From: Frankia casuarinae
GTDB taxonomy: Bacteria; Actinomycetota; Actinomycetes; Frankiales; Frankiaceae
Length of the DNA stretch: 64,000 nt
NCBI RefSeq assembly: GCF_000013345.1
Contig: NC_007777.1
Span: forward strand, 3,410,001 to 3,474,000
Reading direction: 5' to 3'
In this document: piece by piece, positions 1-64,000 of the stretch
How positions within the stretch are numbered: the first letter of the stretch is position 1
Layout of the letters: each line of letters opens with the position of its first letter
Program-made: the position numbers and the translations under genes
Notes under the pieces: generated by a model
The model's input: only the letters and a program-made list of their open reading frames with translations
The model's database searches: none
Told to the model about the DNA's origin: nothing

Positions 1-475
1 TCTGGCACCGCTGGTGGATGCCCGAACCGCAATGGTCCGACTGGCACAAGCTAACCCGCCTGGGCATGACAGCGACGGACATCGCGGTGTCCTCCCTCAC
101 CGAAGGTCACCTGGAGGTATACGCGCTCGACGCCACCGGCCGGATGCGACACCGGTGGTACTGGCCCGAGCCCGGCTGGTCGGACTGGACGGACATGACC
201 ACTCCACGCGACGACACCACGCCCCCACACATGCCGCTACCGGAGCAGAGCAGCGCCTGACCGTCGCTTCCGACACGACCACCCGCCCCGTGCGGACCGG
301 GTGGCTCACCGCCATCGCCGCCGGCTCCCACTCCGACCGCCACCAAGAGCTCGTTGGTATAGACCGAGACGGCACGGTTTGGCATTCATGGAACTGGCTG
401 TGCGACGACGGCCTGCCGAACTGGCAGGCCTGGTCCACCTGGGACCCCTGGCACGCAATGCCTCCCGTCCGCTGA
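1..475 (+). pseudogene. Tectonin/PLL-like beta-propeller protein, 3' part, frameshifted
   Basis: The reading frame enters from the left edge (frame of position 3) and reads repeated Trp-rich blades such as WHRWWMPEPQWSDW and HRWYWPEPGWSDW, ending at a stop at 258-260. The same type of repeat continues in the frame of position 14 (HSWNWLCDDGLPNWQAW) up to a stop at 473-475. A single frameshift between about 225 and 300 would join them. Trp-rich G-x-W-x-W blades are typical of tectonin or fucose-lectin-like propellers, which bind sugars or surfaces. I infer a broken gene; two separate genes or a sequencing error are possible. The 5' part lies outside the window. Confidence 0.5.
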
Positions 476-525
476 CGCGTCCAGACAGCACTCGCCTTCG
501 GCCGGTCCCTCCAGGTCTCTTCATC

Positions 526-786
526 AGGCTGGCCGCTGCCGTGGCGCCGAACTCCCGACAGGCTCCGCGGGCAGCCGCGTCCACCTCGACGATGATCGAA
601 AAAGGTTCGTGGGGTGCTTCCACTTCAGTCCGGTGGCGATCGTTGCGACGGCGCGAGTCCCGCCGGTCGTATAACTACTGCCGTGGACCTACCGCGCTAC
701 CGTGGACAGCGCGTACGGCCGGCCTACCGCCACGTCGAGGCACGGGTAGTAGATCTGGCCGCAAAAACATGAGGAAAGTCGCGTGC
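526..786 (-). pseudogene. Degenerate partial copy (third) of the flavodoxin-type gene
   Basis: Read on the minus strand, this stretch matches the 3' half of the intact gene at 1100-1561 and the partial copy at 827-1083. It starts with YYPCLDVAVGRPYAL, then needs at least two frame changes before ending in VEVDAAARGACREFGATAAA. The homology runs a little past the coding part (a gaaagtcgcgtgcg-type junction shared with the neighbouring copy). It has no start codon region and is clearly non-coding. Confidence 0.7.
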
Positions 787-826
787 GCCGTGCGGTCACG
801 TTCAGTGCCATACCGGCACGCCCGGG

Positions 827-1083
827 TCAATCGTCCATCAGGCTGGCCGCAGCTGTGGCGCCGAGCTCCCAACAGGCCTCGCGTACAGCGGCATCTACCT
901 CGCCGATGGTCGACAGCGGCTCCCGAAGGCGCTTCCACTTCAGCCCGGTCGCGATGGTCTCGACCCCACGGATCGCACCGGTCGTGTCGCTGTTGCCGTG
1001 GACATACAAGGCGTACGGCCGGCCGATGGTCGCCTCAAGCACGGGAAAGTAGGTCTGGTCGCAGAACTTGCACAAAGTCGCAT
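827..1083 (-). pseudogene. 5'-truncated second copy of the flavodoxin-type gene
   Basis: About 75 codons stay open and align with the C-terminal half of the intact neighbour: YFPVLEATIGRPYALYVHG, then SDTTGAIRGVETI and KWKRLREPL, and a tail EACWELGATAAASLMDD. Roughly 70% of residues agree. The N-terminal FMN-binding half is absent. The frame has been kept while the sequence diverged, so this may be an old duplication that was intact for some time before losing its 5' end. Confidence 0.65.
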
Positions 1084-1099
1084 GCGTCGGATGGTTACA

Positions 1100-1561
1100 C
1101 TACGTGTCCGCGAGCGTGGCCGCCATGGTCGCGCCCAACTCCCAGCATGCTTCGCGGGCAGCAGCGTCGAGCGCTCCCACCACCGTCAGCGGCTCCCGCA
1201 AGCGCTTCCACCGCAGCCCCGCAGTGATCGTCTCGACTGATCGCACGGCGCCGGTGGTGTCGCTGCCGCCGTGGACGTAGAGGGCATACGGCCGGCCGAC
1301 GATTGCTTCAAGGCAAGGATAATACACACCATCAAAAAAGTGCTTCAAAGCGCCCGACATATAGCCGATATTCGCCGGAGTACCAAGAATATACCCATCG
1401 GCAGCCAACGCATCCGAGGCCGTGGCTGAGAGTGCCGGCCGCACCTCAACCTCTACGCCCTCGATCTCGTCCGTCCGAGCACCCGACAGAACCGCCTCCA
1501 GCATTTCCTGCATGGTCGGGGACGGGGTGTGATGGACCACCAGCAGCTTCGCCACAGCCAT
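1100..1561 (-). CDS. Flavodoxin-family / NAD(P)H-dependent FMN reductase-like protein
   Basis: This 153-residue protein has a flavodoxin-like fold. The N-terminus KLLVVHHTPSPTMQEML has the beta1 strand and the phosphate-binding loop (TPSPT) that grips FMN. YILGTPANIGYMSGALKHF (about 57-75) is the second flavin loop seen in WrbA/FMN-reductase relatives, and GRPYALYVHGGSD (about 88-100) is the core strand and third loop. Such proteins reduce quinones, azo compounds or act as electron carriers in the cytoplasm; the exact substrate cannot be told. It is the only complete member of a local family with three partial copies nearby. It lies about 50 bp downstream of a small minus-strand gene and may share its transcript. 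The ATG at 1561 is the natural start, directly ahead of the beta1 strand. Confidence 0.8.
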   Translation of the reverse strand: MAVAKLLVVHHTPSPTMQEMLEAVLSGARTDEIEGVEVEVRPALSATASDALAADGYILGTPANIGYMSGALKHFFDGVYYPCLEAIVGRPYALYVHGGSDTTGAVRSVETITAGLRWKRLREPLTVVGALDAAAREACWELGATMAATLADT

Positions 1562-1611
1562 ACCCTACCAAGCTAAGGCCCACCCCCTCATACGAGAAGG
1601 TGGGCAAGTGG

Positions 1612-1836
1612 TTAGGGACAGGTACACGGGCTATATACCCAGACGCGCCTCCGTGCAGCATCATGGCCGGCAAGGTGGTGGATCGCATCCATGTAGCGCG
1701 ATGCCGCTTCCATATCCCCGAAGCGGTGATGGGGAGAGGTCCAGCCGCCCGGTTCCCGGTAGGCGAGATGAACCTTCACATCCACCGGAATTGGTAGGGC
1801 CTCAATCTGGGGAGCCGGATACCCTAAGCGCGCCAC
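1612..1836 (-). CDS. Small hypothetical protein (74 aa)
   Basis: A short open frame, MARLGYPAPQIEALPIPV at the N-terminus, with a central GGWTSPHHRFGDMEAAS stretch rich in His, Trp and aromatic residues. I do not recognise the family. It has no signal peptide or membrane segment. It lies on the same strand just upstream of the flavodoxin-type gene and downstream of a strong hairpin, which fits the first gene of a small transcript. The composition is less biased than chance frames in this DNA, which is the main reason for keeping it. Confidence 0.4.
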   Translation of the reverse strand: MARLGYPAPQIEALPIPVDVKVHLAYREPGGWTSPHHRFGDMEAASRYMDAIHHLAGHDAARRRVWVYSPCTCP

Positions 1837-1868
1837 ACGACGTCCAAGCGGTCGGGGTCAGACTGACT

Positions 1869-1904
1869 GAACCGCCCCGGTCTCCACCGAACCCGGGGCG
1901 GTTC
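1869..1904 (-). terminator. Hairpin, 12-bp stem, probable terminator of the SMR gene
   Basis: GAACCGCCCCGG (1869-1880) pairs perfectly with CCGGGGCGGTTC (1893-1904) across a 12-nt loop. The right arm recurs at 1906-1919 as a 15-bp direct repeat and again in degenerate form. It lies 3' of the SMR transporter on the minus strand. No clear U-tract follows, as is common in actinobacteria. Confidence 0.55.
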
Positions 1905-2004
1905 ACCCGGGGCGGTTCACCCGGAGCGGCCACACAAGACACGCTCTTAATATAACTACCCGCGCTTTGACCGACCGAAAAACCCGCTACCAGCTACCAG
2001 CTGG

Positions 2005-2331
2005 TCAGCGGCGGGCACCGCTAAGCTGGAGACCGACCACTCCGACGATGACGAGGACCAGCGAGGCGACCTTTAGCGCGTTCATCGATTCGCCGAAGAC
2101 GGCCGCGCCAATGACGGCCATGGCCGCGGTGCCGGCCGCGGACCACACCGCGTAAGTGAAGCCGATCTCCAGATGCTGCAACACTCGAGACACGAAAAAA
2201 AATGACAGCGGATAGCAGACACAGACCATCAGGGTCGGCCAGAGCCGAGTGAACCCGCTGGTCTCCCGGAGCGCCAGCGTTCCAGTGATCTCCAGCACTA
2301 TAGCGACGATAAACTGCACGATGACGGCCAC
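2005..2331 (-). CDS. Small multidrug resistance (SMR) family transporter
   Basis: This 108-residue protein has four hydrophobic segments (about 4-21, 31-50, 57-77 and 85-104). The family's essential residues sit at their standard positions: Glu14 in the first helix (IVLEITGTLAL), the proton and drug site, then Tyr60 and Trp63 in GFTYAVWSAAGT. SMR proteins work as antiparallel dimers in the membrane and exchange protons for cationic drugs, quaternary amines or guanidinium. The sequence does not decide between an EmrE/Mmr-type drug pump and a SugE/Gdx-type guanidinium exporter, although WSAAGT is nearer the EmrE pattern. Length is normal. It is probably monocistronic, with a hairpin about 100 bp downstream. 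Confidence 0.92.
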   Translation of the reverse strand: MAVIVQFIVAIVLEITGTLALRETSGFTRLWPTLMVCVCYPLSFFFVSRVLQHLEIGFTYAVWSAAGTAAMAVIGAAVFGESMNALKVASLVLVIVGVVGLQLSGARR

Positions 2332-2380
2332 ACCCGGACGATATCGGCGCGCCGGATGGCCGTCACCCCGGCCAGGGAGT

Positions 2381-3241
2381 TCAACCCGTTCGGCTCGTCG
2401 ATCGGCTGGCGGTCACCAGTAGCGGGATGCCGACCCCGTGCCGGGCACTCGCCTCCGCGAGCAACGCGGCCAGCCAGCCCAGCGCGTCCAACGTCCACTC
2501 GGCGAGGGCCCCCTGGAAGGTGACCCGGTGCCGAGCAGGTCCCTGCCACAGTTCATCGATGACGGCGGGTTCCAGCACCGGATGGTCGTCGTTCGCCGGA
2601 GAGAGCGAGTCATCCGAGAAGACGTGCTGGTCGAGTTTGCGCAGCCAGTCGAGCATCGCGGGGGCGGCGGAACGGATGGCCGGGTCCTGCCCGCCGTCCA
2701 CCGTCACCCGCACCCGCGTTCTGTGCCGCGGGGCGCAGTCGGCGAACCAGCCGGCATCCTGCAGTAGACTTCCCACGGCGGGTGTCCGTGGCGAGATCCC
2801 GAGGCCCTCCACCGGCGACACCTGCACCGGCAGCAGGAGCTGCACCGGCAGCAGGAGCTGCACCGCCGTCAGCCGCAGCGTGCCGATCCGCGCCACGACA
2901 TCGTCCGCGCAGGCCAGGAACGGCTGCACCGGCAGGGGGCGGCGGTTCGGGACCGGTTCGGTCAACGACACCTGGAACCAGGCGGCGCGGGACGGCGACG
3001 CCCCGGCGGCGGCAGGCCGGTCCTGCCCGGCATCGTTCATCCCCCACAGGCCGCCGGAGGCGTCCGGCATGGCCTCGGTGAGCCAGCCCAGCGCGGACGA
3101 CCTCGCGACGAACAGGCTGTACGCGTCGGAGGATGCGACGAAGGGATCCCGCCACGGGTGCGGCGCCAGCTCGCCGTACAGGGAGGCGAACAGGGTGCCG
3201 GCGGGCCCGGCCGCGTCACCCTCGTGCACTACCGCCGGCAC
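2381..3241 (-). CDS. Hypothetical protein (286 aa)
   Basis: I do not recognise the family. The N-terminus reads like a folded cytoplasmic protein (TLFASLYGELAPHPWRDPF). The middle carries a duplicated hexapeptide LLLPVQLLLPVQ that comes from an 18-bp tandem duplication at 2822-2857. The second half is acidic and Trp-rich (AMLDWLRKLDQHVF, ALAEWTLDALGWLAALL). There is no signal peptide. The start overlaps the 3' end of the upstream secreted-protein gene by 13 bp on the same strand, suggesting translational coupling. The last residues (TASRSTSRTG) look unlike the rest, so the C-terminus may have been altered by a frameshift. Confidence 0.6.
   Translation of the reverse strand: MPAVVHEGDAAGPAGTLFASLYGELAPHPWRDPFVASSDAYSLFVARSSALGWLTEAMPDASGGLWGMNDAGQDRPAAAGASPSRAAWFQVSLTEPVPNRRPLPVQPFLACADDVVARIGTLRLTAVQLLLPVQLLLPVQVSPVEGLGISPRTPAVGSLLQDAGWFADCAPRHRTRVRVTVDGGQDPAIRSAAPAMLDWLRKLDQHVFSDDSLSPANDDHPVLEPAVIDELWQGPARHRVTFQGALAEWTLDALGWLAALLAEASARHGVGIPLLVTASRSTSRTG
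2822..2857. repeat. 18-bp perfect tandem duplication
   Basis: ctgcaccggcagcaggag occurs twice in a row (2822-2839, 2840-2857), followed by 8 bp of a third unit. It keeps the reading frame of the minus-strand hypothetical gene and adds six residues. Confidence 0.9.
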
Positions 3242-3789
3242 CTGATGTTCCGACCCGTCGTGACGAGTTTGTTCGGGTCGTCGGGCACGCCCACCAGATC
3301 CACGTCGATGACGCTACGCCACCCTGTCAGACTGCCGCTCCTGCAGTGGCCCCGCCCGGTCGCCCGGTTTCCGGCGCCGCCGCCGGACTTCACCGTCGAC
3401 CGGCCCACCGCGCCGACGTTCCGCCACGTGCCGTCGCTGTAGTACTCCTGCAGCTGGACGGTGACGACCGCCTTGGTGACGTCGCAGTCGATGTTGACCC
3501 ACCAGCCGTGTCCGGACGCCTCATGAGCGGAACTGGAGACGTGTACGTCGTCGCCTCTGGTCTCGAAATAACACACCCGCGCGGATTTCGTGATGCCGGC
3601 TGGGGAACTCCTGCCCCGCAGGCCATCCGCGCCGACCGCGCCAGCCGCGACCGCGGAATCCGGGACGGGCGCGGGTACCGGCCCCGCCGGCGCCGCGATC
3701 GCCGCGGTCACCGAGATCTGCGACGTTCCGATCAGCACGGTGCTCGCAATGCAGGATCCCACAGCGAGCCCACGAAGAGAGTGACGCAC
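3229..3789 (-). CDS. Secreted protein with Cys-bounded domain
   Basis: The start is the GTG at 3789, because GGAGG (3797-3801) lies at ideal spacing and the next residues form a signal peptide: VRHSLRGLAVGSCIASTVL, then a segment ending near AIAAPAGPVPAP. The mature part holds a region from VCYFETRGDD to GRGHC, with Cys residues that could form disulfides, and the pattern ITVQLQ-type strand, EYYSDGTWRNVG, seen in small secreted actinobacterial proteins of unknown role. About 186 residues. Upstream in-frame codons to 3951 are unlikely to be translated. The 3' end overlaps the next gene's start by 13 bp, so the two may be co-translated. Confidence 0.7.
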   Translation of the reverse strand: MRHSLRGLAVGSCIASTVLIGTSQISVTAAIAAPAGPVPAPVPDSAVAAGAVGADGLRGRSSPAGITKSARVCYFETRGDDVHVSSSAHEASGHGWWVNIDCDVTKAVVTVQLQEYYSDGTWRNVGAVGRSTVKSGGGAGNRATGRGHCRSGSLTGWRSVIDVDLVGVPDDPNKLVTTGRNIRCRR

Positions 3790-4013
3790 AAGCGCACCTC
3801 CGAATCTGGTAGAGCAGCGGAAAGAATACCACGTGCCCGGGACGGAAATTGACGACACGCACGGCACCGGCCCCACCGATCCCATCCGGTGCCGGTGGTC
3901 ACAAAAAAAATTGCATCGCCGCCATGCCGCGTCAAGCAGGCAGCCGTCCACCCGGCCCGTGTCGGACCCTACCGGTCGCCGACGGAAATCTTTTTCACAT
4001 GGCAGACGAAAAC

Positions 4014-4133
4014 GGCTCGCGCAGGCGTTTCTAATTCAGCCCCGTGGTAATCGTCTCGATGCCGCGCACGACGCCGCGCACGACGCCGGTGGTGTCGCTG
4101 CCGCCATGGGCGTGGAACGCGTACGGCCGGTCG
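4014..4133 (-). pseudogene. Stray fragment of the flavodoxin-type gene
   Basis: About 120 bp are recognisably the same sequence as the central-to-3' part of the gene at 1100-1561 (ggctcgcgcaggcgttt; gtaatcgtctcgat; ggtggtgtcgctgccgcca; gcgtacggccggtcgg), but broken by a 12-bp tandem duplication (gccgcgcacgac twice) and substitutions. It lies 2.5 kb from the other copies. I see nothing else recognisable in the surrounding gene-free stretch 3790-4535. Confidence 0.6.
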
Positions 4134-4535
4134 GCCGTACGCCGCGCTCCCGTCGGTCTGGAGCGATCCCGCTTCCGTGGACCGGGGGTGTGAGACGGCT
4201 ACGCCGAGGCCCGGCGAGCAGGACGTTCCCGCTCGGATCACACCGGCGCCCACCAGCCGGGATACATCACATCCGGTTCCCCGGGCCGGTACATTACGGC
4301 CATCGTGTCCAACATGCGCGGTCCAGGCGATGCGCCGCGGCGGCTCGACCGGCCGCTCGGCGGCGTACACCCGGTCCCGGCGGTCCCGGCGGTCCCGCTG
4401 TCTCCGACGCTCCCCGACGAGGCACCCAGCCCGATGAGTACGCCCGCGCGGGGCGGCCGCCATCCCGCCGGCGCGTCCGGCCGCCCGCCGGCAGCCGCCC
4501 CGCGGGCCGGCTCCGCCTGACGGACCGAACGATCC

Positions 4536-5465
4536 GTGTTGCTCTTCATCCCGCTGGCCCTGTGCGCCGCGTTCCTGCTCGCGTCGTCCGCGGCTCTGCA
4601 ACAACGCGCCGCCGGACGCAGCCGGTTCGCCGCCCGTGACGACCGGACGCACGCGCTGCCCGGAATGGGGCATCTGGTCGACCTGGCACGCGAACCGATG
4701 TGGCTGCTGGGCTGGCTGACAAACGTCGCCGGGTTCTTCACCCAGGCGCTCGCCCTACACCTTGGTTCCCTCGCCGAGGTGCAGCCCCTCATGGTCACCC
4801 AGTTACTGTTCGCGCTCCCGCTGGGCCTGGTCCGCACCCATCTACGGATGGCGCGGGGAGCATGGTGGGCGGTGGCATCGATCTGCGCAGGCCTCGCGCT
4901 GCTCCTCACGGTCCAGGGACGCCTACCCGCCCATGCTCCCCTGGACGAATACCGGCTGGCGCTGACCATCCTCGCGATCATTGCCCTCGCGGCGACGCTG
5001 ACGGTCTTCTCCCGCGGCCGGCGACCAGCAATGCGTGCGGCGATGCTCGGAGTCGGCGCCGGGCTGTTCTTCGCGCTGAGCGCCCTGCTGATGAAGCAGG
5101 CCACCGACGAGACCCTGAACGAGGGGATCGCTACCACCGCGACCCACTGGTTCGCCTACGCCCTGTGCGGAGTCACGATGGCCAGCCTCGTATTCGGGCA
5201 GATGGCGTTCGCCGTGGGTCCGCTCGCGCCGACCGTCACCGCCATGAACATCACCAATCCGACGGTCTCCTACACTCTCGCCGTGCTCGTCTTCGGGGTA
5301 CCCGCCCCGGACACCCCCGGGGTTATCACGGGTGTCACGGTGGCGGCTCTGCTGGTCGTGGGCGGGGTCGTCCTGCTCGCCCGCTCGCCCGCCCTGCCAC
5401 GCCCCACCCGTCGCCTGCCTGACGTCTCTCGCCACGATGCCCCCGCCCCGATGCCCCCCTCCTGA
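4536..5465 (+). CDS. DMT-superfamily membrane transporter
   Basis: A 309-residue membrane protein with about nine or ten hydrophobic segments in two halves, the layout of drug/metabolite (EamA-type) exporters. The N-terminal helix is LLFIPLALCAAFLLASSAAL, typical of the actinobacterial subfamily annotated only as 'DMT family transporter'. Other marks are PMWLLGWLTNVAGFFTQALA and, in the second half, GPLAPTVTAMNITNPTVSY, which resembles the conserved Pro/Asn-rich helix of NipA/DMT proteins. The substrate is unknown. The GTG at 4536 starts the protein directly at its first helix. The C-terminal tail is short and Pro-rich. The next gene begins 268 bp downstream on the same strand. Confidence 0.8.
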   Translation: MLLFIPLALCAAFLLASSAALQQRAAGRSRFAARDDRTHALPGMGHLVDLAREPMWLLGWLTNVAGFFTQALALHLGSLAEVQPLMVTQLLFALPLGLVRTHLRMARGAWWAVASICAGLALLLTVQGRLPAHAPLDEYRLALTILAIIALAATLTVFSRGRRPAMRAAMLGVGAGLFFALSALLMKQATDETLNEGIATTATHWFAYALCGVTMASLVFGQMAFAVGPLAPTVTAMNITNPTVSYTLAVLVFGVPAPDTPGVITGVTVAALLVVGGVVLLARSPALPRPTRRLPDVSRHDAPAPMPPS

Positions 5466-5733
5466 TGCCCCCCTCCTGGCGGGCGACGAGGTCGAACTGT
5501 TACCGGTACTCGCGGAAGTCCAGCCTCCGGCCATCGAATGGTTCGCGCTGGAAGGGCTGCACCTGACGAGCGGGAGTCTCAGCGCCTGGCGACGGCAGGT
5601 TCGATCATCTCCTCGGCGGGGCAGGACGTCCGGGCAGGATGACGGGGACGACGGGCTCCGGGGACCGCCGCGGTCGCTCCGCCTGGTGGCGGCCGACGCG
5701 GGGCAGGCCCGGGGCGGGATCCGGGGAGCTGGC

Positions 5734-7299
5734 ATGGGAACATCATCCGCACCGTTGCGCTGGACCACCCGATGCGTCATCGCGGGCGGTGGGCCGGCGG
5801 GGATGATGCTCGGTCTGTTGCTGGCCCGCGCAGGGGTGGACGTCATCGTGCTGGAAAAGCACGATGATTTTGCCCGTGACTTCCGCGGTGACACGATTCA
5901 CCCGTCCACGATGGCAGTGATGGCGGAGCTGGGCCTGCTGACGGACTTCCTTCGCATCCCGCACACCCGGGCCGCCACGCTGGCTTTGGATATGGCGGGC
6001 CGGCGCCGGACCGTTGTGGACTTCCGGCACCTGCGGACGCCCTGCCCGTTCATCGCCCTGATGCCCCAATGGGACTTTCTCACGTTTCTGGCCGAGCGGG
6101 CCGGTGCCTATCCGACGTTCCGCCTGGCGATGAGCACCGAGGCGACCGACCTGGTCCGGGCGAATGGACGGGTCGTGGGCGTGCGCGCGGCCGGCCCCCT
6201 CGGGGAGGTCGAGATCCGGGCGGATCTGACGGTGGCCGCCGACGGCCGGCACTCGACCCTGCGGTCCCGTGCCGGCCTGCCGGTGCGGGAGCGCGGCGCT
6301 CCCTTCGACGTCCTCTGGTTCCGGCTGCCGAAAGACATGGGTGACAGGTCCGCGAGCGGCCGCCGGGCGGCGAGGGACGGGAACGGGAACGAGGAGGGGA
6401 ACGGGCGTGGGGAGGAGAAGGGGAACGAGCGTGGGGAGGAGGGAAACGGGGACGGATTCACCCTGGCGCACCTCCGCAAGGGCCACGCCCTGATCACCCT
6501 GGATCGACGCGACTACTGGCAGTGCGGCATGGTGGTCCGGAAGGGGTCGGCGCAGCGGCAGCCAAGGACGGCCGGCGGGCTGGCGGCGTTCCGTGCGCAG
6601 ATCACCACCGCGGCGCCGGCGCTGTCCGGTGCCGTTGACGACCTCACCGACTGGGACCAGGTGAAGACCCTGGTGGTGCAGGTCGACCGGCTTCGCCGAT
6701 GGTTCCAGCCGGGTCTGCTCTGCATCGGCGACGCCGCCCACGCGATGTCCCCGGCGGGCGGCGTCGGGGTGAACTACGCCGTCCAGGACGCGGTGGCGAC
6801 GGCGAACCTGATGGCCGTGACGCTGCGGGCCGGGCCACCCGAGCCGGCCGAGCTGCGGCGGGTGCAGCGCCGGCGGACCTGGCCGGTCGTGCTCATGCAG
6901 ATGATCCAGGTCCGGCAGGGCGCCTTCCTGGTACGCCTGTTGGGTGACGACGAGCGGCCAGCGCACGGCGGCAGCCCGTCGCGCCAGGTCGCGCGTGCCC
7001 CCCTGACGAACGCGACGACGAACGCGACGGCAAGGACGATGACGGGGGCGGTGCGGGCCGGGATGTCCAACCTGGTGACGGCCATGATGTCCTATGGGGT
7101 GACCGCCACGGCGGCGCCGCGGATCGGGCGGGTGCTCGGGCGGGTACTCGGGCGGCTACTCGGGCGAGTCATCGGCATCGGATTTCGGCCCGAACACGTC
7201 CGCACCCCCGACGTGTTCGCCGAGGATGCCGGATACACCAAGAATGCCGGATACGCCAAGAATGCCGGGTACGCCGAGGGCGTCGAGCGGGCGAGATGA
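5734..7299 (+). CDS. FAD-dependent monooxygenase (PHBH fold)
   Basis: A flavoprotein hydroxylase of the p-hydroxybenzoate hydroxylase class. The ATG at 5734 follows a ggggag ribosome site; upstream in-frame codons are less likely. The Rossmann loop CVIAGGGPAGMMLG is near residue 15, the aromatic-hydroxylase DG motif is in VAADGRHSTLRSRAG, and the second FAD motif is GDAAHAMSPAGGVGVNY. Members use NAD(P)H and O2 to hydroxylate aromatic or polyketide substrates. Two oddities: a Gly/Glu/Asn-rich insertion at about nt 6375-6455, within the substrate domain, made from degenerate ggggaacg-type repeats, and a repeat-built tail (RVLGRVLGRLLGR, then NAGYAKNAGYA). At about 521 residues it is longer than usual because of these. 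The substrate cannot be inferred from its neighbours. Confidence 0.85.
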   Translation: MGTSSAPLRWTTRCVIAGGGPAGMMLGLLLARAGVDVIVLEKHDDFARDFRGDTIHPSTMAVMAELGLLTDFLRIPHTRAATLALDMAGRRRTVVDFRHLRTPCPFIALMPQWDFLTFLAERAGAYPTFRLAMSTEATDLVRANGRVVGVRAAGPLGEVEIRADLTVAADGRHSTLRSRAGLPVRERGAPFDVLWFRLPKDMGDRSASGRRAARDGNGNEEGNGRGEEKGNERGEEGNGDGFTLAHLRKGHALITLDRRDYWQCGMVVRKGSAQRQPRTAGGLAAFRAQITTAAPALSGAVDDLTDWDQVKTLVVQVDRLRRWFQPGLLCIGDAAHAMSPAGGVGVNYAVQDAVATANLMAVTLRAGPPEPAELRRVQRRRTWPVVLMQMIQVRQGAFLVRLLGDDERPAHGGSPSRQVARAPLTNATTNATARTMTGAVRAGMSNLVTAMMSYGVTATAAPRIGRVLGRVLGRLLGRVIGIGFRPEHVRTPDVFAEDAGYTKNAGYAKNAGYAEGVERAR

Positions 7300-7341
7300 C
7301 CCCCCACGCCTCGCCGCCCGTCCGTCGCAGGCGGTGTCGCC

Positions 7342-8325
7342 TCAGCGGTTACCGAACAGACCGCCTAGGCCGCCACCGCCGAAACCGCCGCTTGGGCCGT
7401 GACCACCGTGACCGCCGTGCTGGTTGCCCTGGAACCCGCCCTGACCGAGGCCGAACTGTCCGGCGAGACCGGCACCCGCGAGCGCGTTGTACGGCGGAAG
7501 TAGCTCGCAGGGCTGCACGATGACGAAGCCCTCGCCGGTGAACTGCATCTGCCAGCTCTCCCCGGTGTTCCCCCGGGGTCGCCACACGGCCGAGGACGTC
7601 ACCGCCGCCTGCATCGAGACCTGCAGGCTCGATGACCAGCCGACGACCGCGTCGGCGTCCGCGAAGTAGTAGTTCTGATGCGTTACGTGCATGACCAGCG
7701 GCGCCCCGGACGTGCAGACAGCGACCCGGCCGTTGCCGCGCAGCTCGACCTGGTAGCTCCCGACACCGGCGATGCCGACCTGGCTGTCCACCCGCACCAG
7801 GTCCCAGGTCAGGTCGGCGTTGAAGGCGAGCACGTTCTTGCCGTCGACGGTGAGCCCATCACCGACCAGGTCGAGGATGTGGATGTCCTGCGCCTGGTTG
7901 GCGAGGAAGACCGAACCCGATCCGGAGACCTGCATGAGGTTCAGGCCCTCGCCGCCGCTGAAGAAGCTGTGGAAACGCGAGCCCCAGCCCTCCCAGTGCG
8001 CGTCGAAGTTCGCGGCACCCTGGTAGGCGACCATCGCGCCCTTGCGGGCATAGAACTCCCGCATCCCGCGGGCGCCAAGCGTCGCCTTGAGCATCTTGCC
8101 GTTCTGCAGGGAAAACGGCTCGTCCGAGGGACGCTCGGGATTGTCCAGGAGACTGCTGCGGATGCCGCCGGCCGGCCCACCGGAGCCACCGGGAGGTGTC
8201 CCCTGGCCCGGCGGATAGCCCTGGCCCGGCGGATAGCCCTGGCCCGGCGGATAGCCCGGACCACCGCCGGGATAGTTGCCCTGCGGACCACTCGGGTGGC
8301 CGCCGTACATCCCGCCCTGCGTCAT
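7342..8325 (-). CDS. AIM24-family protein with Gly/Pro/Tyr-rich N-terminus
   Basis: The body (from about residue 65) is an AIM24/DUF124 beta-rich domain: MVAYQGAANFDAHWEG, VFLANQAQDIHILDL, LTVDGKNVLAFNADL and the closing FTGEGFVIVQPCELLPP match the family pattern. The role of AIM24 proteins in bacteria is unknown; the name comes from a yeast mitochondrial protein. The N-terminus is a flexible Gly/Pro/Tyr tract including three copies of an 18-bp repeat (8203-8256), and the C-terminus is Gly/His-rich. I chose the ATG at 8325; an upstream ATG at 8394 would add 23 residues of low quality. Last of three AIM24 genes in a row, probably one transcript. Confidence 0.82.
   Translation of the reverse strand: MTQGGMYGGHPSGPQGNYPGGGPGYPPGQGYPPGQGYPPGQGTPPGGSGGPAGGIRSSLLDNPERPSDEPFSLQNGKMLKATLGARGMREFYARKGAMVAYQGAANFDAHWEGWGSRFHSFFSGGEGLNLMQVSGSGSVFLANQAQDIHILDLVGDGLTVDGKNVLAFNADLTWDLVRVDSQVGIAGVGSYQVELRGNGRVAVCTSGAPLVMHVTHQNYYFADADAVVGWSSSLQVSMQAAVTSSAVWRPRGNTGESWQMQFTGEGFVIVQPCELLPPYNALAGAGLAGQFGLGQGGFQGNQHGGHGGHGPSGGFGGGGLGGLFGNR
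8203..8256. repeat. 18-bp tandem repeat, three units
   Basis: ctggcccggcggatagcc three times in perfect tandem, coding the hexapeptide GYPPGQ in the N-terminal tract of the AIM24 protein on the minus strand. Confidence 0.95.
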
Positions 8326-8409
8326 GTCGCCGTCCCCGTCCTCTCCGCGGTGCGCTCCGCCGTCCGGCGCCGGTACCCGGCCGCCCGCCCCCACCGTGCC
8401 ATCGCGGCC

Positions 8410-9087
8410 TCAGCCCCGCACCGAGAAGGTCGGCCGCTCGTCCTCGCTCGGTTGCACGACGACGAACCCCTGGCCGGAAAAGCCGAGCTGGAACGCCTCC
8501 CCGGAGCCGCGCCCGATGAGCCCGCCGAGCCGGGCGGTGCGCCGGGGCTCGACGCGCAGCCCATCGGTGTAGGCGACGAGGGCGTCGGTGTCGACGTAGG
8601 TCGACGCCTCCCGGGTGTCGAGCACGATCGGACTGCCCTTGGCGGTCAGCGCCACCCAGCCGTGCCCACGCACCACCACGTTGAACATCCCCATTCCGGA
8701 CAGCATGGTGATGCCGCGGACCCGCTCGATGCTCCACTGCAGCCCGGCGTCGAAGGCCAGGATGTTCTTGCCGTTGACCGAGAGTCCCTCGCCGGCAAGC
8801 TGCGCGACGATGACCTCCTTGCCGTAGTCCGCGAGGTACAGCAGCCCCTGGCCGGTCGCCGTCATGAGCGGAACGCCCTCACCCGTCGCCCAGGAGGAGG
8901 CGATCCGGCCGAGCTGCGGCGGCTGCGGATTGAAGTCGATCAACCCCTCGTAGGCGATCATTGACCCGACCCGGGCGAAGAGATCCTGGCCCGGGTTCAT
9001 GACCACCTTGGCGATCTTCGAGCCGTGCCTGCTCATCCGTTCCATGATCGGAGTTGGTCCGTAGTGCTGGATCAGGCTGCCCTGCAC
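8410..9087 (-). CDS. AIM24-family protein
   Basis: A compact AIM24/DUF124 protein of 225 residues without extra tracts: SKIAKVVMNPGQDLFARVG, MIAYEGLIDFNPQPPQL, LSVNGKNILAFDAGLQW and FSGQGFVVVQPSE follow the family pattern. The GTG at 9087 has an aggagcgggcc ribosome site. It lies between a TerD-AIM24 fusion gene and another AIM24 gene on the same strand, with gaps of 62 and 84 bp, so the three are likely co-transcribed. It probably forms part of the same surface- or stress-linked complex; this is an inference from context only. Confidence 0.85.
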   Translation of the reverse strand: MQGSLIQHYGPTPIMERMSRHGSKIAKVVMNPGQDLFARVGSMIAYEGLIDFNPQPPQLGRIASSWATGEGVPLMTATGQGLLYLADYGKEVIVAQLAGEGLSVNGKNILAFDAGLQWSIERVRGITMLSGMGMFNVVVRGHGWVALTAKGSPIVLDTREASTYVDTDALVAYTDGLRVEPRRTARLGGLIGRGSGEAFQLGFSGQGFVVVQPSEDERPTFSVRG

Positions 9088-9149
9088 GGCCCGCTCCTCT
9101 CCCCCGGCGGTCCTCCCGCCAGGCGCGCTTCCCGGATGGTCGACACGCC

Positions 9150-10511
9150 TCAGACCTCGTACGGCTGGACGACGATGAAGTGCCCCGCGAACCCCATGAA
9201 CTGCAGAGCCAGTGCCTCGCCGCTACCGCCGGCGTAGATCTGCCGGGAGATCCGGACCTGAGTGGACACGCTGACCCGCATGCCGGTGGTCCAGGCGACG
9301 AGGGCGTTCATGTCCGCGAAGGTCGGGCCCTGCACGGTGAGGGTCATCGGAGACCCCTTGGTCATGACGACCACCGAACCCGGCCCGGAGACCTCGAAGT
9401 GGAAGAACCCCCCGCCGGGGATGCCGGGGCTCTCGATCCGACGCACCTCGGTGCGCACGGTGGCGTCCATCGCCAGCAGGTTCTTCGCGTTGACGCAGAG
9501 GGAGGAGCTGCCGAGCTCGACGATGTGCAGGTCCGCGGCGTCCTGGGCAAGGAAGACCTCACCCGAGCCCTTGCAGGTCATCAGCTTGAGGCTCTGGCCG
9601 GTCAGCTTGCCCTCGATGAGACCGCGCAGCCCGCTGCTCTTGTAGTCGAACTCGACGCTGCCCTGGTAGGCGACCATCGACCCGCGCAGCGCCAACGCGT
9701 CCGGACCGAGGGTGACCTTGACCAGCTTGCCGTTCTGCTGGGTCCACCGACCGGCGGTCGGCACCTCACGGTAGGGATCCAGGCTGTTCATCGCCCCGGG
9801 CAGGGTGGGTCGCGCCTGCGACGGCAGGATCTCGGGTCCGCCGAACGCGCCGGTCGGCGGCATCCCACCCGGCATGCCGGTGGCGGGCATCCCACCCGCG
9901 AAGCCCATGGGCGGCGGTGCAGCGAGCGGAGCGCCGAAACCGGGAGCGCCGAAACCGGGAGCGGGGGCCGGCTGCGGCGCCTCGTCGGCGACCTCACCGC
10001 CGTAAGAGCGGATGAGCTCGGCCAGTCCCCCCTGGAACCCCTGGCCCACGGCGGCGATCCGCCACACACCCTTGCGGTAGATGTCGGCGATCATCACGGC
10101 GCGCTCGCTGGTGAAGTCGGCGCCGGTGAAGGAGTAGCGCAGCACCTCGGTTCCCGCGACGACGACCCGCAGGTACCCCGACGAGATAGCCGAGGCGCTA
10201 CCGGCACCGTCGAGGGCGGCGCAGAACGACAGCCGGCCGATCGAGGCGGGCACCTGGTCGAGGGTGACCCGGAACGCCTGACTGTCGCCGGCCTGCGGCC
10301 CGAGGAGCTGGATGGACTTCTCCGGCGACGCCGGCTGGTTGAAGAAGACGAAGTAGCGGTCGTCGGTGAGGCGATCGGCGCCGTCCAGGCCGAAGCAGGA
10401 GATGTCCCACTCCCCCGGCGCATTGATCTGGATCCCGACGTACAGGTCGGTGCCCGGGGTGATCGTCGACAGCTGCGCCTTCTGCCCTCGACTGAACTGG
10501 GTGACCAACAC
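9150..10511 (-). CDS. TerD domain - AIM24 domain fusion protein
   Basis: The N-terminal 185 residues are a TerD/CABP domain: QFSRGQKAQLSTITPGTDLY, then GLDGADRLTDDRYFVFFNQ (the usual acidic Ca-binding loop) and GTEVLRYSFTGADFTSERAV, with IYRKGVWRIAAVGQGFQGGL. TerD proteins act in tellurite and general stress resistance and bind calcium. A Pro/Gly/Ala linker (about 190-255) leads to an AIM24 domain (LVKVTLGPDALALRGSMVAY, LCVNAKNLLAMDATVRTEV, FMGFAGHFIVVQPYEV). The GTG at 10511 is preferred because ggaggg lies just upstream; the ATG at 10553 would leave that site inside the gene. First of three AIM24 genes; divergent from the aldo/keto reductase. The fusion ties AIM24 to TerD/TelA-type stress biology. 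Confidence 0.88.
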   Translation of the reverse strand: MLVTQFSRGQKAQLSTITPGTDLYVGIQINAPGEWDISCFGLDGADRLTDDRYFVFFNQPASPEKSIQLLGPQAGDSQAFRVTLDQVPASIGRLSFCAALDGAGSASAISSGYLRVVVAGTEVLRYSFTGADFTSERAVMIADIYRKGVWRIAAVGQGFQGGLAELIRSYGGEVADEAPQPAPAPGFGAPGFGAPLAAPPPMGFAGGMPATGMPGGMPPTGAFGGPEILPSQARPTLPGAMNSLDPYREVPTAGRWTQQNGKLVKVTLGPDALALRGSMVAYQGSVEFDYKSSGLRGLIEGKLTGQSLKLMTCKGSGEVFLAQDAADLHIVELGSSSLCVNAKNLLAMDATVRTEVRRIESPGIPGGGFFHFEVSGPGSVVVMTKGSPMTLTVQGPTFADMNALVAWTTGMRVSVSTQVRISRQIYAGGSGEALALQFMGFAGHFIVVQPYEV

Positions 10512-10795
10512 GCTCCCTCCACCTGGCATTCCGTGCCGGACCGGCGCAACCATGACCTACCGGCGTTACCGTGCCCAACCGGCCAGCCAGCACCCGCCCG
10601 CATCCGCACGAACCGGACTGCCGGCAACCTAGCAGCTGCCGGAGAGTACAGCCGAACACGTCGGCGCCGGGAACGCTGTCGATCCCCGGACAAGACGATT
10701 CGCGGACAGGACGATTCGACGACGACACCGGCATCGGAGCGGCTACCGGTGAGGCTCCTCTCGCGCTCCGACATGGTCGGGCGTTCACTGGACAG

Positions 10796-11785
10796 ATGCG
10801 CTACGTCGAGGGCATCACGACAGCCAGCGGTAAGAAGATATCCAAGATCGGCCTCGGAACCTGGCAGTTCGGGTCCAGGGAGTGGGGGTACGGGGCGAGC
10901 TACGCCGACACCGAGGCCGGGCGCATCGTGCGCCGGGCCCTCGAACTCGGGGTGACGCTGTTCGACTCCGCCGAGATCTACGGGATGGGACGCAGCGAAC
11001 GCATCCTCGGCTCGGCGCTGGCCGGGATCCCGGACGCGCTGGACCGGGCGTACGTGGCGACGAAGGTGTTCCCCGTGCTCCCGCTGGCTCCGATCGTCGA
11101 GCAGCGGGCGGTCGCGAGCGCGAACCGGCTCGGGGTGCACCGCATCGACCTGTATCAGGTCCACCAGCCCAATCCGGTGATCAGGGACGGCCAGACGATG
11201 CGCGGGATGGCGGCGCTGCGCGCCGTCGGCCTCGTCGGGGACGTCGGGGTCAGCAACTACTCGCTGACCCGCTGGCAGGACGCCGAGGCGGCGCTCGGCG
11301 CGCCCATCCTGTCCAACCAGGTCGAGTACAGCCTGGTTCGGCGCAGGCGGGGCGAGGAGCTGCTGGCGTTCGCCGCCCGGGAGTCCCGGATCGTGATCGC
11401 CTGGAGCCCGCTGAGCCAGGGGCTGCTCTCGGGCCGCTACGACGTCACGAACCGCCCGACCGGGCGGATCCGCGCGATAAACCCGCTGTTCCTCACCGAG
11501 AATCTGGCCCGCGCCACCCCGCTGCTCGACGTCCTACGCGAGGTCGCCGCCACGCACGACGCCACCCCCGCCCAGATCGCGCTGGCCTGGGCGATCCATC
11601 ATCCGTCGGTCGTCGCGATCCCGGGGGCGTCCAGCGTCGCCCAGGTGGAGAACAACGCCGCCGCGGCCGACATCACGCTCACCGAGGACGAGTACGGCAC
11701 GTTGACCGCAGCCGCGCAACGCTTCGAACCGCTCGCCGGCACGTCGGCCTTCGCCGCGCTGGCCGCGGAACGGCTCCACCGCTGA
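10796..11785 (+). CDS. Aldo/keto reductase
   Basis: A 329-residue (beta/alpha)8 NADPH-dependent oxidoreductase. The catalytic tetrad is present: Asp57 and Tyr62 in LFDSAEIYGMG, Lys90 in YVATKVFP and His123 in DLYQVHQPNP. The cofactor end is also typical (IPGASSVAQVENNAAA). It belongs to the group related to YhdN/Tas-type enzymes that reduce aldehydes and ketones; the physiological substrate is unknown. The ATG at 10796 gives the normal N-terminus with the first strand at KISKIGLGTWQFG. It is transcribed away from the TerD-AIM24 operon and ends against the Ntn hydrolase gene. Confidence 0.92.
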   Translation: MRYVEGITTASGKKISKIGLGTWQFGSREWGYGASYADTEAGRIVRRALELGVTLFDSAEIYGMGRSERILGSALAGIPDALDRAYVATKVFPVLPLAPIVEQRAVASANRLGVHRIDLYQVHQPNPVIRDGQTMRGMAALRAVGLVGDVGVSNYSLTRWQDAEAALGAPILSNQVEYSLVRRRRGEELLAFAARESRIVIAWSPLSQGLLSGRYDVTNRPTGRIRAINPLFLTENLARATPLLDVLREVAATHDATPAQIALAWAIHHPSVVAIPGASSVAQVENNAAAADITLTEDEYGTLTAAAQRFEPLAGTSAFAALAAERLHR

Positions 11786-11793
11786 CCGCTGTC

Positions 11794-11847
11794 CGGCCAG
11801 TCCGAGGCGCCCGGTCAGTCCGAGGCGCCCGGTCAGTCCGAGGCGTC
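11794..11847. repeat. 18-bp tandem repeat over the stop codon of the Ntn hydrolase gene
   Basis: Three near-identical units of about 18 bp (core cagtccgaggcg) between the convergent aldo/keto reductase and Ntn hydrolase genes. The units supply the DASD-stop end of the Ntn hydrolase and its 3' flank; each unit carries the same potential stop. Confidence 0.75.
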
Positions 11848-12408
11848 GTAGGTGGTCACGTCGTCGGAGGAGATGTCGTCGGAGGAGATGATGTGGAACG
11901 GCGGGCACACCCCGGTCGAGTGGTGGGCCGCGGCCTCCAGCGCCATCCGGACCCGCTGTTTCGGGTCGAGGCCCCGGGTGCTGTGCAGCGAGCCGCAGGC
12001 GTACTCGTCGCCGCTGCCGACCGCATAGTAGTTATCCGCGCTGCGGCCGATCTGGTAGTCCGAGTCGATGCGGTAGAGGTGTCCGCGGAGGCCGACCAGG
12101 AACAGCCCGCCGCTCTCATTGCCGGAGTCGTTGCGGGCGAAGCCGCCGTCACGCAGGCAGTCCCGGACCACCGCGATGAAGTCCGTCGCCATGAACCGAT
12201 CGAGATCCCAGTCCTGCGGGACCGGGGGCACGAGGCTGTAGCGGAGCAGCTGGCCCATCCGGAACGAATCAGTGAACCCCATAATGAACTCACTGTTACG
12301 AAACACCTTGGTATCCGCACGGACAGTGATAGACCAGCCAGCGACACCGGCGCTGTCCCCACCGATCACGACCCGGCCGTCCTGCTGTACCCCGACGATG
12401 CAGGTCAC
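11833..12408 (-). CDS. Proteasome-like Ntn hydrolase, stand-alone
   Basis: Started at the GTG at 12408, the protein begins M-TCIVGVQQDGRVVIGGDSAG. Removing Met leaves Thr1 as the N-terminal nucleophile, and counting from it gives Asp17 (GGDSAG) and Lys33 (RADTKVF), the exact catalytic positions of 20S proteasome beta subunits and HslV. Further on, AVGSGDEYACGSL matches the Gly128-Ser129-Gly130 region. No propeptide is needed. At 191 residues it is the size of a mature beta subunit. Upstream codons to 12513 spell low-quality sequence and would bury Thr1. No alpha subunit, ATPase or Pup gene is near, so it resembles lone proteasome homologues such as Anbu or BPH rather than the housekeeping proteasome. 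Role unknown. No clear ribosome site is visible. Confidence 0.82.
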   Translation of the reverse strand: MTCIVGVQQDGRVVIGGDSAGVAGWSITVRADTKVFRNSEFIMGFTDSFRMGQLLRYSLVPPVPQDWDLDRFMATDFIAVVRDCLRDGGFARNDSGNESGGLFLVGLRGHLYRIDSDYQIGRSADNYYAVGSGDEYACGSLHSTRGLDPKQRVRMALEAAAHHSTGVCPPFHIISSDDISSDDVTTYDASD

Positions 12409-12631
12409 GAAGCGGAATGGTACCGGTTCGCCCCGAAGCCGGACGCCGTACCCCATCCGCGTCACCAGCCCGTTGACACGCTCCGCCCGTTGACACGCTC
12501 CGCCCGCTGTCACCCGCCCCGCCCGCTGTCACCCTGCCGACCCGGGAGCCGTTCCGGCGGTCCGGTCGTCAGGCGGATGTGAGAACGTGTCCTGCGCACA
12601 CACGAGAACGGAAGCGGAGGACGGGCACACC

Positions 12632-13411
12632 ATGGGGATGAAGCGGTTCATGTCGCGGCTCGGCGTGGGCGGGGCCGCGGTCGAGACCGTGCTGGACCGT
12701 CCGGAAACCCTGCCGGGCCAGGTCGTGACCGGTCTGACCACCGTCACCGGCGGCAAGGTCGAGCAGAAGATCGAGAAGGTCCTCGTCGCGCTCGAGGCGA
12801 CCGTCGAGGTCGAGACCGACGACTCGACCTGGCACGAGCAGGTCACCTTCGGTACCCAGCAGATCGGTGGCGGCTTCACTATCCACCCGGAGCAGCAGAT
12901 CAGCGGCCGCTTCGAGCTGCCCGTGCCGTGGCAGACCCCGATCACCGACATCGGCGGGTGGCATCTGCACGGGATGAAGATCGGGGTGCGGACCAAGCTG
13001 GCCATCCCCGGGGCGGTGGACCCGGGTGACCTCGACGCGGTGAACGTGCACCCGCTGCCCGTCCAGGAGGCGGTGCTCGCCGCCCTCGGTGACCTCGGCT
13101 TCCACTTCAAGTCCGCCGACGTCGAGAAGGGCCGCCTACACGGCTCCGACCTGCCCTTCTACCAGGAGATCGAGCTGAAGCCGTCGGGCGAGTACGCCCG
13201 GCGCATCTCCGAACTGGAGGTCACCTTCCTCGTCGACGGCTCCGGGGTGGACGTCGTCCTGGAGGCCGACCGCCGCGGTGGGCTGCTGTCCTCCGGCGGC
13301 GACGAGCTCAGCCGGTTCCGGCTCGGCCACCACGACACCGACCGGCACCAGCTCGCCGGGCTGCTCCACCAGCAGCTGGAGCACCTGGGCCGCCGCCGCG
13401 GCTGGTTCTGA
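12632..13411 (+). CDS. Spo0M-like (sporulation-control / arrestin-fold) protein
   Basis: A 259-residue protein of the SpoOM family. The family N-terminus appears as MKRFMSRLGVGGAAVETVLD, followed by a beta-rich part, LPGQVVTGLTTVTGGKVEQK, and FELPVPWQTPITDIGG with HLHGMKIGVRTKLAIPGAVD. The second half has the conserved YQEIELKPSGEYARRISELEV. In Bacillus Spo0M affects sporulation and links to the cytoskeleton; in actinobacteria the role is not settled. GGAGG at 12616-12620 supports the ATG at 12632; an ATG six bases later is also possible. A Gly/Ser-containing C-terminal tail ends RRRGWF. Confidence 0.88.
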   Translation: MGMKRFMSRLGVGGAAVETVLDRPETLPGQVVTGLTTVTGGKVEQKIEKVLVALEATVEVETDDSTWHEQVTFGTQQIGGGFTIHPEQQISGRFELPVPWQTPITDIGGWHLHGMKIGVRTKLAIPGAVDPGDLDAVNVHPLPVQEAVLAALGDLGFHFKSADVEKGRLHGSDLPFYQEIELKPSGEYARRISELEVTFLVDGSGVDVVLEADRRGGLLSSGGDELSRFRLGHHDTDRHQLAGLLHQQLEHLGRRRGWF

Positions 13412-13469
13412 GCGCTCTACCCGTCCGGGGGACGTCGGCTCACCTGGTGAAGCTGCAAGAATACGGTAT

Positions 13470-13895
13470 GTGAAGATCGAGGAGCTGGAGGCGGATCGTA
13501 CCTGGCTGGCGTTCGACCCCATGCGGCAGCTTCGGCCGCACCTGACCTCCACCGGGTTCGTCAAGCTCGTCAACGAGGTCCAGCGCCCCGAGGGCTACCG
13601 CCTGGTCGCGTCATGGGACGGGGAGCTGGGACGGGTGGTCGCGGCGGTCGGATTCCGGCAGGTGACCTCGCTCGCCTACGGGCGGCATCTGGTCATCGAC
13701 GATCTGTCCACGATCCTGGCGGCGCGGGGGCGGGGGCACGCCACCCGGCTGCTCGCCTGGAGTGAACGGGAGGCGCGCCGGCTCGGCTGCGAACATATCC
13801 ATCTCGACGCCGGCACCCACCGCTACGAGGCGCACCGGCTCTACCTGCGAACCGGCTTCACGATCGCGGCCTTCCACTTCACCCGCCGACTCTGA
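13470..13895 (+). CDS. GNAT-family N-acetyltransferase
   Basis: A 141-residue acetyl-CoA-dependent acyltransferase. The acetyl-CoA loop is ARGRGHATRLLAW (R/Q-x-x-G-x-G/A) near residue 84, and the C-terminal strand is HRLYLRTGFTIAAFHF. HIHLDAGTHRYEAHRLY is the usual core before the final strand. The closest familiar pattern is that of small GNAT enzymes acting on amino acids or antibiotics; the substrate is unknown. The GTG at 13470 gives a normal N-terminus (VKIEELEADRTWLAF). It follows the Spo0M-like gene by 58 bp on the same strand and may be co-transcribed. The gene is followed directly by a G-run array. Confidence 0.85.
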   Translation: MKIEELEADRTWLAFDPMRQLRPHLTSTGFVKLVNEVQRPEGYRLVASWDGELGRVVAAVGFRQVTSLAYGRHLVIDDLSTILAARGRGHATRLLAWSEREARRLGCEHIHLDAGTHRYEAHRLYLRTGFTIAAFHFTRRL

Positions 13896-13941
13896 GGTCC
13901 CTCCGCAGTCCCTCCCCCGGCCGTCAGCCGTCCGGCGGTCA

Positions 13942-13994
13942 GGGGACAGGGGGTCAGGGGGGCAAGGGGACAAGGGGGTCAGGGGGTCAGGGGG
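13942..13994 (+). other. Array of seven G-runs, strong G-quadruplex candidate
   Basis: On the plus strand, runs of 4 to 6 G (13942, 13949, 13957, 13966, 13974, 13982, 13990) are separated by 3- or 4-nt loops of the tca/aca/caa type. It lies between the convergent acetyltransferase and S9 peptidase genes and would be in the 3' end of the acetyltransferase mRNA. The last few runs overlap the peptidase's final codons and stop. Confidence 0.8.
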
Positions 13995-16194
13995 TCAGCA
14001 GCCGGGGGGTCAGCCAGTCGACGACCGCTCGGACGAACGACCTGCGGTGGCGCAGATCCGCGATCTCGTGCCCCTCGCCGGGAAAGAGCAGGTAACGGCA
14101 GTCGACGCCGCGAGCGAGGGCCGCGGCGACCGTCTGCTCCGCCTCGATCACCGGGACGTTGGTGTCGTTCTCCCCATGCACGACGAGCAACGGCGCGGCG
14201 AGGGCGCTCATCCGGTGCAGCGGGGACAGCGCCCGCAGCAACGCCGGCTCGGTGCGTGGATCACCGTACTTGGTGACCGCGGACGCGGCGATCCACGGCT
14301 CGGTGTACTGATAGAAGCTCTCCAGATCAACCATCCCGCAGACGTCTACCCCGACCCGGAACAGCTCCGGGAAGTGGACCATCGCCGCCAGCGTCAGATA
14401 GCCGCCGTAGGAGCGGCCGGCGACGCCGATCCGGTCCGGGTCAGCCAGGCCCGTCGCGACCAGATGCGCCACGCAGCTGCGGACGTCGGCGATGCCGCCG
14501 AACCGACGATGGGTGTGATCGGCCTCCTCGAACGACCGGCCGAATCCGGTGGAGCCGCGCACGTTCGGCGCGAACACCGCGATCCCCCGGGCGAGCACGG
14601 CCTGGAACAGCGGGTTGTAGACGGGACGCTCCTGCGCCTCCGGGCCGCCGTGCAGGTGGAGCAGGGTCGGGACCGGTCCTCGCGGGCCGTGCGGGCGGTA
14701 CCACCAACCGGACAGTTCCCGGCCGTCGTGGGCCGGCAGGGCGCACGGCACCGGACGGACCAGCCGCGGGTGGTCACCGGTGCGGGGCCCGGGGATCCCG
14801 GGTACACGCGCCGGCGCGGATAGCCCGGATGGCATGGATGGCCCGGATGGCCCGGATGGCCCCGGGCTGTCGGATCCCAGGCCGTCAACGTCGATGTTCA
14901 GGACGACCCGCGGTCCCGGGATGGTCACTGCCTCGACGGGAGCGTGCGAGATCAGCCGACGGTAGCCGGCGGATGGCGCGGTGAGATCCCAGGTCCAGAT
15001 CTCCCCCGGCCTGGTGGCACCATCCAGGGCAAGCACGAGCTCCCGCCCCCCGGGCCGGACGAGCACGCCGGTGACGACGTCGCGGGGAAGCGGCGGCAGC
15101 GTCAGTGACCGTCCGGTGGGCAGATCGACCAGCGCGAGCTCGCTGCGCCCGCCCACGTTCCAGACGACGACCGCCCGATCCGGATCGAGCAGGGCGAACC
15201 GCTCCAGATCGGCGTCATCCCGGGCGGCGAGGACCCGCGGCCCGCCGGTCGGATCGCCCGTGGGGTCGACGGGGACGTCGAACAACGCGGCCCGGTCCCG
15301 CCCGATGTCGCACAGCAGCAGCAGGCGACGGCCGTCGGCGACGAACCGACCGGTCACGGTGGTCGCCGTCCCGCCGGGCACCTGCCATGACCCGCCGATC
15401 CCCTCCCTGGCTGCGATCCCCTCCCTGGCTGCGATCCCCTCCCTGGCTGCGATCCCCTCCCTGGCTGCGATCCCCTCCCTGGCTGCGATCCCCTCCCTGG
15501 CTGCGATCATGGTGTCGACCACGAGCACCCGCCGGACGCCACGGGGGCCCTCCCGCAGCAGCAGGCGGTACCCGCCACCGGCCGGGCCCCGCCCCGGACC
15601 GCCGCTCCCCGTCCCGTCCGGCGCGGGGTCGGGGAGAACGACGACGTCGCACACCTGCAGCGCCACTCCGGCGGCGAGGCGGGTCCGTCGCCCGTCGGAG
15701 TCGATCAGCACCGCGGCGGTGCGGCCGGACGGATCGGAGCGGTCGGACTCGGTCACGACGAGGCCGTGGCCGTCGTCGGTCCAGCGGGCTGGGGTGGCGG
15801 CCCGCCTCCCGCCGCCGGCCAGGTGGCGCAGGTCACCGCCGTCCGCCCGGACGGTCCGGACCTCGGTGAGCTCCCCGCCGCCCGGCGCGACGTGGACGGC
15901 GATCCGGTCGTCGGTCGGCGACCACAGGACCGCCCGGACATGACCGGGGCCGGTGTCAACCGGGCGCTCCCGGCCATCCGGGTCCCGGATCCACAGCGCG
16001 GGGGCGCCGCCGCGATCGCCGACGAAGGCGAGCCGACCATGCGGGCCGGTACTCGGTGCGCGACAGCTCGCCGCCGCGACCCAGGCGTCGGACAGATCGC
16101 CGGGACGCCCGGAGTCGACGGTGTGCGCCACCACCGGCCGTCCCACCACCGGCCGTCCCACCACCGGCTGCGCCACCACCGCGGGTCGGATCAT
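13987..16194 (-). CDS. S9-family (prolyl oligopeptidase-type) peptidase
   Basis: About 735 residues: an N-terminal beta-propeller (many D-G-x-x strands such as ALWIRDPDGRERPVD and LWSPTDDRIAVH) and a C-terminal alpha/beta hydrolase domain. The triad is Ser in GVAGRSYGGYLTLA (about 593), Asp in VVHGENDTNVP (about 676) and His in FPGEGHEIADL (about 708). These enzymes cut short peptides, often acyl-peptides, in the cytoplasm. I prefer the ATG at 16194, which has ggag at good spacing, over 16212. The propeller holds an IAAREG hexapeptide repeated six times (15397-15504), and the N-terminus repeats VVGRP. It follows the amidotransferase gene on the same strand, so it may hydrolyse the product of that pathway, in the position of the M42 peptidase of the known osmolyte trio. 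Confidence 0.88.
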   Translation of the reverse strand: MIRPAVVAQPVVGRPVVGRPVVAHTVDSGRPGDLSDAWVAAASCRAPSTGPHGRLAFVGDRGGAPALWIRDPDGRERPVDTGPGHVRAVLWSPTDDRIAVHVAPGGGELTEVRTVRADGGDLRHLAGGGRRAATPARWTDDGHGLVVTESDRSDPSGRTAAVLIDSDGRRTRLAAGVALQVCDVVVLPDPAPDGTGSGGPGRGPAGGGYRLLLREGPRGVRRVLVVDTMIAAREGIAAREGIAAREGIAAREGIAAREGIAAREGIGGSWQVPGGTATTVTGRFVADGRRLLLLCDIGRDRAALFDVPVDPTGDPTGGPRVLAARDDADLERFALLDPDRAVVVWNVGGRSELALVDLPTGRSLTLPPLPRDVVTGVLVRPGGRELVLALDGATRPGEIWTWDLTAPSAGYRRLISHAPVEAVTIPGPRVVLNIDVDGLGSDSPGPSGPSGPSMPSGLSAPARVPGIPGPRTGDHPRLVRPVPCALPAHDGRELSGWWYRPHGPRGPVPTLLHLHGGPEAQERPVYNPLFQAVLARGIAVFAPNVRGSTGFGRSFEEADHTHRRFGGIADVRSCVAHLVATGLADPDRIGVAGRSYGGYLTLAAMVHFPELFRVGVDVCGMVDLESFYQYTEPWIAASAVTKYGDPRTEPALLRALSPLHRMSALAAPLLVVHGENDTNVPVIEAEQTVAAALARGVDCRYLLFPGEGHEIADLRHRRSFVRAVVDWLTPRLLTP
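15397..15504. repeat. 18-bp tandem repeat, six perfect units
   Basis: gatcccctccctggctgc repeated six times without change. It is in frame within the S9 peptidase gene and codes for a six-residue unit (AAREGI in rotation) inserted in a loop of the beta-propeller. The perfect identity shows recent expansion. Confidence 0.97.
16129..16173. repeat. 15-bp tandem repeat, two full units plus a degenerate third
   Basis: caccaccggccgtcc at 16129-16143 and 16144-16158, followed by a diverged third unit. It codes VVGRP-type repeats in the N-terminus of the S9 peptidase. Confidence 0.85.
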
Positions 16195-16220
16195 GTCACT
16201 CCAAGGGATCATGCGACTCG

Positions 16221-16274
16221 GTCGTGCGATGTACGTGGGTCGTGCGATGTACGTGGGTCGTGCGATGTACGTAG
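16221..16274. repeat. 18-bp tandem repeat in the 5' region of the S9 peptidase gene
   Basis: gtcgtgcgatgtacgtgg three times (the last with one change) fills almost the whole gap between the amidotransferase stop and the peptidase start. Each unit contains the alternating core gtac. It would lie in the leader or promoter of the peptidase gene. Confidence 0.9.
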
Positions 16275-16275
16275 A

Positions 16276-18060
16276 TCATGCGACCGTGTGGGTCTGGAGC
16301 CACATCTCGAGCAGCGCGGCCTGCCACAGGGCGTTCGCGCCGAGCGCCGTGCGGTTGTCGTTCGGGGCGGCGAGCATCGTCTGGACCCACACCGGCCGGA
16401 ACAGACCCCGCGCCTTCGCCGCCGGATCGGTGAGCGCCTCGCGCACCCGGTCCAGGAACGGCCCGTCGAGATGGCGGATCGCCGGCACCGGGAAGTACCC
16501 CTTGGGTCGGTCGATGACGTCGACCGGCATCAGCGGGCGGCCGATGTTCTTGAGCACACCCTTGCCGCCGGAGGCGAGCTTCAGCTCCGGCGGGCAGGCT
16601 GCGGCGAGCTCGACCAACTCGTGGTCGAGGAACGGGGTGCGGGCCTCAAGCCCCGCGGCCATCGTCATGTTGTCGACCCGTTTCACGGGGTCGTCAACGA
16701 GCATGATCGTCGAGTCGATGCGCAGCGCGGCGTCAACGGCGGTTTCGGCGCCCGGCCGGGCGAAGTGGGAGGCGACGAAGTGCCGGCTGGCATCGGCCTC
16801 GATGAGATGGTGCGGCTCCACCATCGCGGGCAGGTCCCGGTGCGGTCGGTCGGCGAAGACCCGCAGGTAGGCGTCGACGGCGTCGGTCCGCCCAACACCC
16901 GCCAGCGGCGGATACCAGGAATACCCGGCGAAGACCTCGTCGGCGCCCTGCCCCGACTGCACGACCTTGACGTGCCGGGAGACCTCCTGGGAGAGCAGGT
17001 AGAAGGCCACGCAGTCGTGGCTGACCATCGGCTCGCTCATCGCGGCGACGGCCGCGTCGACGGCGGGCAGCAGCCTCGTCCCCGGCACCCGGATCTGATG
17101 GTGGTCGGTGTCGAAGTACCGGGCGATGACGTCGGAGTAGACGAACTCGTCGCCGGGCTCGCCGCCGACGGCCTCGAACCCGACACTGAAGGTCGCGAGA
17201 TCCTTCTGCCCCGCCTCGGCGAGCAGCGCGACGATCAGACTGGAGTCCAGCCCACCGGACAGCAACACGCCGACCGGGACATCGGCGACCATCCGGCGGC
17301 GCACCGCGAGGCGCAGCCGCTCGGCGATCGCGTCCTGCCAGTCACGGGCGGTCCAGTCCGCGTGCGCGGGATCGCGGGTGAAGCTGGGACGCCAGTACAG
17401 GTCGTCGGTCGAGGTGCCGTCCGGCTCCACCACCCGCACGGTCGCCGCGGGCAGCTTGCGCACCCCGGCCAGAATCGTGTGCGGTGCGGGCACCACGGAG
17501 TGGAACGACAGGTAGTGGTGAAAGGCGACCAGGTCGATGTCGGAGGAGACGCCGCCGCCGGCGAGCAGGGCCGGCAGGGTGGAGGCGAACCGCAGGCGCT
17601 CGCTGTTCCCGGTGAGGTAGAGCGGCTTGATGCCGAGCCGGTCCCGGGCGAGGATCAGCCGTCCGCTGTCCCGCTCGGCGATGGCGAAGGCGAACATCCC
17701 GGCGAAGTGGTCGACGCAGCGTCTCCCCCACCGGTGGTACGCCTTGCCGATCACCTCCGTGTCGGAGGTGGAGAAGAAGCGGTAGCCGGCCGCGATCAGC
17801 TCGTCACGCAGCTCCTGATAATTGTAGATGCACCCGTTGAACACCGTGGTCAGGCCGAGTTCGTTGTCCACCATGGGCTGGGCACCGCACTCGGACAAAT
17901 CGATGATCTTCAGGCGACGGTGCCCGAACGCGACCGGGCCGGCGGACCATACTCCCACGCCGTCCGGGCCCCGCGGCACCATCGTCGCGGTCATCCGCAC
18001 CACCGCGTCGACGTTCGCTCCCCGGCCGTCGAATCTCAGCTCGCCACTCAGCCCGCACAT
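16276..18060 (-). CDS. asnO: Asparagine synthase-type amidotransferase, N-acetylglutaminylglutamine amide type
   Basis: 594 residues, class II glutamine amidotransferase plus synthetase domain. Met is followed by Cys2 (MCGLSGELRFDGRG), the glutaminase nucleophile; RGPDGVGVWS and FNGCIYNYQELRDEL complete that site. The synthetase P-loop is LLSGGLDSSLIVALL (about 270), with SGQGADEVFAGYSWYPP further on. The style of the sequence (ALGHRRLKIIDLSECGAQPM-like, FHHYLSFHSVVPAP, RTPFLDHELVELAA) fits the subfamily that amidates N-acetylglutaminylglutamine to the osmolyte NAGGN, rather than plain asparagine synthase; this is from memory of the family. gggag precedes the ATG. Upstream lies the GCS2/ATP-grasp ligase and downstream the S9 peptidase. 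Confidence 0.82.
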   Translation of the reverse strand: MCGLSGELRFDGRGANVDAVVRMTATMVPRGPDGVGVWSAGPVAFGHRRLKIIDLSECGAQPMVDNELGLTTVFNGCIYNYQELRDELIAAGYRFFSTSDTEVIGKAYHRWGRRCVDHFAGMFAFAIAERDSGRLILARDRLGIKPLYLTGNSERLRFASTLPALLAGGGVSSDIDLVAFHHYLSFHSVVPAPHTILAGVRKLPAATVRVVEPDGTSTDDLYWRPSFTRDPAHADWTARDWQDAIAERLRLAVRRRMVADVPVGVLLSGGLDSSLIVALLAEAGQKDLATFSVGFEAVGGEPGDEFVYSDVIARYFDTDHHQIRVPGTRLLPAVDAAVAAMSEPMVSHDCVAFYLLSQEVSRHVKVVQSGQGADEVFAGYSWYPPLAGVGRTDAVDAYLRVFADRPHRDLPAMVEPHHLIEADASRHFVASHFARPGAETAVDAALRIDSTIMLVDDPVKRVDNMTMAAGLEARTPFLDHELVELAAACPPELKLASGGKGVLKNIGRPLMPVDVIDRPKGYFPVPAIRHLDGPFLDRVREALTDPAAKARGLFRPVWVQTMLAAPNDNRTALGANALWQAALLEMWLQTHTVA

Positions 18061-18207
18061 GTGCGCTCCCGTCGATCGATGAGGTCAGGCGAGATCCATT
18101 CCCCGAGGCTTCCTTCCCGGTACCGCAGCCGTTGACTACGACCTCACTTTCGAGGACGGAGATTTCACAACAGTGTCCGCGATGTTGCCAACTCCCTCGG
18201 TCGCCAA

Positions 18208-18251
18208 CCCGCACGGAACCGCAGCGCATCCCGCACGGAACCGCAGCGCAT
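18208..18251. repeat. 22-bp perfect tandem duplication in intergenic DNA
   Basis: cccgcacggaaccgcagcgcat occurs twice in tandem within the 273-bp gap (18061-18333) between the ligase stop and the amidotransferase start. A further near-duplicate of gacggcggggaatc lies at about 18313-18350. No gene is seen in this gap. Confidence 0.9.
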
Positions 18252-18333
18252 CCCGCGACGGAAGACCGGGCCACCCTGGATCCGACTACGGAGAGTATCG
18301 GCCACGGAACGGTTGACGGCGGGGAATCACCGG

Positions 18334-20919
18334 CTAACGGCGGGGAATCCAGGTGTCCTTGGATCCCCCGCCCTGCGAGGAGTTGACGATCAGACTGCCG
18401 GGAGGCGCCACCCGGCTGAGCGCCGCGGGCACCACCCGCGGCTCCCGCCCGGCGTAGACAAAGACCCGCAGATCTACCGCGCAGGGTTCGAGATGGCTGT
18501 CATGCCAGGTCGGATGGGTCGACAGCGACACCAGTTCCTGGCCGATCCACTGCCGGGGATTGGCCAGGATCCGCTCGCGGACCTCGGTAAGCCGGTAGGG
18601 CTCGGCGTGCGGCCCGATGACCACGCCGGACCCGCCGTACCCGTCGACCGGTTTCACCACCAGTTGATCGAGGTTGTCCAGCACGTGTTCACACTGCTCC
18701 GGGTCGCCGCAGACATAGGTCGGCACGTCATCGAGCACCGGCTGCTCGCCCAGGTAGTAGGTGACCATCCGCGGGACGTAGGCGTAGACGACCTTGTCGT
18801 CACCCACCCCGTTACCCAGAGCGTTCGCTATGCCGACCCGGCGGGCCCGGATCGCGCGCAGCAGCGGGAGCCCCAGCGGGGTGCCGGCGGCTCCGAGGGC
18901 GCCGAACAGGTCGTCCTCGTCCATCCGGCGGTAGAGGACGTCGACGCGGCACCGCCGGGAGCCGTCGATCCGGTAGACGACGTCGTTGTCGTCGACCAGC
19001 AGATCCGCCGGTTCCACCAGCGCGACGCCCATCTTCTCGGCGAGCAGGGAATGCTCGAAGTACGCCGCGTCGGTCTTCCCGCCGGTCAGCACGGCCACCG
19101 CCGGGTCCCCCGTCGCCGCCGCCGGGGCCGCCGCGACCAGCGCCTCGTGCAGCAGGGCGGGTATGCCGTCCAGTCGCAGGATGCCGGCCGGCGGACCGAG
19201 CTCCGGCAGCACCGACTCGGCGAGCCGCCGGCCTTCCATGGCGTAGGCGATACCGGACGGCACGCGCAGGTTGTCCTCCAGCACCAGCCAGCCGCCGTCG
19301 CCGCCGCGGACCAGGTCGATGCCGGCGACGGTCACCCGGATGGCGTCCGGGCCGACGGCGCGACCGCCGTGGCGCAGGCTCGGCGCGTCGTTGACCACCC
19401 AGGCCGGCACGATCCCGTCGGCGACGGCCGCCCGCTCGCCGTAGATGTCGTGCAGGAACGCCTCCAGGGCCCGGACCCGCTGGCTCAGCCCGGTCGTCAG
19501 GGTCGTCCAGTCGTCGGCGGCGATGATCCGCGGGACCAGGTCGAACGGAAAGGGACGGCTGGCGGAGTCCCCCGAGGCCCGGAAGACGATCCCCCGGTCG
19601 TTCTGCTCGGCCTCGCGCGTCCCGACCCGTTCGTCGAGGATGCCCGGGCCGAGCCGTTCCAAGGTGCGCATGACGGCCCGGTACTGGGGACGGACCGCGC
19701 CGCGGGCGTCGACGATCTCGTCGTACCCGGTCGGCTGGTAGCGCTCGAGCAGCCGCGGCGCGATCTGGTCGGAGGCGGACACAGCGGGCGCGCTCCCCAG
19801 CGCGGCCGCCGCCCCCGCGGGCGGGACGTCGCGGGTCTCGGCCAGCACCAGATCCGCGACGTCGGTGAGCAGACCCCGACGGGCGAAGGCCCGGCGCTGG
19901 CGGTGCGCCGAGCTGCCCCGGCCGACGGCCTGTTCGGCCAGGTTGTCGATGAGCTCCCAGTCGTCGAACCGTTCGAGCTGCGGGCGGACCTCGGTGAGCA
20001 GCCGGCGCAGCATGGCCTGGGCCGGTATCGGGCCGGCACCGAGGATGTCGACGAGGTCGCCCTCCAGGCCGGACCGGGCCGCCCGCCAGGTCGCCGCGCG
20101 CAGCAGCTCCGCGCGTGGCGGCGGGGCCTGGCCGCCGGCCTCGATCTCCTCGATGGCCTGGCACACCAGCGCCCGGAACAGCCCGGCGATAAGGATGACG
20201 TTGTCGACGTCCGGGCAGGCATCGCAGATGCGCAGCTCGACGGTGGGCAGGTGGGCCGACGGGCGGACGTCGAAGTAGACCATCCCCGGGTCGCTGATCA
20301 CCCCGGACTTGATCAGGTCTGCCACGAGCTGGTCGTACTCCGCGGCGGTCCGGAAGGACCCGGCGACCCCCGCGGTCGGCCAGCGCTGCCACACCAGCGT
20401 GCGCATGCTCGCGTAGCCGCTGTCGGCGCCCATCCAGAACGGCGAGCTGGCCGAGAGCGCCAGCAGCATCGGCAGCCACGGCGCGGTCCAGGCGACGACG
20501 GCCATCGCGAGGTCGCGGTCGGCCACGTCGACGTGCACTTGGGCGCCGCAGATGAGCTGCTCGCGCGCGACGATCTGGTAGTCCTCGGTCATCTGCTCGT
20601 AACGGTCGTCCCGGGAGACGTCGAGCAGATCCATGTCCACGATCGGCACGGTGCCCGCGGCGGCCGGCCCGAGCCCGAGCTCGCCGGTCACCTCCGCGAG
20701 TCGCCGCCGCAGATCGAGCAGGTTCGTCCGCAGCTCCAGCAGATCCGCCGTCGGCTGACTGTTCGTCTCGACAACCGATTTCAATAGCTCTGGAGAGAAC
20801 GAGTCCCCGTCGAGTCGACGGAGGACCTCCTCGGCCCTGGGAACGAGCTGACGGGTAGTGAGATCGAGGATGTGAAATTCCTCCTCGACGCCGACGGCCA
20901 CGATTCGTGCGTCGCTCAT
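18334..20919 (-). CDS. Carboxylate-amine ligase (GCS2/YbdK) fused to circularly permuted ATP-grasp
   Basis: 861 residues, two ligase modules. The N-terminal half (about 1-360) is a YbdK-type glutamate-cysteine-ligase-2 domain: VAVGVEEEFHILDLTT, VVETNSQPTADLLELR, CGAQVHVDVADRDLAMAV and RPSAHLPTVELRICDACPD. The C-terminal half (about 400-861) is a circularly permuted type-2 ATP-grasp (DUF404/DUF407 group): AWVVNDAPSLRHGGRAV, GGWLVLEDNLRVPSGI, RIDVLYRR-like, VVKPVDGYGGSGVVIG and CAVDLRVFVYAG. Both modules form amide or peptide bonds with ATP. Placed ahead of an NAGGN-type amidotransferase, it may make the dipeptide precursor in place of the GNAT/ATP-grasp synthetase of the known pathway; this is an inference. 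Start ATG 20919; no strong ribosome site. Confidence 0.85.
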   Translation of the reverse strand: MSDARIVAVGVEEEFHILDLTTRQLVPRAEEVLRRLDGDSFSPELLKSVVETNSQPTADLLELRTNLLDLRRRLAEVTGELGLGPAAAGTVPIVDMDLLDVSRDDRYEQMTEDYQIVAREQLICGAQVHVDVADRDLAMAVVAWTAPWLPMLLALSASSPFWMGADSGYASMRTLVWQRWPTAGVAGSFRTAAEYDQLVADLIKSGVISDPGMVYFDVRPSAHLPTVELRICDACPDVDNVILIAGLFRALVCQAIEEIEAGGQAPPPRAELLRAATWRAARSGLEGDLVDILGAGPIPAQAMLRRLLTEVRPQLERFDDWELIDNLAEQAVGRGSSAHRQRRAFARRGLLTDVADLVLAETRDVPPAGAAAALGSAPAVSASDQIAPRLLERYQPTGYDEIVDARGAVRPQYRAVMRTLERLGPGILDERVGTREAEQNDRGIVFRASGDSASRPFPFDLVPRIIAADDWTTLTTGLSQRVRALEAFLHDIYGERAAVADGIVPAWVVNDAPSLRHGGRAVGPDAIRVTVAGIDLVRGGDGGWLVLEDNLRVPSGIAYAMEGRRLAESVLPELGPPAGILRLDGIPALLHEALVAAAPAAATGDPAVAVLTGGKTDAAYFEHSLLAEKMGVALVEPADLLVDDNDVVYRIDGSRRCRVDVLYRRMDEDDLFGALGAAGTPLGLPLLRAIRARRVGIANALGNGVGDDKVVYAYVPRMVTYYLGEQPVLDDVPTYVCGDPEQCEHVLDNLDQLVVKPVDGYGGSGVVIGPHAEPYRLTEVRERILANPRQWIGQELVSLSTHPTWHDSHLEPCAVDLRVFVYAGREPRVVPAALSRVAPPGSLIVNSSQGGGSKDTWIPRR

Positions 20920-21274
20920 GGCGGGCTACGCTACGGCCGGCCGGTTACGCATGCGTGTCACAGATATGACCCGCCTCGGGAAGAATCCCGCGCTACTCGC
21001 CACGGACCTGCACCCCCACCCTTGTCATCGTCGGGTACCGGCCGCCACCCGACACCTCAACCCGACGCCTAGCCCGGCCCACCCGCGCGGCCACTCTCGT
21101 CCGACCCGTCCGTCCGGCCCGTCGGCCCTGCTGGTGGGGCCGACGGGCCCACCAGGGTCTCTACTATCCCGCCGGGCCTCGATAAAACGTGACGAAGCGT
21201 GCAGGGCGCGGCGTGTCCGATGCGGCGCGCGGTCGCCCGACCGGCTCACCGGCGGGAGGATCGACGGGTGTGGC

Positions 21275-21310
21275 GGGACGGACGGATGCGGCGGGACGGA
21301 CGGATGCGGC
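21275..21310. repeat. 18-bp tandem duplication at the broken 5' edge of a LOG-like gene
   Basis: gggacggacggatgcggc twice (21275-21292, 21293-21310), directly before the point where homology to the TIGR00725-type protein starts. The rest of the gene-free stretch 20920-21274 shows nothing recognisable. Confidence 0.85.
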
Positions 21311-21631
21311 GGGACGACGATCGGGCTGCTGCCGGGCCTGTCCCGGGACGAGGGAAACGACCATCTCACCGTCAGCCTCCCGACCGGGATGGGCGAGCTG
21401 CGCAACGGCCTGCTCGTCCGCGGCAGCGACGCGTTGGTCGCCGTCGGCGGAAGCTGGGGAACGCTCAGTGAGATCTCCTTCGCGCTCCGGACCGGGAAGA
21501 CGGTGATCGGTCTCGACACCTGGGCCGTGGACACCCGGGATTCATCGCTGCCGACCGTCATCCCGGTCCAGGATGTTGACGATGTGGTGCCGCTCCTTCC
21601 AGCACACCTCAATGATGCCGGCCCTCGATGA
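21308..21631 (+). pseudogene. 5'-truncated LOG/TIGR00725-type Rossmann protein
   Basis: From 21308 the frame reads GGTTIGLLPGLSRDEGND, PTGMGELRNGLLVRGSDAL and the hallmark VAVGGSWGTLSEISFAL, ending in TVIGLDTWAVD and a short tail. These are the second half of a nucleotide-binding TIGR00725/LOG-like protein, with PTGMGxxRN and GGxxGTxxE motifs. The first half, which should hold the first Rossmann strand and GG-rich loop, is missing; the in-frame sequence before 21308 is repeat-derived and unrelated. I infer that the gene lost its 5' end. If it were expressed, the remaining 107 residues would not make a full nucleotide site. Confidence 0.65.
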
Positions 21632-21651
21632 CGTCTACCGCTTGATGACGT

Positions 21652-21963
21652 CTACCGCTTTTTGTCCGACACGGTTATGACCCCCATCATAGGCGTTCCG
21701 AAGTTGCCGTTGGCGTCCTGGATGCCGCCCTCCGGCCCAGGTGCGACCGGCTGGTTGAAGTCATCCAGGTTCGAGTGGAAACGACAGCGGTGGAGGAAGG
21801 ATCCCGCCTTGCGGAAAGTTGGGGTGAAACTTTCTCCCGGATCGAGCACCTCGTCGGTGCCCCGGTGGTCCGATGCCCGAGAGAAAGAGGCCGACATTCC
21901 GGAGTGCTGTGAAAGTTGTTGTGAACAGGGAGTTACCCTGTTCGCCGACGGCCAGCTCGCCAT
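21652..21963 (-). pseudogene. Cupredoxin-like remnant
   Basis: The last 70 codons resemble the end of a plastocyanin-type blue copper protein: DEVLDPGESFTPTFRKAG (the PG-x-x-F loop), FLHRCRFHS (the Cys and His copper ligands) and TPMMGVITVSDKKR (the Met ligand and final strand). A Gln/Asn/Pro-rich insertion separates Cys/His from Met. The N-terminal strands with the first His ligand are not recognisable in this or other frames. No signal peptide is seen. Probably a degraded or truncated gene; an unusual intact protein starting at the ATG at 21963 is less likely. Confidence 0.45.
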
Positions 21964-22144
21964 TGCGAGTTCCCGCCCATTGCGTGTCCCCGCGGCCGCG
22001 GCGCGGCCGTGGAACACCTCGTGAACCGTCCGGCGTATAGCGTCGAAGGCGCCGGACCCGACGGGTCCAGGCAGATCGGCCGGGTTCCGCCGGCCGCGGC
22101 CCGCGCACAGCCTGCGCACGGGGCCGGTGCAGGGAAGGATCGCG

Positions 22145-23734
22145 ATGTTCTCGTTCGGGATACTGCCGGCCCTGGCGGGGCTCATGGCGGCGGCAATCGC
22201 CGCCGGGCTGTGGTGGTCGGCGGACTGGTGGGGGGCCGCCGCCGTGTCCGGCGCCCTGCTCGCCCTGGCCGTCCACGACGTCACGCAACGCCGGCACGCA
22301 ATCCTGCGGAACTACCCGGTGTTCGGCCACCTCCGCTTCATGCTGGAGTCCATCCGGCCGGAGATCCAGCAGTACTTCATCGAACGCAACTACGACGGCC
22401 GCCCGTTCGACCGCGACATCCGGACGAGCATCTACGAACGCGCGAAGGGCATCCACAGCGACCAGGCGTTCGGCACCGAGCGCGATGTCAACGCGGTCGG
22501 CTACGAGTACCTGCTGCATTCGACGGTGCCACTGGCGGTTGCGCCAGGCACCCCGCCGCCCCGGGTGCGCATCGGCGGCCCGGACTGCACCCAGCCGTAT
22601 GACATGGCGCTGCTCAACATCTCGGCGATGAGCTTCGGAGCGTTATCGGGCAACGCCGTGCTCGCGATGAACCGCGGCGCGGCGGCGGGCGGTTTCGCCC
22701 ATGACACCGGGGAGGGCGGTCTCACCGAGCATCACCTGCGCTACCACGCCGACCTCGTCTGGGAGATCGGCAGCGGCTACTTCGGTGCTCGCACGGCGGA
22801 CGGCGACTTCGACCCGGCGCTGTTCAAGGACAAGGCGGCTCTTCCGTCGGTCCGGATGGTCGAGCTGAAGCTGAGCCAGGGCGCCAAGCCCGGCCTCGGC
22901 GGCATCCTGCCCGCGGCGAAGGTCAGCGCCGAGATCGCGCGGGCCCGCGGTGTCCCGGCCGGGGTGACCTGTGTCAGCCCGCCGGGACACCGGGTCTTCT
23001 CGACTCCGCGGGAACTGGTGCTGTTCATCGCCCGGATGCGGGAGCTCGCGGGTGGCAAGCCCACGGGATTCAAACTGTGTATGGGGCCCCGGCGGGAATT
23101 GCTCGCGATCTGCCGGGCGATGCTGGCCGAGGGGATCACCCCCGACTTCATCGTCGTCGACGGAGGTGAGGGCGGCACCGGCGCCGCGCCGCTGGAATAC
23201 GAGGACCACGTCGGTACTCCGCTCACCGAGGGCCTGATGACGGTGCACAACGCACTCGTCGGCGTCGGCCTGCGAGACCAGGTCCGGATCGGGGTGAGCG
23301 GCAAGATTGCCACCGGGGTGGACATCGTCAAACGGCTCGCCCAGGGCGCCGACTACACCAACGCGGCCCGCGCGATGATGATGGCGGTCGGCTGTATCCA
23401 GGCGCAACGCTGTCACACCAACACCTGCCCGGTCGGGGTGGCCACCCAGGATCCGCGCCGCGCCCGCGCGGTGGACGTCGCGGACAAGGGCGAGCGGGTG
23501 CGCCGCTACCAGCAGGCCGCGGTGGCCCAGGCGGTACAGATGATCGCCTCGCTGGGCTGCGCCGGTCCCGAACAGCTGCATCCGGGGATGCTGATGCGCC
23601 GGGTCACCCACACCGACACCCGTAGCTACGCCGAGCTGTACGAGTGGCTCGAACCCGGGGAACTGCTCGTCGAGCCGCCGGCGGACTGGGCCGCGGACTG
23701 GGCTGCGGCCGACCCGGACCGCTTTCGCCCCTGA
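22145..23734 (+). CDS. FMN-binding glutamate synthase-like protein with N-terminal membrane anchor
   Basis: 529 residues. The N-terminus has two hydrophobic segments (FSFGILPALAGLMAAAIAAG and AAAVSGALLALAVHDV), followed by a glutamate-synthase FMN/FeS domain: ALLNISAMSFGALSGNAVLA, HDTGEGGLTEHHLR, KLSQGAKPGLGGILPAAKV, FIVVDGGEGGTGAAP and RIGVSGKIATGVDIVKRLAQ. Cys residues in QRCHTNTCPVGVATQ match the 3Fe-4S ligands. It lacks the glutaminase and tail domains of GltB, as in the stand-alone 'glutamate synthase-related' family whose reaction is unclear. ggaagg lies at good spacing before the ATG at 22145. It probably sits at the inner membrane face. Confidence 0.9.
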   Translation: MFSFGILPALAGLMAAAIAAGLWWSADWWGAAAVSGALLALAVHDVTQRRHAILRNYPVFGHLRFMLESIRPEIQQYFIERNYDGRPFDRDIRTSIYERAKGIHSDQAFGTERDVNAVGYEYLLHSTVPLAVAPGTPPPRVRIGGPDCTQPYDMALLNISAMSFGALSGNAVLAMNRGAAAGGFAHDTGEGGLTEHHLRYHADLVWEIGSGYFGARTADGDFDPALFKDKAALPSVRMVELKLSQGAKPGLGGILPAAKVSAEIARARGVPAGVTCVSPPGHRVFSTPRELVLFIARMRELAGGKPTGFKLCMGPRRELLAICRAMLAEGITPDFIVVDGGEGGTGAAPLEYEDHVGTPLTEGLMTVHNALVGVGLRDQVRIGVSGKIATGVDIVKRLAQGADYTNAARAMMMAVGCIQAQRCHTNTCPVGVATQDPRRARAVDVADKGERVRRYQQAAVAQAVQMIASLGCAGPEQLHPGMLMRRVTHTDTRSYAELYEWLEPGELLVEPPADWAADWAAADPDRFRP

Positions 23735-23832
23735 TCCAGGGGTACCACGACGCTCTTCGGGAAAAGCTCTTCGGGAAAAGCTCGTGCGGGAAATGGCCGC
23801 GCGCTTCTCATCCAGACAGGAAGGACCGGAGG

Positions 23833-24306
23833 ATGCCAGCAATCACGCCATGTCTGTGGTTCGACACTCAGGGCGAGGAGGCGGCCAGGTTCTACACGTC
23901 GATCTTCCCGAACTCGCGGATCGTCGACATCACCCGCTACGGCCCGGCCGGGCCCCGTCCCGAGGGCACGGTCATGACCGTCCGGTTTGAACTGGATGGC
24001 CAGGAGTACGTCGCGCTGAACGGCGGACCCGAGTTCACCTTCTCGGAGGGGATCTCGCTGCAGGTCGGCTGCGGTTCCCAGGCCGAGATCGACGAGTACT
24101 GGGACCGGCTGACCGACGGTGGCGAGGCAGGACCGTGTGGGTGGCTCAAGGACCGGTACGGGCTGTCCTGGCAGATCGTGCCCACGGCCCTGTCTGAGCT
24201 CCTTGACGATCCCGACCCGGGCCGGTCCCAGCGGGCGATGCAGGCGATGCTGAAGATGTCGAAGCTCGACATCGAGGAGTTGCGCCGGGCCGCCGACGAG
24301 GCGTGA
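23833..24306 (+). CDS. VOC-family protein (PhnB/DUF-type glyoxalase fold)
   Basis: 157 residues. The pattern PCLWFDTQGEEAARFYTSIF, SRIVDITRYGPAGP, GQEYVALNGGPEFTFSEGIS and DRYGLSWQIVPTALSELL is that of the PhnB-like '3-demethylubiquinone-9 3-methyltransferase' annotated VOC group; the annotated methyltransferase name is not supported by the fold. Function unknown, often stress- or metabolite-binding. ggaccggagg ends three bases or fewer from the ATG at 23833, slightly close. It follows the glutamate-synthase-like gene by 98 bp; the gap holds a 13-bp duplication (gctcttcgggaaa). Confidence 0.9.
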   Translation: MPAITPCLWFDTQGEEAARFYTSIFPNSRIVDITRYGPAGPRPEGTVMTVRFELDGQEYVALNGGPEFTFSEGISLQVGCGSQAEIDEYWDRLTDGGEAGPCGWLKDRYGLSWQIVPTALSELLDDPDPGRSQRAMQAMLKMSKLDIEELRRAADEA

Positions 24307-24357
24307 GGCCCGGCGACGGACGCAACGGGCGCCGTGCTCAGGGCACGGGCGCCGCGC

Positions 24358-25947
24358 TCAGGGCACGCTGGCGAGACGACGCCGGGCGGCCAAGGCCACG
24401 GCGATGCCGCAGGTCAGGGCGACGAGCAGGACGATCGGCCCCTGCCGGACGAACCAGGGGGCGACCTGCGGGTGATCGACGAACAACAGCTCGCAGTGCG
24501 GCAGGGCCAGGAACGAGCCGACCACGGTGACCGCCCCGAGCACCCGTCGCGGCGCCTGCCCGGTCAGGCCGAGGAGCACGGCGCCCCAGGTGAGATACCA
24601 GGGATAGAGGACGGGTCCGAGCAGGGCCAGGCTGAGTAGTGCCAGCCCGGCGGTGGCATGCGGTTCGCGGTCGCGGACGGTCGCCAGCAGCCAGACGAAG
24701 ATCCCGGCGGCGACGGCCACGCCCGCGGCCCGGGTGGGTCCCACCAGATCCTCGAAGCGCATCGCCGATCCGGCCATCCTCGCCAGGGCGGACAGAAGAT
24801 CGGCGAGGCAGGTGGTCGGGGCGTAGAGGGTCAGTCCGGCGGCCGGTGTCCGCGCGGCGCGCAGCCATCCGAAGCCGTCGGGTACCAGACTCGAGAGCAC
24901 CACGACGACGCTCGCCACGACGGCGAGGTCCCGCCCAGCGACGGCGGCGGCGCGACGGAGCCGGGATGAACGCCGACCCGATCCGACCGAGGCTGCGGTC
25001 GCGGCGGTAGCGGCACTCACCGCCGCGACCGACCGCCAGACCAGCACCACCACGACGACCAGGGCCGCGGGCCACTTCACCAGCGCGGCCGCGGTGATGA
25101 GGACGAGACCGAGCACCGGCCTGCCGCGGTACACCGCCGTCAGGCCGCTGGCAAGCAGCGCCAGCAGGATGGCCTCAAGATGGATCGCGCCGACGAGCTG
25201 CAGCAGCACGATCGGACTACCCGCGCAGAACGCCAGCGCCCAGGGCCGTCGCGCCGCGGAGGACACCCGCACCACGCACACCGCCATCACGACGACGCTC
25301 GCCCCCGCGACGATCCGGTGCAGCAGGACCGCGCGCAGGACGTCACCGCCCGCAAGCGCGGTCACCAGCCGGAAGTAGCCGAGGGCGACCGGCCCGTAGG
25401 GCGACAGCGATGATCTCCAGATCGGATCGACGGCTAGCAGGATGGGACGGGCGCCGAGCGCGGTGGGCCCGGCGGCGTAGGGGTCGAGCCCGGCGGCGAG
25501 CATCGTCCCCTGCGCGGTGTAGCAGTAGACGTCGAGGCTGAGGATCGGCGGGCCGAGCAGCACCGGAACGGCCCAGAAGCCGATGACGAGGCCTATCCGC
25601 GGGACCGACAGGTCGCCGTGGTGCGCGCGCTGGCACAACCGGAACCATGCGCCGACGAGCAACGCCACCCCGATGATCATAAAAGCGGGTAGCGGAGAGG
25701 GGCGGTCGAACGGCACCGGGTCGAGCAGCCCGAACCAGCGTGACGGGGTCACAACTCCGGGCTGCAGGGCCAGTCGCCCCGCCACCAGCACCACCAGCAC
25801 CGATCCGGCGGTCCCACATCCCGCGAGCAGGACGATACCTCCGTCGAGGCGTCCGCCGACGCCCCTACCGGGGCGCGACGAACAGCGTCGAGCAGGATCG
25901 CCCGGTCGGGCGGTTCCGTGCGGCGCGGCGCACTCTATCTCGTCCAT
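24358..25947 (-). CDS. MptB-like polyprenol-phosphomannose alpha-1,6-mannosyltransferase
   Basis: 529 residues with about 12 membrane segments. The catalytic loop LSLDVYCYTAQGTMLAAG followed by DPYAAGP is the mark of the MptB/GT-C family, with SSLSPYGPVALGYFRLV shortly after. These enzymes take mannose from polyprenyl-phosphomannose on the outer face of the membrane to extend lipomannan or related lipoglycans. The first 40 residues are hydrophilic and Arg-rich. The ATG at 25947 has no ribosome site, but a tttata-type box lies about ten bases upstream, so a leaderless transcript is possible. It is divergent from another mannosyltransferase 239 bp away; both presumably build cell-envelope mannan. 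Confidence 0.85.
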   Translation of the reverse strand: MDEIECAAPHGTARPGDPARRCSSRPGRGVGGRLDGGIVLLAGCGTAGSVLVVLVAGRLALQPGVVTPSRWFGLLDPVPFDRPSPLPAFMIIGVALLVGAWFRLCQRAHHGDLSVPRIGLVIGFWAVPVLLGPPILSLDVYCYTAQGTMLAAGLDPYAAGPTALGARPILLAVDPIWRSSLSPYGPVALGYFRLVTALAGGDVLRAVLLHRIVAGASVVVMAVCVVRVSSAARRPWALAFCAGSPIVLLQLVGAIHLEAILLALLASGLTAVYRGRPVLGLVLITAAALVKWPAALVVVVVLVWRSVAAVSAATAATAASVGSGRRSSRLRRAAAVAGRDLAVVASVVVVLSSLVPDGFGWLRAARTPAAGLTLYAPTTCLADLLSALARMAGSAMRFEDLVGPTRAAGVAVAAGIFVWLLATVRDREPHATAGLALLSLALLGPVLYPWYLTWGAVLLGLTGQAPRRVLGAVTVVGSFLALPHCELLFVDHPQVAPWFVRQGPIVLLVALTCGIAVALAARRRLASVP

Positions 25948-26186
25948 TCCGGTATAAAGCCTGACGTTTCTACATCGCCAACAGGCAGCGCGCCCGGGAG
26001 CACCCGGTGAACAATACCTGTCCTGTATGGATGTCGGAGCCCACGGGCGCCGGCCCGGCCCGCGGTGTCCTGCCTCGGCGCCGGGCGGCTACCGGCGGCT
26101 ACCGGCGGATGGCGCCGGGATGAACGGCGGATGGTGGCTGCCGGGCTCCCTGCTGGCGGACCGCCTCGGGGTGCTATGCCGAACGC

Positions 26187-27599
26187 ATGCGGCAAGCGAG
26201 AACCATGGGCCCGGCAACCGTTACCGCCTGCCCCAACGGGGAGACGGCAGGCCCGGGACCGGTGCCGGTCGCCTCGGCGCGACCGACGGCGCCCGTCGTG
26301 ACCACGGGCGTCGTCGCCGCGCTGGTGGTGCTCGCGGTGATGATCGCACCGCAGCCGCAGACCGACTTCGCTGTCTACCGGCTGGGGGGGCAGGCTGTCT
26401 GGGACGGGTCCGCCCTTTACCAGGTGCGTACGGCGGCCGGCCTGCCCTTCACCTACCCACCGATCGCGGCGGTGCTGTTCACGCCGTTCGCCGCCATCCC
26501 CCTGGGGGTGGCTGAGGTCGTCTGGGCCGCGCTGACCGTCGCGGCACTCATCCTGCTGCTGTCCAGGCTGCGAGCCTGGCTCATCCCGCCGACCGACACC
26601 GCGCGGGCCGCCGGGGTCGGGCGGGCACTGGGCTCGCGCTGGGCGCCGCCGCTGCTGCTGGTGGCGGCGCTCGCGACGGAACCGGTTCGCAGCACCATCA
26701 TCTTCGGGCAGGTCAACATCCTGCTGATGCTGGCGGTCTGGCTCGATGCCGGGCCCGGACGGCGGTCCACACCGTTCGCCCGACTGCCACCCGGTGCTCT
26801 CACAGGTCTCGCCGCGGCGGTGAAACTGACTCCGTTGATCTTCGTGGCCTACCTGTGGCTGGCCGGCCGGCGCCGGGTGGCGATCGCAGCGGCGGGGACG
26901 TTTCTCGCGGCCCATGCCGTGGCGTTCGCGCTGGCACCCGCGGCGTCCCGCGCCTACTGGGGCGGGGTGTTCGCGGATCCGGGCCGGATCGGCTCGGTCA
27001 CGTACGCCGGCAACCAGTCGCTGTCCGGCGCGATGACCCGGATCTGGGGAGACGGCGCGTCGGTCGTCCAGATCCACCGGCTGGTGGTGGCCGCGGTCGC
27101 CGTCGCCGGGCTGGTGCTCGCGGTGCGGCTGCACCGGCGCGGGGAGCCCGTCGCGGGCCTGCTCGCCTGTGCGGTCACCGGACTGCTGGTCTCGCCGATC
27201 TCGTGGAGTCACCACTGGGTGTGGGCGGTGCCGACGCTGCTCTGGCTCGCCACCCACGCCACCCACGCCACCCACGCCACCCACGCCACCCACGCCACCC
27301 ACGGCACCGACGGCACCGACGGCACCGACGGCACCGACGGCCGAGCCTCACGCCGGTACGTCGGAGCGGCGCTCGCCGGCTACGTGTTGTTCGTGGCCTC
27401 CCCCGTCTGGTGGATCACGCCACACGACCAGAACTGGCCGCACCGCCGCGACCCGACCATCCTCCTCACGAACGCCTACGTGATCGCCGGTGTCGTACTC
27501 CTGGTCACCCTGGCGCGCGTCGCAGGCCGCCGGGACCTGTACCGCCCATCACGGAGAATGCGACATCCGGACCTGGTGCGCCGGGGCGTCAGGGGCTAG
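26187..27599 (+). CDS. GT87-family (DUF2029) mannosyltransferase-like membrane protein
   Basis: 470 residues with about ten membrane segments. TDFAVYRLGGQAVWDGSALY and FTYPPIAAVLFTPFAAIP are the GT87 first-loop signature (D-x-x-V-Y and YPP), and FGQVNILLMLAVWLDAG with AGNQSLSGAM are later family motifs. GT87 enzymes use polyprenyl-phosphomannose to add alpha-1,2 or alpha-1,5 sugars to lipoglycans. A loop near residue 355 contains two abutting 9-bp repeats giving (ATH)x6 and (GTD)x4. Start ATG 26187; an in-frame ATG at 26205 is possible. Its stop overlaps the convergent minus-strand gene end by 11 bp. Confidence 0.82.
   Translation: MRQARTMGPATVTACPNGETAGPGPVPVASARPTAPVVTTGVVAALVVLAVMIAPQPQTDFAVYRLGGQAVWDGSALYQVRTAAGLPFTYPPIAAVLFTPFAAIPLGVAEVVWAALTVAALILLLSRLRAWLIPPTDTARAAGVGRALGSRWAPPLLLVAALATEPVRSTIIFGQVNILLMLAVWLDAGPGRRSTPFARLPPGALTGLAAAVKLTPLIFVAYLWLAGRRRVAIAAAGTFLAAHAVAFALAPAASRAYWGGVFADPGRIGSVTYAGNQSLSGAMTRIWGDGASVVQIHRLVVAAVAVAGLVLAVRLHRRGEPVAGLLACAVTGLLVSPISWSHHWVWAVPTLLWLATHATHATHATHATHATHGTDGTDGTDGTDGRASRRYVGAALAGYVLFVASPVWWITPHDQNWPHRRDPTILLTNAYVIAGVVLLVTLARVAGRRDLYRPSRRMRHPDLVRRGVRG
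27249..27338. repeat. Two abutting 9-bp tandem repeats (6 and 4 units)
   Basis: gccacccac six times (27249-27302), then ggcaccgac four times (27303-27338), all perfect and in frame in the GT87 gene. They code (ATH)6 and (GTD)4 in a loop; the His cluster could bind metal, but chance expansion is likelier. Confidence 0.95.
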
Positions 27600-28350
27600 G
27601 TGGGCCCGGGATGCGTGGCAGGTCGGGCCGGGCGAGATCGGGCCGGGCGGGATCGGGGAGGGTGAGCTCGGTCGGGCCGAATCGGTCGGTGAGGAAGCGG
27701 CTGTGCGCGAGCAACTGGGCCGTGTCGCCGCGGGCGGCCGCCTCGGTGACCTCACGCATCCCACCGGCGAGCAGGGCCAGCGTCGCCAGCAGGACATCGC
27801 GGGGGGTACGGCCGTCGGGCAGCCGGTGGGTCTCGGCGTAGGCCCGCGGCAGCCCCAGATAGGTCTCCACCGCGGTGGGCAGGTAATCGGCGACCGTCCG
27901 CTCGACGGCGAACGTCTCCGGCGAGCCGGGACGCAGCAGGTGCGGGGTGTCCAGGACCTGCCGCAGCGCACCGATGACCTCCTCGGCGGCGGCGACGAGT
28001 GCCCGGTCGTCCGGTGCCCGGTCGATCAGGGCCCGGTACTGGGCCTCGACCGTCGCCCGCAGATCATCCACGTCGATCCCACCGCCCGCGACCGCGGCGC
28101 GGCGCGGCGGTGCGACCAAGGCGCCGATCGCGTAGAGCGCCGCGACGACCGGCGGCCAGAACGGCCAGTCCACCAGGCCCGCGGCACTCGCGCCGGCGCC
28201 GGCGAGCGCGCATGTGCAGCCGGCGATGTTCTTGGCCGAACCGAACCAGGTGAGGATCCACTGTCCCCGGCCGGGGATCGGCGCCGACGGGGGTGGTGCC
28301 GGGCGCGGGAGCCGCGGTGGACGCGGCGTCGGCGGTTCACTGGTAGCCAC
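27589..28350 (-). CDS. Membrane protein of the TelA/VWA operon (unknown family)
   Basis: 253 residues. The start is the GTG at 28350, which overlaps the upstream stop by 14 bp (gtggctaccagtga). A Pro/Arg-rich head is followed by two membrane segments (AGCTCALAGAGASAAGLV and FWPPVVAALYAIGALV) and a cytoplasmic helical part (VEAQYRALIDRAPDDRALV, RTVADYLPTAVETYLGLP, LALLAGGMREVTEAAA). The helical part resembles the uncharacterised '5-bromo-4-chloroindolyl phosphate hydrolysis'/ YaaN-associated type proteins only loosely, so I leave it unnamed. Last of four overlapping genes; it probably anchors or organises the TelA complex at the membrane. Confidence 0.75.
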   Translation of the reverse strand: MATSEPPTPRPPRLPRPAPPPSAPIPGRGQWILTWFGSAKNIAGCTCALAGAGASAAGLVDWPFWPPVVAALYAIGALVAPPRRAAVAGGGIDVDDLRATVEAQYRALIDRAPDDRALVAAAEEVIGALRQVLDTPHLLRPGSPETFAVERTVADYLPTAVETYLGLPRAYAETHRLPDGRTPRDVLLATLALLAGGMREVTEAAARGDTAQLLAHSRFLTDRFGPTELTLPDPARPDLARPDLPRIPGPPSP

Positions 28351-29941
28351 GGATGTCCTTGAACGCGTCCGCCAGCGACGAGGTACGGGCGTCGAACACC
28401 GCGCCACCGGTGTCGGCGGAGATATCCCGCAGCGCCGCCGGGTCGGCCTCCCCGAAGGCGATCGTGAAGGTACGCACGGCACGCGCGGCCGCCGGCAGCC
28501 GCTGATAGGAGGAGCGGAAGTCGGCGGCCGAGATACCGGAGTTGTTCTCCCCGTCGGTCATCAGGACGATCGACGTGAGGTAGCCGGGGTCGGCCTCAAC
28601 GGCCGCGCCGGCAGCCCGGTAGCCGGCCTCCAGCGCCGAGTAGATCGCGGTGCCGTCCTGGAGCCGCAGGCCGTCCACGAACGTGTTGACGCCCGCCAGA
28701 TCCGCGGAGCCCGGCCGCGGGTCGTTCACGGCGAAGTCCACGGGGTCGTTGGCCCGGCCGGCGAAGGTGATCATCGTGATCTTCTCGCGACCCCGGAACC
28801 GGGCGAACCTGCCGGACAACGTGTCGTCCGCACCGGTGAGTCCGCGCAGCGCCGCCTGGAGCGCCGCTATCCGTGATCCGGCCATCGACCCGGACACGTC
28901 GAGCAGGAAGATGGCGTGGCTGGGCCGCCGGAACCGGTCGAGGTAGGCGGACAGCAGCTGGTCGGCGACCTGCCGGCTCGCCGGGAAGGGCAGCTCGGTG
29001 AGCGTCCGCGTCGGGAACCGGGCGTCCAACGCCACCCCGGGCAGGGCCGGCCGGCGGCTCGTGGCAGTCTGCAGCCGGTGCTGCGTCCGCGGCAGGCGCA
29101 GCCAGCTGACGACCCGGTCATAGAGATCACGCTTGTCCGGCCGCAGCAGCAGGAGAGGGTAGTCGGAGGTGACGATCCCGTCCCGGGGATAGATCAACTC
29201 CAATGGTTCGCGCAGCCGGTGCCCGGCGTTCAGGGCCAGCAGCACCGACTCATAGTTGATCATGCCGCCGAGAGTGTCCTGGGAACGGGCGTAGGCGTCG
29301 GTCAGGAAACCGGAACTGCCCGCGGTCAGTGCCTGGCCAGAGAAGAACGAGGTCAGCTGGGCAGGTCTGATGTCCTGCGGGCGCAGCGCGTCCGAGGTGC
29401 CGGCGAGTGCCGCCGCCACCCCGACCAGGGCGGAGAAACCCGAGTTCGACGCCGCGGGATTCGTCATGGCGTAGGAGAGCTGGCCGGCCGCCACCTTCGC
29501 GGCGATGTCGGCCCAGGTCACGTTGGGGTTGCCGGTCCAGCCGAACTGCCGGGCCAGGCTGCGTCGGACCCCGAACACCACCGGTGACAGCATGATCGAC
29601 GATCGCGCGGCTACGGACGTCGCGCCGTTCGGCAGCAGTCGCAGGTACCGGTCGGAGGCGAACCAGGCGGCGTCGGCCTGGGCGGTGCCCCTGGTAATCG
29701 CGTCGGCGCCGTCCAGGGTGCCGGTGTAGCTCAGCCGCAGGGTGACGCCGGTCGCCCGGGTGAGATCGGGAAGCAGCGGCTGGATGTCCTGGAGTTCGGA
29801 GCCGGCGAGGACGGTGAGTTCGCCTGCGGACCCGCCGGTGCCGGACCCGTCCGCCGGTCCCGGGCCTCCGCCCGAGCAGGCGGCCACGAGCAGCACCGTC
29901 AGGAGACACGCGAGCAGGGCCGCGGGCGGCCGTCGGTTCAC
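28337..29941 (-). CDS. Lipoprotein with substrate-binding domain and von Willebrand A domain
   Basis: 534 residues. The N-terminus is a lipoprotein signal (LLTVLLVAACSGGG, Cys at about 22). Residues 40-330 form a type-2 periplasmic-binding-like domain (ELTVLAGSELQDIQPLLPD, YTGTLDGADAITRG, MLSPVVFGVRRSLARQFG, ALRPQDI). A VWA domain follows from about 340, with a complete MIDAS: FLLDVSGSMAGSRI, then the Thr in DGTAIYSAL and Asp in VLMTDGENNSGIS. VWA domains bind proteins through a metal ion. The start is the GTG at 29941, sharing gtga with the telA stop. Third gene of the operon; it probably acts outside the membrane with the two membrane proteins. Confidence 0.9.
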   Translation of the reverse strand: MNRRPPAALLACLLTVLLVAACSGGGPGPADGSGTGGSAGELTVLAGSELQDIQPLLPDLTRATGVTLRLSYTGTLDGADAITRGTAQADAAWFASDRYLRLLPNGATSVAARSSIMLSPVVFGVRRSLARQFGWTGNPNVTWADIAAKVAAGQLSYAMTNPAASNSGFSALVGVAAALAGTSDALRPQDIRPAQLTSFFSGQALTAGSSGFLTDAYARSQDTLGGMINYESVLLALNAGHRLREPLELIYPRDGIVTSDYPLLLLRPDKRDLYDRVVSWLRLPRTQHRLQTATSRRPALPGVALDARFPTRTLTELPFPASRQVADQLLSAYLDRFRRPSHAIFLLDVSGSMAGSRIAALQAALRGLTGADDTLSGRFARFRGREKITMITFAGRANDPVDFAVNDPRPGSADLAGVNTFVDGLRLQDGTAIYSALEAGYRAAGAAVEADPGYLTSIVLMTDGENNSGISAADFRSSYQRLPAAARAVRTFTIAFGEADPAALRDISADTGGAVFDARTSSLADAFKDIRGYQ

Positions 29942-31197
29942 CGGCCGCCGCCCGGCAGCGTCAGCTCGCCACCGCCGTCGGGGTACGAGCCGAGCTCGCC
30001 GATCTCGCCCGCGGCCGACCGGTCCAGGTAGGCGGTGGCCCTGCCGATCTCGGTGGACAGCGCGTCCACCGTCGTCCGCATGGTGTCCAGCGCGGCGGCG
30101 CGGTAGTCGTCGATGGCGTCGATGGTGGCGTAAATGTTCGCGAAGGCCTGCTGGAGGGTCCGCAGCGAGACGGTCGCCGAGGACGCCTGCCGGTGCACGT
30201 CGGCGCTCTGCCGGCGCAACAGCTCCGACGTGCCAGAAATGATCTTCTCGGTGGTGCTGTTCAGGGCCGAGATCTGGTCAAGGACCATCTTCTGGTCGGC
30301 CAGCGCCTGGGCGACGATCACCGCGGTGCGCAGGGCCGACACGGTCGTGGTGCTCGCCCGGTCCACACCCTTGATGAGTTCGAGGTTGTTGCGCCGGAGC
30401 AGGTCCAACGCAAGGTAGCCCTGTGCGCCGACGGCAAGCTGGGTAAGCAGGTCCTGGTGCTTCTGGCGGACGTAGAACAGCACGTCCCGGCGAAGCTCCT
30501 CAGCCCGGTCCGGATCGGCGCCCGCGAGCGCCGCGATCCCCGTTTCGAGCTCACCGTCGAGTCTGCCGGCGAGGTAGGCATACTCCCGCAGCCGGCCGAT
30601 CGCCACCCACAGGTTCTGCTTCTCCTGCTCGATGGCGGCGTTGTCCCGGCGCAGCTCCTCCTGACCGTGCTGCAGGGCGCGCAGGATCCCGTCCAGATGG
30701 GCCTGCGACGACCGGTAGGACGCGAAGTAGTCCCGCAGCCGGTTGCCGAAGGGGAGCACGCCGAGCAGCTTTCTGGGGGCGTCGAGATTCTGCCGGGAGG
30801 GGTCGAGGTCCGCCACGACCCGGCGCAGCTCGACCAGGGACTTCGACACCGCCGAGGTCTGGTCGAAGGGCCCGGAGTTCATCGCCCGGGTGGGCTTGTC
30901 GAGCAACCGGTTGGACACCGACGCCGATTCCCGGATCTCCTTCTCCCCCAGCCGGTGCACGGCGGCGACCTTCGACGCGAACGCCGGCGAGTGGGCATCG
31001 ATGGACAGCAGCGTGCGCGCGAACGTGCCAGCCTGCTCGTCCAGTCGGGCCACGGCGTCCGGATCGATCGGAACGGCCGGTTCGGCCCGGTCAAGGGGCA
31101 CCGGTGCCACCGGCTCGGGCGGGGTCAGCACCAGGCCGCCGGGTGACGTATTGCCAGGTGCCGTATTCCGGTCGGCGGCCGGCGGTTGCGTGGTCAA
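29938..31197 (-). CDS. TelA-family toxic anion resistance protein
   Basis: 419 residues, alpha-helical throughout. The TelA/YaaN pattern is clear: RLDEQAGTFARTLLSIDAHS, NRLLDKPTRAMNSG, GVLPFGNRLRDYFASYRSSQ, AHLDGILRALQHGQEELRRD, FYVRQKHQDLLTQLAVGAQG and VIVAQALADQKMVLDQISAL. TelA proteins protect against tellurite and other membrane or envelope stress and often sit near TerD and VWA genes; the mechanism is not known. The start is a TTG at 31197 in the overlap ttga with the upstream stop, with ggggag six bases before it. Second gene of the operon. Confidence 0.9.
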   Translation of the reverse strand: MTTQPPAADRNTAPGNTSPGGLVLTPPEPVAPVPLDRAEPAVPIDPDAVARLDEQAGTFARTLLSIDAHSPAFASKVAAVHRLGEKEIRESASVSNRLLDKPTRAMNSGPFDQTSAVSKSLVELRRVVADLDPSRQNLDAPRKLLGVLPFGNRLRDYFASYRSSQAHLDGILRALQHGQEELRRDNAAIEQEKQNLWVAIGRLREYAYLAGRLDGELETGIAALAGADPDRAEELRRDVLFYVRQKHQDLLTQLAVGAQGYLALDLLRRNNLELIKGVDRASTTTVSALRTAVIVAQALADQKMVLDQISALNSTTEKIISGTSELLRRQSADVHRQASSATVSLRTLQQAFANIYATIDAIDDYRAAALDTMRTTVDALSTEIGRATAYLDRSAAGEIGELGSYPDGGGELTLPGGGR

Positions 31198-32318
31198 CCG
31201 GGTCTCCCCTGCGCCTGGTTCACAATCTTGTCAATCATGCGTTCCTCGATGGCGGCGGTGGGCGGTTCCACCACGTCGACCAGTGACGGCGGCGGCGCGA
31301 GACCCCGTTCGGTGGCCAGGCGGCGGCCGTACGCGGCATCCGCGGTACGAAACCCGTGCTGAGCCGCGAGACGCTGCAGCTGCGGGTCGGTGGCAAGCAG
31401 CCGCCCGGCGGCATCGCCATCGGCGGTCAGCGGTACCACCGTGTGCTTCGCGTAGATCGTTGGCTCCGGGTACATGAGGACCATGTCGGGGCTGATGGAG
31501 CCGTCCTTCGCGAGCTGGCGGGCGACGAACTGCGCCTCGTAGATCATGGCCATCGGCGTCTTCCCCATCCCGATGGTGAGGAAGTCGTCGAAGGGTTCCT
31601 GGGTGGACTGCTCGACATAGCCCTGCTTGACGAACAGCGGTGCGCAGCGGGCGGCCACCCGATCCGCCGCGGCGCTGTCGGCGACGACGTTACCGCCGTT
31701 CTCGACATAGCTGGCGATCGCCAGGTACAGCGCCGCGGAGTTCGACGTCCGCACATCCGTCGAACTGATGAGCACGGACTTGCCGGTCTCGAAAGCGGTG
31801 TTCCCCGGCAGGTCCGACCAGCGGGTGTTCTTATCGACCAGATCGAGGTAGCCGCGCATGTTCAGGACGCGGTGGCCGCCGTCCATCCGCACGACCCCGG
31901 CGTTCTGCAGCAGTGACGCGATCGGCTGGAAGGTGGCGATCGCCATCGGGCTGAAGAAGGGGACGTAGGACTTCGTCACCTTCCTGGCGGCCCTGATCCG
32001 GTCGGCCTGCGGCGCATCGGCCGGAAAGGCCAGGTCATATGGGGTCAGATCGCGGCTGGTGGCGATCTCCCTGGAGCCCGCGGTATCGACCTGCAGCCGG
32101 TAGCCGAGCTCCGCGAGCCGGGCGCCCACCGCGGGGTCCGCGAAGAAGTCCCGCTTCTCCGAACCGGCCAGGACCCGGACGGTCCGCACGTTGCCATCGG
32201 GCGGACCGCCGCCGGCGTCGCCCCCCAGCCGGGGGACCACGATCAGGGCCACCACCGCAATCACGAGCAGACCGGCCAGCAGGAGCCCGACGGTCCTGCC
32301 CCGCTGCGCCGAACGCAC
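31194..32318 (-). CDS. Membrane-anchored substrate-binding-like protein (operon head)
   Basis: 374 residues. One N-terminal membrane segment (TVGLLLAGLLVIAVVALIVV) and no lipobox, so it is anchored with the body outside. The body resembles a type-2 binding protein: RTVRVLAGSEKRDFFADPA, IATSRDLTPYDLAFPADAP and TIYAKHTVVPLTADG. The VLAGSE strand is shared with the lipoprotein two genes downstream, so both likely descend from one binding-protein domain. ggaggg stands just before the GTG at 32318. First of four genes that overlap by 4, 4 and 14 bp, a tight translational unit. Confidence 0.8.
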   Translation of the reverse strand: MRSAQRGRTVGLLLAGLLVIAVVALIVVPRLGGDAGGGPPDGNVRTVRVLAGSEKRDFFADPAVGARLAELGYRLQVDTAGSREIATSRDLTPYDLAFPADAPQADRIRAARKVTKSYVPFFSPMAIATFQPIASLLQNAGVVRMDGGHRVLNMRGYLDLVDKNTRWSDLPGNTAFETGKSVLISSTDVRTSNSAALYLAIASYVENGGNVVADSAAADRVAARCAPLFVKQGYVEQSTQEPFDDFLTIGMGKTPMAMIYEAQFVARQLAKDGSISPDMVLMYPEPTIYAKHTVVPLTADGDAAGRLLATDPQLQRLAAQHGFRTADAAYGRRLATERGLAPPPSLVDVVEPPTAAIEERMIDKIVNQAQGRPG

Positions 32319-32520
32319 CAGCCCTCCGCCCGAATCCCCCGATTGACCCCTCTGCCCCCATAATGGTAGATCCTGGCGACACGTTCTCGACGTTCAACCC
32401 ACGCGACCGTTTCCTGGTGACCGGTGGATCGCCGCGGCGCCCGTCCGTGGGAGACGAGGGGGTGCCAACTGTCGCTCGTCCAGTAGTCATTGGCGCTCTA
32501 TAGTGAGCTATGATGGTCAT

Positions 32521-33252
32521 GTGAACCTCAAGGAGTGGGCCGAGTCGCAGGGTGTGGCGTATGTGACCGCGCGCCGTTGGTACGCGGCCGGCAAGCTCCC
32601 AGTTCCGGCGCGCAGGGTCGGCGGGCTGATCCTCGTCGGCGAACCTGACCAGCCGACGGGCGATGGGCTGACCGCGGCCCACGCCCGGTCGAAGCCGGGC
32701 AGCGCTGGGCGGCGGCAGCGCGCCGCCCAGCTCGCGGCGATCCATGTCCGGGTCGCGAACCAGCGCCACAACGGGCTGCACAAGCTCACGACCCGGCTCG
32801 CCCGGTCCCACGACACGGTCGTCGTCGAAGATCTGCACGCAGCCGGGATGGTCCGTAACCGGCGGCTCGCCCGCGCGGTCGCCGACGCCGGCATGGCCGA
32901 GGTCCGCCGGCAGCTTGCCTACAAGACCCGCTGGTACGGATCGACGCTCGTCGTCGCCGACCGCTGGTATCCCAGCTCGAAGACCTGCTCCGGCTGCGGC
33001 TGGCGAAACCCAAGCCTGACGCTGTCCGAGCGCACGTTCACCTGCCAGTCCTGCGGGCTGGTACTCGACCGCGACCACAACGCCGCGATCAACCTGCACC
33101 ACCTCGTCGCCGCCAGTACACCGGAGACGGTAAACGCCCGTGGAGCCGACCGTAAGACCCGCGCGAGCGGGCGGGTGGCTGGGAAGCGGGAACCCGGCAC
33201 GGCCACGGCCGGTCAGACCGGGGGTGCCTCGCCGAGAGGCGAGGCGGCATAG
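32521..33252 (+). pseudogene. IS607-type tnpA/tnpB in-frame chimera (mobile element remnant)
   Basis: 243 codons. Residues 1-47 (VNLKEWAESQGVAYVTARRW, then GGLILVGEP) are the MerR-like helix-turn-helix of an IS607 serine recombinase TnpA. The frame then passes directly into the C-terminal part of TnpB: VANQRHNGLHKLTTRLARSH, VVVEDLHAAGMVRNRRLA (RuvC-II Glu, about residue 103), the zinc knuckle TCSGCGW...TCQSCGL, and LDRDHNAAINL (RuvC-III, about 183-185). The TnpA catalytic domain and the TnpB RuvC-I half are gone. The result is an inactive fusion formed by internal deletion. The tail after about 33130 corresponds to the region where TnpB guide RNA is normally made. Confidence 0.85.
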
Positions 33253-33263
33253 GTGCGGCTGAG

Positions 33264-33318
33264 CCGGGTGGTACTGAGCCGGGTGGTACTGAGCCGGGGT
33301 CAGCCCAGTACCACCCGG
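33264..33318. repeat. Direct and inverted 13-bp repeats at the IS remnant edge
   Basis: ccgggtggtactg occurs at 33264-33276 and 33279-33291, and its exact reverse complement cagtaccacccgg at 33306-33318. The two left copies are part of a 15-bp tandem repeat. A stable hairpin can form between the second copy and the inverted one (14-nt loop). It sits between the tnpB remnant and the fdhD remnant. Confidence 0.85.
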
Positions 33319-33463
33319 TGCGCGCCGGTGTAGAGGTTCATCGACGTACCGCGCACGAACCCAGCGAGCGTCATCCCCGCCTCCTCGGCGAGGTCCACCG
33401 CGAGCGTCGAGAGCGCGGAGACCGCCGCGAGCGCCGGCACCCCGGCCATCAGCGCCTTCTGCC
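33300..33463 (-). pseudogene. fdhD: fdhD remnant, C-terminal 54 codons
   Basis: The minus strand reads [35 protein letters not shown] and [18 protein letters not shown], the conserved C-terminus of the formate dehydrogenase accessory sulfurtransferase FdhD. Upstream of 33463 the open frame continues to 33506 without FdhD similarity. The catalytic CxxC region and most of the protein are missing. No formate dehydrogenase gene is in the window. The break lies on the side away from the IS remnant. Confidence 0.8.
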
Positions 33464-33565
33464 CGGAACCGACGACAGCCACCGCACCCCGACGGGTCGG
33501 TCTCATCGGCTCCGGGGCCGGCCGGGACCGCGAAACGGCCCCGGCCGGTGGGAGGATTCGTTCCC

Positions 33566-34612
33566 TCAGTAGTTGACGCGAGTCCAGCTGAAGACGCCCG
33601 GGGCAGCCGGGTTGATCGTGAGCTTCAGGTAGTCGTTCGCCTGAGCGCTGCCATCGACGACGACGCGGGTCACGTTGGGAGCCTGCAGGGTCTTCGGGGC
33701 CAGCGGGTGGATGCCGTAGAGCGGGTCCGTGCTCGTGAACGGGTGGTCGACCCGGAAGTTGTGCGAGTCACCCTGCAGGATGAGCACCGGCTTACCGAAA
33801 TGCTCGGCGAGGGTCCCGATCCGCTTGACGATGGGATCGAAGCCACTCAGCCCGTCTCCACCGGCGGCCAGCGCGCTGGTGTCCCACATATCGGCCTGCA
33901 TGAGCAGCGCGACCCCCGGCGCCCCGGTCCGGCGTGCGACGTTGAACGCCTCGTTGATCCACTCAAGGTCCGCGTCAAGCCTGGTAGAATACTCTTTCCG
34001 CTGCTCCGCGGACAGCGGCGTCACCCCGAACCACGGGACGAGGTCGTTGTTGCTGCCCTGCACGTTAAGTGTCGAGAAAACCACACCGGACTGGGTCCAC
34101 ATGGTGTTCTCCACGAAGGGCGCGTAGGCCGGGTCCGCGGATTCGCTGGTGACCTGCCGGGCGTTCACGCCGAGGGTCCGGCCTGGGACAGGGAAGAACA
34201 CCTGACGCAGTTTTCCGAGACGTTCGAGAGGATTGTAACCACCGTTGTTCGCGCGGTGGCAGTCGGTCCACTCGTTGTCGCCGGGGGTGTAGACAAAAGG
34301 ATCCTGGAACTGGTCGAAATCCGACTTGATGGTGGCGAAGTACGAGTCCGAGCAGACGCTGCTGCCGTTCTTGATATCGCCGAGATGCGCGACCAGCGAA
34401 ACGTCGGGATCGGCGTTGATCTTGCCGATGTCGGTGGGAAACTCGGCGATCTTGGCGGCGCCGTAGGGGATGTCGCCGATCACGGCGATCGTAGACGGAG
34501 CGGTCCCGGTCCCGGCGCCGAGCGGGGTGGCCGCGTTCGCCGAGATCGGGATCGACACGGACGCGGTCAGCGTACCCACGGCCAGTGCCAACAAAAGCCT
34601 GCGGTGCCGCAT
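33566..34612 (-). CDS. Secreted metallophosphoesterase
   Basis: 348 residues. Signal peptide [19 protein letters not shown] with cleavage near SANAATP. The calcineurin-type metal motifs follow: [40 protein letters not shown], and later [11 protein letters not shown] and [15 protein letters not shown]. Such enzymes hydrolyse phosphoesters with a di-metal centre; here outside the cell. The substrate is unknown, though nucleotides or phosphate scavenging are plausible. The ATG at 34612 has ggag at good spacing. It is probably a single-gene unit; the upstream gap (34613-34850) is divergent with the MaoC gene. Confidence 0.9.
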
Positions 34613-34850
34613 TGCCGGGCTCCTTCACCACGAGGACCGCACGGTTCTTTTCCGGGGACGGCGATTCATCGGGCCGACGGCCCGCCACCCGCACTCCGGA
34701 CGTCCGGAAGCTATCGGGTCGACCGGAACGCCCCCGGAAGGGGTGATGAACCTTCACCCACGGCCAGCACAACACGGGTTACCCTACCCCTGCCATCTCG
34801 GCCGCTGAACACCGGCGGCCGGCGACGGGAGTCGATCGAGGGAGGCACCG

Positions 34851-35384
34851 ATGGAGGCAGGGGCATCCCCTCCCCCGCGGACCGAGCGGACCGAGCGGAC
34901 CGAGCGAGAATGTCGGCGCGTCGAGGAACGGGGGCTGTGGTTCGACGAGCTGGAGACCGACGTCGTCTACGTCCACCGGCCCGGGCGGACCGTGAGCGAA
35001 GCCGACAACACCCTGTTCAGCACGCTGACGATGAACACCCAGGCGCTGCACCTCGACGAGGCATGGAGCACGACCCAGACCTTCGGCACTCGGCTGGTCA
35101 ACAGCATGTTCACCCTCGCGACGCTGGTCGGCCTGTCGGTGAGCCGGCTGACCCAGGGAACGACCGTGGCCAACCTCGGATTCACCGAGATCCGCTTCCC
35201 CGCACCGGTGTTCCCCGGCGACACGCTCTACGCCGAGACCGTGGTACGCGACAAGCGGCTCTCCCGCAGCCGACCCGGGCAGGGGGTGGTCACCTTCGAG
35301 CACACCGCGCGCAACCAGCACGGTGACGTGGTAGCCGTGGCGGTACGGTCCGCGCTGATGCTGCGCCGGGCGGCGGACCGGTGA
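34851..35384 (+). CDS. MaoC-family dehydratase
   Basis: 177 residues with a hotdog hydratase fold. VHRPGRTVSEADNTLFSTL, MNTQALHLDEAWSTT, FGTRLVNSMFTLATLVGLSV and VANLGFTEIRFPAPVFPGD follow the MaoC pattern, with the catalytic Asp/His equivalent in SEADNTLF...NTQALHLD. The head carries a short (TER)3 repeat from a 9-bp unit. gggagg lies before the ATG at 34851. It overlaps the CitE-like gene by 4 bp. MaoC and CitE pairs act on mesaconyl-, itaconyl- or methylmalyl-type CoA esters; that role is inferred from the pairing. Confidence 0.9.
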   Translation: MEAGASPPPRTERTERTERECRRVEERGLWFDELETDVVYVHRPGRTVSEADNTLFSTLTMNTQALHLDEAWSTTQTFGTRLVNSMFTLATLVGLSVSRLTQGTTVANLGFTEIRFPAPVFPGDTLYAETVVRDKRLSRSRPGQGVVTFEHTARNQHGDVVAVAVRSALMLRRAADR

Positions 35385-36313
35385 TCGGGCAGCTGCCCGG
35401 CCCGGCGTTGCTGTTCTGCCCCGCGGACCGGCCCGACCGATTCGCCAAGGCGGCCGCCGCGGCCGATGGGGTCATCCTCGATCTGGAGGACGGCGTGGCG
35501 GCGGCGGACCGGCCGCGGGCACGGCGCGCGTTGCGGGAGAGCATCCTCGACCCACTGCGGACGATCATCCGGATCAACCCCGCCGGGACCGCCGACTACG
35601 ACGAGGACCTGCGCGCCCTCGCCGACACGCCCTATCCCGTCGTCATGCTGGCCAAGACGGAGTCCGCCGAGCAGGTCGCCGCCGTCGGGCCGCGCCGGGT
35701 CGTCGCCCTGTGCGAGACACCGCGCGGCGTGCTCGCCGCGGCCGAGATTGCGGCCGTTCCCACCACCATCGGCGTCATGTGGGGCGCGGAGGATCTCGTC
35801 GCCGCGCTGGGTGGCCGGTCGAGCCGGGACGAGGCCGGCCGCTACCGGGGCGTCGCCCTGCATGCCCGGGCGAGCGTCCTGCTGGCGGCCGGAGCGCACG
35901 GGCGGGTCGCCGTCGACTCCGTGTACCTGGACATCGCCGATGTCGACGGCCTCGCGGCCGAGGCTCGTGACGCCGTCGCGAGCGGCTTCGCGGCGAAGGC
36001 GTGTATCCACCCGAGGCAGGTCGCGGCCGTGCGGCAGGCGTTCGCGCCGTCCGCCGACGAGGTGGCGTGGGCGCGGCGGGTACTCGACGCGGCGACGCAC
36101 TCCGCCGGCGTGTTCTCCTTCGAGGGACGGATGGTCGACGCGCCCGTCCTGCGCCACGCCGAACGCACCCTTGCCGCCACCGAGCATGATCCTGCTGTCG
36201 CCGTCACAGACTCACCCGCCGATCAGCGGCGGCGCCAGGACCTACCACGATCTGTGGATAACCCGGCCCGGCATGGCCCACCCCGGCCTGGCCGGGGAAA
36301 CATGGAGGGTTGA
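35381..36313 (+). CDS. CitE-like CoA-ester lyase (HpcH/HpaI family)
   Basis: 310 residues. LLFCPADRPDRFAKAAAAAD, GVILDLEDGVAAADRPRARR, IIRINPAGTADYDED, VALCETPRGVLAAAEIA and KACIHPRQVAAVRQAFAPS are the CitE/Mcl family signature, with the metal-binding Glu and Asp and the active-site Arg in place. Likely a malyl- or citramalyl-CoA-type lyase producing acetyl-CoA, coupled to the MaoC hydratase that starts the unit. The GTG at 35381 overlaps the upstream stop (gtga). The last 35 residues are unrelated Pro/Arg-rich sequence that runs into the hairpin at 36303-36351, perhaps because the original stop was lost. Confidence 0.88.
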   Translation: MIGQLPGPALLFCPADRPDRFAKAAAAADGVILDLEDGVAAADRPRARRALRESILDPLRTIIRINPAGTADYDEDLRALADTPYPVVMLAKTESAEQVAAVGPRRVVALCETPRGVLAAAEIAAVPTTIGVMWGAEDLVAALGGRSSRDEAGRYRGVALHARASVLLAAGAHGRVAVDSVYLDIADVDGLAAEARDAVASGFAAKACIHPRQVAAVRQAFAPSADEVAWARRVLDAATHSAGVFSFEGRMVDAPVLRHAERTLAATEHDPAVAVTDSPADQRRRQDLPRSVDNPARHGPPRPGRGNMEG

Positions 36314-36351
36314 GTACGGTCTGGCGGCGTCAGACCGTACTCAACCCTCCA
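36303..36351. terminator. Perfect 21-bp inverted repeat between convergent genes
   Basis: Bases 36303-36323 are the exact reverse complement of 36331-36351, with a 7-nt loop (gcggcgt). It covers the CitE-like stop codon (36311-36313) and lies 24 bp past the accC stop on the other strand. It can serve as a two-way terminator. The length and perfection are unusual and could also mark a small mobile or repeated palindrome. Confidence 0.75.
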
Positions 36352-36374
36352 CAACTCTGCGTAGAGAACTCTGG

Positions 36375-37727
36375 TCAGCCGGTCGAGGTGAGCGCGGCGA
36401 CGAGAGAGGTGTCGTGAGTCGCGGTCCGGAACCGGGAATCGTCGAGCACCCGCAGGAGGAAGGGCACGGTCGTGGCCACGCCCGGTCCCTCGATGCGCAG
36501 CTCTGACAGGGCCGAGCGCATCCGCCGGACCGCGCCGTCGCGATCCGGCGCCCAGGCGACCACCTTCGCCAGCAGGGAGTCGTACCGGGTCGGTATCCGG
36601 TAGCCGGGGTGCGCGTGGCTGTCCACCCGGACGAAGGGCCCGCCGGGGAAATGGCACTCCGTGAGCGTTCCGGGCGCGGGGGCGAATCCCCGGACCGGGT
36701 CCTCGGCGTTGACGCGGCACTCGATCGCGACGCCGCGCGGGACGACCGCGTCCTGGGTGAGGTCGAGTTTCTCCCCCGCGGCGATCCGGAACTGCTCGGC
36801 GACGAGGTCGATGCCGGTCACCATCTCCGTCACCGGATGCTCCACCTGCAGCCGGCAGTTGACCTCCATGAAGTAGTACGCACCGGCCGGGTCGACCAGG
36901 AACTCGACGGTGCCCGCGCCGACGTAGCCCGCCGTGGCGACCCCGCGCAGCGCGGCCCGCCCCATCTCCTCGATGAGGTCCGCGGGCAGGCAGGGCGCCG
37001 GCGTCTCTTCGATGAGCTTCTGGTGGCGCCGCTGCACCGAGCAGTCCCGGGCCCCCAGGTACACGCCGTTGCCGTACTGGTCGCAGAGCACCTGGATCTC
37101 CACGTGCCGGGCCGAGGGCAGGTACCGCTCGACGTACACCCGCCCGTCGCCGAAGACGGCCTGCGCGCCAGCCCGGGTCTCGGTGTAGGCGCGCAGGAAC
37201 TCCTCGGGCTGCTCGACGATGCGCATCCCCCGACCGCCGCCGCCGGCGGCGGCCTTGATGATCACGGGATAGCCGATCCTGTCGGCGAACACCTCTGCCT
37301 CGTCCGCGTGGTCGATCGCGGTGTGGCTTCCGGGCAGCAGCGGAAGGCCCGCGGCAACCATCAGCGAGCGGGCGACGGCCTTGTCCCCGAGCTTCTCCAT
37401 GACCGAGGCGGGCGGTCCGACGAAGGTGATGCCCTCGGACTCGCAGACCTCCGCGAAGTCCGCGTTCTCGGAAAGGAATCCGTATCCGGGATGGATGGCG
37501 TCCGCGCCGGCGAGCCGGGCGGCCTCGATGATCGTCGGGATGTTGAGGTAGCTGCGGCCGGCGGGGCCCGGACCGATCTGGACGGCCCGGTCGGCGAGCC
37601 GGGTCACCATGCTGCCGCGGTCGTCGGCCGAGTAGACGGCGACGGTGCGCAGGCCGAGCTCCCGGCAGGTACGCAGGACCCGCAGAGCGATCTCGCCCCG
37701 GTTGGCGATCAGGACGGTGGTGACCAT
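36375..37727 (-). CDS. accC: Biotin carboxylase subunit of acetyl-CoA carboxylase
   Basis: 450 residues, the normal size for AccC. VLIANRGEIALRVLRTCREL opens the biotin carboxylase domain; the ATP-grasp loop is KAAAGGGGRGMRIVEQPEE, and the catalytic C-terminal site is EVNCRLQVEHPVTEMVTG. It carboxylates biotin on AccB with bicarbonate and ATP in the cytoplasm. Its ATG overlaps the accB stop by one base (tgatg). It is the last gene of the six-gene lipid cluster, so it probably serves this synthase, making malonyl-CoA together with the AccD-AccA fusion; it may also feed general fatty acid synthesis. Confidence 0.96.
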   Translation of the reverse strand: MVTTVLIANRGEIALRVLRTCRELGLRTVAVYSADDRGSMVTRLADRAVQIGPGPAGRSYLNIPTIIEAARLAGADAIHPGYGFLSENADFAEVCESEGITFVGPPASVMEKLGDKAVARSLMVAAGLPLLPGSHTAIDHADEAEVFADRIGYPVIIKAAAGGGGRGMRIVEQPEEFLRAYTETRAGAQAVFGDGRVYVERYLPSARHVEIQVLCDQYGNGVYLGARDCSVQRRHQKLIEETPAPCLPADLIEEMGRAALRGVATAGYVGAGTVEFLVDPAGAYYFMEVNCRLQVEHPVTEMVTGIDLVAEQFRIAAGEKLDLTQDAVVPRGVAIECRVNAEDPVRGFAPAPGTLTECHFPGGPFVRVDSHAHPGYRIPTRYDSLLAKVVAWAPDRDGAVRRMRSALSELRIEGPGVATTVPFLLRVLDDSRFRTATHDTSLVAALTSTG

Positions 37728-38476
37728 CAGCCGCGGGCGTCCGGATCAATGGCGATCAGCCGTTCGCCGTACTCGACCGATGTCGCGTCGGGCTGGCACA
37801 CCTCGACGATCCGGCCGGCTGTGTCCGCCTCGATGGGGATCATCAGCTTCATCACCTCGAGGATCGCGACCTGCTGCCCGGCCTTCACGGTGTCCCCGAC
37901 CCGGACGAACGGCCGCGCACCGGGTTCGGGAGCGTAGTAGAAGACCCCGACGCTCGGCGCGGTGACGTAGCTCAGGCCAGCGTCACCACCGGCGGTCGAC
38001 GAGTCCGCCGGCCGCTCCTCGACCGGCGCGGCCTCGCCGGGAACGGCACCACCGGAAACGGCACCACCGGAAACAGCGCCACCGGAAACAGCGCCACCGG
38101 AAACAGCGCCACCGGAAACAGCGCCACCAGGAACGGAGCGAGGCGCGGGAACCGGATGACGACGCGGCGGCGCCGTCGCCTGGACGGGCTCGCGCCGGTC
38201 GTCACCGAGCTCGGCCAGGTCGGTCCAGGCCAGCTCCACGACGATGTCGCCGGCGGTCACCCGCAGGTGCGACGGCGGCCGCACCGCGTTCGCGTACAGG
38301 GCAAGGGCATGGTGCTGCACCGCGGCCAGGACGGTGTCGACGTCCGCCGCGTCGATGGCGGACAGCGGGCCGGACGCGGCGGTCGACCATCCCGGCGCCG
38401 TGCCCGGATCGTCGACCGCCCGGTTTCCGTTGGAGGAGACGGCGCCGGAGCGGCGCGCTGCCACAGTCGTGCTCAT
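37727..38476 (-). CDS. accB: Biotin carboxyl carrier protein of acetyl-CoA carboxylase
   Basis: 249 residues, longer than usual BCCP. The C-terminal biotinyl domain has the modification site [15 protein letters not shown] and the thumb-type [20 protein letters not shown] typical of AccB. The N-terminal part ([18 protein letters not shown]) is the usual pre-domain. The linker is Pro/Ala/Gly-rich and contains five units of a 15-bp repeat (GGAVS). gggagcagagttc precedes the ATG at 38476, which overlaps the upstream stop by 4 bp (atga). It carries carboxybiotin from AccC to the AccD-AccA fusion. Confidence 0.93.
38054..38128. repeat. 15-bp tandem repeat, five units, in accB linker
   Basis: ggaaacagcgccacc (first unit with gcacc variants) five times, in frame, coding GGAVS units in the flexible linker of the biotin carrier. 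A near unit precedes it. Confidence 0.93.
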
Positions 38477-40329
38477 GAACTCTGCTCCCTGTGTTCGGAG
38501 TGTCCCGGGTGTTCGGAGTTGCCCGGGCGTCCCGGGGGTGACGCGCCGGCCGGCTCACCCGCCACCGCGCCGAAGCGACGGAAGCGCAGCCACCGCCGGT
38601 ACACGAGCTCCTCCGGGCCGGCCAGTCCCAGCGTCGCCAGCGTCGCGCGCAGTGCGGCACCGACGAGCGCCGCGGCGTGGACGGGATCGGCCGCGGCACC
38701 GCCGTCAGGCTCGGGTACGACCCCGTCGACAATCCCGAGCTCCAGCAGCTGACGCGCGTCCACGCGCAGCGCCTCGGCAGCCTTCGGCGCGGCGGTCGCG
38801 TCCTTCCAGAGGATCGACGCGCATCCCTCCGGGCTGATCACCGAGTACACCGCGTTCGCGCACATCAGCACCCGGTCGGCGACCGCGAGCGCCAGCGCCC
38901 CGCCGCTGCCGCCCTCGCCGGTGACGACGGCGACAACCGGAACGGGCAGCGCCCCCATCAGGCGCAGGTTCTCGGCAATCGCGACCGACTGTCCCCGTTC
39001 CTCCGCCTCGACGCCGGGATGGGCGCCGGCGGTGTCGATGAAGGTGACCACCGGCAGGCCGAGCTTGGCCGCCAGCCGCATGACCCGCGCCGCCTTGCGG
39101 TACCCGGCGGGACTGGGCATGCCGAAGTTCCGCTCGCTGAGCTCCGCGACCGTGTGCCCCTTCTGGGTACCGATCACGGCCAGCCCGACTCCGCCCAACC
39201 GGCCGAGACCGGCGACCATCGCCGGGCAGTCGGCGGAGGCCCGGTCGCCGTGCAGCTCGTTGAAGTCGTCCAGCAGAAGCGAGATCAGGTCGAGGGTGGT
39301 CGGGCGCCCGAGCGCCCTGGCCTGCCGCACGGCGTCCCAGGGATGACGGACGGGCAGGTGGAGCACCTCGGTGATCACCCGCTCGGCTCCGTCATGCCCG
39401 TCGGACAGGCCGCCCCCGGCTGTGGCGCCCTCGGCCGTGGCGCCCTCGGCCACCTCATGAACGCCGGTGGCGACGCGCAGGAGCCGGGACAGCGCGGCCC
39501 GCAGGTCGCCACGGGGAACAATCATGTCCACGATTCCGTGGTTCAGCAGGAACTCCGCCGTCTGGAAGCCGGGCGGCAGCTTCTGGCGGATCGTCTGCTC
39601 GATCACCCGGGGACCGGCGAACCCGAGGCGGGCACCCGGCTCGGCGACGATGACATCACACAGAGTAGCGAATGAGGCTGCCACTCCCCCGAACGTCGGG
39701 TCGCTGATCAGTGCCACGGTGAGCACGCCCGCCTCGTCGAGCCGGCCGAGCATCTGGCTCGTCTTGGCCATCTGCATCAGCGACAGCAGGCCTTCCTGCA
39801 TGCGGGCACCGCCGGAGGCGGTCACAATCACCAGCGGTGTGCGCTCGGCCAACGCCAACTCGCCCGCCCGGGTGATGGCCTCGCCGACGGCCGATCCCAG
39901 GCTGCCGCCCAGGAAACGGAAGTCCATCGCCGCGACGATCACCTCGGCGCCGTCGATGCGTCCCCGCGCGCAGACGACCGCCTCGGCCAGTCCGGTCCGC
40001 TCGCGGGCCTGGCGCACCCGGTCCGGATAGGGGGCCGAATCGGTGAAGCGCAGCGGATCGGGATCCGCGGGCACGGGCGTCGCCAGCTCGGACCATCCCG
40101 GGTCCAGCAGCTGGGCGAGCCGACTCGGGGCCGTCAGCGGCGCGTGCCAGCCGCACTCCGGGCAGACCCGGTTGGCTGCGAGGAACCGCTTGCCATAGAG
40201 AAGGGTCCGGCATCCCCCGCACAGATGCCAGGCGAGGCGGTCCGCGGTCGACTCCGCCTCGACGGCTGGCACGGGCACGGGCGCCGGCGCGGTCGTGCCC
40301 GCGGTGGCTCCGGTCGTGGGCGCGGTCAC
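38473..40329 (-). CDS. accDA: Acetyl-CoA carboxylase carboxyltransferase, AccD-AccA fusion
   Basis: 618 residues. The N-terminus has the four-Cys zinc ribbon of AccD ([27 protein letters not shown]). The beta carboxyltransferase follows ([40 protein letters not shown]). From about residue 320 comes the alpha part ([73 protein letters not shown]). Both halves of the active site are thus on one chain. It moves the carboxyl group from biotin to acetyl-CoA. The GTG at 40329 overlaps the pfaD stop by 4 bp (gtga). Its place in this cluster points to a malonyl-CoA supply for the synthase. Confidence 0.95.
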
Positions 40330-41987
40330 CGGGCACCCGCCGTCAGGACGTACCGGTGCGCCGGCGAGCTCTCGCGCGTGGCCGGCGGTCGGTAGGCGGC
40401 CGCCCGCGCCGGCAGCCGCACCCCGGCGAACCGCAGCGCCGCGGCCCGCCCGGTGTAGGCGGCGCCGAGCATCAGCTCACCCGCGACGTCCACCGCGCTG
40501 CGCCGGTCGACGTCCGCCAGGTAGCTGCCGGCCGCCCAGGTGTTGAAGGCGCCCAGGGACGGGCCGCACCAGATCTGGTAGTCGGTGATCCGGTCGGGCG
40601 CGGCGGAGATCGCCCAGCCCGAGGACAGCCCGAGATACCAGCGGAACACCAGCGCCATCCGTCTCTTCGGGTTGGCCTGCGCGCGTTCGATCTGCTCCGG
40701 GTCGCGCCGGCTGAAGTAGTCGACGGTGTCGGCCCATACCTCGTCCACGGACCGGCGCAGGACCGAACGCTCCAGCCAGTTCCGATCCTCCGCCGAAAGG
40801 TCGTCGAGGGAGTCGTGGGCGCGGTAGAGGTCGTACAGCCGGCGGCCCCGCCCGGCGAACATCGTGCCGCGGCGCAGGACCTGCACCTCGGCGCCGATCT
40901 CGAACATGTCGGAGGCCGGCGCCATGTCGATGTCGTTCGGGCCCGCCTTCGCCAGCAGCGCCCGCGCCGCCGCCGACTGACCGGACTCGACGCACGCCTG
41001 GTTCACCGAACCGGTGACGACGTAGGCTGCGCCGAGCGCGAACGCGGCGAACACCGCCGATGGCGTACCGATGCCACCCGCGGCTCCCACTCTCGGCGGG
41101 CGGCGGTAGCCGAGCTCGGCGGCGATCCGGTCGCGCACCGCGATGATCTCGGGGAGCAGGACCGGGAGCGGCCGGCGGTCGGTGTGGCCGCCGGAGTCCG
41201 CCTCGACGGTGATGTCGTCGGCCATCGGCACCGTGCGGGCGAGCGCGGCCTGCTCGGCGGTCAGGGTGCCATCCGCCACCAGCGGGCGCAGCAGCGCGTC
41301 CGGGGCGGGGCGCAGGAAGAGCTCGGCCACCTCCCCGCGGGAGACCTTGGCCACCACCCGGTGCCCGACGTGTACGCCGCCAGCGCCGCCCGGCCGCAGC
41401 CCCGCGGCCCGGTAGGCGACGATCTGCGGGGTCAGCTCCAGGAACGCGGACGCCTCCACGCAGGTCACCCCGTGGCGCAGGCAGGCGGCCAGGATGGCCC
41501 GTTCCAGCTCCAGCTCGTTCGGGCTGTGGATCAGATTGCAGGCGAAGGGCGCCGGGCCGAGCTCACGGCGGATCCGCCCAAGCGCGTCGTCGATCCGGTC
41601 GGGCAGCACGCCGGCCGCCCCGTACGTGGCGAGGAAGCCCGCCCGTGCCATCGCCACGACCAGCTCCGGCGAAGCGATGCCGTTCGCCATCGCGCCGGTC
41701 ATGTAGGGCTGACGCACCCCGTAGTCGGTCAGGAAGGACGCGGCTCCCAGCCGCTCGGGGCGGGCCGGCGGCGCCACAGCCAGCACCGTCGCCCCCGCCG
41801 CGCGCAGGCTCGCCGGGTCGTCGGTGGCCGCGATCGCGCCGCCCTGTTCGCTCACCACGACGCAGGGCGCGTCCAGCCGGGCGAGCAGGTCGTGGATCTC
41901 CTGGGCGGATCGCGCGAGCCGCGGCCCGCCCGATCCAGGGCGCGGCGTCGCCGGCGCGCCACGGACCGTCGTTGTCGTCGTCACCAT
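40326..41987 (-). CDS. pfaD: PfaD-family enoyl reductase of a PUFA/polyketide-type synthase
   Basis: 553 residues, a flavin-dependent TIM-barrel of the nitronate monooxygenase/PfaD family. [100 protein letters not shown] and [15 protein letters not shown] are the family's motifs. The C-terminal helical part ([36 protein letters not shown]) is specific to PfaD. It reduces the trans-2-enoyl-ACP intermediate, acting in trans on the synthase. gaggagcgcaatc precedes the ATG at 41987. It overlaps the dehydratase gene by 7 bp. Confidence 0.94.
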
Positions 41988-44929
41988 GATTGCGCTCCTC
42001 TACCGCGCGCTTCGGCGGCGATGTCGGTCAGTCCGTAGATACGCATACCGGGTTTCCAGACGCTGGCGTCCGCGACGACCCGTGCCCGGGCACCGTCGCG
42101 GCGGACGTCCTTGATGTGGACCTCCAGCGTCATCTCCCCGTCATCCGGGCGGATCTGGCCGCGGTAGCGCCAGCTCATCGGCAGCCCGGCCGGCACGACG
42201 AAGACCGGCTCGACGAGGTCGTCGGTCAGGCCCTCCTGGACCATCCACTCCTGCAGCGCCTGGATGACGGCCTCGACACCCAGCGAGCCGGGCATCACCG
42301 GGTCGAGCCAGAAGTGCCGCGCGAAGAACCAGTCGTCCGGGCTCGTGGGGCGGACGGCGTGCAGGTAACCGCGGCCGAAGTCGCCGCCGCCGTCCACCAC
42401 CGTGATCTGGTCGAGCAGGGCCATGGCGCCCTGGGCGCACAGCGGCGCGTTCGCGGCCCGCCGGGCGGCCACGTCGATGGTCCGCCGGTCCGCCTGCGCC
42501 GGGTTGGTGCGTTCCAGCCAGGTCGGCACGAACGCGCCCTGATCGAGACCGTTCTGGTTCGCCAGCGTCCGCTGGGTAAAGAAGCCGAACAACGACTCAC
42601 CGACGTAGAACGGCTCGCCGTCACGGTCATCGCCGTCACGGCCGGACCCGTGCGATCCGGATCCGTCGACCGGCACGAGGAACAGCTCGTACTGGAAGTT
42701 CTGCAGGATCGCGCCGCTGAGCACGGTCGTGGACAGCAGGGTCGAACGCTGCCGGATGGTGCGTCCCGCCAGGTCCACCTCGCGCCGGACGGTCGCCGTG
42801 CCGTCGAGGTTGCGCAGGACGTAGTCGTTGGCCGGGTCGGTCAGGGTCGCACCCAGGTAGTAGCCCAGCAGGAGCGCCGACTGTAGCGATGTCTCCATGT
42901 GCACGATGTTCGGCATCGTCGGGTTGGGGCTGTCGGTGTAGTACCAGGAGTCCGCCGGCGAGTCGTACTCGGTGATCATCGACGCGCCGCCGCTGAGCTG
43001 ACCGCGCGCGCCGTCCACCCGCATGACCCGGTCCACCAGCCGCAGGCCGCCGCCGGGCAGCCGGCAGACCGTCCGGCCCGCGGCGGAGGCGAACTCGGGA
43101 CCGAGCGCGATGGCGAGGTCGCCGCGCGCCGCGTGGAACATCTGCAGCTCACCGAGCAGCGCCGACTCTCCGGTCGCGCCCACGCGGCCGAGGAAGGCCG
43201 GCAGGACGCCGCCGTGCGCCGGACCCACGGGGGTGCCCGGACGTTCCCGCACGGCCAGGGCGATCCCGCGGATCGTGGCGACCGGCCCGTGGGCGTCCCG
43301 CAGCTCAATGTCACCGCGCAGCCAGGGCCGCGGCACCAGGTCGATGTCGGTGACGGTCAGCACGAGCTCCAGACCGGCCTCGACGGCCGGCCCGGCACCG
43401 TGGCCGGGCGCGTGGATCTCGATCGACAGCCGGCCGAGCCCGTCGGGGAGTTCCAGCCGCTCGTCGGGCAGCGCGACGTCGAGGTGCGCATCCGCGATCA
43501 CCAGGTGCAGACCGGCGGCCATCGCGAACACACTCACCGCCTGCCAGGAGGCGGTGAGCGCCGCGATGGCCAGGTGGGTCGGATCGGGCTGCCCGTCGTG
43601 CTCCACGCGGCCGGTCAGCCGGCTCACCGAGGCCCGCAACTGGCCCCGGCCGGCCGCGCCGCCCCGCGGCGCGAGCTCCGGCACGGCGGCCAGCGGACCG
43701 CCGGGGGCGAGCCGCACCGACGGGTTCACCCCCCGCTGGTCGTAGCGGGCGCCGAAGACGCCGGCAACGTCACCGCGCGTCAGCCGGTCCAGGTCACCGG
43801 CGTCGAGGGTGGTGCGGGTGGTACGGCCGGGCAGTTTGAACGCGTCCTCCGTCCAGCCGCGCGCGCCCCGGGAGCCGGAGGCAGCACCCACCGGCTCCAG
43901 GGCGGCGAAACCGGGCGGGTTCCCCGGCGCTTCGATGCCGGCGAACCCGGCAGCCCCGGCGAGACCGCCATGGCTCGCGCCGTCCCGCGCGAGCCACCGG
44001 AACACCCCGCCGAGGACCTCCAGGAGCACGTCGGGGCCGCGGGTGACCCGCAGCGCAAGTGTGACCTCCGCCGTGGCCGGGTCGAACCCGCCGGGGGCCC
44101 CGATGCGGGTGGTGGCCTGAACACGCAGCTCGTCCCCGACCCGGGGCAGCGGTCCGCTGGTCACCAGAGCCGCCCGGGTCAGCACCCAGTGCCCCCCTCC
44201 CCGGGGTGCCAGGTGCGCCGACCCGCGCAACACCTCGTCCAGGGCCTGGCGGACCACGGCGGGCAGCGACACCCAACCGTCGATCGCCGCGGCGTCCCGG
44301 GCCACGACGGTGACATCCACCGTCAGCTCGGCAGGCGCCGTGATCTCGACGGGGGCGATCGCGGGAGCGGGCCGCGGCGGAGTGCCGGGCGCCGAGGCAC
44401 CCGCGTGCCCGGGGAGCCCCGTATCGTGGCAGGCCGGCCGGTCCACCGCCGGGGTGCCCCATCCCGGCCCACCCCGACCACGATCACCCACGGCGGCCGG
44501 AATCCGGCCGCCGGGCGGTGCGATGGCGGCCATCGCGGCCAGCGCCCGGTCGGCCAGGGCGGCCTGCGTGCGCATCGCCGAGGCGTGGGCCGCGACCACC
44601 GAGGCCCGCAGCCGACGCAGGGTGGCCGTGGCGTCGTCGACAGCCGGGGCGGCTGCCGTACCCACAGCAGCCGTGTGGCCCACGCCGCTCAGGACGTCCG
44701 CGCCGCGGGTGGCTGCCGTGATCTCCCTGCCCCCGTCGGCGTTGTCCTCCTCGCCCCCCTCGACATCGCCCCCCTCGACGTCGCCCCCCTCGACGTCGTC
44801 AGGGCGGTGGGTGCCGCCGGGCCGCGCCTCGAACTCCGGGCCGGCCTGCATCGCCGCCCAGACGGCGGCGTCGGTGGGCTCGCCGTCGAAACCCAGCCCG
44901 TCCTGCGTCGCCTCGACCGTGATGGTCAT
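41981..44929 (-). CDS. PfaC-like dehydratase protein of the lipid synthase (no ketosynthase seen)
   Basis: About 982 residues. The N-terminal 200 residues are a low-complexity, helical, acidic region with (DVEGG)3 from a 15-bp repeat. Then come FabA-type hotdog dehydratase modules: one around 200-500 (LTRGDVAGVFGARYDQRG), another around 500-750, and the C-terminal one with the catalytic His in FARHFWLDPVMPGSLGVEA and QALQEWMVQEG. Canonical PfaC starts with a ketosynthase and a chain-length-factor domain; neither a Cys active site nor a CLF is visible here. The ATG at 44929 has gggaggg at good spacing; an ATG at 44998 overlapping pfaA is less likely. It would remove water from beta-hydroxyacyl-ACP made by the KR of the synthase. 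Confidence 0.85.
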   Translation of the reverse strand: MTITVEATQDGLGFDGEPTDAAVWAAMQAGPEFEARPGGTHRPDDVEGGDVEGGDVEGGEEDNADGGREITAATRGADVLSGVGHTAAVGTAAAPAVDDATATLRRLRASVVAAHASAMRTQAALADRALAAMAAIAPPGGRIPAAVGDRGRGGPGWGTPAVDRPACHDTGLPGHAGASAPGTPPRPAPAIAPVEITAPAELTVDVTVVARDAAAIDGWVSLPAVVRQALDEVLRGSAHLAPRGGGHWVLTRAALVTSGPLPRVGDELRVQATTRIGAPGGFDPATAEVTLALRVTRGPDVLLEVLGGVFRWLARDGASHGGLAGAAGFAGIEAPGNPPGFAALEPVGAASGSRGARGWTEDAFKLPGRTTRTTLDAGDLDRLTRGDVAGVFGARYDQRGVNPSVRLAPGGPLAAVPELAPRGGAAGRGQLRASVSRLTGRVEHDGQPDPTHLAIAALTASWQAVSVFAMAAGLHLVIADAHLDVALPDERLELPDGLGRLSIEIHAPGHGAGPAVEAGLELVLTVTDIDLVPRPWLRGDIELRDAHGPVATIRGIALAVRERPGTPVGPAHGGVLPAFLGRVGATGESALLGELQMFHAARGDLAIALGPEFASAAGRTVCRLPGGGLRLVDRVMRVDGARGQLSGGASMITEYDSPADSWYYTDSPNPTMPNIVHMETSLQSALLLGYYLGATLTDPANDYVLRNLDGTATVRREVDLAGRTIRQRSTLLSTTVLSGAILQNFQYELFLVPVDGSGSHGSGRDGDDRDGEPFYVGESLFGFFTQRTLANQNGLDQGAFVPTWLERTNPAQADRRTIDVAARRAANAPLCAQGAMALLDQITVVDGGGDFGRGYLHAVRPTSPDDWFFARHFWLDPVMPGSLGVEAVIQALQEWMVQEGLTDDLVEPVFVVPAGLPMSWRYRGQIRPDDGEMTLEVHIKDVRRDGARARVVADASVWKPGMRIYGLTDIAAEARGRGAQSW
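44759..44800. repeat. 15-bp tandem repeat, three units
   Basis: ctcgacgtcgccccc repeated (with one variant unit), coding (DVEGG)3 in the acidic N-terminal region of the dehydratase protein. Confidence 0.85.
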
Positions 44930-44984
44930 CGTGATCCCTCCCATCGCCCGTGCAGTGCCTGGTCTTTCGGCCACCGACCGGACC

Positions 44985-47900
44985 TCATGCCCGGTCACCC
45001 GACTGCCACCGCTGCGCCCCCTGACGGATCAGATCCGCCATGTCCGGGGTGCCGACGAAGGTGAAGTCGGACAGGCGCTGCAGCACCCGTCCATCCGGGG
45101 TGTGGGCGGTCACGGTCACCGTGACCGTCATCGGGCCGGGTCGGACGTCGTCGACGACCACGATGAACGTCTCGTTGGCCGGCAGCGGAGCGAAGAACTC
45201 CGCGTGCCCGATCTCGATCGGCAGGGCGCCCACCTCGTTCAGGGTCCACCGGGCGAGCACGCTCCCGGCCGCGGCGAGGATGTCGCACAGGACCGGGCGG
45301 TGCAGCGCGCCCGCGAACGCGCCGCCGGCGAAGGGCAGTTCCGGCAGGCGGCACTCAGCCACCAGACGGCCCGGCTCCCGCACGAGCAGGCGCCGGATGC
45401 CCCGCATCAACGGCCCGTGGATGAGCAGCCCGTCGGTGTAGACCCAGGCCGCGTCCTCGCCCTGCTCGCCGAGCCGGTAACCATCGGCGGGCCAGCCCGG
45501 GGCGGTCGGGGCGGCCCCGGCGGCCTTGCCGACCTCGGTGACCTCGGCGAGCACGAGGGTGCCCGCGTAGTGCGAGGTCGGCAACGCGCCGCCGCTGTCC
45601 CCGCGAACGGTCGCGGACACCGTCACCGGCCCGCCGTCACGCCCGTCACCGGGCCCACCGCCGGTCCCGTCGACGGGCCGCGCGTCGAGCCAGTAGTCCC
45701 GCAGGTGCGCCCCGTCGAACACGATCCCCTTGTGCACGATGAAGTTCCGGACCTCGACGACCTGACGCCCGGGCAAGGCTCGTTCGACCCCGTTGACCAA
45801 CCAGCCGAGACCGGCGGTGGCGGGCAGCACCGGGGCCGGCCCGATCTGGTGCTGGTCGATGACCGTCTCGGTGTCCATAGCCGCTATCGAACGGTGCGCC
45901 ACGAACGCGGCGGGCGCCGTGCCACCCGCGGCCCGCGCGAGCGGAGCGGATCCACCGATGAGGACCGCGCCATCCGCGCCGTGGCCGTCGACGAGTTCCG
46001 CGACGAAGCGGCGCGCGCCCTCGTCCGGCGGCAGCAGCGTCACGCCCCGGGAGCGGAAGAGCTCCCGCAGGTCGGCCGTGACCATCCCGCCGTCCCAGGC
46101 GCCCCAGTTCAGGGCGACCACCCGGCCGGTGAGCCCGGTCCGGGCCCAGGCCGCGACCCTGGTCAGCGCCTCGTTGGCCGTGGCGTAGTCGGCCTGCCCC
46201 GGGTTACCGAAGACACCGGCGACCGAACCGAACAGCACGAGATGACGCAGCGGTGCCCCCTCCAGCGCCGTGAGCACGGAGCGCAGGCCGGCGAGCTTCG
46301 GGGTGAGCACCGACCGGATGGCCGGGACGGTCTTGTCCGTGAGCATCGCGTCGGCGAGAGCGCCGGCGCCGTGCACGACGCCGGTGACCCGGTCACGCCA
46401 GGGCGCGAGCGCCGCGGCCGTCGCCACCGGATCCGAGGCGTCCACGGCCTGGTAGTGGATCCGCGCGCCGGTCGCGGCAAGGTCACCGAGGGTGGCCCGC
46501 ACCTGCCGGACGGCGATCACGGCGGCAGCCGCGGCATCGACGTCGGGCAGCCGCACCTTGCGTCCCTCGGCACGGGCCCCGGCGAGATACGCCGCCTTGA
46601 GGCCGTCATCCTCGACTCCGGCCGCCCAGCCCGGCTCCTCAACCAGATTCGTGCGTCCGAGCAGGACGAACTCGCAGGAGGCGCGGCGCGCCAGCTCCTC
46701 GACGCAGCGCGCGGTCACTCCGCGGGCTCCGCCGGTCACCACCAGGACGTCATCCGGGCCCACCGGGGGCCGGAGCGTCGCCGGGGAGGTCGTCCCGGTC
46801 ACCCCGGCCGCCTCAGCCACCCCGGCCGCCTCAGCCACCCCGGTCACCCCGGTCACCCCGGTCACCCCGCCCTGGACATACTCGACGGACCAGCGGCGTC
46901 CCTCGGGATCCAGACCGACCTCGACGACGTCCCGGGCGGAATCGACGGCCTCCGCCAGGACGGCCGCCGCGAAGGTGTCGTCGTCGAGCGCCGGATGGAC
47001 GTCGACCGACCGGCAGACCAGCTCAGGTGCCTCGAGCGCGACGGTCTTCACCAGCCCGGTGATCCCCGCGGTGACCGCCCCGGCTATCGAGGACCCGCCC
47101 CGATGGCCGAGCAGCCCGTCGACCCGCGTCACCGTTAGGAAGGCCGCGCGCCGGCCCGCCGAGGCCGCCGCCCGCAGTGGTACGACGAGCCCCTTCGTGG
47201 CCAGGATGGCGTCGGCGAGCCCACGCGCGGCGACGTCGAAGTCGGCCAGCCCGGTGGCGCCGATCCCGGCTCGATCGTCCTCCCCGGCGCGGTCCGGCTC
47301 AGCCCCGGATCCGGCGCCCGGTGATGCCGGAGCGCCGAGGGCGAGCAGGCAGAGGTCCAGGCGGACCGATCCGGCGACAGCCGCGAGCGCCGCCTCGACC
47401 GCGGCGCCATCCCAGCCGAGGAGGCCGGCGGTGTCGGAACCCGCAAGGGACCCGATCGCGATCCGCTCGACCGAGATGCCGCGCTCCCTGAGGTGGCGGA
47501 CCAGCGCCACACCACCGGCGTCACCGACCTCGATCACGAGCGCGCTGGGCTGGACGCCGAAAGGATCGTCGAGCGGGTCTACGGCCGGCAGAAGGCGCGG
47601 CACCGCGCGCAGCCGCTCGATGGGCGCCTCGGTCGGAACGGGGTGCGGCGCCGATGCAGTCGCCGTGGGCATCGACGCCGCCGTCTCAGTAGCGGTGGGC
47701 GGGGTCGACTCGGGTGCGGCGCTGGCCGGCGCGGTCAGGCCCAGGCCATCACGCAGGAACGAGGCCACATCCGCCAGCGTCCGCATCTCCGCCGCCCGCT
47801 CCGGACCCACCGCAGGAACACCCGGGAACCGCTCCTGCAACGACCCCAGAATCTGCACCCGCTTAATCGAATCAACCCCCAGATCCGACTCCAACGCCAT

Positions 47901-50900
47901 CGACGGCTCCAGCACATCCACCGGATAACCCGTCTTCTCCGCCACCACCTCCGCCACCGCCGACTCAATAACCGACACGTCGACCGCAGCCACACCCGCA
48001 CCCGCACCCTGAACCACCGAACCCAGGCCATCACGCAGGAACGAGGCCACATCCGCCAGCGTCCGCATCTCCGCCGCCCGCTCCGGACCCACCGCAGGAA
48101 CACCCGGGAACCGCTCCTGCAACGACCCCAGAATCTGCACCCGCTTAATCGAATCAACCCCCAGATCCGACTCCAACGCCATCGACGGCTCCAGCACATC
48201 CACCGGATAACCCGTCTTCTCCGCCACCACCTCCGCCACCGCCGACTCAATAACCGACACGTCGACCGCAGCCACACCCGCACCCACAGCCACACCCGCA
48301 CCCGCACCCGCACCCGCACCCGCACCCGCACCCGCCGAACCCTGAACCACCGAACCCAGGCCATCACGCAGGAACGAGGCCACATCCGCCAGCGTCCGCA
48401 TCTCCGCCGCCCGCTCCGGACCCACCGCAGGAACACCCGGGAACCGCTCCTGCAACGACCCCAGAATCTGCACCCGCTTAATCGAATCAACCCCCAGATC
48501 CGACTCCAACGCCATCGACGGCTCCAGCACATCCACCGGATAACCCGTCTTCTCCGCCACCACCTCCGCCACCGCCGACTCAATAACCGACACGTCGACC
48601 GCAGCCACACCCACACCCGCACCCACACCCGCACCCGCACCCGCACCCGCACCCGCACCCGCCGAACCCTGAACCACCGAACCCAGGCCATCACGCAGGA
48701 ACGAGGCCACATCCGCCAGCGTCCGCATCTCCGCCGCCCGCTCCGGACCCACCGCAGGAACACCCGGGAACCGCTCCTGCAACGACCCCAGAATCTGCAC
48801 CCGCTTAATCGAATCAACCCCCAGATCCGACTCCAACGCCATCGACGGCTCCAGCACATCCACCGGATAACCCGTCTTCTCCGCCACCACCTCCGCCACC
48901 GCCGACTCAATAACCGACACGTCGACGCCCGCCGGCGGCTCGGCCGTCGCCGGCTGGGCAATCCCAGCGGTGGCCGGCTGCGACCCCACGGTCGCCGGGG
49001 CCGCGGATGGGACGGTCACCGGAGGCACGGATGGGACGGATGGGACGGATGGGACGGTCACCGGAGGCACGGGCGGGGCAGCCGCGATCGCACCCGCCGG
49101 ACGCCCGTTACTGTTCCCGGTGCTGGGGATCGGAAGCGGGACGGCCGGCAGCCCGGGCGCCGGGATTCCCGGCGTACGCAGATCGCCCGCCGTTCCCCGT
49201 CCGTACAGGTCCGTCGGTTCCGTACCGGTGGTGAGCGCGCCGCCCGGCGCCCCGCCGGCCGCGAGCCCGCCGGCGCCGTGGCCGCCGACGCCGTTGCCGT
49301 ACTCCAGGTCGGTCAGGGACGCCAGGATCTCGTTGACCCGGATATGGGCCTCACCCACGGCCAGGCTCTGCCGGGTCACAGCGTCGGCAGCGGCCCGGAT
49401 CTCCTGACCCGCCCCATTGTCCGCGGGGGCCGCGCGAAGGACCTGCACGAGGCCCTCGGCGACCCGGAGCTGGGTGTCGAGGAACTGGGAGTGCAGGGCC
49501 AGATGGTCGCGGGCGACCTCGCTGATGCCGGCGACCTCACCGGCGCTCGGGGCCGGGGCCGCCAGGGTGGCTGCCGCCGGAGCAGGCGCTACCGGAGCAG
49601 GCGCTACCGGAGCGATGGCCGTCGGGACGGGTACCGCCCGGGTGGGCGCCGGTGCCGGCTGGGTGGGTACTGGCCGGGTGGGCGCCGGTGCCGGCTGGGT
49701 GGGTACTGGCCGGGTGGGCGCCGGTGCCGCTTCGGGGACGCGCCGCTCGGTGGCGGTCGGGACGTTTTCGAGCGCCGCGGCGGCCGACTCCCGCGGCCGG
49801 ACGGCCGCGGCGGCCGCGAGCGTGACCAGCGCGTCGGCGTAGGCGCGACGGCGAGGCTCCGAGACGTAGTCCGCCCCGGTCAGCGCAACCGTCATCCCGG
49901 TCGGCTGCACCTGCTGCGGCAGCGGGGCCGTATAGCGGTTGAGCCCGCTGAGCTCGACGCCGAGCACCGCGAGGCGCACGGCCGCGGTCATCAGAGCCAC
50001 CGCGCCGTCGCCGTCGCGACCGGCGTCGGTGGGGATCGCCACGACATCGTCGCCGAGGGTGCGCCGGACCAGACCGGTCAGCACCTGGCTCGGCCCGATC
50101 TCGACAACCACCGTCGCGCCGTCCGCGTGCAGGGCCTGCAGCCCGGCGACGAACTCGACGGGGTTGCCCAGCTGCCGGGTGAGGACCCGGCGGTTCTCGG
50201 CGGGGTCGTCGCCGTACCGGGCGCCGGCGGTGTTGGCGTGCACCGGCACGGCCGGCGATCCGATTTCGGTGACGTCCACCGCGGCGGCGAAGTCGTCCAC
50301 CGCGTGCCCGACGAGCGAGGTGTGGAACGCCGCGGCCACGGAGATGCGCCGGGCGTCGAGCCCGTTCGCGGTGGCGGCGGTGACGAACTCCTCGACGGCG
50401 GGCGTCGGACCACCAACGACGACCTGGTCGGGGGCGTTGTGGTTACACACGACCACGTCCGGGTGCGCGGTCAGCAGCTCGGCGACCGCGTCGCGGTCGG
50501 CGCGGACGGCGGCCATGGTGCCGGGGTCGAAGCCGGGTTCGTCCGGCGGGGCCATGGCCTGGCCGCGACGCCGGGCGAGCCGGAAGAAGTCGGCGTCGGC
50601 GAGGGAACCGGCGGCCCACAGGGCGGTCAGCTCCCCGAAGCTGTGGCCGAGCAGGCTCACCGGGCGCAGTCCCAGCTCCCGCAGGAACCGGAACTGGCCG
50701 ACGGAGAGCGCACCGATCGCGGGCTGCGCGTACTCGGTGCGCGTCAGGTTCATCTCGTGGTCGGCACGGTCGCCCGGATCGAAGCTCGGCGGCGGGAACA
50801 CCGCACGGGCGAGCGTGAGCTCGGCCCCGGCGAAGGTGGCGTTCGCCGCGTCGAAGGCCTCCCGCACCGGCGGGATCTCGACGGCGGCGGTGAGCCCCAT

Positions 50901-52667
50901 GTCGACGTACTGGCTGCCCTGGCCGGCGAAGACGACGCCGACGCGGGGCTGCTCGGCCGCCTGCCGGCGGTAGTGCACCCCGGCGGGATGCGACCATTCG
51001 GCGGCGTCGGCTCGCGCCGCGAGCTGCTCGATCGCGATCGCGCGCAGGCGCTCCGCCTCGGCGCCGGTGCGCGCGACGAACCCGACCCGCGCGGCGCTGC
51101 CCGGGATGCCCGTGTCACCGTTCGGTTCGGCCTGTCCGCGCACCAGGTCGAGGAGCTCCGCGGGCGTCGCGGCATGCCACAGGTGGGCGCGGACGGCACG
51201 GTGCGTCGCCCGGGCGGCACGCTTATCGGCGTCCGGGCGTGCCGTGTCGGGGGTCTCCTCCAGGACGACGTGGAAGTTGGTACCGCCGAACCCCATGGCG
51301 GAGGCGGCCGCCCGGCGCCGCCCCACGTCCGGGTCGAGCACCCAGGGCCGGGTGCGGGTGCTGAGGTAGAAGGGCGAGCCCTCCTGGGCGAGCGCCGGAT
51401 TCGGTTCGCGGACGTTGATCGTGGGCGGCAGCACCCGGTTGTACAGCGACAGCGACAGCTTGATCAGGCTGGCCGCGCCGGCAGCGCCCTTGGTGTGCCC
51501 GATCTGCGACTTCACACTGCCGATCGCCGCCCGGCCCGGGCGTGCCCCGGCCTCGGCCAGGACGGCCCCGAGCGCGGACAGCTCGGTGGCGTCACCGACG
51601 GCGGTACCGGTGGCGTGCGCCTCGAACAGCTCGACGGACGCCGGGCTCACCCCGGCGTCCGCGTAGGCCCGGCGCAGCGCGCGGACCTGGCCCTCCGCGC
51701 GCGGCGCGTAGACGCTCTTGAACCGACCGTCGCTGGACGACCCGAGACCCCGGATGACCGCGTAGATCCGGTCCCCGTCGCGCTCGGCGTCGGCCAGCCG
51801 CTTGAGCGCCAGCATCCCGATGCCCTCGCCGACCAGGGTGCCGTCGGCGCCGGCGGCGAACGGCTGGATGCGGTCGGACTTGGACAGCGCCTGCGTCTTC
51901 GAGAAGCACATGTAACTGAAGATCGAGTTCTCGGTGTCACAACCACCGGTGATCATGAGATCGGCACGGTGGTCGATGAGTTCGGCGATGGCCCCGCGGA
52001 CGGCCGTGAGCCCACTCGCGCACGCGGAGTCGACCGTGTAGTTCGTGCCTCCGAGGTCGAGCCGGTTGGTGATCCGGCCGGAGACGACGTTGCCGAGCAG
52101 CCCGGGGAACGAGTTCTCCTCCCACGGCGGGAACGCGAGCGAGAAGGCCTCCGAGACCGCGGCGGTTTCGGCCTCGTCGAGTCCCGCGGCGCGCACGACC
52201 TCGCGCAGGACCGGCGTCTCCAGCCGGGCCGCCAGCGGGTGGGCCATCGTGGTGGGGCCGGCCATGCCCAGGATGACCCCGGTGCGCTCGGAGTCGTACC
52301 ACGCCGATCCCGGTGCGCCCGCGTCGACGAGCACATCCCGCGCGACGATCAGACTGAGCAGCTGCACGACCGCGGTCACGTCCAGCAGGTTGGGCGGAAA
52401 GCCGAACTCCACCGGGCTGAACGCGACCTCGGGGAGGAAGCCGCCCCGGCGCGCGTAGGTACGGTCGGGCACCGTCGCATCCGGGTCGTAGTAGTCCTCC
52501 GGGCGCCAGTGCGTCGACGGCACCTCGGTGACGCAGTCGACGGCGTCGATGACGTTGCTCCAGTACTCCCGCACGTCGCGCGCCATCGGGAACAGTCCGG
52601 CGAGCCCGACGATCGCGATCGGGTTGTTCGCGAGTCGTCGGTCGTCAGGGCGGTCGGACTCGTCCAC
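44985..52667 (-). CDS. pfaA: PfaA-like multidomain synthase: KS-AT-ACP4-KR-DH
   Basis: 2560 residues. KS (about 15-470): active Cys near 215 in VDSACASGLTAV, His in FEAHATGTAVGDAT and SVKSQIGHTKGAAG. AT (about 570-870): FAGQGSQYVDMG and the Ser in LLGHSFGELTALWAAG. A Pro/Ala linker with a 36-bp repeat, then four carrier domains (about 1247-1642), each with LGVDSIKRVQILGSLQ, the Ser that takes phosphopantetheine. KR (about 1970-2200): VVTGGARGVTARCVEEL, HGAGALADAMLTDK and QADYATANEAL. The C-terminal hotdog (about 2265-2530) has HQIGPAPVLPATAGLGWLV, the PS-DH pattern. This is the PUFA-synthase (PfaA) or heterocyst-glycolipid-synthase (HglE) architecture; which product is made is unknown. The GTG at 52667 has ggggag. 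First gene of the six-gene cluster. Confidence 0.94.
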   Translation of the reverse strand: MDESDRPDDRRLANNPIAIVGLAGLFPMARDVREYWSNVIDAVDCVTEVPSTHWRPEDYYDPDATVPDRTYARRGGFLPEVAFSPVEFGFPPNLLDVTAVVQLLSLIVARDVLVDAGAPGSAWYDSERTGVILGMAGPTTMAHPLAARLETPVLREVVRAAGLDEAETAAVSEAFSLAFPPWEENSFPGLLGNVVSGRITNRLDLGGTNYTVDSACASGLTAVRGAIAELIDHRADLMITGGCDTENSIFSYMCFSKTQALSKSDRIQPFAAGADGTLVGEGIGMLALKRLADAERDGDRIYAVIRGLGSSSDGRFKSVYAPRAEGQVRALRRAYADAGVSPASVELFEAHATGTAVGDATELSALGAVLAEAGARPGRAAIGSVKSQIGHTKGAAGAASLIKLSLSLYNRVLPPTINVREPNPALAQEGSPFYLSTRTRPWVLDPDVGRRRAAASAMGFGGTNFHVVLEETPDTARPDADKRAARATHRAVRAHLWHAATPAELLDLVRGQAEPNGDTGIPGSAARVGFVARTGAEAERLRAIAIEQLAARADAAEWSHPAGVHYRRQAAEQPRVGVVFAGQGSQYVDMGLTAAVEIPPVREAFDAANATFAGAELTLARAVFPPPSFDPGDRADHEMNLTRTEYAQPAIGALSVGQFRFLRELGLRPVSLLGHSFGELTALWAAGSLADADFFRLARRRGQAMAPPDEPGFDPGTMAAVRADRDAVAELLTAHPDVVVCNHNAPDQVVVGGPTPAVEEFVTAATANGLDARRISVAAAFHTSLVGHAVDDFAAAVDVTEIGSPAVPVHANTAGARYGDDPAENRRVLTRQLGNPVEFVAGLQALHADGATVVVEIGPSQVLTGLVRRTLGDDVVAIPTDAGRDGDGAVALMTAAVRLAVLGVELSGLNRYTAPLPQQVQPTGMTVALTGADYVSEPRRRAYADALVTLAAAAAVRPRESAAAALENVPTATERRVPEAAPAPTRPVPTQPAPAPTRPVPTQPAPAPTRAVPVPTAIAPVAPAPVAPAPAAATLAAPAPSAGEVAGISEVARDHLALHSQFLDTQLRVAEGLVQVLRAAPADNGAGQEIRAAADAVTRQSLAVGEAHIRVNEILASLTDLEYGNGVGGHGAGGLAAGGAPGGALTTGTEPTDLYGRGTAGDLRTPGIPAPGLPAVPLPIPSTGNSNGRPAGAIAAAPPVPPVTVPSVPSVPSVPPVTVPSAAPATVGSQPATAGIAQPATAEPPAGVDVSVIESAVAEVVAEKTGYPVDVLEPSMALESDLGVDSIKRVQILGSLQERFPGVPAVGPERAAEMRTLADVASFLRDGLGSVVQGSAGAGAGAGAGAGVGAGVGVAAVDVSVIESAVAEVVAEKTGYPVDVLEPSMALESDLGVDSIKRVQILGSLQERFPGVPAVGPERAAEMRTLADVASFLRDGLGSVVQGSAGAGAGAGAGAGAGVAVGAGVAAVDVSVIESAVAEVVAEKTGYPVDVLEPSMALESDLGVDSIKRVQILGSLQERFPGVPAVGPERAAEMRTLADVASFLRDGLGSVVQGAGAGVAAVDVSVIESAVAEVVAEKTGYPVDVLEPSMALESDLGVDSIKRVQILGSLQERFPGVPAVGPERAAEMRTLADVASFLRDGLGLTAPASAAPESTPPTATETAASMPTATASAPHPVPTEAPIERLRAVPRLLPAVDPLDDPFGVQPSALVIEVGDAGGVALVRHLRERGISVERIAIGSLAGSDTAGLLGWDGAAVEAALAAVAGSVRLDLCLLALGAPASPGAGSGAEPDRAGEDDRAGIGATGLADFDVAARGLADAILATKGLVVPLRAAASAGRRAAFLTVTRVDGLLGHRGGSSIAGAVTAGITGLVKTVALEAPELVCRSVDVHPALDDDTFAAAVLAEAVDSARDVVEVGLDPEGRRWSVEYVQGGVTGVTGVTGVAEAAGVAEAAGVTGTTSPATLRPPVGPDDVLVVTGGARGVTARCVEELARRASCEFVLLGRTNLVEEPGWAAGVEDDGLKAAYLAGARAEGRKVRLPDVDAAAAAVIAVRQVRATLGDLAATGARIHYQAVDASDPVATAAALAPWRDRVTGVVHGAGALADAMLTDKTVPAIRSVLTPKLAGLRSVLTALEGAPLRHLVLFGSVAGVFGNPGQADYATANEALTRVAAWARTGLTGRVVALNWGAWDGGMVTADLRELFRSRGVTLLPPDEGARRFVAELVDGHGADGAVLIGGSAPLARAAGGTAPAAFVAHRSIAAMDTETVIDQHQIGPAPVLPATAGLGWLVNGVERALPGRQVVEVRNFIVHKGIVFDGAHLRDYWLDARPVDGTGGGPGDGRDGGPVTVSATVRGDSGGALPTSHYAGTLVLAEVTEVGKAAGAAPTAPGWPADGYRLGEQGEDAAWVYTDGLLIHGPLMRGIRRLLVREPGRLVAECRLPELPFAGGAFAGALHRPVLCDILAAAGSVLARWTLNEVGALPIEIGHAEFFAPLPANETFIVVVDDVRPGPMTVTVTVTAHTPDGRVLQRLSDFTFVGTPDMADLIRQGAQRWQSGDRA
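47741..48927. repeat. Four identical 245-bp ACP repeats with hexamer-repeat linkers
   Basis: The same 245-bp block stands at 47741-47985, 48023-48267, 48356-48600 and 48683-48927 without a visible base change, apart from the last base of the fourth. Each encodes one carrier domain of the synthase. Linkers between them are cacccg/cgcacc hexamer runs, coding Gly-Ala and Gly-Val tracts, and differ in length (periods 282, 333 and 327 bp, all multiples of three). Confidence 0.97.
49638..49727. repeat. 36-bp tandem repeat, two and a half units
   Basis: A 36-bp unit (49638-49673, 49674-49709, half unit to 49727) codes PTQPAPAPTRPV repeats in the Pro-rich linker between the acyltransferase and carrier region of the synthase. 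Confidence 0.92.
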
Positions 52668-52721
52668 GTGCTTCTCCCCTTTACTGGCCGGCAGGTCACC
52701 ACCGCGTGCGGCGGGACCCTG

Positions 52722-52757
52722 ATATGTCGGGCGTGGTGCCCTAATATGTCGGGCGTG
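52722..52757. promoter_or_regulatory. 14-bp direct repeats 22 bp apart upstream of pfaA
   Basis: atatgtcgggcgtg occurs at 52722-52735 and 52744-52757. The 22-bp period puts both on the same face of the helix. They lie 55-90 bp before the pfaA start, where an activator would bind next to the promoter. No matching regulator is in the window. Confidence 0.5.
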
Positions 52758-52850
52758 ATGTATCCGGCGGAGGTATTCAGGTGTGAGGTATTGGGAACCG
52801 GTTCACCGGAGCGGACCGGCCGGTCCGCCGGAGAGCCAGACGGCCGGCGG

Positions 52851-52898
52851 GTTGTTCCGGAACAACGTTGTCCCGGAACAACGTTGTTCCGAAGCACT
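52851..52898. promoter_or_regulatory. Three tandem 16-bp palindromes, probable operator array
   Basis: GTTGTTCCGGAACAAC (52851-52866, perfect palindrome) is followed at once by GTTGTCCCGGAACAAC (52867-52882, one change) and GTTGTTCCGAAGCACT (52883-52898, right half decayed). The junctions also create GGAACAACGTTGTTCC. The array lies about 185 bp upstream of the pfaA start, in a 471-bp stretch (52668-53138) without any credible gene, between pfaA and the SGNH hydrolase 3' end. It looks like cooperative binding sites for a dimeric repressor. Confidence 0.65.
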
Positions 52899-53001
52899 GC
52901 CGCAGGTCTTCGTGGCCGTGACAGCGAACCGCGAGGCCTGGCGACAGTTTACTCGTATCCGATCCGCGCGGGCATCCTGGAACCAGTGTCATCGACGTCC
53001 T

Positions 53002-53020
53002 GTTGTTCCGCAAGAACAAC
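53002..53020. promoter_or_regulatory. Fourth, spaced copy of the GTTGTTC/GAACAAC palindrome
   Basis: GTTGTTC and GAACAAC arms separated by 5 bases (ccgca), about 100 bp beyond the three-unit array. The arms equal those of the array, so the same protein may bind here with weaker affinity. Confidence 0.5.
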
Positions 53021-53138
53021 CTGCCGAACACTCGATCGGCCGAGGCAATCGCCGCGACGGTGCGTCGTGAGATGCTTCACTCCCGATCCACTCGACGTCG
53101 GGTCAGAATACGTCGAGAGGCCGGTCAACCGAACAGGG

Positions 53139-53795
53139 TCAGGATGGAACCGGAACCGGAATCCGGGGAGCCGGGCGCGACAGGACTTCGCGCACCAGAT
53201 CCGCAAGGAGACTGGCGACGAATTCGTATCCGGCCGCGTTGGGATGATAGTCCCCGGGGTTCCACAGTTGAGAGTCGTGGGCGCGGTCGACGTGATCGAA
53301 ATCGACGAGGAGAATTCCGTGGTTCGCCGCGGTCGAGCGGACATGGTCGTTCGCCCGCTCGATCCTGGAGCGGAGTACGTCCAGGATCGCCGGCGGCGCC
53401 GAGAGCCTGGTGGTGAGGTCCGGAAAGGTGAAGGTGAACGCGGTGGTTCCCGGGACCGCGAGAGTCGCGACTAGGTGGGTGAAGTTTTTTTCGAACCTGT
53501 CCTGCGAGTAGTCCGCGAGCAGGTCGTTGCTGCCCGCGGCGATCCCGACGAGGGCCGCCGGGGCGGAGGCGGCGACGTCGAGCTGCGTGTCGATGACATC
53601 CTGCGTCGTCGCGCCGTTCCGCCCCAGGTTGAGAACGCGACTGCGCGGAATACCCAGAGCCGCGGCCATTCTGGGCGCCCAGCCGATCCAGGCGCCGTCG
53701 GGAGCCGGGTCACCGCGGCCCTCGGCGAAGCTGTCGCCGACCACGGTGAGCATCGGCGACGGCGTCGGACCGCCGATGATCGGTCGACTGTCCAT
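53139..53795 (-). CDS. SGNH/GDSL-type hydrolase
   Basis: 218 residues. LTVVGDSFAEGRGDP holds block I Ser (about 22), LNLGRNGATT the Gly of block II, IAAGSNDLLADY the Asn of block III, and PGDYHPNAAGYEF the Asp/His of block V, so all SGNH blocks are present. There is no signal peptide. Such enzymes are esterases, lipases or acyl-thioesterases. The ATG at 53795 overlaps the stop of the FAD reductase gene by one base (taatg), so the two are coupled. Next to the lipid synthase cluster it could release or transfer acyl chains; that role is an inference. Confidence 0.88.
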   Translation of the reverse strand: MDSRPIIGGPTPSPMLTVVGDSFAEGRGDPAPDGAWIGWAPRMAAALGIPRSRVLNLGRNGATTQDVIDTQLDVAASAPAALVGIAAGSNDLLADYSQDRFEKNFTHLVATLAVPGTTAFTFTFPDLTTRLSAPPAILDVLRSRIERANDHVRSTAANHGILLVDFDHVDRAHDSQLWNPGDYHPNAAGYEFVASLLADLVREVLSRPAPRIPVPVPS

Positions 53796-55003
53796 TACAC
53801 GGCCGCCGCGGCCAACATGATGGACTCGACGTTCTCCGGCGCGAGAAAGACCGACGACGGCACGACACCCGCGATCATTCCGAAGAACTGCGCCCGCGCC
53901 GTCTCGTTGTTCGGCAAGGCCCGCCACAGCGCCACGAGGTGCGGCGGGAAGTTCAGCTCGCCCAGCGTCGTGGTGAAATTGAACGCACCGGCCGATTCCT
54001 CGTCGCGCAACCGCTGATACTCGGCGAGGGCCTCGTCCATGGGCCGGTCGCCACGCAGCGCCTGGTCCACGTGCTCGGTCAACAGGTCCGCGCAGCGGAA
54101 GGCGTCGGTGATGCCCAGACCGGTCACCGGGTCCTTGTGGTAACCAGCGTCTCCGGTCAGCGCCCAACCCGGACCATAGGACGTGCGGTAGTAGTTGTCC
54201 GGATAACGGATTCCGTAGTAACGGTCCTCCTGGACGCCATGGCTGTCGAGATCCTCGGCGAGCTCGGGCGCGACGCTGCGGAAGGTCCGGCGCAGGCTCC
54301 CGTCGATATCGGCGCGGAACTCCTCGAAATCCTCGAGGTTGCGCATCGCGGTGACGAGGGTGAGCCCGTCATGGGTGGGCCAGCCGGCGCACTGCTCGTG
54401 GTCACCGAACCGGCTGTGGAACTGCCAGTCCAGCCCACTGAAATAGGAGTAGTAGATGAAGCTGGCCGCCGGCACGACCTTGTAGAAGTCGGCTCCCACC
54501 AGGTCGGCCACGACGGAGTTGCGGCCGTCGGCGCCCACGACGAGAGTGGCCCGCTCCTCGACGACGGCTCCCGTGGCGTCCCGGCCCACGATCCCCGCGA
54601 CCGTGCCGTCGTCGTGACGGATCAGATCTCGGACCGAGAAGCCCTCCCGGACTTCGACACCCGCCGCGACCGCGCCGTCGAGCAGGAGCTTGTCCAGCAC
54701 GATGCGGCGCGGCGCCATCGAGAACGCCAGCCCGTCGACCGGATCGGCGAACCCGCGGATGACCACACCGAGGTGGGACACCGTCATGTCGGTGATCGGC
54801 CGGCAGTTGGTCGCCGTGAGTGCGTCGAGCAGCCCCCACTCCCGCAGACGGAGCAGTGCGGCCTGCTGAAGATAGTGGGTGGAGATCGTGTCGCTGGGAA
54901 AGGACACGCGGTCGACGAGCAGCACCCGGTGACCGCGCCGGGCAAGCAACATCGCCACAGGTGAGCCGGCGCAGCGCGCTCCCACGACAATCACGTCGTA
55001 CAT
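53795..55003 (-). CDS. FAD-dependent oxidoreductase (geranylgeranyl-reductase-like)
   Basis: 402 residues. The FAD loop VIVVGARCAGSPVAMLLARR and ribose-binding VDRVSFPSDTISTHYL open the protein; the DG motif is VVGADGRNSVVADLVG and the second FAD motif is ALTGDAGYHKDPVTGLGITD. This pattern (with DT-x-S-THYLQ) fits flavin oxidoreductases related to tryptophan halogenases, geranylgeranyl reductases and lipid desaturases or saturases. It probably reduces or oxidises a lipid or polyketide chain. It ends by overlapping the SGNH hydrolase start, and it starts opposite a thioesterase gene 218 bp away. Its co-location with the synthase suggests a tailoring step. Confidence 0.85.
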   Translation of the reverse strand: MYDVIVVGARCAGSPVAMLLARRGHRVLLVDRVSFPSDTISTHYLQQAALLRLREWGLLDALTATNCRPITDMTVSHLGVVIRGFADPVDGLAFSMAPRRIVLDKLLLDGAVAAGVEVREGFSVRDLIRHDDGTVAGIVGRDATGAVVEERATLVVGADGRNSVVADLVGADFYKVVPAASFIYYSYFSGLDWQFHSRFGDHEQCAGWPTHDGLTLVTAMRNLEDFEEFRADIDGSLRRTFRSVAPELAEDLDSHGVQEDRYYGIRYPDNYYRTSYGPGWALTGDAGYHKDPVTGLGITDAFRCADLLTEHVDQALRGDRPMDEALAEYQRLRDEESAGAFNFTTTLGELNFPPHLVALWRALPNNETARAQFFGMIAGVVPSSVFLAPENVESIMLAAAAV

Positions 55004-55221
55004 GGTCGGAGACTCCCTGAAGTATGCCGGTCAACCGATCGTTACACTGGCACGACGGGTCCCCGGCGGATGTGTTGTCGTTATCCTCCTGGGCATCCTC
55101 CTAGGCTCCCCTATATACCTGCAAGGCGTCACAAGGTGATGTAATCGCACGATAGGAATCACCAATGGCAAAGGGTTCGTAAAGTCGCCTCGAATTCATC
55201 CCGAAGAAACCTTTCCAGCGG

Positions 55222-55764
55222 ATGCTCAGTAACATGTCTGCTCAGTCGGAGATACGATCCCCACTGGAGATGGTTCGCGAGGCGCACTTTCAGGCGAACG
55301 GTGACGCGCCACCAAATCTCGAACAACTCCGTTCCGTCATCGACACGATGGTGCCATTCTGCAACCTGACCGGGGTGCGGGTCGTCGAGCTGCGCCGGGA
55401 CGGCGGCGTGGCGGAGCTCCCCAACCGACCCGACCTCCAGAACCACATGGGCACCGTGCATGCGGCGGCGCAGTTCCTCGCCGCCGAGGTCTCCGGAGCC
55501 GCGGCGTTCTCGGGCGCCCTGGCACCGAGGATCTTCAGCCTCCGCAGCTTCGTGCTGCGCGACTGCCGGATCATGTACCTGCGGCCGGCGGTCGGTCGGA
55601 TCCGGGCCCACGGTTCAGTGGACATCGAGGTGGCGCACCCGGCAGCGGAGCGGACCGCCGAAGAACGCTTCGAGATCCGCGGGGGCTCGCTGCTCTACGA
55701 CGACGCCGGCGCCCTCGTCGCCAAGGCGGAGTTCGACTACCGCGCCTGGTTCGACGCCTCCTGA
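55222..55764 (+). CDS. Hotdog-fold thioesterase (DUF4442/YiiD-type)
   Basis: 180 residues with a single hotdog domain: VIDTMVPFCNLTGVRVVEL, ELPNRPDLQNHMGTVHAAA (the conserved N-H-x-G-x-x-H helix start), and GSVDIEVAHPAAERT near the end. Family members hydrolyse acyl-CoA or acyl-ACP. The start could be the ATG at 55222 or the one at 55234; neither has a clear ribosome site. It is divergent from the FAD reductase and is followed by a very strong hairpin terminator. It could free the product of the nearby synthase. Confidence 0.82.
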   Translation: MLSNMSAQSEIRSPLEMVREAHFQANGDAPPNLEQLRSVIDTMVPFCNLTGVRVVELRRDGGVAELPNRPDLQNHMGTVHAAAQFLAAEVSGAAAFSGALAPRIFSLRSFVLRDCRIMYLRPAVGRIRAHGSVDIEVAHPAAERTAEERFEIRGGSLLYDDAGALVAKAEFDYRAWFDAS

Positions 55765-55858
55765 CAAGACACCTGCAGGAAAGATACCTGCAGGCAAGGC
55801 GCCGCCGGCAGCAGGAGGGCCCTGCCCGCAGGTAAAGCCCGTAACCACGGCTCTCCCT

Positions 55859-55887
55859 CGCCCGGGCCGGGCATCCCGGCCCGGGCG
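55859..55887 (+). terminator. 13-bp GC hairpin with 3-nt loop
   Basis: CGCCCGGGCCGGG (55859-55871) and CCCGGCCCGGGCG (55875-55887) pair perfectly around cat. It stands 95 bp after the thioesterase stop and before the hydrolase gene. Very stable; no U-tract. Confidence 0.75.
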
Positions 55888-56035
55888 TCCTCCGCGACTT
55901 CACTGGAAGAAGTCCACAGACGTTACTACGCTCACCATCATGCCCGGCTTTCCGGCTGCGCTCACCAACCTTTATCGGACCCGCTGTCGGAAATACCGAT
56001 CAGACGATCGGCGATCCGGATGGAAGGAGCGGCAC

Positions 56036-56989
56036 GTGTCCGCAGATGCTCTTGTTCCTCCCCCGTCGGCGGCCGCCGGTGAGACCGAACCCGCGGCGGA
56101 AAGCGAGACGGAACTCGAGGTCGCCACCACTGCCGGGACGCGATTCGGCCTGCGTGTTCTTCCGCAGGCCGACGAGTCCGCGCCGGTGATTCTCCTGCTT
56201 CCGGCGATGGGGGTTCGGACAAAGTACTACACCCCCTTCGCCGAGGCACTGCGGTCGCTGGGGTACTCGGTCGTGACAACCGATCTGCGCTGGCATCACC
56301 ACGGAGCCGCGGCGCTCCGGCGCTCGGCCGGCAGCCGGGGCAGCTACCAGGAGGGTGTCGAGGACGACCTGCCGACGATCACGGCGGCGACGCGGGAACG
56401 ATTCCCCGGGGCGCCGCTGTTCGTCGTGGGTCACAGTCTCGGCGGACAACTCTCGATCCTGCGTGCCGCGCGGGAGGCCCCCGACAGCGGCGGGCTGAGC
56501 GGCCTGGCCGTCATCGGCGCGGGCACCTCGTACTGGCGCGTCTTCAGGCCCCTTCGTTCAGCGTGGGTCCTGGGCGGTTCCACGTTCGTCGCGGGGGTGT
56601 CGCAGCTGCTGGGCTACTGGCCCGGGCACCGGTTCGGCTTCGGCGGGCGGCAGCCCAGGGCGCTGATGCTGGACTGGGCCAGAAGTGCCCGCACCGGCCG
56701 TTACCGGCTGGCCAGGTCGGAGCCCGACCTCCTCGGTCTTCTCGGCGCGGTGACCCTGCCGGTACTGGCCATCTCCCTGGACGCCGACCATCTCGCGCCG
56801 CGCCGGGCGGTCGACTATTTCACCAGGCGGTTGACGGGCTCGGAGGTCCATCGCGTCCACCTGGACCGCACGAGTGGATCCACCCACCTCGGTCACTTCG
56901 ACTGGATGAAGGAACCCGCTGTCATAGCACGCCACGTGGCCGAGTGGATCGACCTCGTCCTCGGCCGGAGCGGCACGGGCGCCCGGTGA
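56036..56989 (+). CDS. Alpha/beta-hydrolase
   Basis: 317 residues. ILLLPAMGVRTKYYTPFAEA is the first strand and oxyanion loop, LFVVGHSLGGQLSILRAA holds the nucleophile Ser (about 127), ISLDADHLAPRRAVDYF the acid, and GSTHLGHFDWMKEP the His. The N-terminal 30 residues are Ala/Glu-rich. It resembles the YheT/lysophospholipase-like group. The substrate is unknown; esters of lipids are likely. The GTG at 56036 has aaggag seven bases before it. It follows the thioesterase on the same strand but is separated from it by a terminator, so it probably has its own promoter in 55888-56035. Confidence 0.85.
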   Translation: MSADALVPPPSAAAGETEPAAESETELEVATTAGTRFGLRVLPQADESAPVILLLPAMGVRTKYYTPFAEALRSLGYSVVTTDLRWHHHGAAALRRSAGSRGSYQEGVEDDLPTITAATRERFPGAPLFVVGHSLGGQLSILRAAREAPDSGGLSGLAVIGAGTSYWRVFRPLRSAWVLGGSTFVAGVSQLLGYWPGHRFGFGGRQPRALMLDWARSARTGRYRLARSEPDLLGLLGAVTLPVLAISLDADHLAPRRAVDYFTRRLTGSEVHRVHLDRTSGSTHLGHFDWMKEPAVIARHVAEWIDLVLGRSGTGAR

Positions 56990-57038
56990 CGGGAACCGCA
57001 CCGTGACGGGGTGCTCGTCGCGGTTCCGCTCACTGTCG

Positions 57039-57091
57039 CCATCCCTCTTGTTCGCCATCCCTCTTGTTCTTGTTCGCCATCCCTCTTGTTC
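57039..57091. repeat. 16-bp repeat cluster gccatccctcttgttc
   Basis: Three imperfect copies of gccatccctcttgttc, then cgaacttgttcgaag, between the hydrolase stop and the TetR gene. The copies are separated by a few bases and contain ttgttc steps like those of the pfaA operator array. No gene is seen in 56990-57229. Confidence 0.7.
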
Positions 57092-57182
57092 GAACTTGTT
57101 CGAAGCAGCCGCTCCCCACCGTGATTCTCGCTTCCCACCGGGCAGCCCCGACCGTCCGGTTCACCACGGTTGACAGACGGCT

Positions 57183-57201
57183 TGTCTTCGTCTCGAAGAC
57201 A
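57183..57201. promoter_or_regulatory. Inverted repeat TGTCTTCG-N3-CGAAGACA, TetR-type operator
   Basis: Perfect 8-bp arms (57183-57190, 57194-57201) around tct, 28 bp before the TetR start. This is the size and place of a self-repressing TetR operator. Confidence 0.6.
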
Positions 57202-57229
57202 GCCTGTCCATCGCACGTAGGGTGCAGTC

Positions 57230-57811
57230 ATGTCTCCCCGTCGCTACGAGCAACGGCTGCGCACGGCTGGTGCGGACCAGACCCGCCGCCGGATCCTCGA
57301 CGCGATGTACGAACAGCTGCCCCGGCTCGCGAGCGTGGAGGCGGTCGCGCGGCAGGCGGGCGTGGCCCGGTCGACGGTCTACCTGGTGTTCGGCTCCCGA
57401 GCGGGGCTGTTCGATGCCCTCACCCAGGACGTGCTCGACCGGGGCGGTTTCGCGGACCTGGTGCGGGCCGTGCAGGATCCGGACCCACTCGTTCACCTGC
57501 GCGGCGGGATCACCGCAAGCGTGCGGGTGTACGCCGGGCAGCGCGACGCCCTGTGGGCCCTGCGCTCGATGGAACAGGCGCTCGATGGCGCGCTGCAACG
57601 GGCCGAGCAGGACCGTCTCGGCGGGATGGAACATCTCGCCGAACGCCTGGCCGCCCACGGCCTCCTGCGCGTGCCGGTGGCCGCCGCGGTCGACGTCCTC
57701 TGGCTGCTTACCAGCTTCGACGCGTTCGACCTGCTCTACACCGGCCGCCGGCTGTCGGTCGACGAGGTCGCGGCCCGGCTCCTGGCGACCGCCGAGCACG
57801 CGCTGCTCTGA
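57230..57811 (+). CDS. TetR/AcrR-family regulator
   Basis: 193 residues. The N-terminal HTH is TRRRILDAMYEQLPRLAS then VEAVARQAGVARSTVYLVFG with SRAGLFDALTQDVL, as in the TetR family; the rest (about 70-193) is the helical ligand domain, ending in FDAFDLLYTGRRLSVDEVA. It represses genes until a small ligand binds. An inverted repeat 28 bp upstream probably is its own operator. No clear target gene stands beside it: the upstream hydrolase is on the same strand and the downstream DUF1772 gene is convergent. About 30 in-frame codons after it (57812-57912) resemble a lost gene end but cannot be identified. Confidence 0.9.
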   Translation: MSPRRYEQRLRTAGADQTRRRILDAMYEQLPRLASVEAVARQAGVARSTVYLVFGSRAGLFDALTQDVLDRGGFADLVRAVQDPDPLVHLRGGITASVRVYAGQRDALWALRSMEQALDGALQRAEQDRLGGMEHLAERLAAHGLLRVPVAAAVDVLWLLTSFDAFDLLYTGRRLSVDEVAARLLATAEHALL

Positions 57812-58006
57812 ACCGGCACACATCCCGCTGGAGCTACCCGAAGGCGGCGATCGACCTCGTCCTCGCCCAGATGGAGACCCTCACCGAGGACTGGTCCCCC
57901 GCCGACCAGTAAAACGACACTTCTCCTTGGTCATCGAGCAACCAATGCGCTGACCGGACGAGCTGCTGCCCCCGACATTCTCCGCCTCTTACGGAGATCG
58001 ATACTC

Positions 58007-58042
58007 CTGTACTGGACGTGTACTGGACGTGTACTGGACGAT
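58007..58042. repeat. 12-bp tandem repeat, three units
   Basis: gtactggacgtg-type units three times in a row within the otherwise empty 314-bp gap between the TetR and DUF1772 genes (57812-58125). Confidence 0.8.
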
Positions 58043-58125
58043 AAGAGATGACCTTAACCTTGCTGAATTCGCCGAAGTTCAAAGCCGGTAGCTTCCGCTG
58101 GAAGACCTGGGCGGGCGAAGCCGCG

Positions 58126-58590
58126 TTAGTACTGGGTGGTCGCGGCCAGGGCCAGCAGAACCAGCGCGATCACCGCGGCGGTCGTGCGGATGCTGTTGAA
58201 GAAGTCCCAGCGCGCCCGCTGCTCGCGCCAGTCGGCCGGCGGAGACTCCGGCCGCCAGGTGGCCATGGCGTTGTTGATCGGAAGGTCGCCGCGCACGGTG
58301 ACCAGGATGTTGGTGAGGACGCAGGCCGCCACGATGCCGGCCAGCACCGCGCAGGCCGTCGCACCGGTGACGCCGGCCGCGACCGCCAGGGCGATCGTAG
58401 CGATCAGATTTGTAATCTGCAGCAGCTTCATCATCCGCGGGTAGCTGATGTCGAACGCCTGCTTGACCATTACGTAGGGAGTGGGCGGCAGTGAATGCAT
58501 CGCGGGCCGTACGGCGACCAGGCCGACCGTCAACGTGCCCGCCACCAGCCCGGTCAATACGAGAGAGATCACGACCAGCGCCGAGACCAT
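58126..58590 (-). CDS. DUF1772 (anthrone-oxygenase-like) membrane protein
   Basis: 154 residues with four membrane segments (LVVISLVLTGLVAGTLTVGL, TNLIATIALAVAAGVTG, CAVLAGIVAACVLTNILVTV and IRTTAAVIALVLLALAA). The conserved VRGDLPINNAMATW and WREQRARWDFFNSIRTTAAV are DUF1772 marks. Related proteins act as anthrone oxygenases or have unknown roles in actinobacteria. The ATG at 58590 has ggag about 11 bases upstream. It is a single gene convergent with the TetR gene. Confidence 0.88.
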   Translation of the reverse strand: MVSALVVISLVLTGLVAGTLTVGLVAVRPAMHSLPPTPYVMVKQAFDISYPRMMKLLQITNLIATIALAVAAGVTGATACAVLAGIVAACVLTNILVTVRGDLPINNAMATWRPESPPADWREQRARWDFFNSIRTTAAVIALVLLALAATTQY

Positions 58591-58788
58591 CCGCTTCAGC
58601 TCTCCGTCCTGTGCATGTTGGGGACATACAGGTGACGAGCAGAGACCCGGGCTCGCCCCCGGGCGACTGTGGGGCTAAGGCATTCATACCGCAGACGACG
58701 GCTACCCGAAGGCTGGTTCACGAACCGCGTCCAGAATTACCGAAAGTTCCGGGTCATAGGGAAACGAGGCGGCTCTCTACCGAGCCGG

Positions 58789-58893
58789 TCACAGGCCCAG
58801 GTCGTTGATGATCCGGCCGAGCGGCTCGGGCGTGACGGACGGCTGCGGACTATCGACCGTGAGGCGGTTCATCCCCTCCAGGTAGATGTCCAC
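58789..58893 (-). CDS. Possible 34-residue small protein
   Basis: A GTG at 58893, with aaggga seven bases before it, opens a frame VDIYLEGMNRLTVDSP and PEPLGRIINDLGL to a stop at 58789. It lies in the 415-bp gap between the RCK channel gene and the DUF1772 gene on the minus strand. The AT-rich leader (about 58900-58945) is unusual for this DNA and could hold a promoter. No family is recognised; it may also be the end of a lost gene. Confidence 0.3.
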   Translation of the reverse strand: MDIYLEGMNRLTVDSPQPSVTPEPLGRIINDLGL

Positions 58894-59005
58894 TTGTTCC
58901 CTTTCATCCAAATAGGCGGTAAATATTCACATGGTTTTGTGGTCCGGGCATGACTGTGTGCCGCGCGGCCACTCGTCCAGGTAGCGCACCGTCACGGTGA
59001 TGGTG

Positions 59006-61255
59006 TTACGCAGTTCCCGCCGTGGTGATGTCGACCTGCTGGTTGCGCCGCACCATGTCGACGATCCGGTTCACCGGTCCCACCACGAACAGCTCGTCCC
59101 CGGGCCGGAGCCGGGTGTGGCGTCCCGGCCGGTAGTCCGGCCCGCCACCGGGAGCCCCCTGGCCGTCCCGCTCCACGCCGCCGTCGGTGTCCGCGCCGCT
59201 GTCCAGATTCACGCCGCTGTCCAGATTCACGTCTCCGCCGGTGTCCGCGTTCGCGGCCGCGGTGATCACGGCGAGCACCCGGGTCCCGGTGGACAGCTCC
59301 CGCAGGGTCGGGCCGACCAGCCCGCCGCCGGCGTGGATGGTCATCCTGGCCACCAGGAACGGCGTGCGCTGCACGTAGAAGGTACTGATGACGTCGTAAC
59401 CGAGCGCCGCGCCGACGAAATACGGCGTGGCCAGGGCGGACGCGCTGCGTGCCGTATGGATGCCGAAGCGCCGCTCGACCTCGTCGGCCATCGTGGTGTC
59501 GAAGATCCGCAGCACTACTCGCAGGTCGGGGTGGTGCGTGTCCGGGTCGGACTCCCGCATCCGGCCGCGGGACCACCCGCCGCCCCGCCGGGCGGCCCGC
59601 CGGGCGGGGCGGCGGGCCGCCCACGCCCCCCGCAACTCCTCGTGCGCTTCCCGGGCCGACAGCACGGCCTCCAGGTTCGCGACGTCGTCGCTGGTGAGCA
59701 CCGCGATCGTGGCGGCATGGGCGAGGCCGGCCTCCAGCAGCGTCGAGCGGACGGTGGCGTCCCCGATGATCACGGGCACCCCACGTTCACGGGCGACGGG
59801 CAGGTACCGGTTGTTCTCGTCACGCTCGATCACCACCACATGCCGGCCCGCGCGCACCAGGCCGTTCATCGTGGCGACCCCCACCGAGCCGAGCCTGCAT
59901 AGAATGACGTGGCCACGCACCGCCCCGGCCCGCCCGCGTCCCATCACCCGCTCCAACCGACGGCTGATGATGATGTTGGTAATGAACGCATAGACGACGG
60001 CGATCGACAGGGCGCCGAGCAGCATCAGTCCGATGCCGAACACCTGTAGCCACTCGTCGGCGGCGCCGAAGTTGAAGTCGCCGTAGCCGACCGTGGCCAT
60101 CGTCGCGACCGTGAGGTAAAGCGCGTCCAGCGGGCCGAACTCGGCGGGTGCGGCCTCGTTGTGGTTGGCGTAGGTCAACCACAGCACGACCGTACCGACC
60201 ATCATGATCGTTACTACGGCGGCGAGTGCGAACCGGAAGGGGGGGTCGAGCTCCCCACGGATCATCGAGACGATCTCCCGGAACCTGGCCACCGTGGCCC
60301 GCCAGACCCCCCGGACCCCTCCGGGCTCGCGGGGATCGCCGGGATCGCCATGCTCGGCCGAGCCGCCGGCCAGCGCGGCGAACAGCCGCGCGTCGTGCAG
60401 GCCCGCGACCGTCATGCCCCGCTCGTGGAACTCCGACAGCCGCCCGAGGAGCGTCAGCCGGTCGCCGGGGCGCAGCGAGACGTCGCGGGGCGGGCAGAGC
60501 TCGGGGAGGCGCTCCCCCGCGCGGCGCAGCGAGATCGGGGTCAGATCGCCATAGCGGGCCCGGAAGGCATGCCGGCCTATGATCGACTCCTCGATCACCG
60601 CGAAGACCTCGGCATCGGACCGTTCGTCCATCGGGAAGGCGTGCGTCACGTCCGAGCGGAGGCACGCCTCGACGAAGCTCGGCCCCGCGAGCTCGGCCCG
60701 GTTCAGCACCCGGACCTGGCTGAGCGCGTCCGCGAGCTGGTCGCCGAGCTGGCGGTTACTGATGGCCACGACGAGCCGGACACCGGGGGCCGTCTCGGCC
60801 GCGACCAGCGCCGTGCCCAGGTTGTCGAGGTCCGTCTCGTGACAGGACACGACCGCGAGCGCCGCGGCGATGCCGGCCTCGCGCAGCGCCCCGGCGCCAC
60901 GGGTACTCTCCACCAGGACCCGCACGCCCCACCGCTCCACCCTGCGCCGGGTGGCGGGGGCGACCCGATCGTCGATGGCCACCACCGTCACACCCGACGC
61001 CCGGAGCTGTTCGGCCAGCCGGAGCCCCAGGTTGCTCAGCCCGCAGACAATGACGTGACCCGACGAGTCGGAACCACCCGAACCACCGAGACCACCGAAG
61101 GCGCCCGAACCTCCCGAGCCGCCCTGACCGTTGACAGCGCCATGCCCGCTGAGGGCACCATGAACGTTGACGGTGCCATGCCCATCGAGGGCACCATGAA
61201 CGTTGACGGTGCCATTGCCTCCGGTCACGCCGGGACTTCCAGAACCCGCTGCCAT
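59006..61255 (-). CDS. RCK - two-helix potassium channel - RCK protein
   Basis: About 749 residues. After a Gly-rich repetitive head (about 1-65) comes a TrkA-N Rossmann domain (VIVCGLSNLGLRLAEQLRAS) and its C-part. Then two membrane helices, FALAAVVTIMMVGTVVLWL and GIGLMLLGALSIAVVYAF, enclose the pore helix and selectivity filter LTVATMATVGYGDFNFG (TVGYGD near 390). A second Rossmann domain follows (VILCRLGSVGVATMNGLVR) and a TrkA-C end (HTRLRPGDELFVVGP). It should be a nucleotide-gated K+ channel or related cation channel in the membrane, with RCK domains on both sides. The ATG at 61255 has ggagg eight bases before it. The long repeat-rich head is not part of the family. Confidence 0.9.
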   Translation of the reverse strand: MAAGSGSPGVTGGNGTVNVHGALDGHGTVNVHGALSGHGAVNGQGGSGGSGAFGGLGGSGGSDSSGHVIVCGLSNLGLRLAEQLRASGVTVVAIDDRVAPATRRRVERWGVRVLVESTRGAGALREAGIAAALAVVSCHETDLDNLGTALVAAETAPGVRLVVAISNRQLGDQLADALSQVRVLNRAELAGPSFVEACLRSDVTHAFPMDERSDAEVFAVIEESIIGRHAFRARYGDLTPISLRRAGERLPELCPPRDVSLRPGDRLTLLGRLSEFHERGMTVAGLHDARLFAALAGGSAEHGDPGDPREPGGVRGVWRATVARFREIVSMIRGELDPPFRFALAAVVTIMMVGTVVLWLTYANHNEAAPAEFGPLDALYLTVATMATVGYGDFNFGAADEWLQVFGIGLMLLGALSIAVVYAFITNIIISRRLERVMGRGRAGAVRGHVILCRLGSVGVATMNGLVRAGRHVVVIERDENNRYLPVARERGVPVIIGDATVRSTLLEAGLAHAATIAVLTSDDVANLEAVLSAREAHEELRGAWAARRPARRAARRGGGWSRGRMRESDPDTHHPDLRVVLRIFDTTMADEVERRFGIHTARSASALATPYFVGAALGYDVISTFYVQRTPFLVARMTIHAGGGLVGPTLRELSTGTRVLAVITAAANADTGGDVNLDSGVNLDSGADTDGGVERDGQGAPGGGPDYRPGRHTRLRPGDELFVVGPVNRIVDMVRRNQQVDITTAGTA

Positions 61256-61600
61256 GCCACCCCCCTCCAGCACGCCGAACCGGTCCCGTCCCGGTCATGC
61301 CTCGACCGGACCATCCTCAACCGGATCGGTCCGGGGCCGATCAACACCGCTCGGCACGCCGTGGCGCACCTGGCCGGTCCTCGCCGGACCCGGCCGGGAT
61401 CGGGCGCGCCACAAGGGGAACAGGCACCGCGCTGAGGTGGGGTATGGGGACTCGTCCGCTGCCGCCAGTTTGTCATACCGGCCCGCGGCGACGGCCGGGC
61501 ACGGACCCGGTGGGCGGATCCGCCGCCTCCGATAGTCTTTTCCACCGGTAAGTGGCAAAACGGTTCGGATTCGGCTACCCAGGCAGGGCGGAGAGCAGCA

Positions 61601-63919
61601 GTGAAGGCGAACGAAACTACTCTGGGTGAACTCCTCCAGGGTCAGTGTCAGTACGTCGTCCCGTTGTATCAACGCCCCTACAGCTGGGAACGCGCCAACC
61701 TGCGGCAACTCTGGGCCGACATCACGAGCGTGGCCGCCGCCGGTCCAGCGGCAACACACTTCCTGGGTTCGCTGGTTCTCGCGCCGAGCCCGTCAACCAC
61801 GCCGGCCGGAGTGGCGATCTGGCTGGTGGTAGATGGTCAGCAACGGCTGACGGCGCTGAGCATCCTGCTCTGCGCGATCCGCGATCATGTCCGAGATGAC
61901 GATCAGATGCTCGCGGCGAAAATCGACGATCTGTACCTCATGAACAGGTACGCGGCCGGAACCGAACGTTACACCCTGTTACCGACGCGAGCCGACCGGA
62001 CCGCCTGGACCGCTCTCGTCGAGCGGTCGCCGGAGGCAGGAGGCCGGGCGGGGATCGGCGACGCATACCAGTTCTTCCGCAAGGAACTCGCCGCGTTGCG
62101 CGACGCCGACGACCCGCTGGACGCAGCACTGATCGAGCAGGCCGTGGTCGGTCAGCTCGCAATCGTGGAGATCGCCGCGCATGTCGACGACGACGTCTAC
62201 CGCATCTTCGAATCGCTCAACCACACCGGCCGCCGGCTCACCCAGGCGGACCTGCTGCGCAACTACCTGTTCATGCGGCTACCCACCCGAGCGGACCGGG
62301 TGTACGACTGGCGGTGGTTCCCACTCCAGGAACTGCTCGGTGACAGACTGGAGGATCTGGTCTGGCTCGACCTCGTGCTCCGCGGCGACGACCGTGCCAC
62401 CAAGGAGACCGTGTACCAGTCGCAGCGGCAGTATCTCCAGACGCTGCCGGACGAGGACGCCATCGAGCAGTGGATCTCCGAGCTGCATGCAAAGGCCCTG
62501 CTGTTCAGCCGGATCCTCGATCCGGACCGGGAGGAGGACCCGGTCCTGCGGCAGGCCCTGCACCGGCTGCGCCGGTGGGGGGCGGACGTCGTCCGGCCGA
62601 TCGTCCTACACATGCTGATCGCGCATGCGAATGACCGTCTCGACGCCACCGAGACCGCCGCGGCACTCCGGGTGGTGGAGAGCTACCTGGTGCGGCGGAT
62701 GCTGGTCGGCATCGCGAGCGCCAACAGCAACCGCATCCTCATGTCGCTCGTCAAGGAGCTCGGCGACCAGACACCGACCGCCGCCGCGGTCACGCGGGTT
62801 CTCTCCGGCCCGCGTAAGAAGTTCCCGACCGATCAGCCTGTGAAGGAAGCCGTCCTGCTCAATCCCTTCTACTGGACCGGACGCGGCCCTCAGCGCACCT
62901 ATGTGTTGCGCAGCCTGGAAGAGGATTACGAGCATCTCGAACCAGTCGACTGGGGCGTGAAGCTGACGGTTGAACACATCCTCCCCCAGTCATTGTCGAG
63001 ACCGGGATGGAAAGCGGTTCTCGACGCCGATGCCCACGAGGGTGAGACGCGCGACGAGCTGCACCGCAGGCTCGTCCATACTCTGGGCAATCTGACGCTC
63101 ACCGCCTATAATCCGAAACTCGCCGATCACGAGTTCACCGAGAAGAAGAAGCTGCTGGCCGACAGCGGGCTGGCGATGAACCGAGAAATCGCCGGTCAGG
63201 ACAGATGGGGCCGGGAGGAGATCCAGAATCGTGGCCGGGCGCTCGCCGAGCGGATCGTGAAGATCTGGCCCGGCCCGGACGAGTCCGTAGTACCGCCGCC
63301 CCAGGACCAGCGATGGACCCTGATGAGCCGGGTACTGGCCGCGATCCCACCCGGCCGCTGGACCAGTTACTCCGACGTCGCGGAGGTGATCGGGTCCCAC
63401 GCCGTCGCGGTGGGAGCCAAGCTGGCCAGTGCCCGGATCTCCAACGCCCACCGCGTCCTGCTCCTGAACGGTTCCGTCTCCCCGGACTTCCGCTGGCCCG
63501 ATCCGGAACGCACCGACGATCCACGGGAGATCCTGACCGCCGAGGGTGTCATTCTCAGCAGGTCGGGCCGGGCACTGGCCCGCCAACGCATGACCGCCGC
63601 CGAACTCGCCGCCGCCGCCGATCTCGAAACCCCGGAAGAGAGCCAGGGCGCCGCCGGAACCAAGGAACGTCTGTGGGCCGCCCCGGCCGCCCGGTCCGCC
63701 GTGGGGCTCGCGGTCAGCCTGTGGCCATCAGAGCGGCGCGCGGCGGCGCCCACGGACGATGCGAACTCCGGCCTCTCCTACCGGGACCGGGTCCGGGGCT
63801 GCCTGCTGGGCGGGGCGTTGGGAGACGCGCTCGGTGCGGCAATCGAATTCCAGTCGCTTGACGAGATCCGACGGGAGTACGGGACCAGGGTGACCCGCAA
63901 AGTCTGTTTGTGCAGGTAG
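61601..63919 (+). CDS. GmrSD-type (DUF262-DUF1524) protein with ATL domain and truncated ADP-ribosylglycohydrolase start
   Basis: 772 codons. DUF262 at the N-terminus: PLYQRPYSWERANLRQLW (21-38) and VVDGQQRLTALSIL (76-89), the DGQQR nucleotide-binding core. DUF1524 at about 380-550: the HNH-like VEHILPQSLSRPGW (about 456) and HTLGNLTLTAYNPKLAD. Together these form GmrSD-type enzymes that cut modified phage DNA. Residues 568-660 match the DNA-binding half of MGMT/alkyltransferase-like proteins (PPGRWTSYSDVAEVIGS, ISNAHRVLLLNG) with Ala where the methyl-accepting Cys would be. From about 727 an ADP-ribosylglycohydrolase begins (RVRGCLLGGALGDALGAAIEF) but stops after about 40 residues, followed by unrelated codons to 63919. 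GTG start with ggag eight bases upstream. No partner defence gene is inside the window. Confidence 0.85.
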   Translation: MKANETTLGELLQGQCQYVVPLYQRPYSWERANLRQLWADITSVAAAGPAATHFLGSLVLAPSPSTTPAGVAIWLVVDGQQRLTALSILLCAIRDHVRDDDQMLAAKIDDLYLMNRYAAGTERYTLLPTRADRTAWTALVERSPEAGGRAGIGDAYQFFRKELAALRDADDPLDAALIEQAVVGQLAIVEIAAHVDDDVYRIFESLNHTGRRLTQADLLRNYLFMRLPTRADRVYDWRWFPLQELLGDRLEDLVWLDLVLRGDDRATKETVYQSQRQYLQTLPDEDAIEQWISELHAKALLFSRILDPDREEDPVLRQALHRLRRWGADVVRPIVLHMLIAHANDRLDATETAAALRVVESYLVRRMLVGIASANSNRILMSLVKELGDQTPTAAAVTRVLSGPRKKFPTDQPVKEAVLLNPFYWTGRGPQRTYVLRSLEEDYEHLEPVDWGVKLTVEHILPQSLSRPGWKAVLDADAHEGETRDELHRRLVHTLGNLTLTAYNPKLADHEFTEKKKLLADSGLAMNREIAGQDRWGREEIQNRGRALAERIVKIWPGPDESVVPPPQDQRWTLMSRVLAAIPPGRWTSYSDVAEVIGSHAVAVGAKLASARISNAHRVLLLNGSVSPDFRWPDPERTDDPREILTAEGVILSRSGRALARQRMTAAELAAAADLETPEESQGAAGTKERLWAAPAARSAVGLAVSLWPSERRAAAPTDDANSGLSYRDRVRGCLLGGALGDALGAAIEFQSLDEIRREYGTRVTRKVCLCR

Positions 63920-64000
63920 ACGGTGTGAGACGGGGTGCGGGGGGCTGGGGCCGGTGGTGGTGTGAGGATCCGGGCCCGGCTGCTGTTTCGTCGCTGTGAG
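63897..64000. mobile_element. Right-edge sequence that interrupts the ADP-ribosylglycohydrolase domain
   Basis: Protein homology stops abruptly after the codons for GTRVT. From about 63897 the sequence (cgcaaagtctgtttgtgcag, then G/T-rich gtgtgagacgggg) has no relation to the domain. It looks like the end of an inserted element; the rest lies beyond the window, so the element type cannot be named. Confidence 0.45.

What the first reader, a model, noticed from the sequence alone, without database searches (positions are those of the whole stretch)
47741..48927. Four carrier domains identical at DNA level, with foreign-looking codons
All four 245-bp ACP units are identical, so they were copied or homogenised very recently. 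Their codons differ from the flanks: Ile is ATT, and GAT, GTT, TAT, GGT are common, while the rest of the synthase prefers ATC, GAC and GTC. This points to an ACP cassette gained from elsewhere or shaped by its own selection, then amplified. In PUFA synthases the number of tandem ACPs is known to scale productivity, so copy changes here could tune output.
Basis: partly seen in the sequence, partly recalled or inferred. Interest (0 to 1): 0.72.

Follow-up and report, generated by a model that had tools for sequence, protein, structure and literature searches.

The report
Mirror-image codons in repeated carrier domains
A lipid-making enzyme gene carries four carrier domains that are identical at the DNA level, and across related bacteria such repeated stretches have pushed their silent codon letters to one of two mirror-image extremes, which looks like a mark of how repeated DNA is copied and recombined and not like foreign DNA.

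Summary
The PfaA-type synthase gene at window 44985-52667 (-) holds four ACP units identical over 245 bp. Their third codon positions are almost free of C (7%, against 50% in the flanks) and rich in G/T.

The foreign-cassette reading fails. KS and ACP domains have the same nearest relatives. The pattern also occurs in native arrays across Actinobacteria, including some single-copy ACPs.

The comparison showed an unexpected regularity. Homogenised ACP arrays of Actinobacteria are polarised into two opposite states: G/T-ending ("K") or C/A-ending ("M"). Of 55 actinobacterial arrays, 36 are K and 10 M at |z|>=3; of 45 arrays from other phyla, none. Strength rises with inter-copy identity (rho 0.79). 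The polarity sits in the repeated DNA and stops sharply downstream.

K arrays with confident orientation are all on the leading strand. M arrays are lagging in two lineages but leading in two others, so replication strand is a tendency, not a rule.

Best reading: concerted evolution by inter-copy recombination, with a strand-specific compositional imprint of unproven mechanism. NucS, structure-avoidance, translational and GC-bias explanations fit poorly.

The parts
44985..52667 (-). PfaA-type iterative FAS/PKS gene, GTG start, 2560 aa
   Evidence: TIGR02813 omega_3_PfaA 1733 bits, cut-off 1010
51411..52625 (-). ketosynthase domain (aa 15-419)
   Evidence: PF00109 and PF02801
50049..50933 (-). 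acyltransferase domain (aa 579-873)
   Evidence: PF00698
48682..48926 (-). ACP copy 1, 245-bp identical block
   Evidence: exact repeat; PF00550
48600..48681 (-). Ala/Gly linker 1, with a 6-bp repeat tract, also G/T-ending
48355..48599 (-). ACP copy 2, 245-bp identical block
48267..48354 (-). Ala/Gly linker 2
48022..48266 (-). ACP copy 3, 245-bp identical block
47985..48021 (-). short linker 3
47740..47984 (-). ACP copy 4, 245-bp identical block
46092..46742 (-). ketoreductase domain (aa 1976-2192)
   Evidence: PF08659
41981..44998 (-). next gene of the cluster, 1005 aa with a C-terminal FabA-like dehydratase region
   Evidence: NF003509 and TIGR01749 below their cut-offs
40326..41987 (-). PfaD-family enoyl reductase gene
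   Evidence: TIGR02814 618.6 bits, cut-off 449
38473..40329 (-). fused AccD-AccA carboxyltransferase gene
   Evidence: TIGR00515 (aa 32-288) and TIGR00513 (aa 329-589) over cut-off

Best explanation
This is a native tandem ACP array of a known kind of PfaA-type lipid synthase. Its copies are kept identical by recombination with one another (concerted evolution). In Actinobacteria this homogenised DNA is imprinted with a strand-specific composition: one strand becomes rich in G/T and its complement in C/A wherever the protein leaves a free choice, which is mainly the third codon position. The array settles into one of two mirror states, K (coding strand G/T) or M (coding strand C/A). K goes with leading-strand genes and M often, but not always, with lagging-strand genes, as expected if the imprint comes from single-stranded DNA at replication forks or from recombination that starts there. 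Shown: identity, polarity, two states, confinement mainly to repeated DNA, correlation with homogeneity, absence in 45 non-actinobacterial arrays. Inferred: that recombination or its single-stranded intermediates cause the polarity. Not shown: the enzyme responsible.
For: Of 55 actinobacterial arrays with at least 2 copies, 46 have |z|>=3 (36 K, 10 M), and all 30 with identity of at least .92 do; 0 of 45 non-actinobacterial arrays do. Spearman |z| against identity .79 (n=51) and .79 (n=55). G/T excess in K loci: ACP +.32, linkers +.26, next 10 upstream codons +.28, 31-70 codons upstream +.08, downstream -.06 to +.02; in M loci: ACP -.32, linkers -.13, downstream 10 codons -.18, beyond about 0. 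Gradient: the first copy is more G/T-rich than the last in 27 of 33 untied K arrays (9 ties) and 7 of 8 untied M arrays (2 ties), so the copy nearest the 5' end of the G/T-rich strand tends to be the most polarised. Orientation, confident cases: 21 of 23 complete-genome leading-strand arrays are K at z>=3, the other two z 0 and 1.7; draft G008 leading and K; Parafrankia-type G016, G017, G018, G019 lagging and M; G147 lagging and M. KS and ACP share one history.
Against: Two M arrays (G873; G664 with a single ACP) lie on the leading strand by octamer polarity, so replication strand does not determine the state. Lineages are few and related species are not independent. Single-copy ACPs can be strongly polarised (L038 z 7.9, L085 z 7.6), which needs a past array. 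Residual inter-copy differences are mostly C/G, C/T and A/G, so new variants against the polarity keep arising and the force that removes them was not seen directly. No other homogenised long coding repeat was on hand to show generality.
Confidence: 0.55

Rival explanations
1. A foreign ACP cassette was acquired and then amplified.
For: Codon usage differs sharply from the flanks.
Against: KS and ACP give the same nearest relatives and congruent distances; the same pattern recurs in many lineages with different ACP proteins, and its mirror image in others.
Confidence: 0.04
2. Damage on the lagging-strand template: repeated DNA spends longer single-stranded, cytosine (and adenine) on that strand is damaged and replaced by T or, through error-prone bypass, by G. 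A mutation-only version of the best explanation.
For: The strand losing C and A in leading-strand genes is the lagging-strand template; M arrays in two lagging lineages mirror it. NNY codons go to T and fourfold codons to G.
Against: Two M arrays on the leading strand. Needs a very high array-specific mutation rate, yet K-K species pairs keep third-position identities of .65-.92 in the ACP.
Confidence: 0.2
3. Selection against secondary structure in mRNA or single-stranded DNA of a GC-rich repeat; either C-poor or G-poor third positions help.
For: Explains two opposite states; every polarised array tested has at least one strand with weaker folding than synonymous recodings with flank codon usage.
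Against: In K arrays, the majority state, the coding strand (the mRNA; in leading-strand genes also the lagging template) is only slightly less folded (Z 0.1-3.4) while the other strand gains most (Z 3-9); C/A-ending codons would serve the mRNA better (Z 1.4-4.7). Six high-GC non-actinobacterial arrays are unpolarised, though only two of them reach identity .88.
Confidence: 0.15
4. Translational selection (speed, co-translational folding, tRNA supply) particular to ACPs.
For: The polarity is bounded near domain borders.
Against: Opposite codon sets are used for nearly the same ACP protein in relatives (L230 M against L231 and L232 K; L039 M against L040 K); polarity scales with repeat identity; single ACPs of another PfaA-like family (L049, L050, L052) are unpolarised.
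Confidence: 0.06
5. The mismatch endonuclease NucS/EndoMS, which by recall cuts G:T, G:G and T:T, purges K/M differences between copies in heteroduplex and tolerates G/T and A/C differences.
For: Fits the actinobacterial restriction and the two classes (specificity recalled, not from a call).
Against: Its prediction failed: within-class (G/T, A/C) inter-copy differences 168 seen against 266 expected, cross-class 1083 against 985, and the same direction in the non-actinobacterial control (within-class 1211 against 1478).
Confidence: 0.05
6. Assembly artefact: copies wrongly made identical or wrongly counted.
For: Draft relatives often break near the array.
Against: Single-contig 5.43 Mb genome; near-identical arrays recur in many single-contig genomes; artefact cannot create codon polarity.
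Confidence: 0.02

Closest known systems
PfaA of polyunsaturated fatty acid synthases (TIGR02813), 'Type M' FAS/PKS cluster of Shulse and Allen 2011 (PMC3098273)
   Same: KS-AT-tandem ACP-KR order, PfaD and dehydratase neighbours; Frankia sp. CcI3 is listed under Type M (passages; that the window is CcI3 rests on my recall of its genome size)
   Different: Product unknown; ACP copies identical at DNA level and polarised, which the passages read do not mention
Tandem ACP arrays of Shewanella, Moritella, Colwellia and Geobacter PUFA-type synthases
   Same: Same domain and same array arrangement
   Different: Copies mostly less alike (34 of the 45 non-actinobacterial arrays below .86 identity) and codons unpolarised in all 45
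Concerted evolution of tandem repeats by gene conversion
   Same: High identity within a genome, divergence between species
   Different: Accompanied by a strong two-state strand composition, which I know of in no described case
Replication-strand compositional skew (leading strand G>C, T>A)
   Same: Same direction in K arrays; ordinary skew pooled over G001 20-kb segments is about .02
   Different: Far stronger in the window array (keto skew .45), confined to repeats, and violated by G873 and G664
RecA preference for GT-rich DNA (TGG repeats), PMC3763553
   Same: Filaments are most stable on TGG repeats and least on CCA, and disassemble from the 5' end (passages); arrays have one G/T-rich strand with its 5' copy tending to be the most extreme
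   Different: Those are in vitro RecA measurements; no link to array evolution is shown

Membership tests
PfaA-type PUFA/secondary lipid synthase | TIGR02813 score over curated cut-off | tested here: met
   1733 bits against 1010
PfaA-type PUFA/secondary lipid synthase | KS, AT, several tandem ACPs, KR in one protein | tested here: met
PfaA-type PUFA/secondary lipid synthase | PfaD enoyl reductase and FabA-like dehydratase encoded next door | tested here: met
   TIGR02814 over cut-off; FabA models matched below their cut-offs
PfaA-type PUFA/secondary lipid synthase | makes a polyunsaturated fatty acid | not testable with these tools
   Type M is treated under uncharacterised products in PMC3098273 (passages)
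Tandem array under concerted evolution | copies more alike within a genome than between species | tested here: met
Horizontally acquired cassette | ACP relatives differ from those of the rest of the gene | tested here: not met
Replication-strand skew | sign follows replication direction without exception | tested here: not met
   G873 and G664 are M on the leading strand; other confident cases agree
GC-biased gene conversion | raised GC at third positions in converted DNA | tested here: not met
   GC3 falls from about .90 to .78 in the window array

The most novel reading that the evidence does not exclude
A self-reinforcing recombination drive: G/T-rich single strands exposed at the fork are better recombinase substrates, so variants that raise the G/T content of that strand spread between copies with each conversion. 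The array thus evolves silent codons that promote its own homogenisation and copy-number change, and settles into one of two mirror states.
Probability: 0.2. Interest if true: 0.85.

Novelty: new variant of a known kind. Interest (0 to 1): 0.6.

Why it matters
It would give a sequence-readable record of recombination between repeats in Actinobacteria, where classical MutS/MutL mismatch repair is mostly absent (recalled). It offers natural mirror-image replicates (K and M) for testing what drives strand composition. It also warns that codon usage inside homogenised repeats is not evidence of foreign origin, a common inference in genome annotation, and it bears on the stability of engineered repeats in GC-rich hosts.

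Tried and rejected
NucS/EndoMS model: prediction on residual differences failed. Strict replication-strand rule: held for all genomes at first, then broken by octamer mapping of G873 and G664. By the same caution the leading-strand calls for L229 and L231, within a few percent of the midpoint, are treated as uncertain. Structure avoidance as the driver: disfavoured. GC-biased conversion: GC3 falls. Foreign cassette. Generality in other coding repeats: none suitable in 1.5 Mb (short-period repeats have high skew trivially; the few longer non-ACP arrays with 72-82% matches had skews near zero or up to .15). dif search: candidates in 6 of 13 genomes only. A GGGGGA count inside single loci was too sparse to orient them. 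G006:C249 (M) and G770:C3 (weak) could not be oriented with confidence. M-motif scan of 396 genomes of the genus of G671 found matches in 7, of which 5 look like ACP sites (G873, G664, G944, G861, G985), and none adds a complete genome with a new orientation. One search had a faulty motif and kept only 3 of 45 loci; one search repeated it and kept 39 of 45. Rows left out: single-copy loci, loci with fewer than two full copies, and duplicates of one genome (L147 = L084; L183-L212, some of which were held only as short stretches; seven of these, L184, L187, L188, L189, L192, L202, L210, and L212 are instead).
Full report
What is there. The gene at window 44985-52667 (-) encodes a 2560-residue PfaA-type synthase (TIGR02813, 1733 bits) with KS, AT, four ACPs and KR. 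Next to it lie a gene with a FabA-like region, pfaD and a fused accD-accA. The window is in a single-contig genome of 5,433,628 bases; I recall that this is the size of Frankia casuarinae CcI3. Shulse and Allen 2011 (PMC3098273, passages) list Frankia sp. CcI3 under their 'Type M' cluster, product unknown. The four ACP blocks are identical over 245 bp. Their third codon positions are .07 C.71 G and .22 T against .50.40 and .06 in the rest of the gene, and the linkers have no C.

Not foreign. In 39 loci with both domains readable (of 45 given), KS and ACP identities rise together (rho .87). The window's best relatives are L082 and L085 for both. Both belong to another genus of the same family. 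Relatives with one ACP show the same codons (L037, L038, L040, L085).

Two mirror states. I collected PfaA-type loci by family search in the genus (6 of 13 genomes over the cut-off), the order (18 of 35), the phylum (7 of 396) and the class (27 of 393); by an ACP-alignment scan of named genomes (80 best kept of 550 relatives) and of the genus of G671 (58 of 297 genomes); and by a plasmid search (7 records; 4 actinobacterial ones fetched). For each ACP unit I compared G/T-ending codons with the expectation from the same gene's flank usage per amino acid. Actinobacterial arrays are bimodal: K (G/T-ending) or M (C/A-ending). In one search, 46 of 55 actinobacterial arrays reach |z|>=3 (36 K, 10 M), including all 30 with mean inter-copy identity of at least .92; 0 of 45 arrays from other phyla do (largest 2.8). 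The 10 M arrays are five Parafrankia-type loci, G147 from another class, G873, and three Streptomyces plasmids. The genus name Parafrankia rests on L147 (Parafrankia soli), whose contig length equals that of G019:C202. Polarity rises with identity (rho .79). Among non-actinobacterial arrays the six with GC3 above .75 have z between -.5 and .3, two of them at identity .88-.90. GC alone is therefore unlikely to be the cause, but this control is small.

Where it stops. The polarity covers ACPs and, more weakly, linkers. In K loci it fades upstream over about 70 codons and is absent downstream; in M loci it is absent upstream and reaches 10 codons downstream. Within arrays the first copy is more G/T-rich than the last in 27 of 33 untied K arrays (9 tied), and in 7 of 8 untied M arrays (2 tied). 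Read along the G/T-rich strand, the 5'-most copy tends to be the most extreme in both states. Part of the edge asymmetry could reflect the phase of the repeat unit (linker plus ACP), and related species are not independent.

Replication strand. With the origin at dnaA (27 of 27 found) and the terminus at half-way, 25 leading-strand arrays had z from 0 to 9.3 (23 at z>=3) and two lagging-strand arrays were M. dif candidates confirmed G000, G001, G004, G147, G719 and G800. I then learned strand-polar octamers from G001; they occur 109:20 and 20:118 (forward:reverse) on its two arms. These place four Parafrankia-type contigs (G016, G017, G018, G019) as lagging, all M, and G008 as leading, K. They also show that G873 and the draft G664 (single ACP) are M on the leading strand. 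The G873 terminus lies at about 3.35 Mb, beyond the midpoint, so I count L229 and L231 (near the midpoint) as unknown. Confident cases: leading, 22 K, 2 weak, 2 M; lagging, 0 K, 5 M from two lineages. By lineage this is suggestive only.

Mechanism tests. Folding: K arrays mainly unfold the non-coding strand and M arrays the coding strand (30 loci, 60 recodings each), which does not fit selection on mRNA for the majority K state. Residual inter-copy differences are dominated by C/G, C/T and A/G, against the NucS prediction. Relatives can use opposite states: L230 against L232 share .90 of ACP residues, but only .32 of third positions agree, compared with .59 in the upstream stretch; the K-K pairs compared agree at .65-.92. 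A paper on RecA reports the most stable filaments on TGG repeats, the least stable on CCA, and loss from the 5' end (PMC3763553, passages). That would fit a recombination-driven process but is not evidence for it here.

Literature. Searches of the held open-access library listed no paper on polarised synonymous codons in tandem ACP arrays; I saw listings and abstract starts only, apart from passages of three papers. Subscription papers are mostly not held.

Verdict. The real surprise is a two-state strand polarity of repeated DNA in Actinobacteria. I rate the regularity itself as well supported, its link to recombination as likely, its link to replication direction as a tendency, and the enzyme responsible as unknown.

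Noticed in passing
window 47493-53474 (+): An open frame of 1993 codons runs antisense to most of the pfaA gene; probably a by-product of high GC codon structure.
   Followed up: no
window 38473-40329 (-): AccD-like and AccA-like carboxyltransferase halves are fused in one 618-residue protein inside the lipid cluster.
   Followed up: no
L228 (G800:C1:5283000-5290000): The PfaA frame seems broken inside the ACP array (open frames of 1314 and 292 aa), while the ACPs remain K-type.
   Followed up: no
L049, L050, L052: A second PfaA-like synthase in the genus with one unpolarised ACP of another type (LGIDSLKKVEIL), useful as a control that may never have been repeated.
   Followed up: partly
G007:C163, G008:C99, G010:C60, G011:C114, G014:C4, G022:C113, G025:C124, G026:C320, G034:C818: Draft contigs end near where the ACP array should start, as expected if those arrays are near-identical too, so ACP numbers in drafts may be underestimates.
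   Followed up: partly
G001, G000, G016-G019, G873: Octamers around GGGGGA are strongly strand-polar and switch near the terminus, like FtsK-orienting sequences.
   Followed up: partly
L320 and L321 (Streptomyces plasmids): Within 5- and 4-copy arrays the last copies are the most polarised, a gradient along the array.
   Followed up: partly
window 15396-15508 and 38037-38136: Short tandem repeats (18 bp x 6.3; 15 bp x 6.7) overlapping long reading frames.
   Followed up: no
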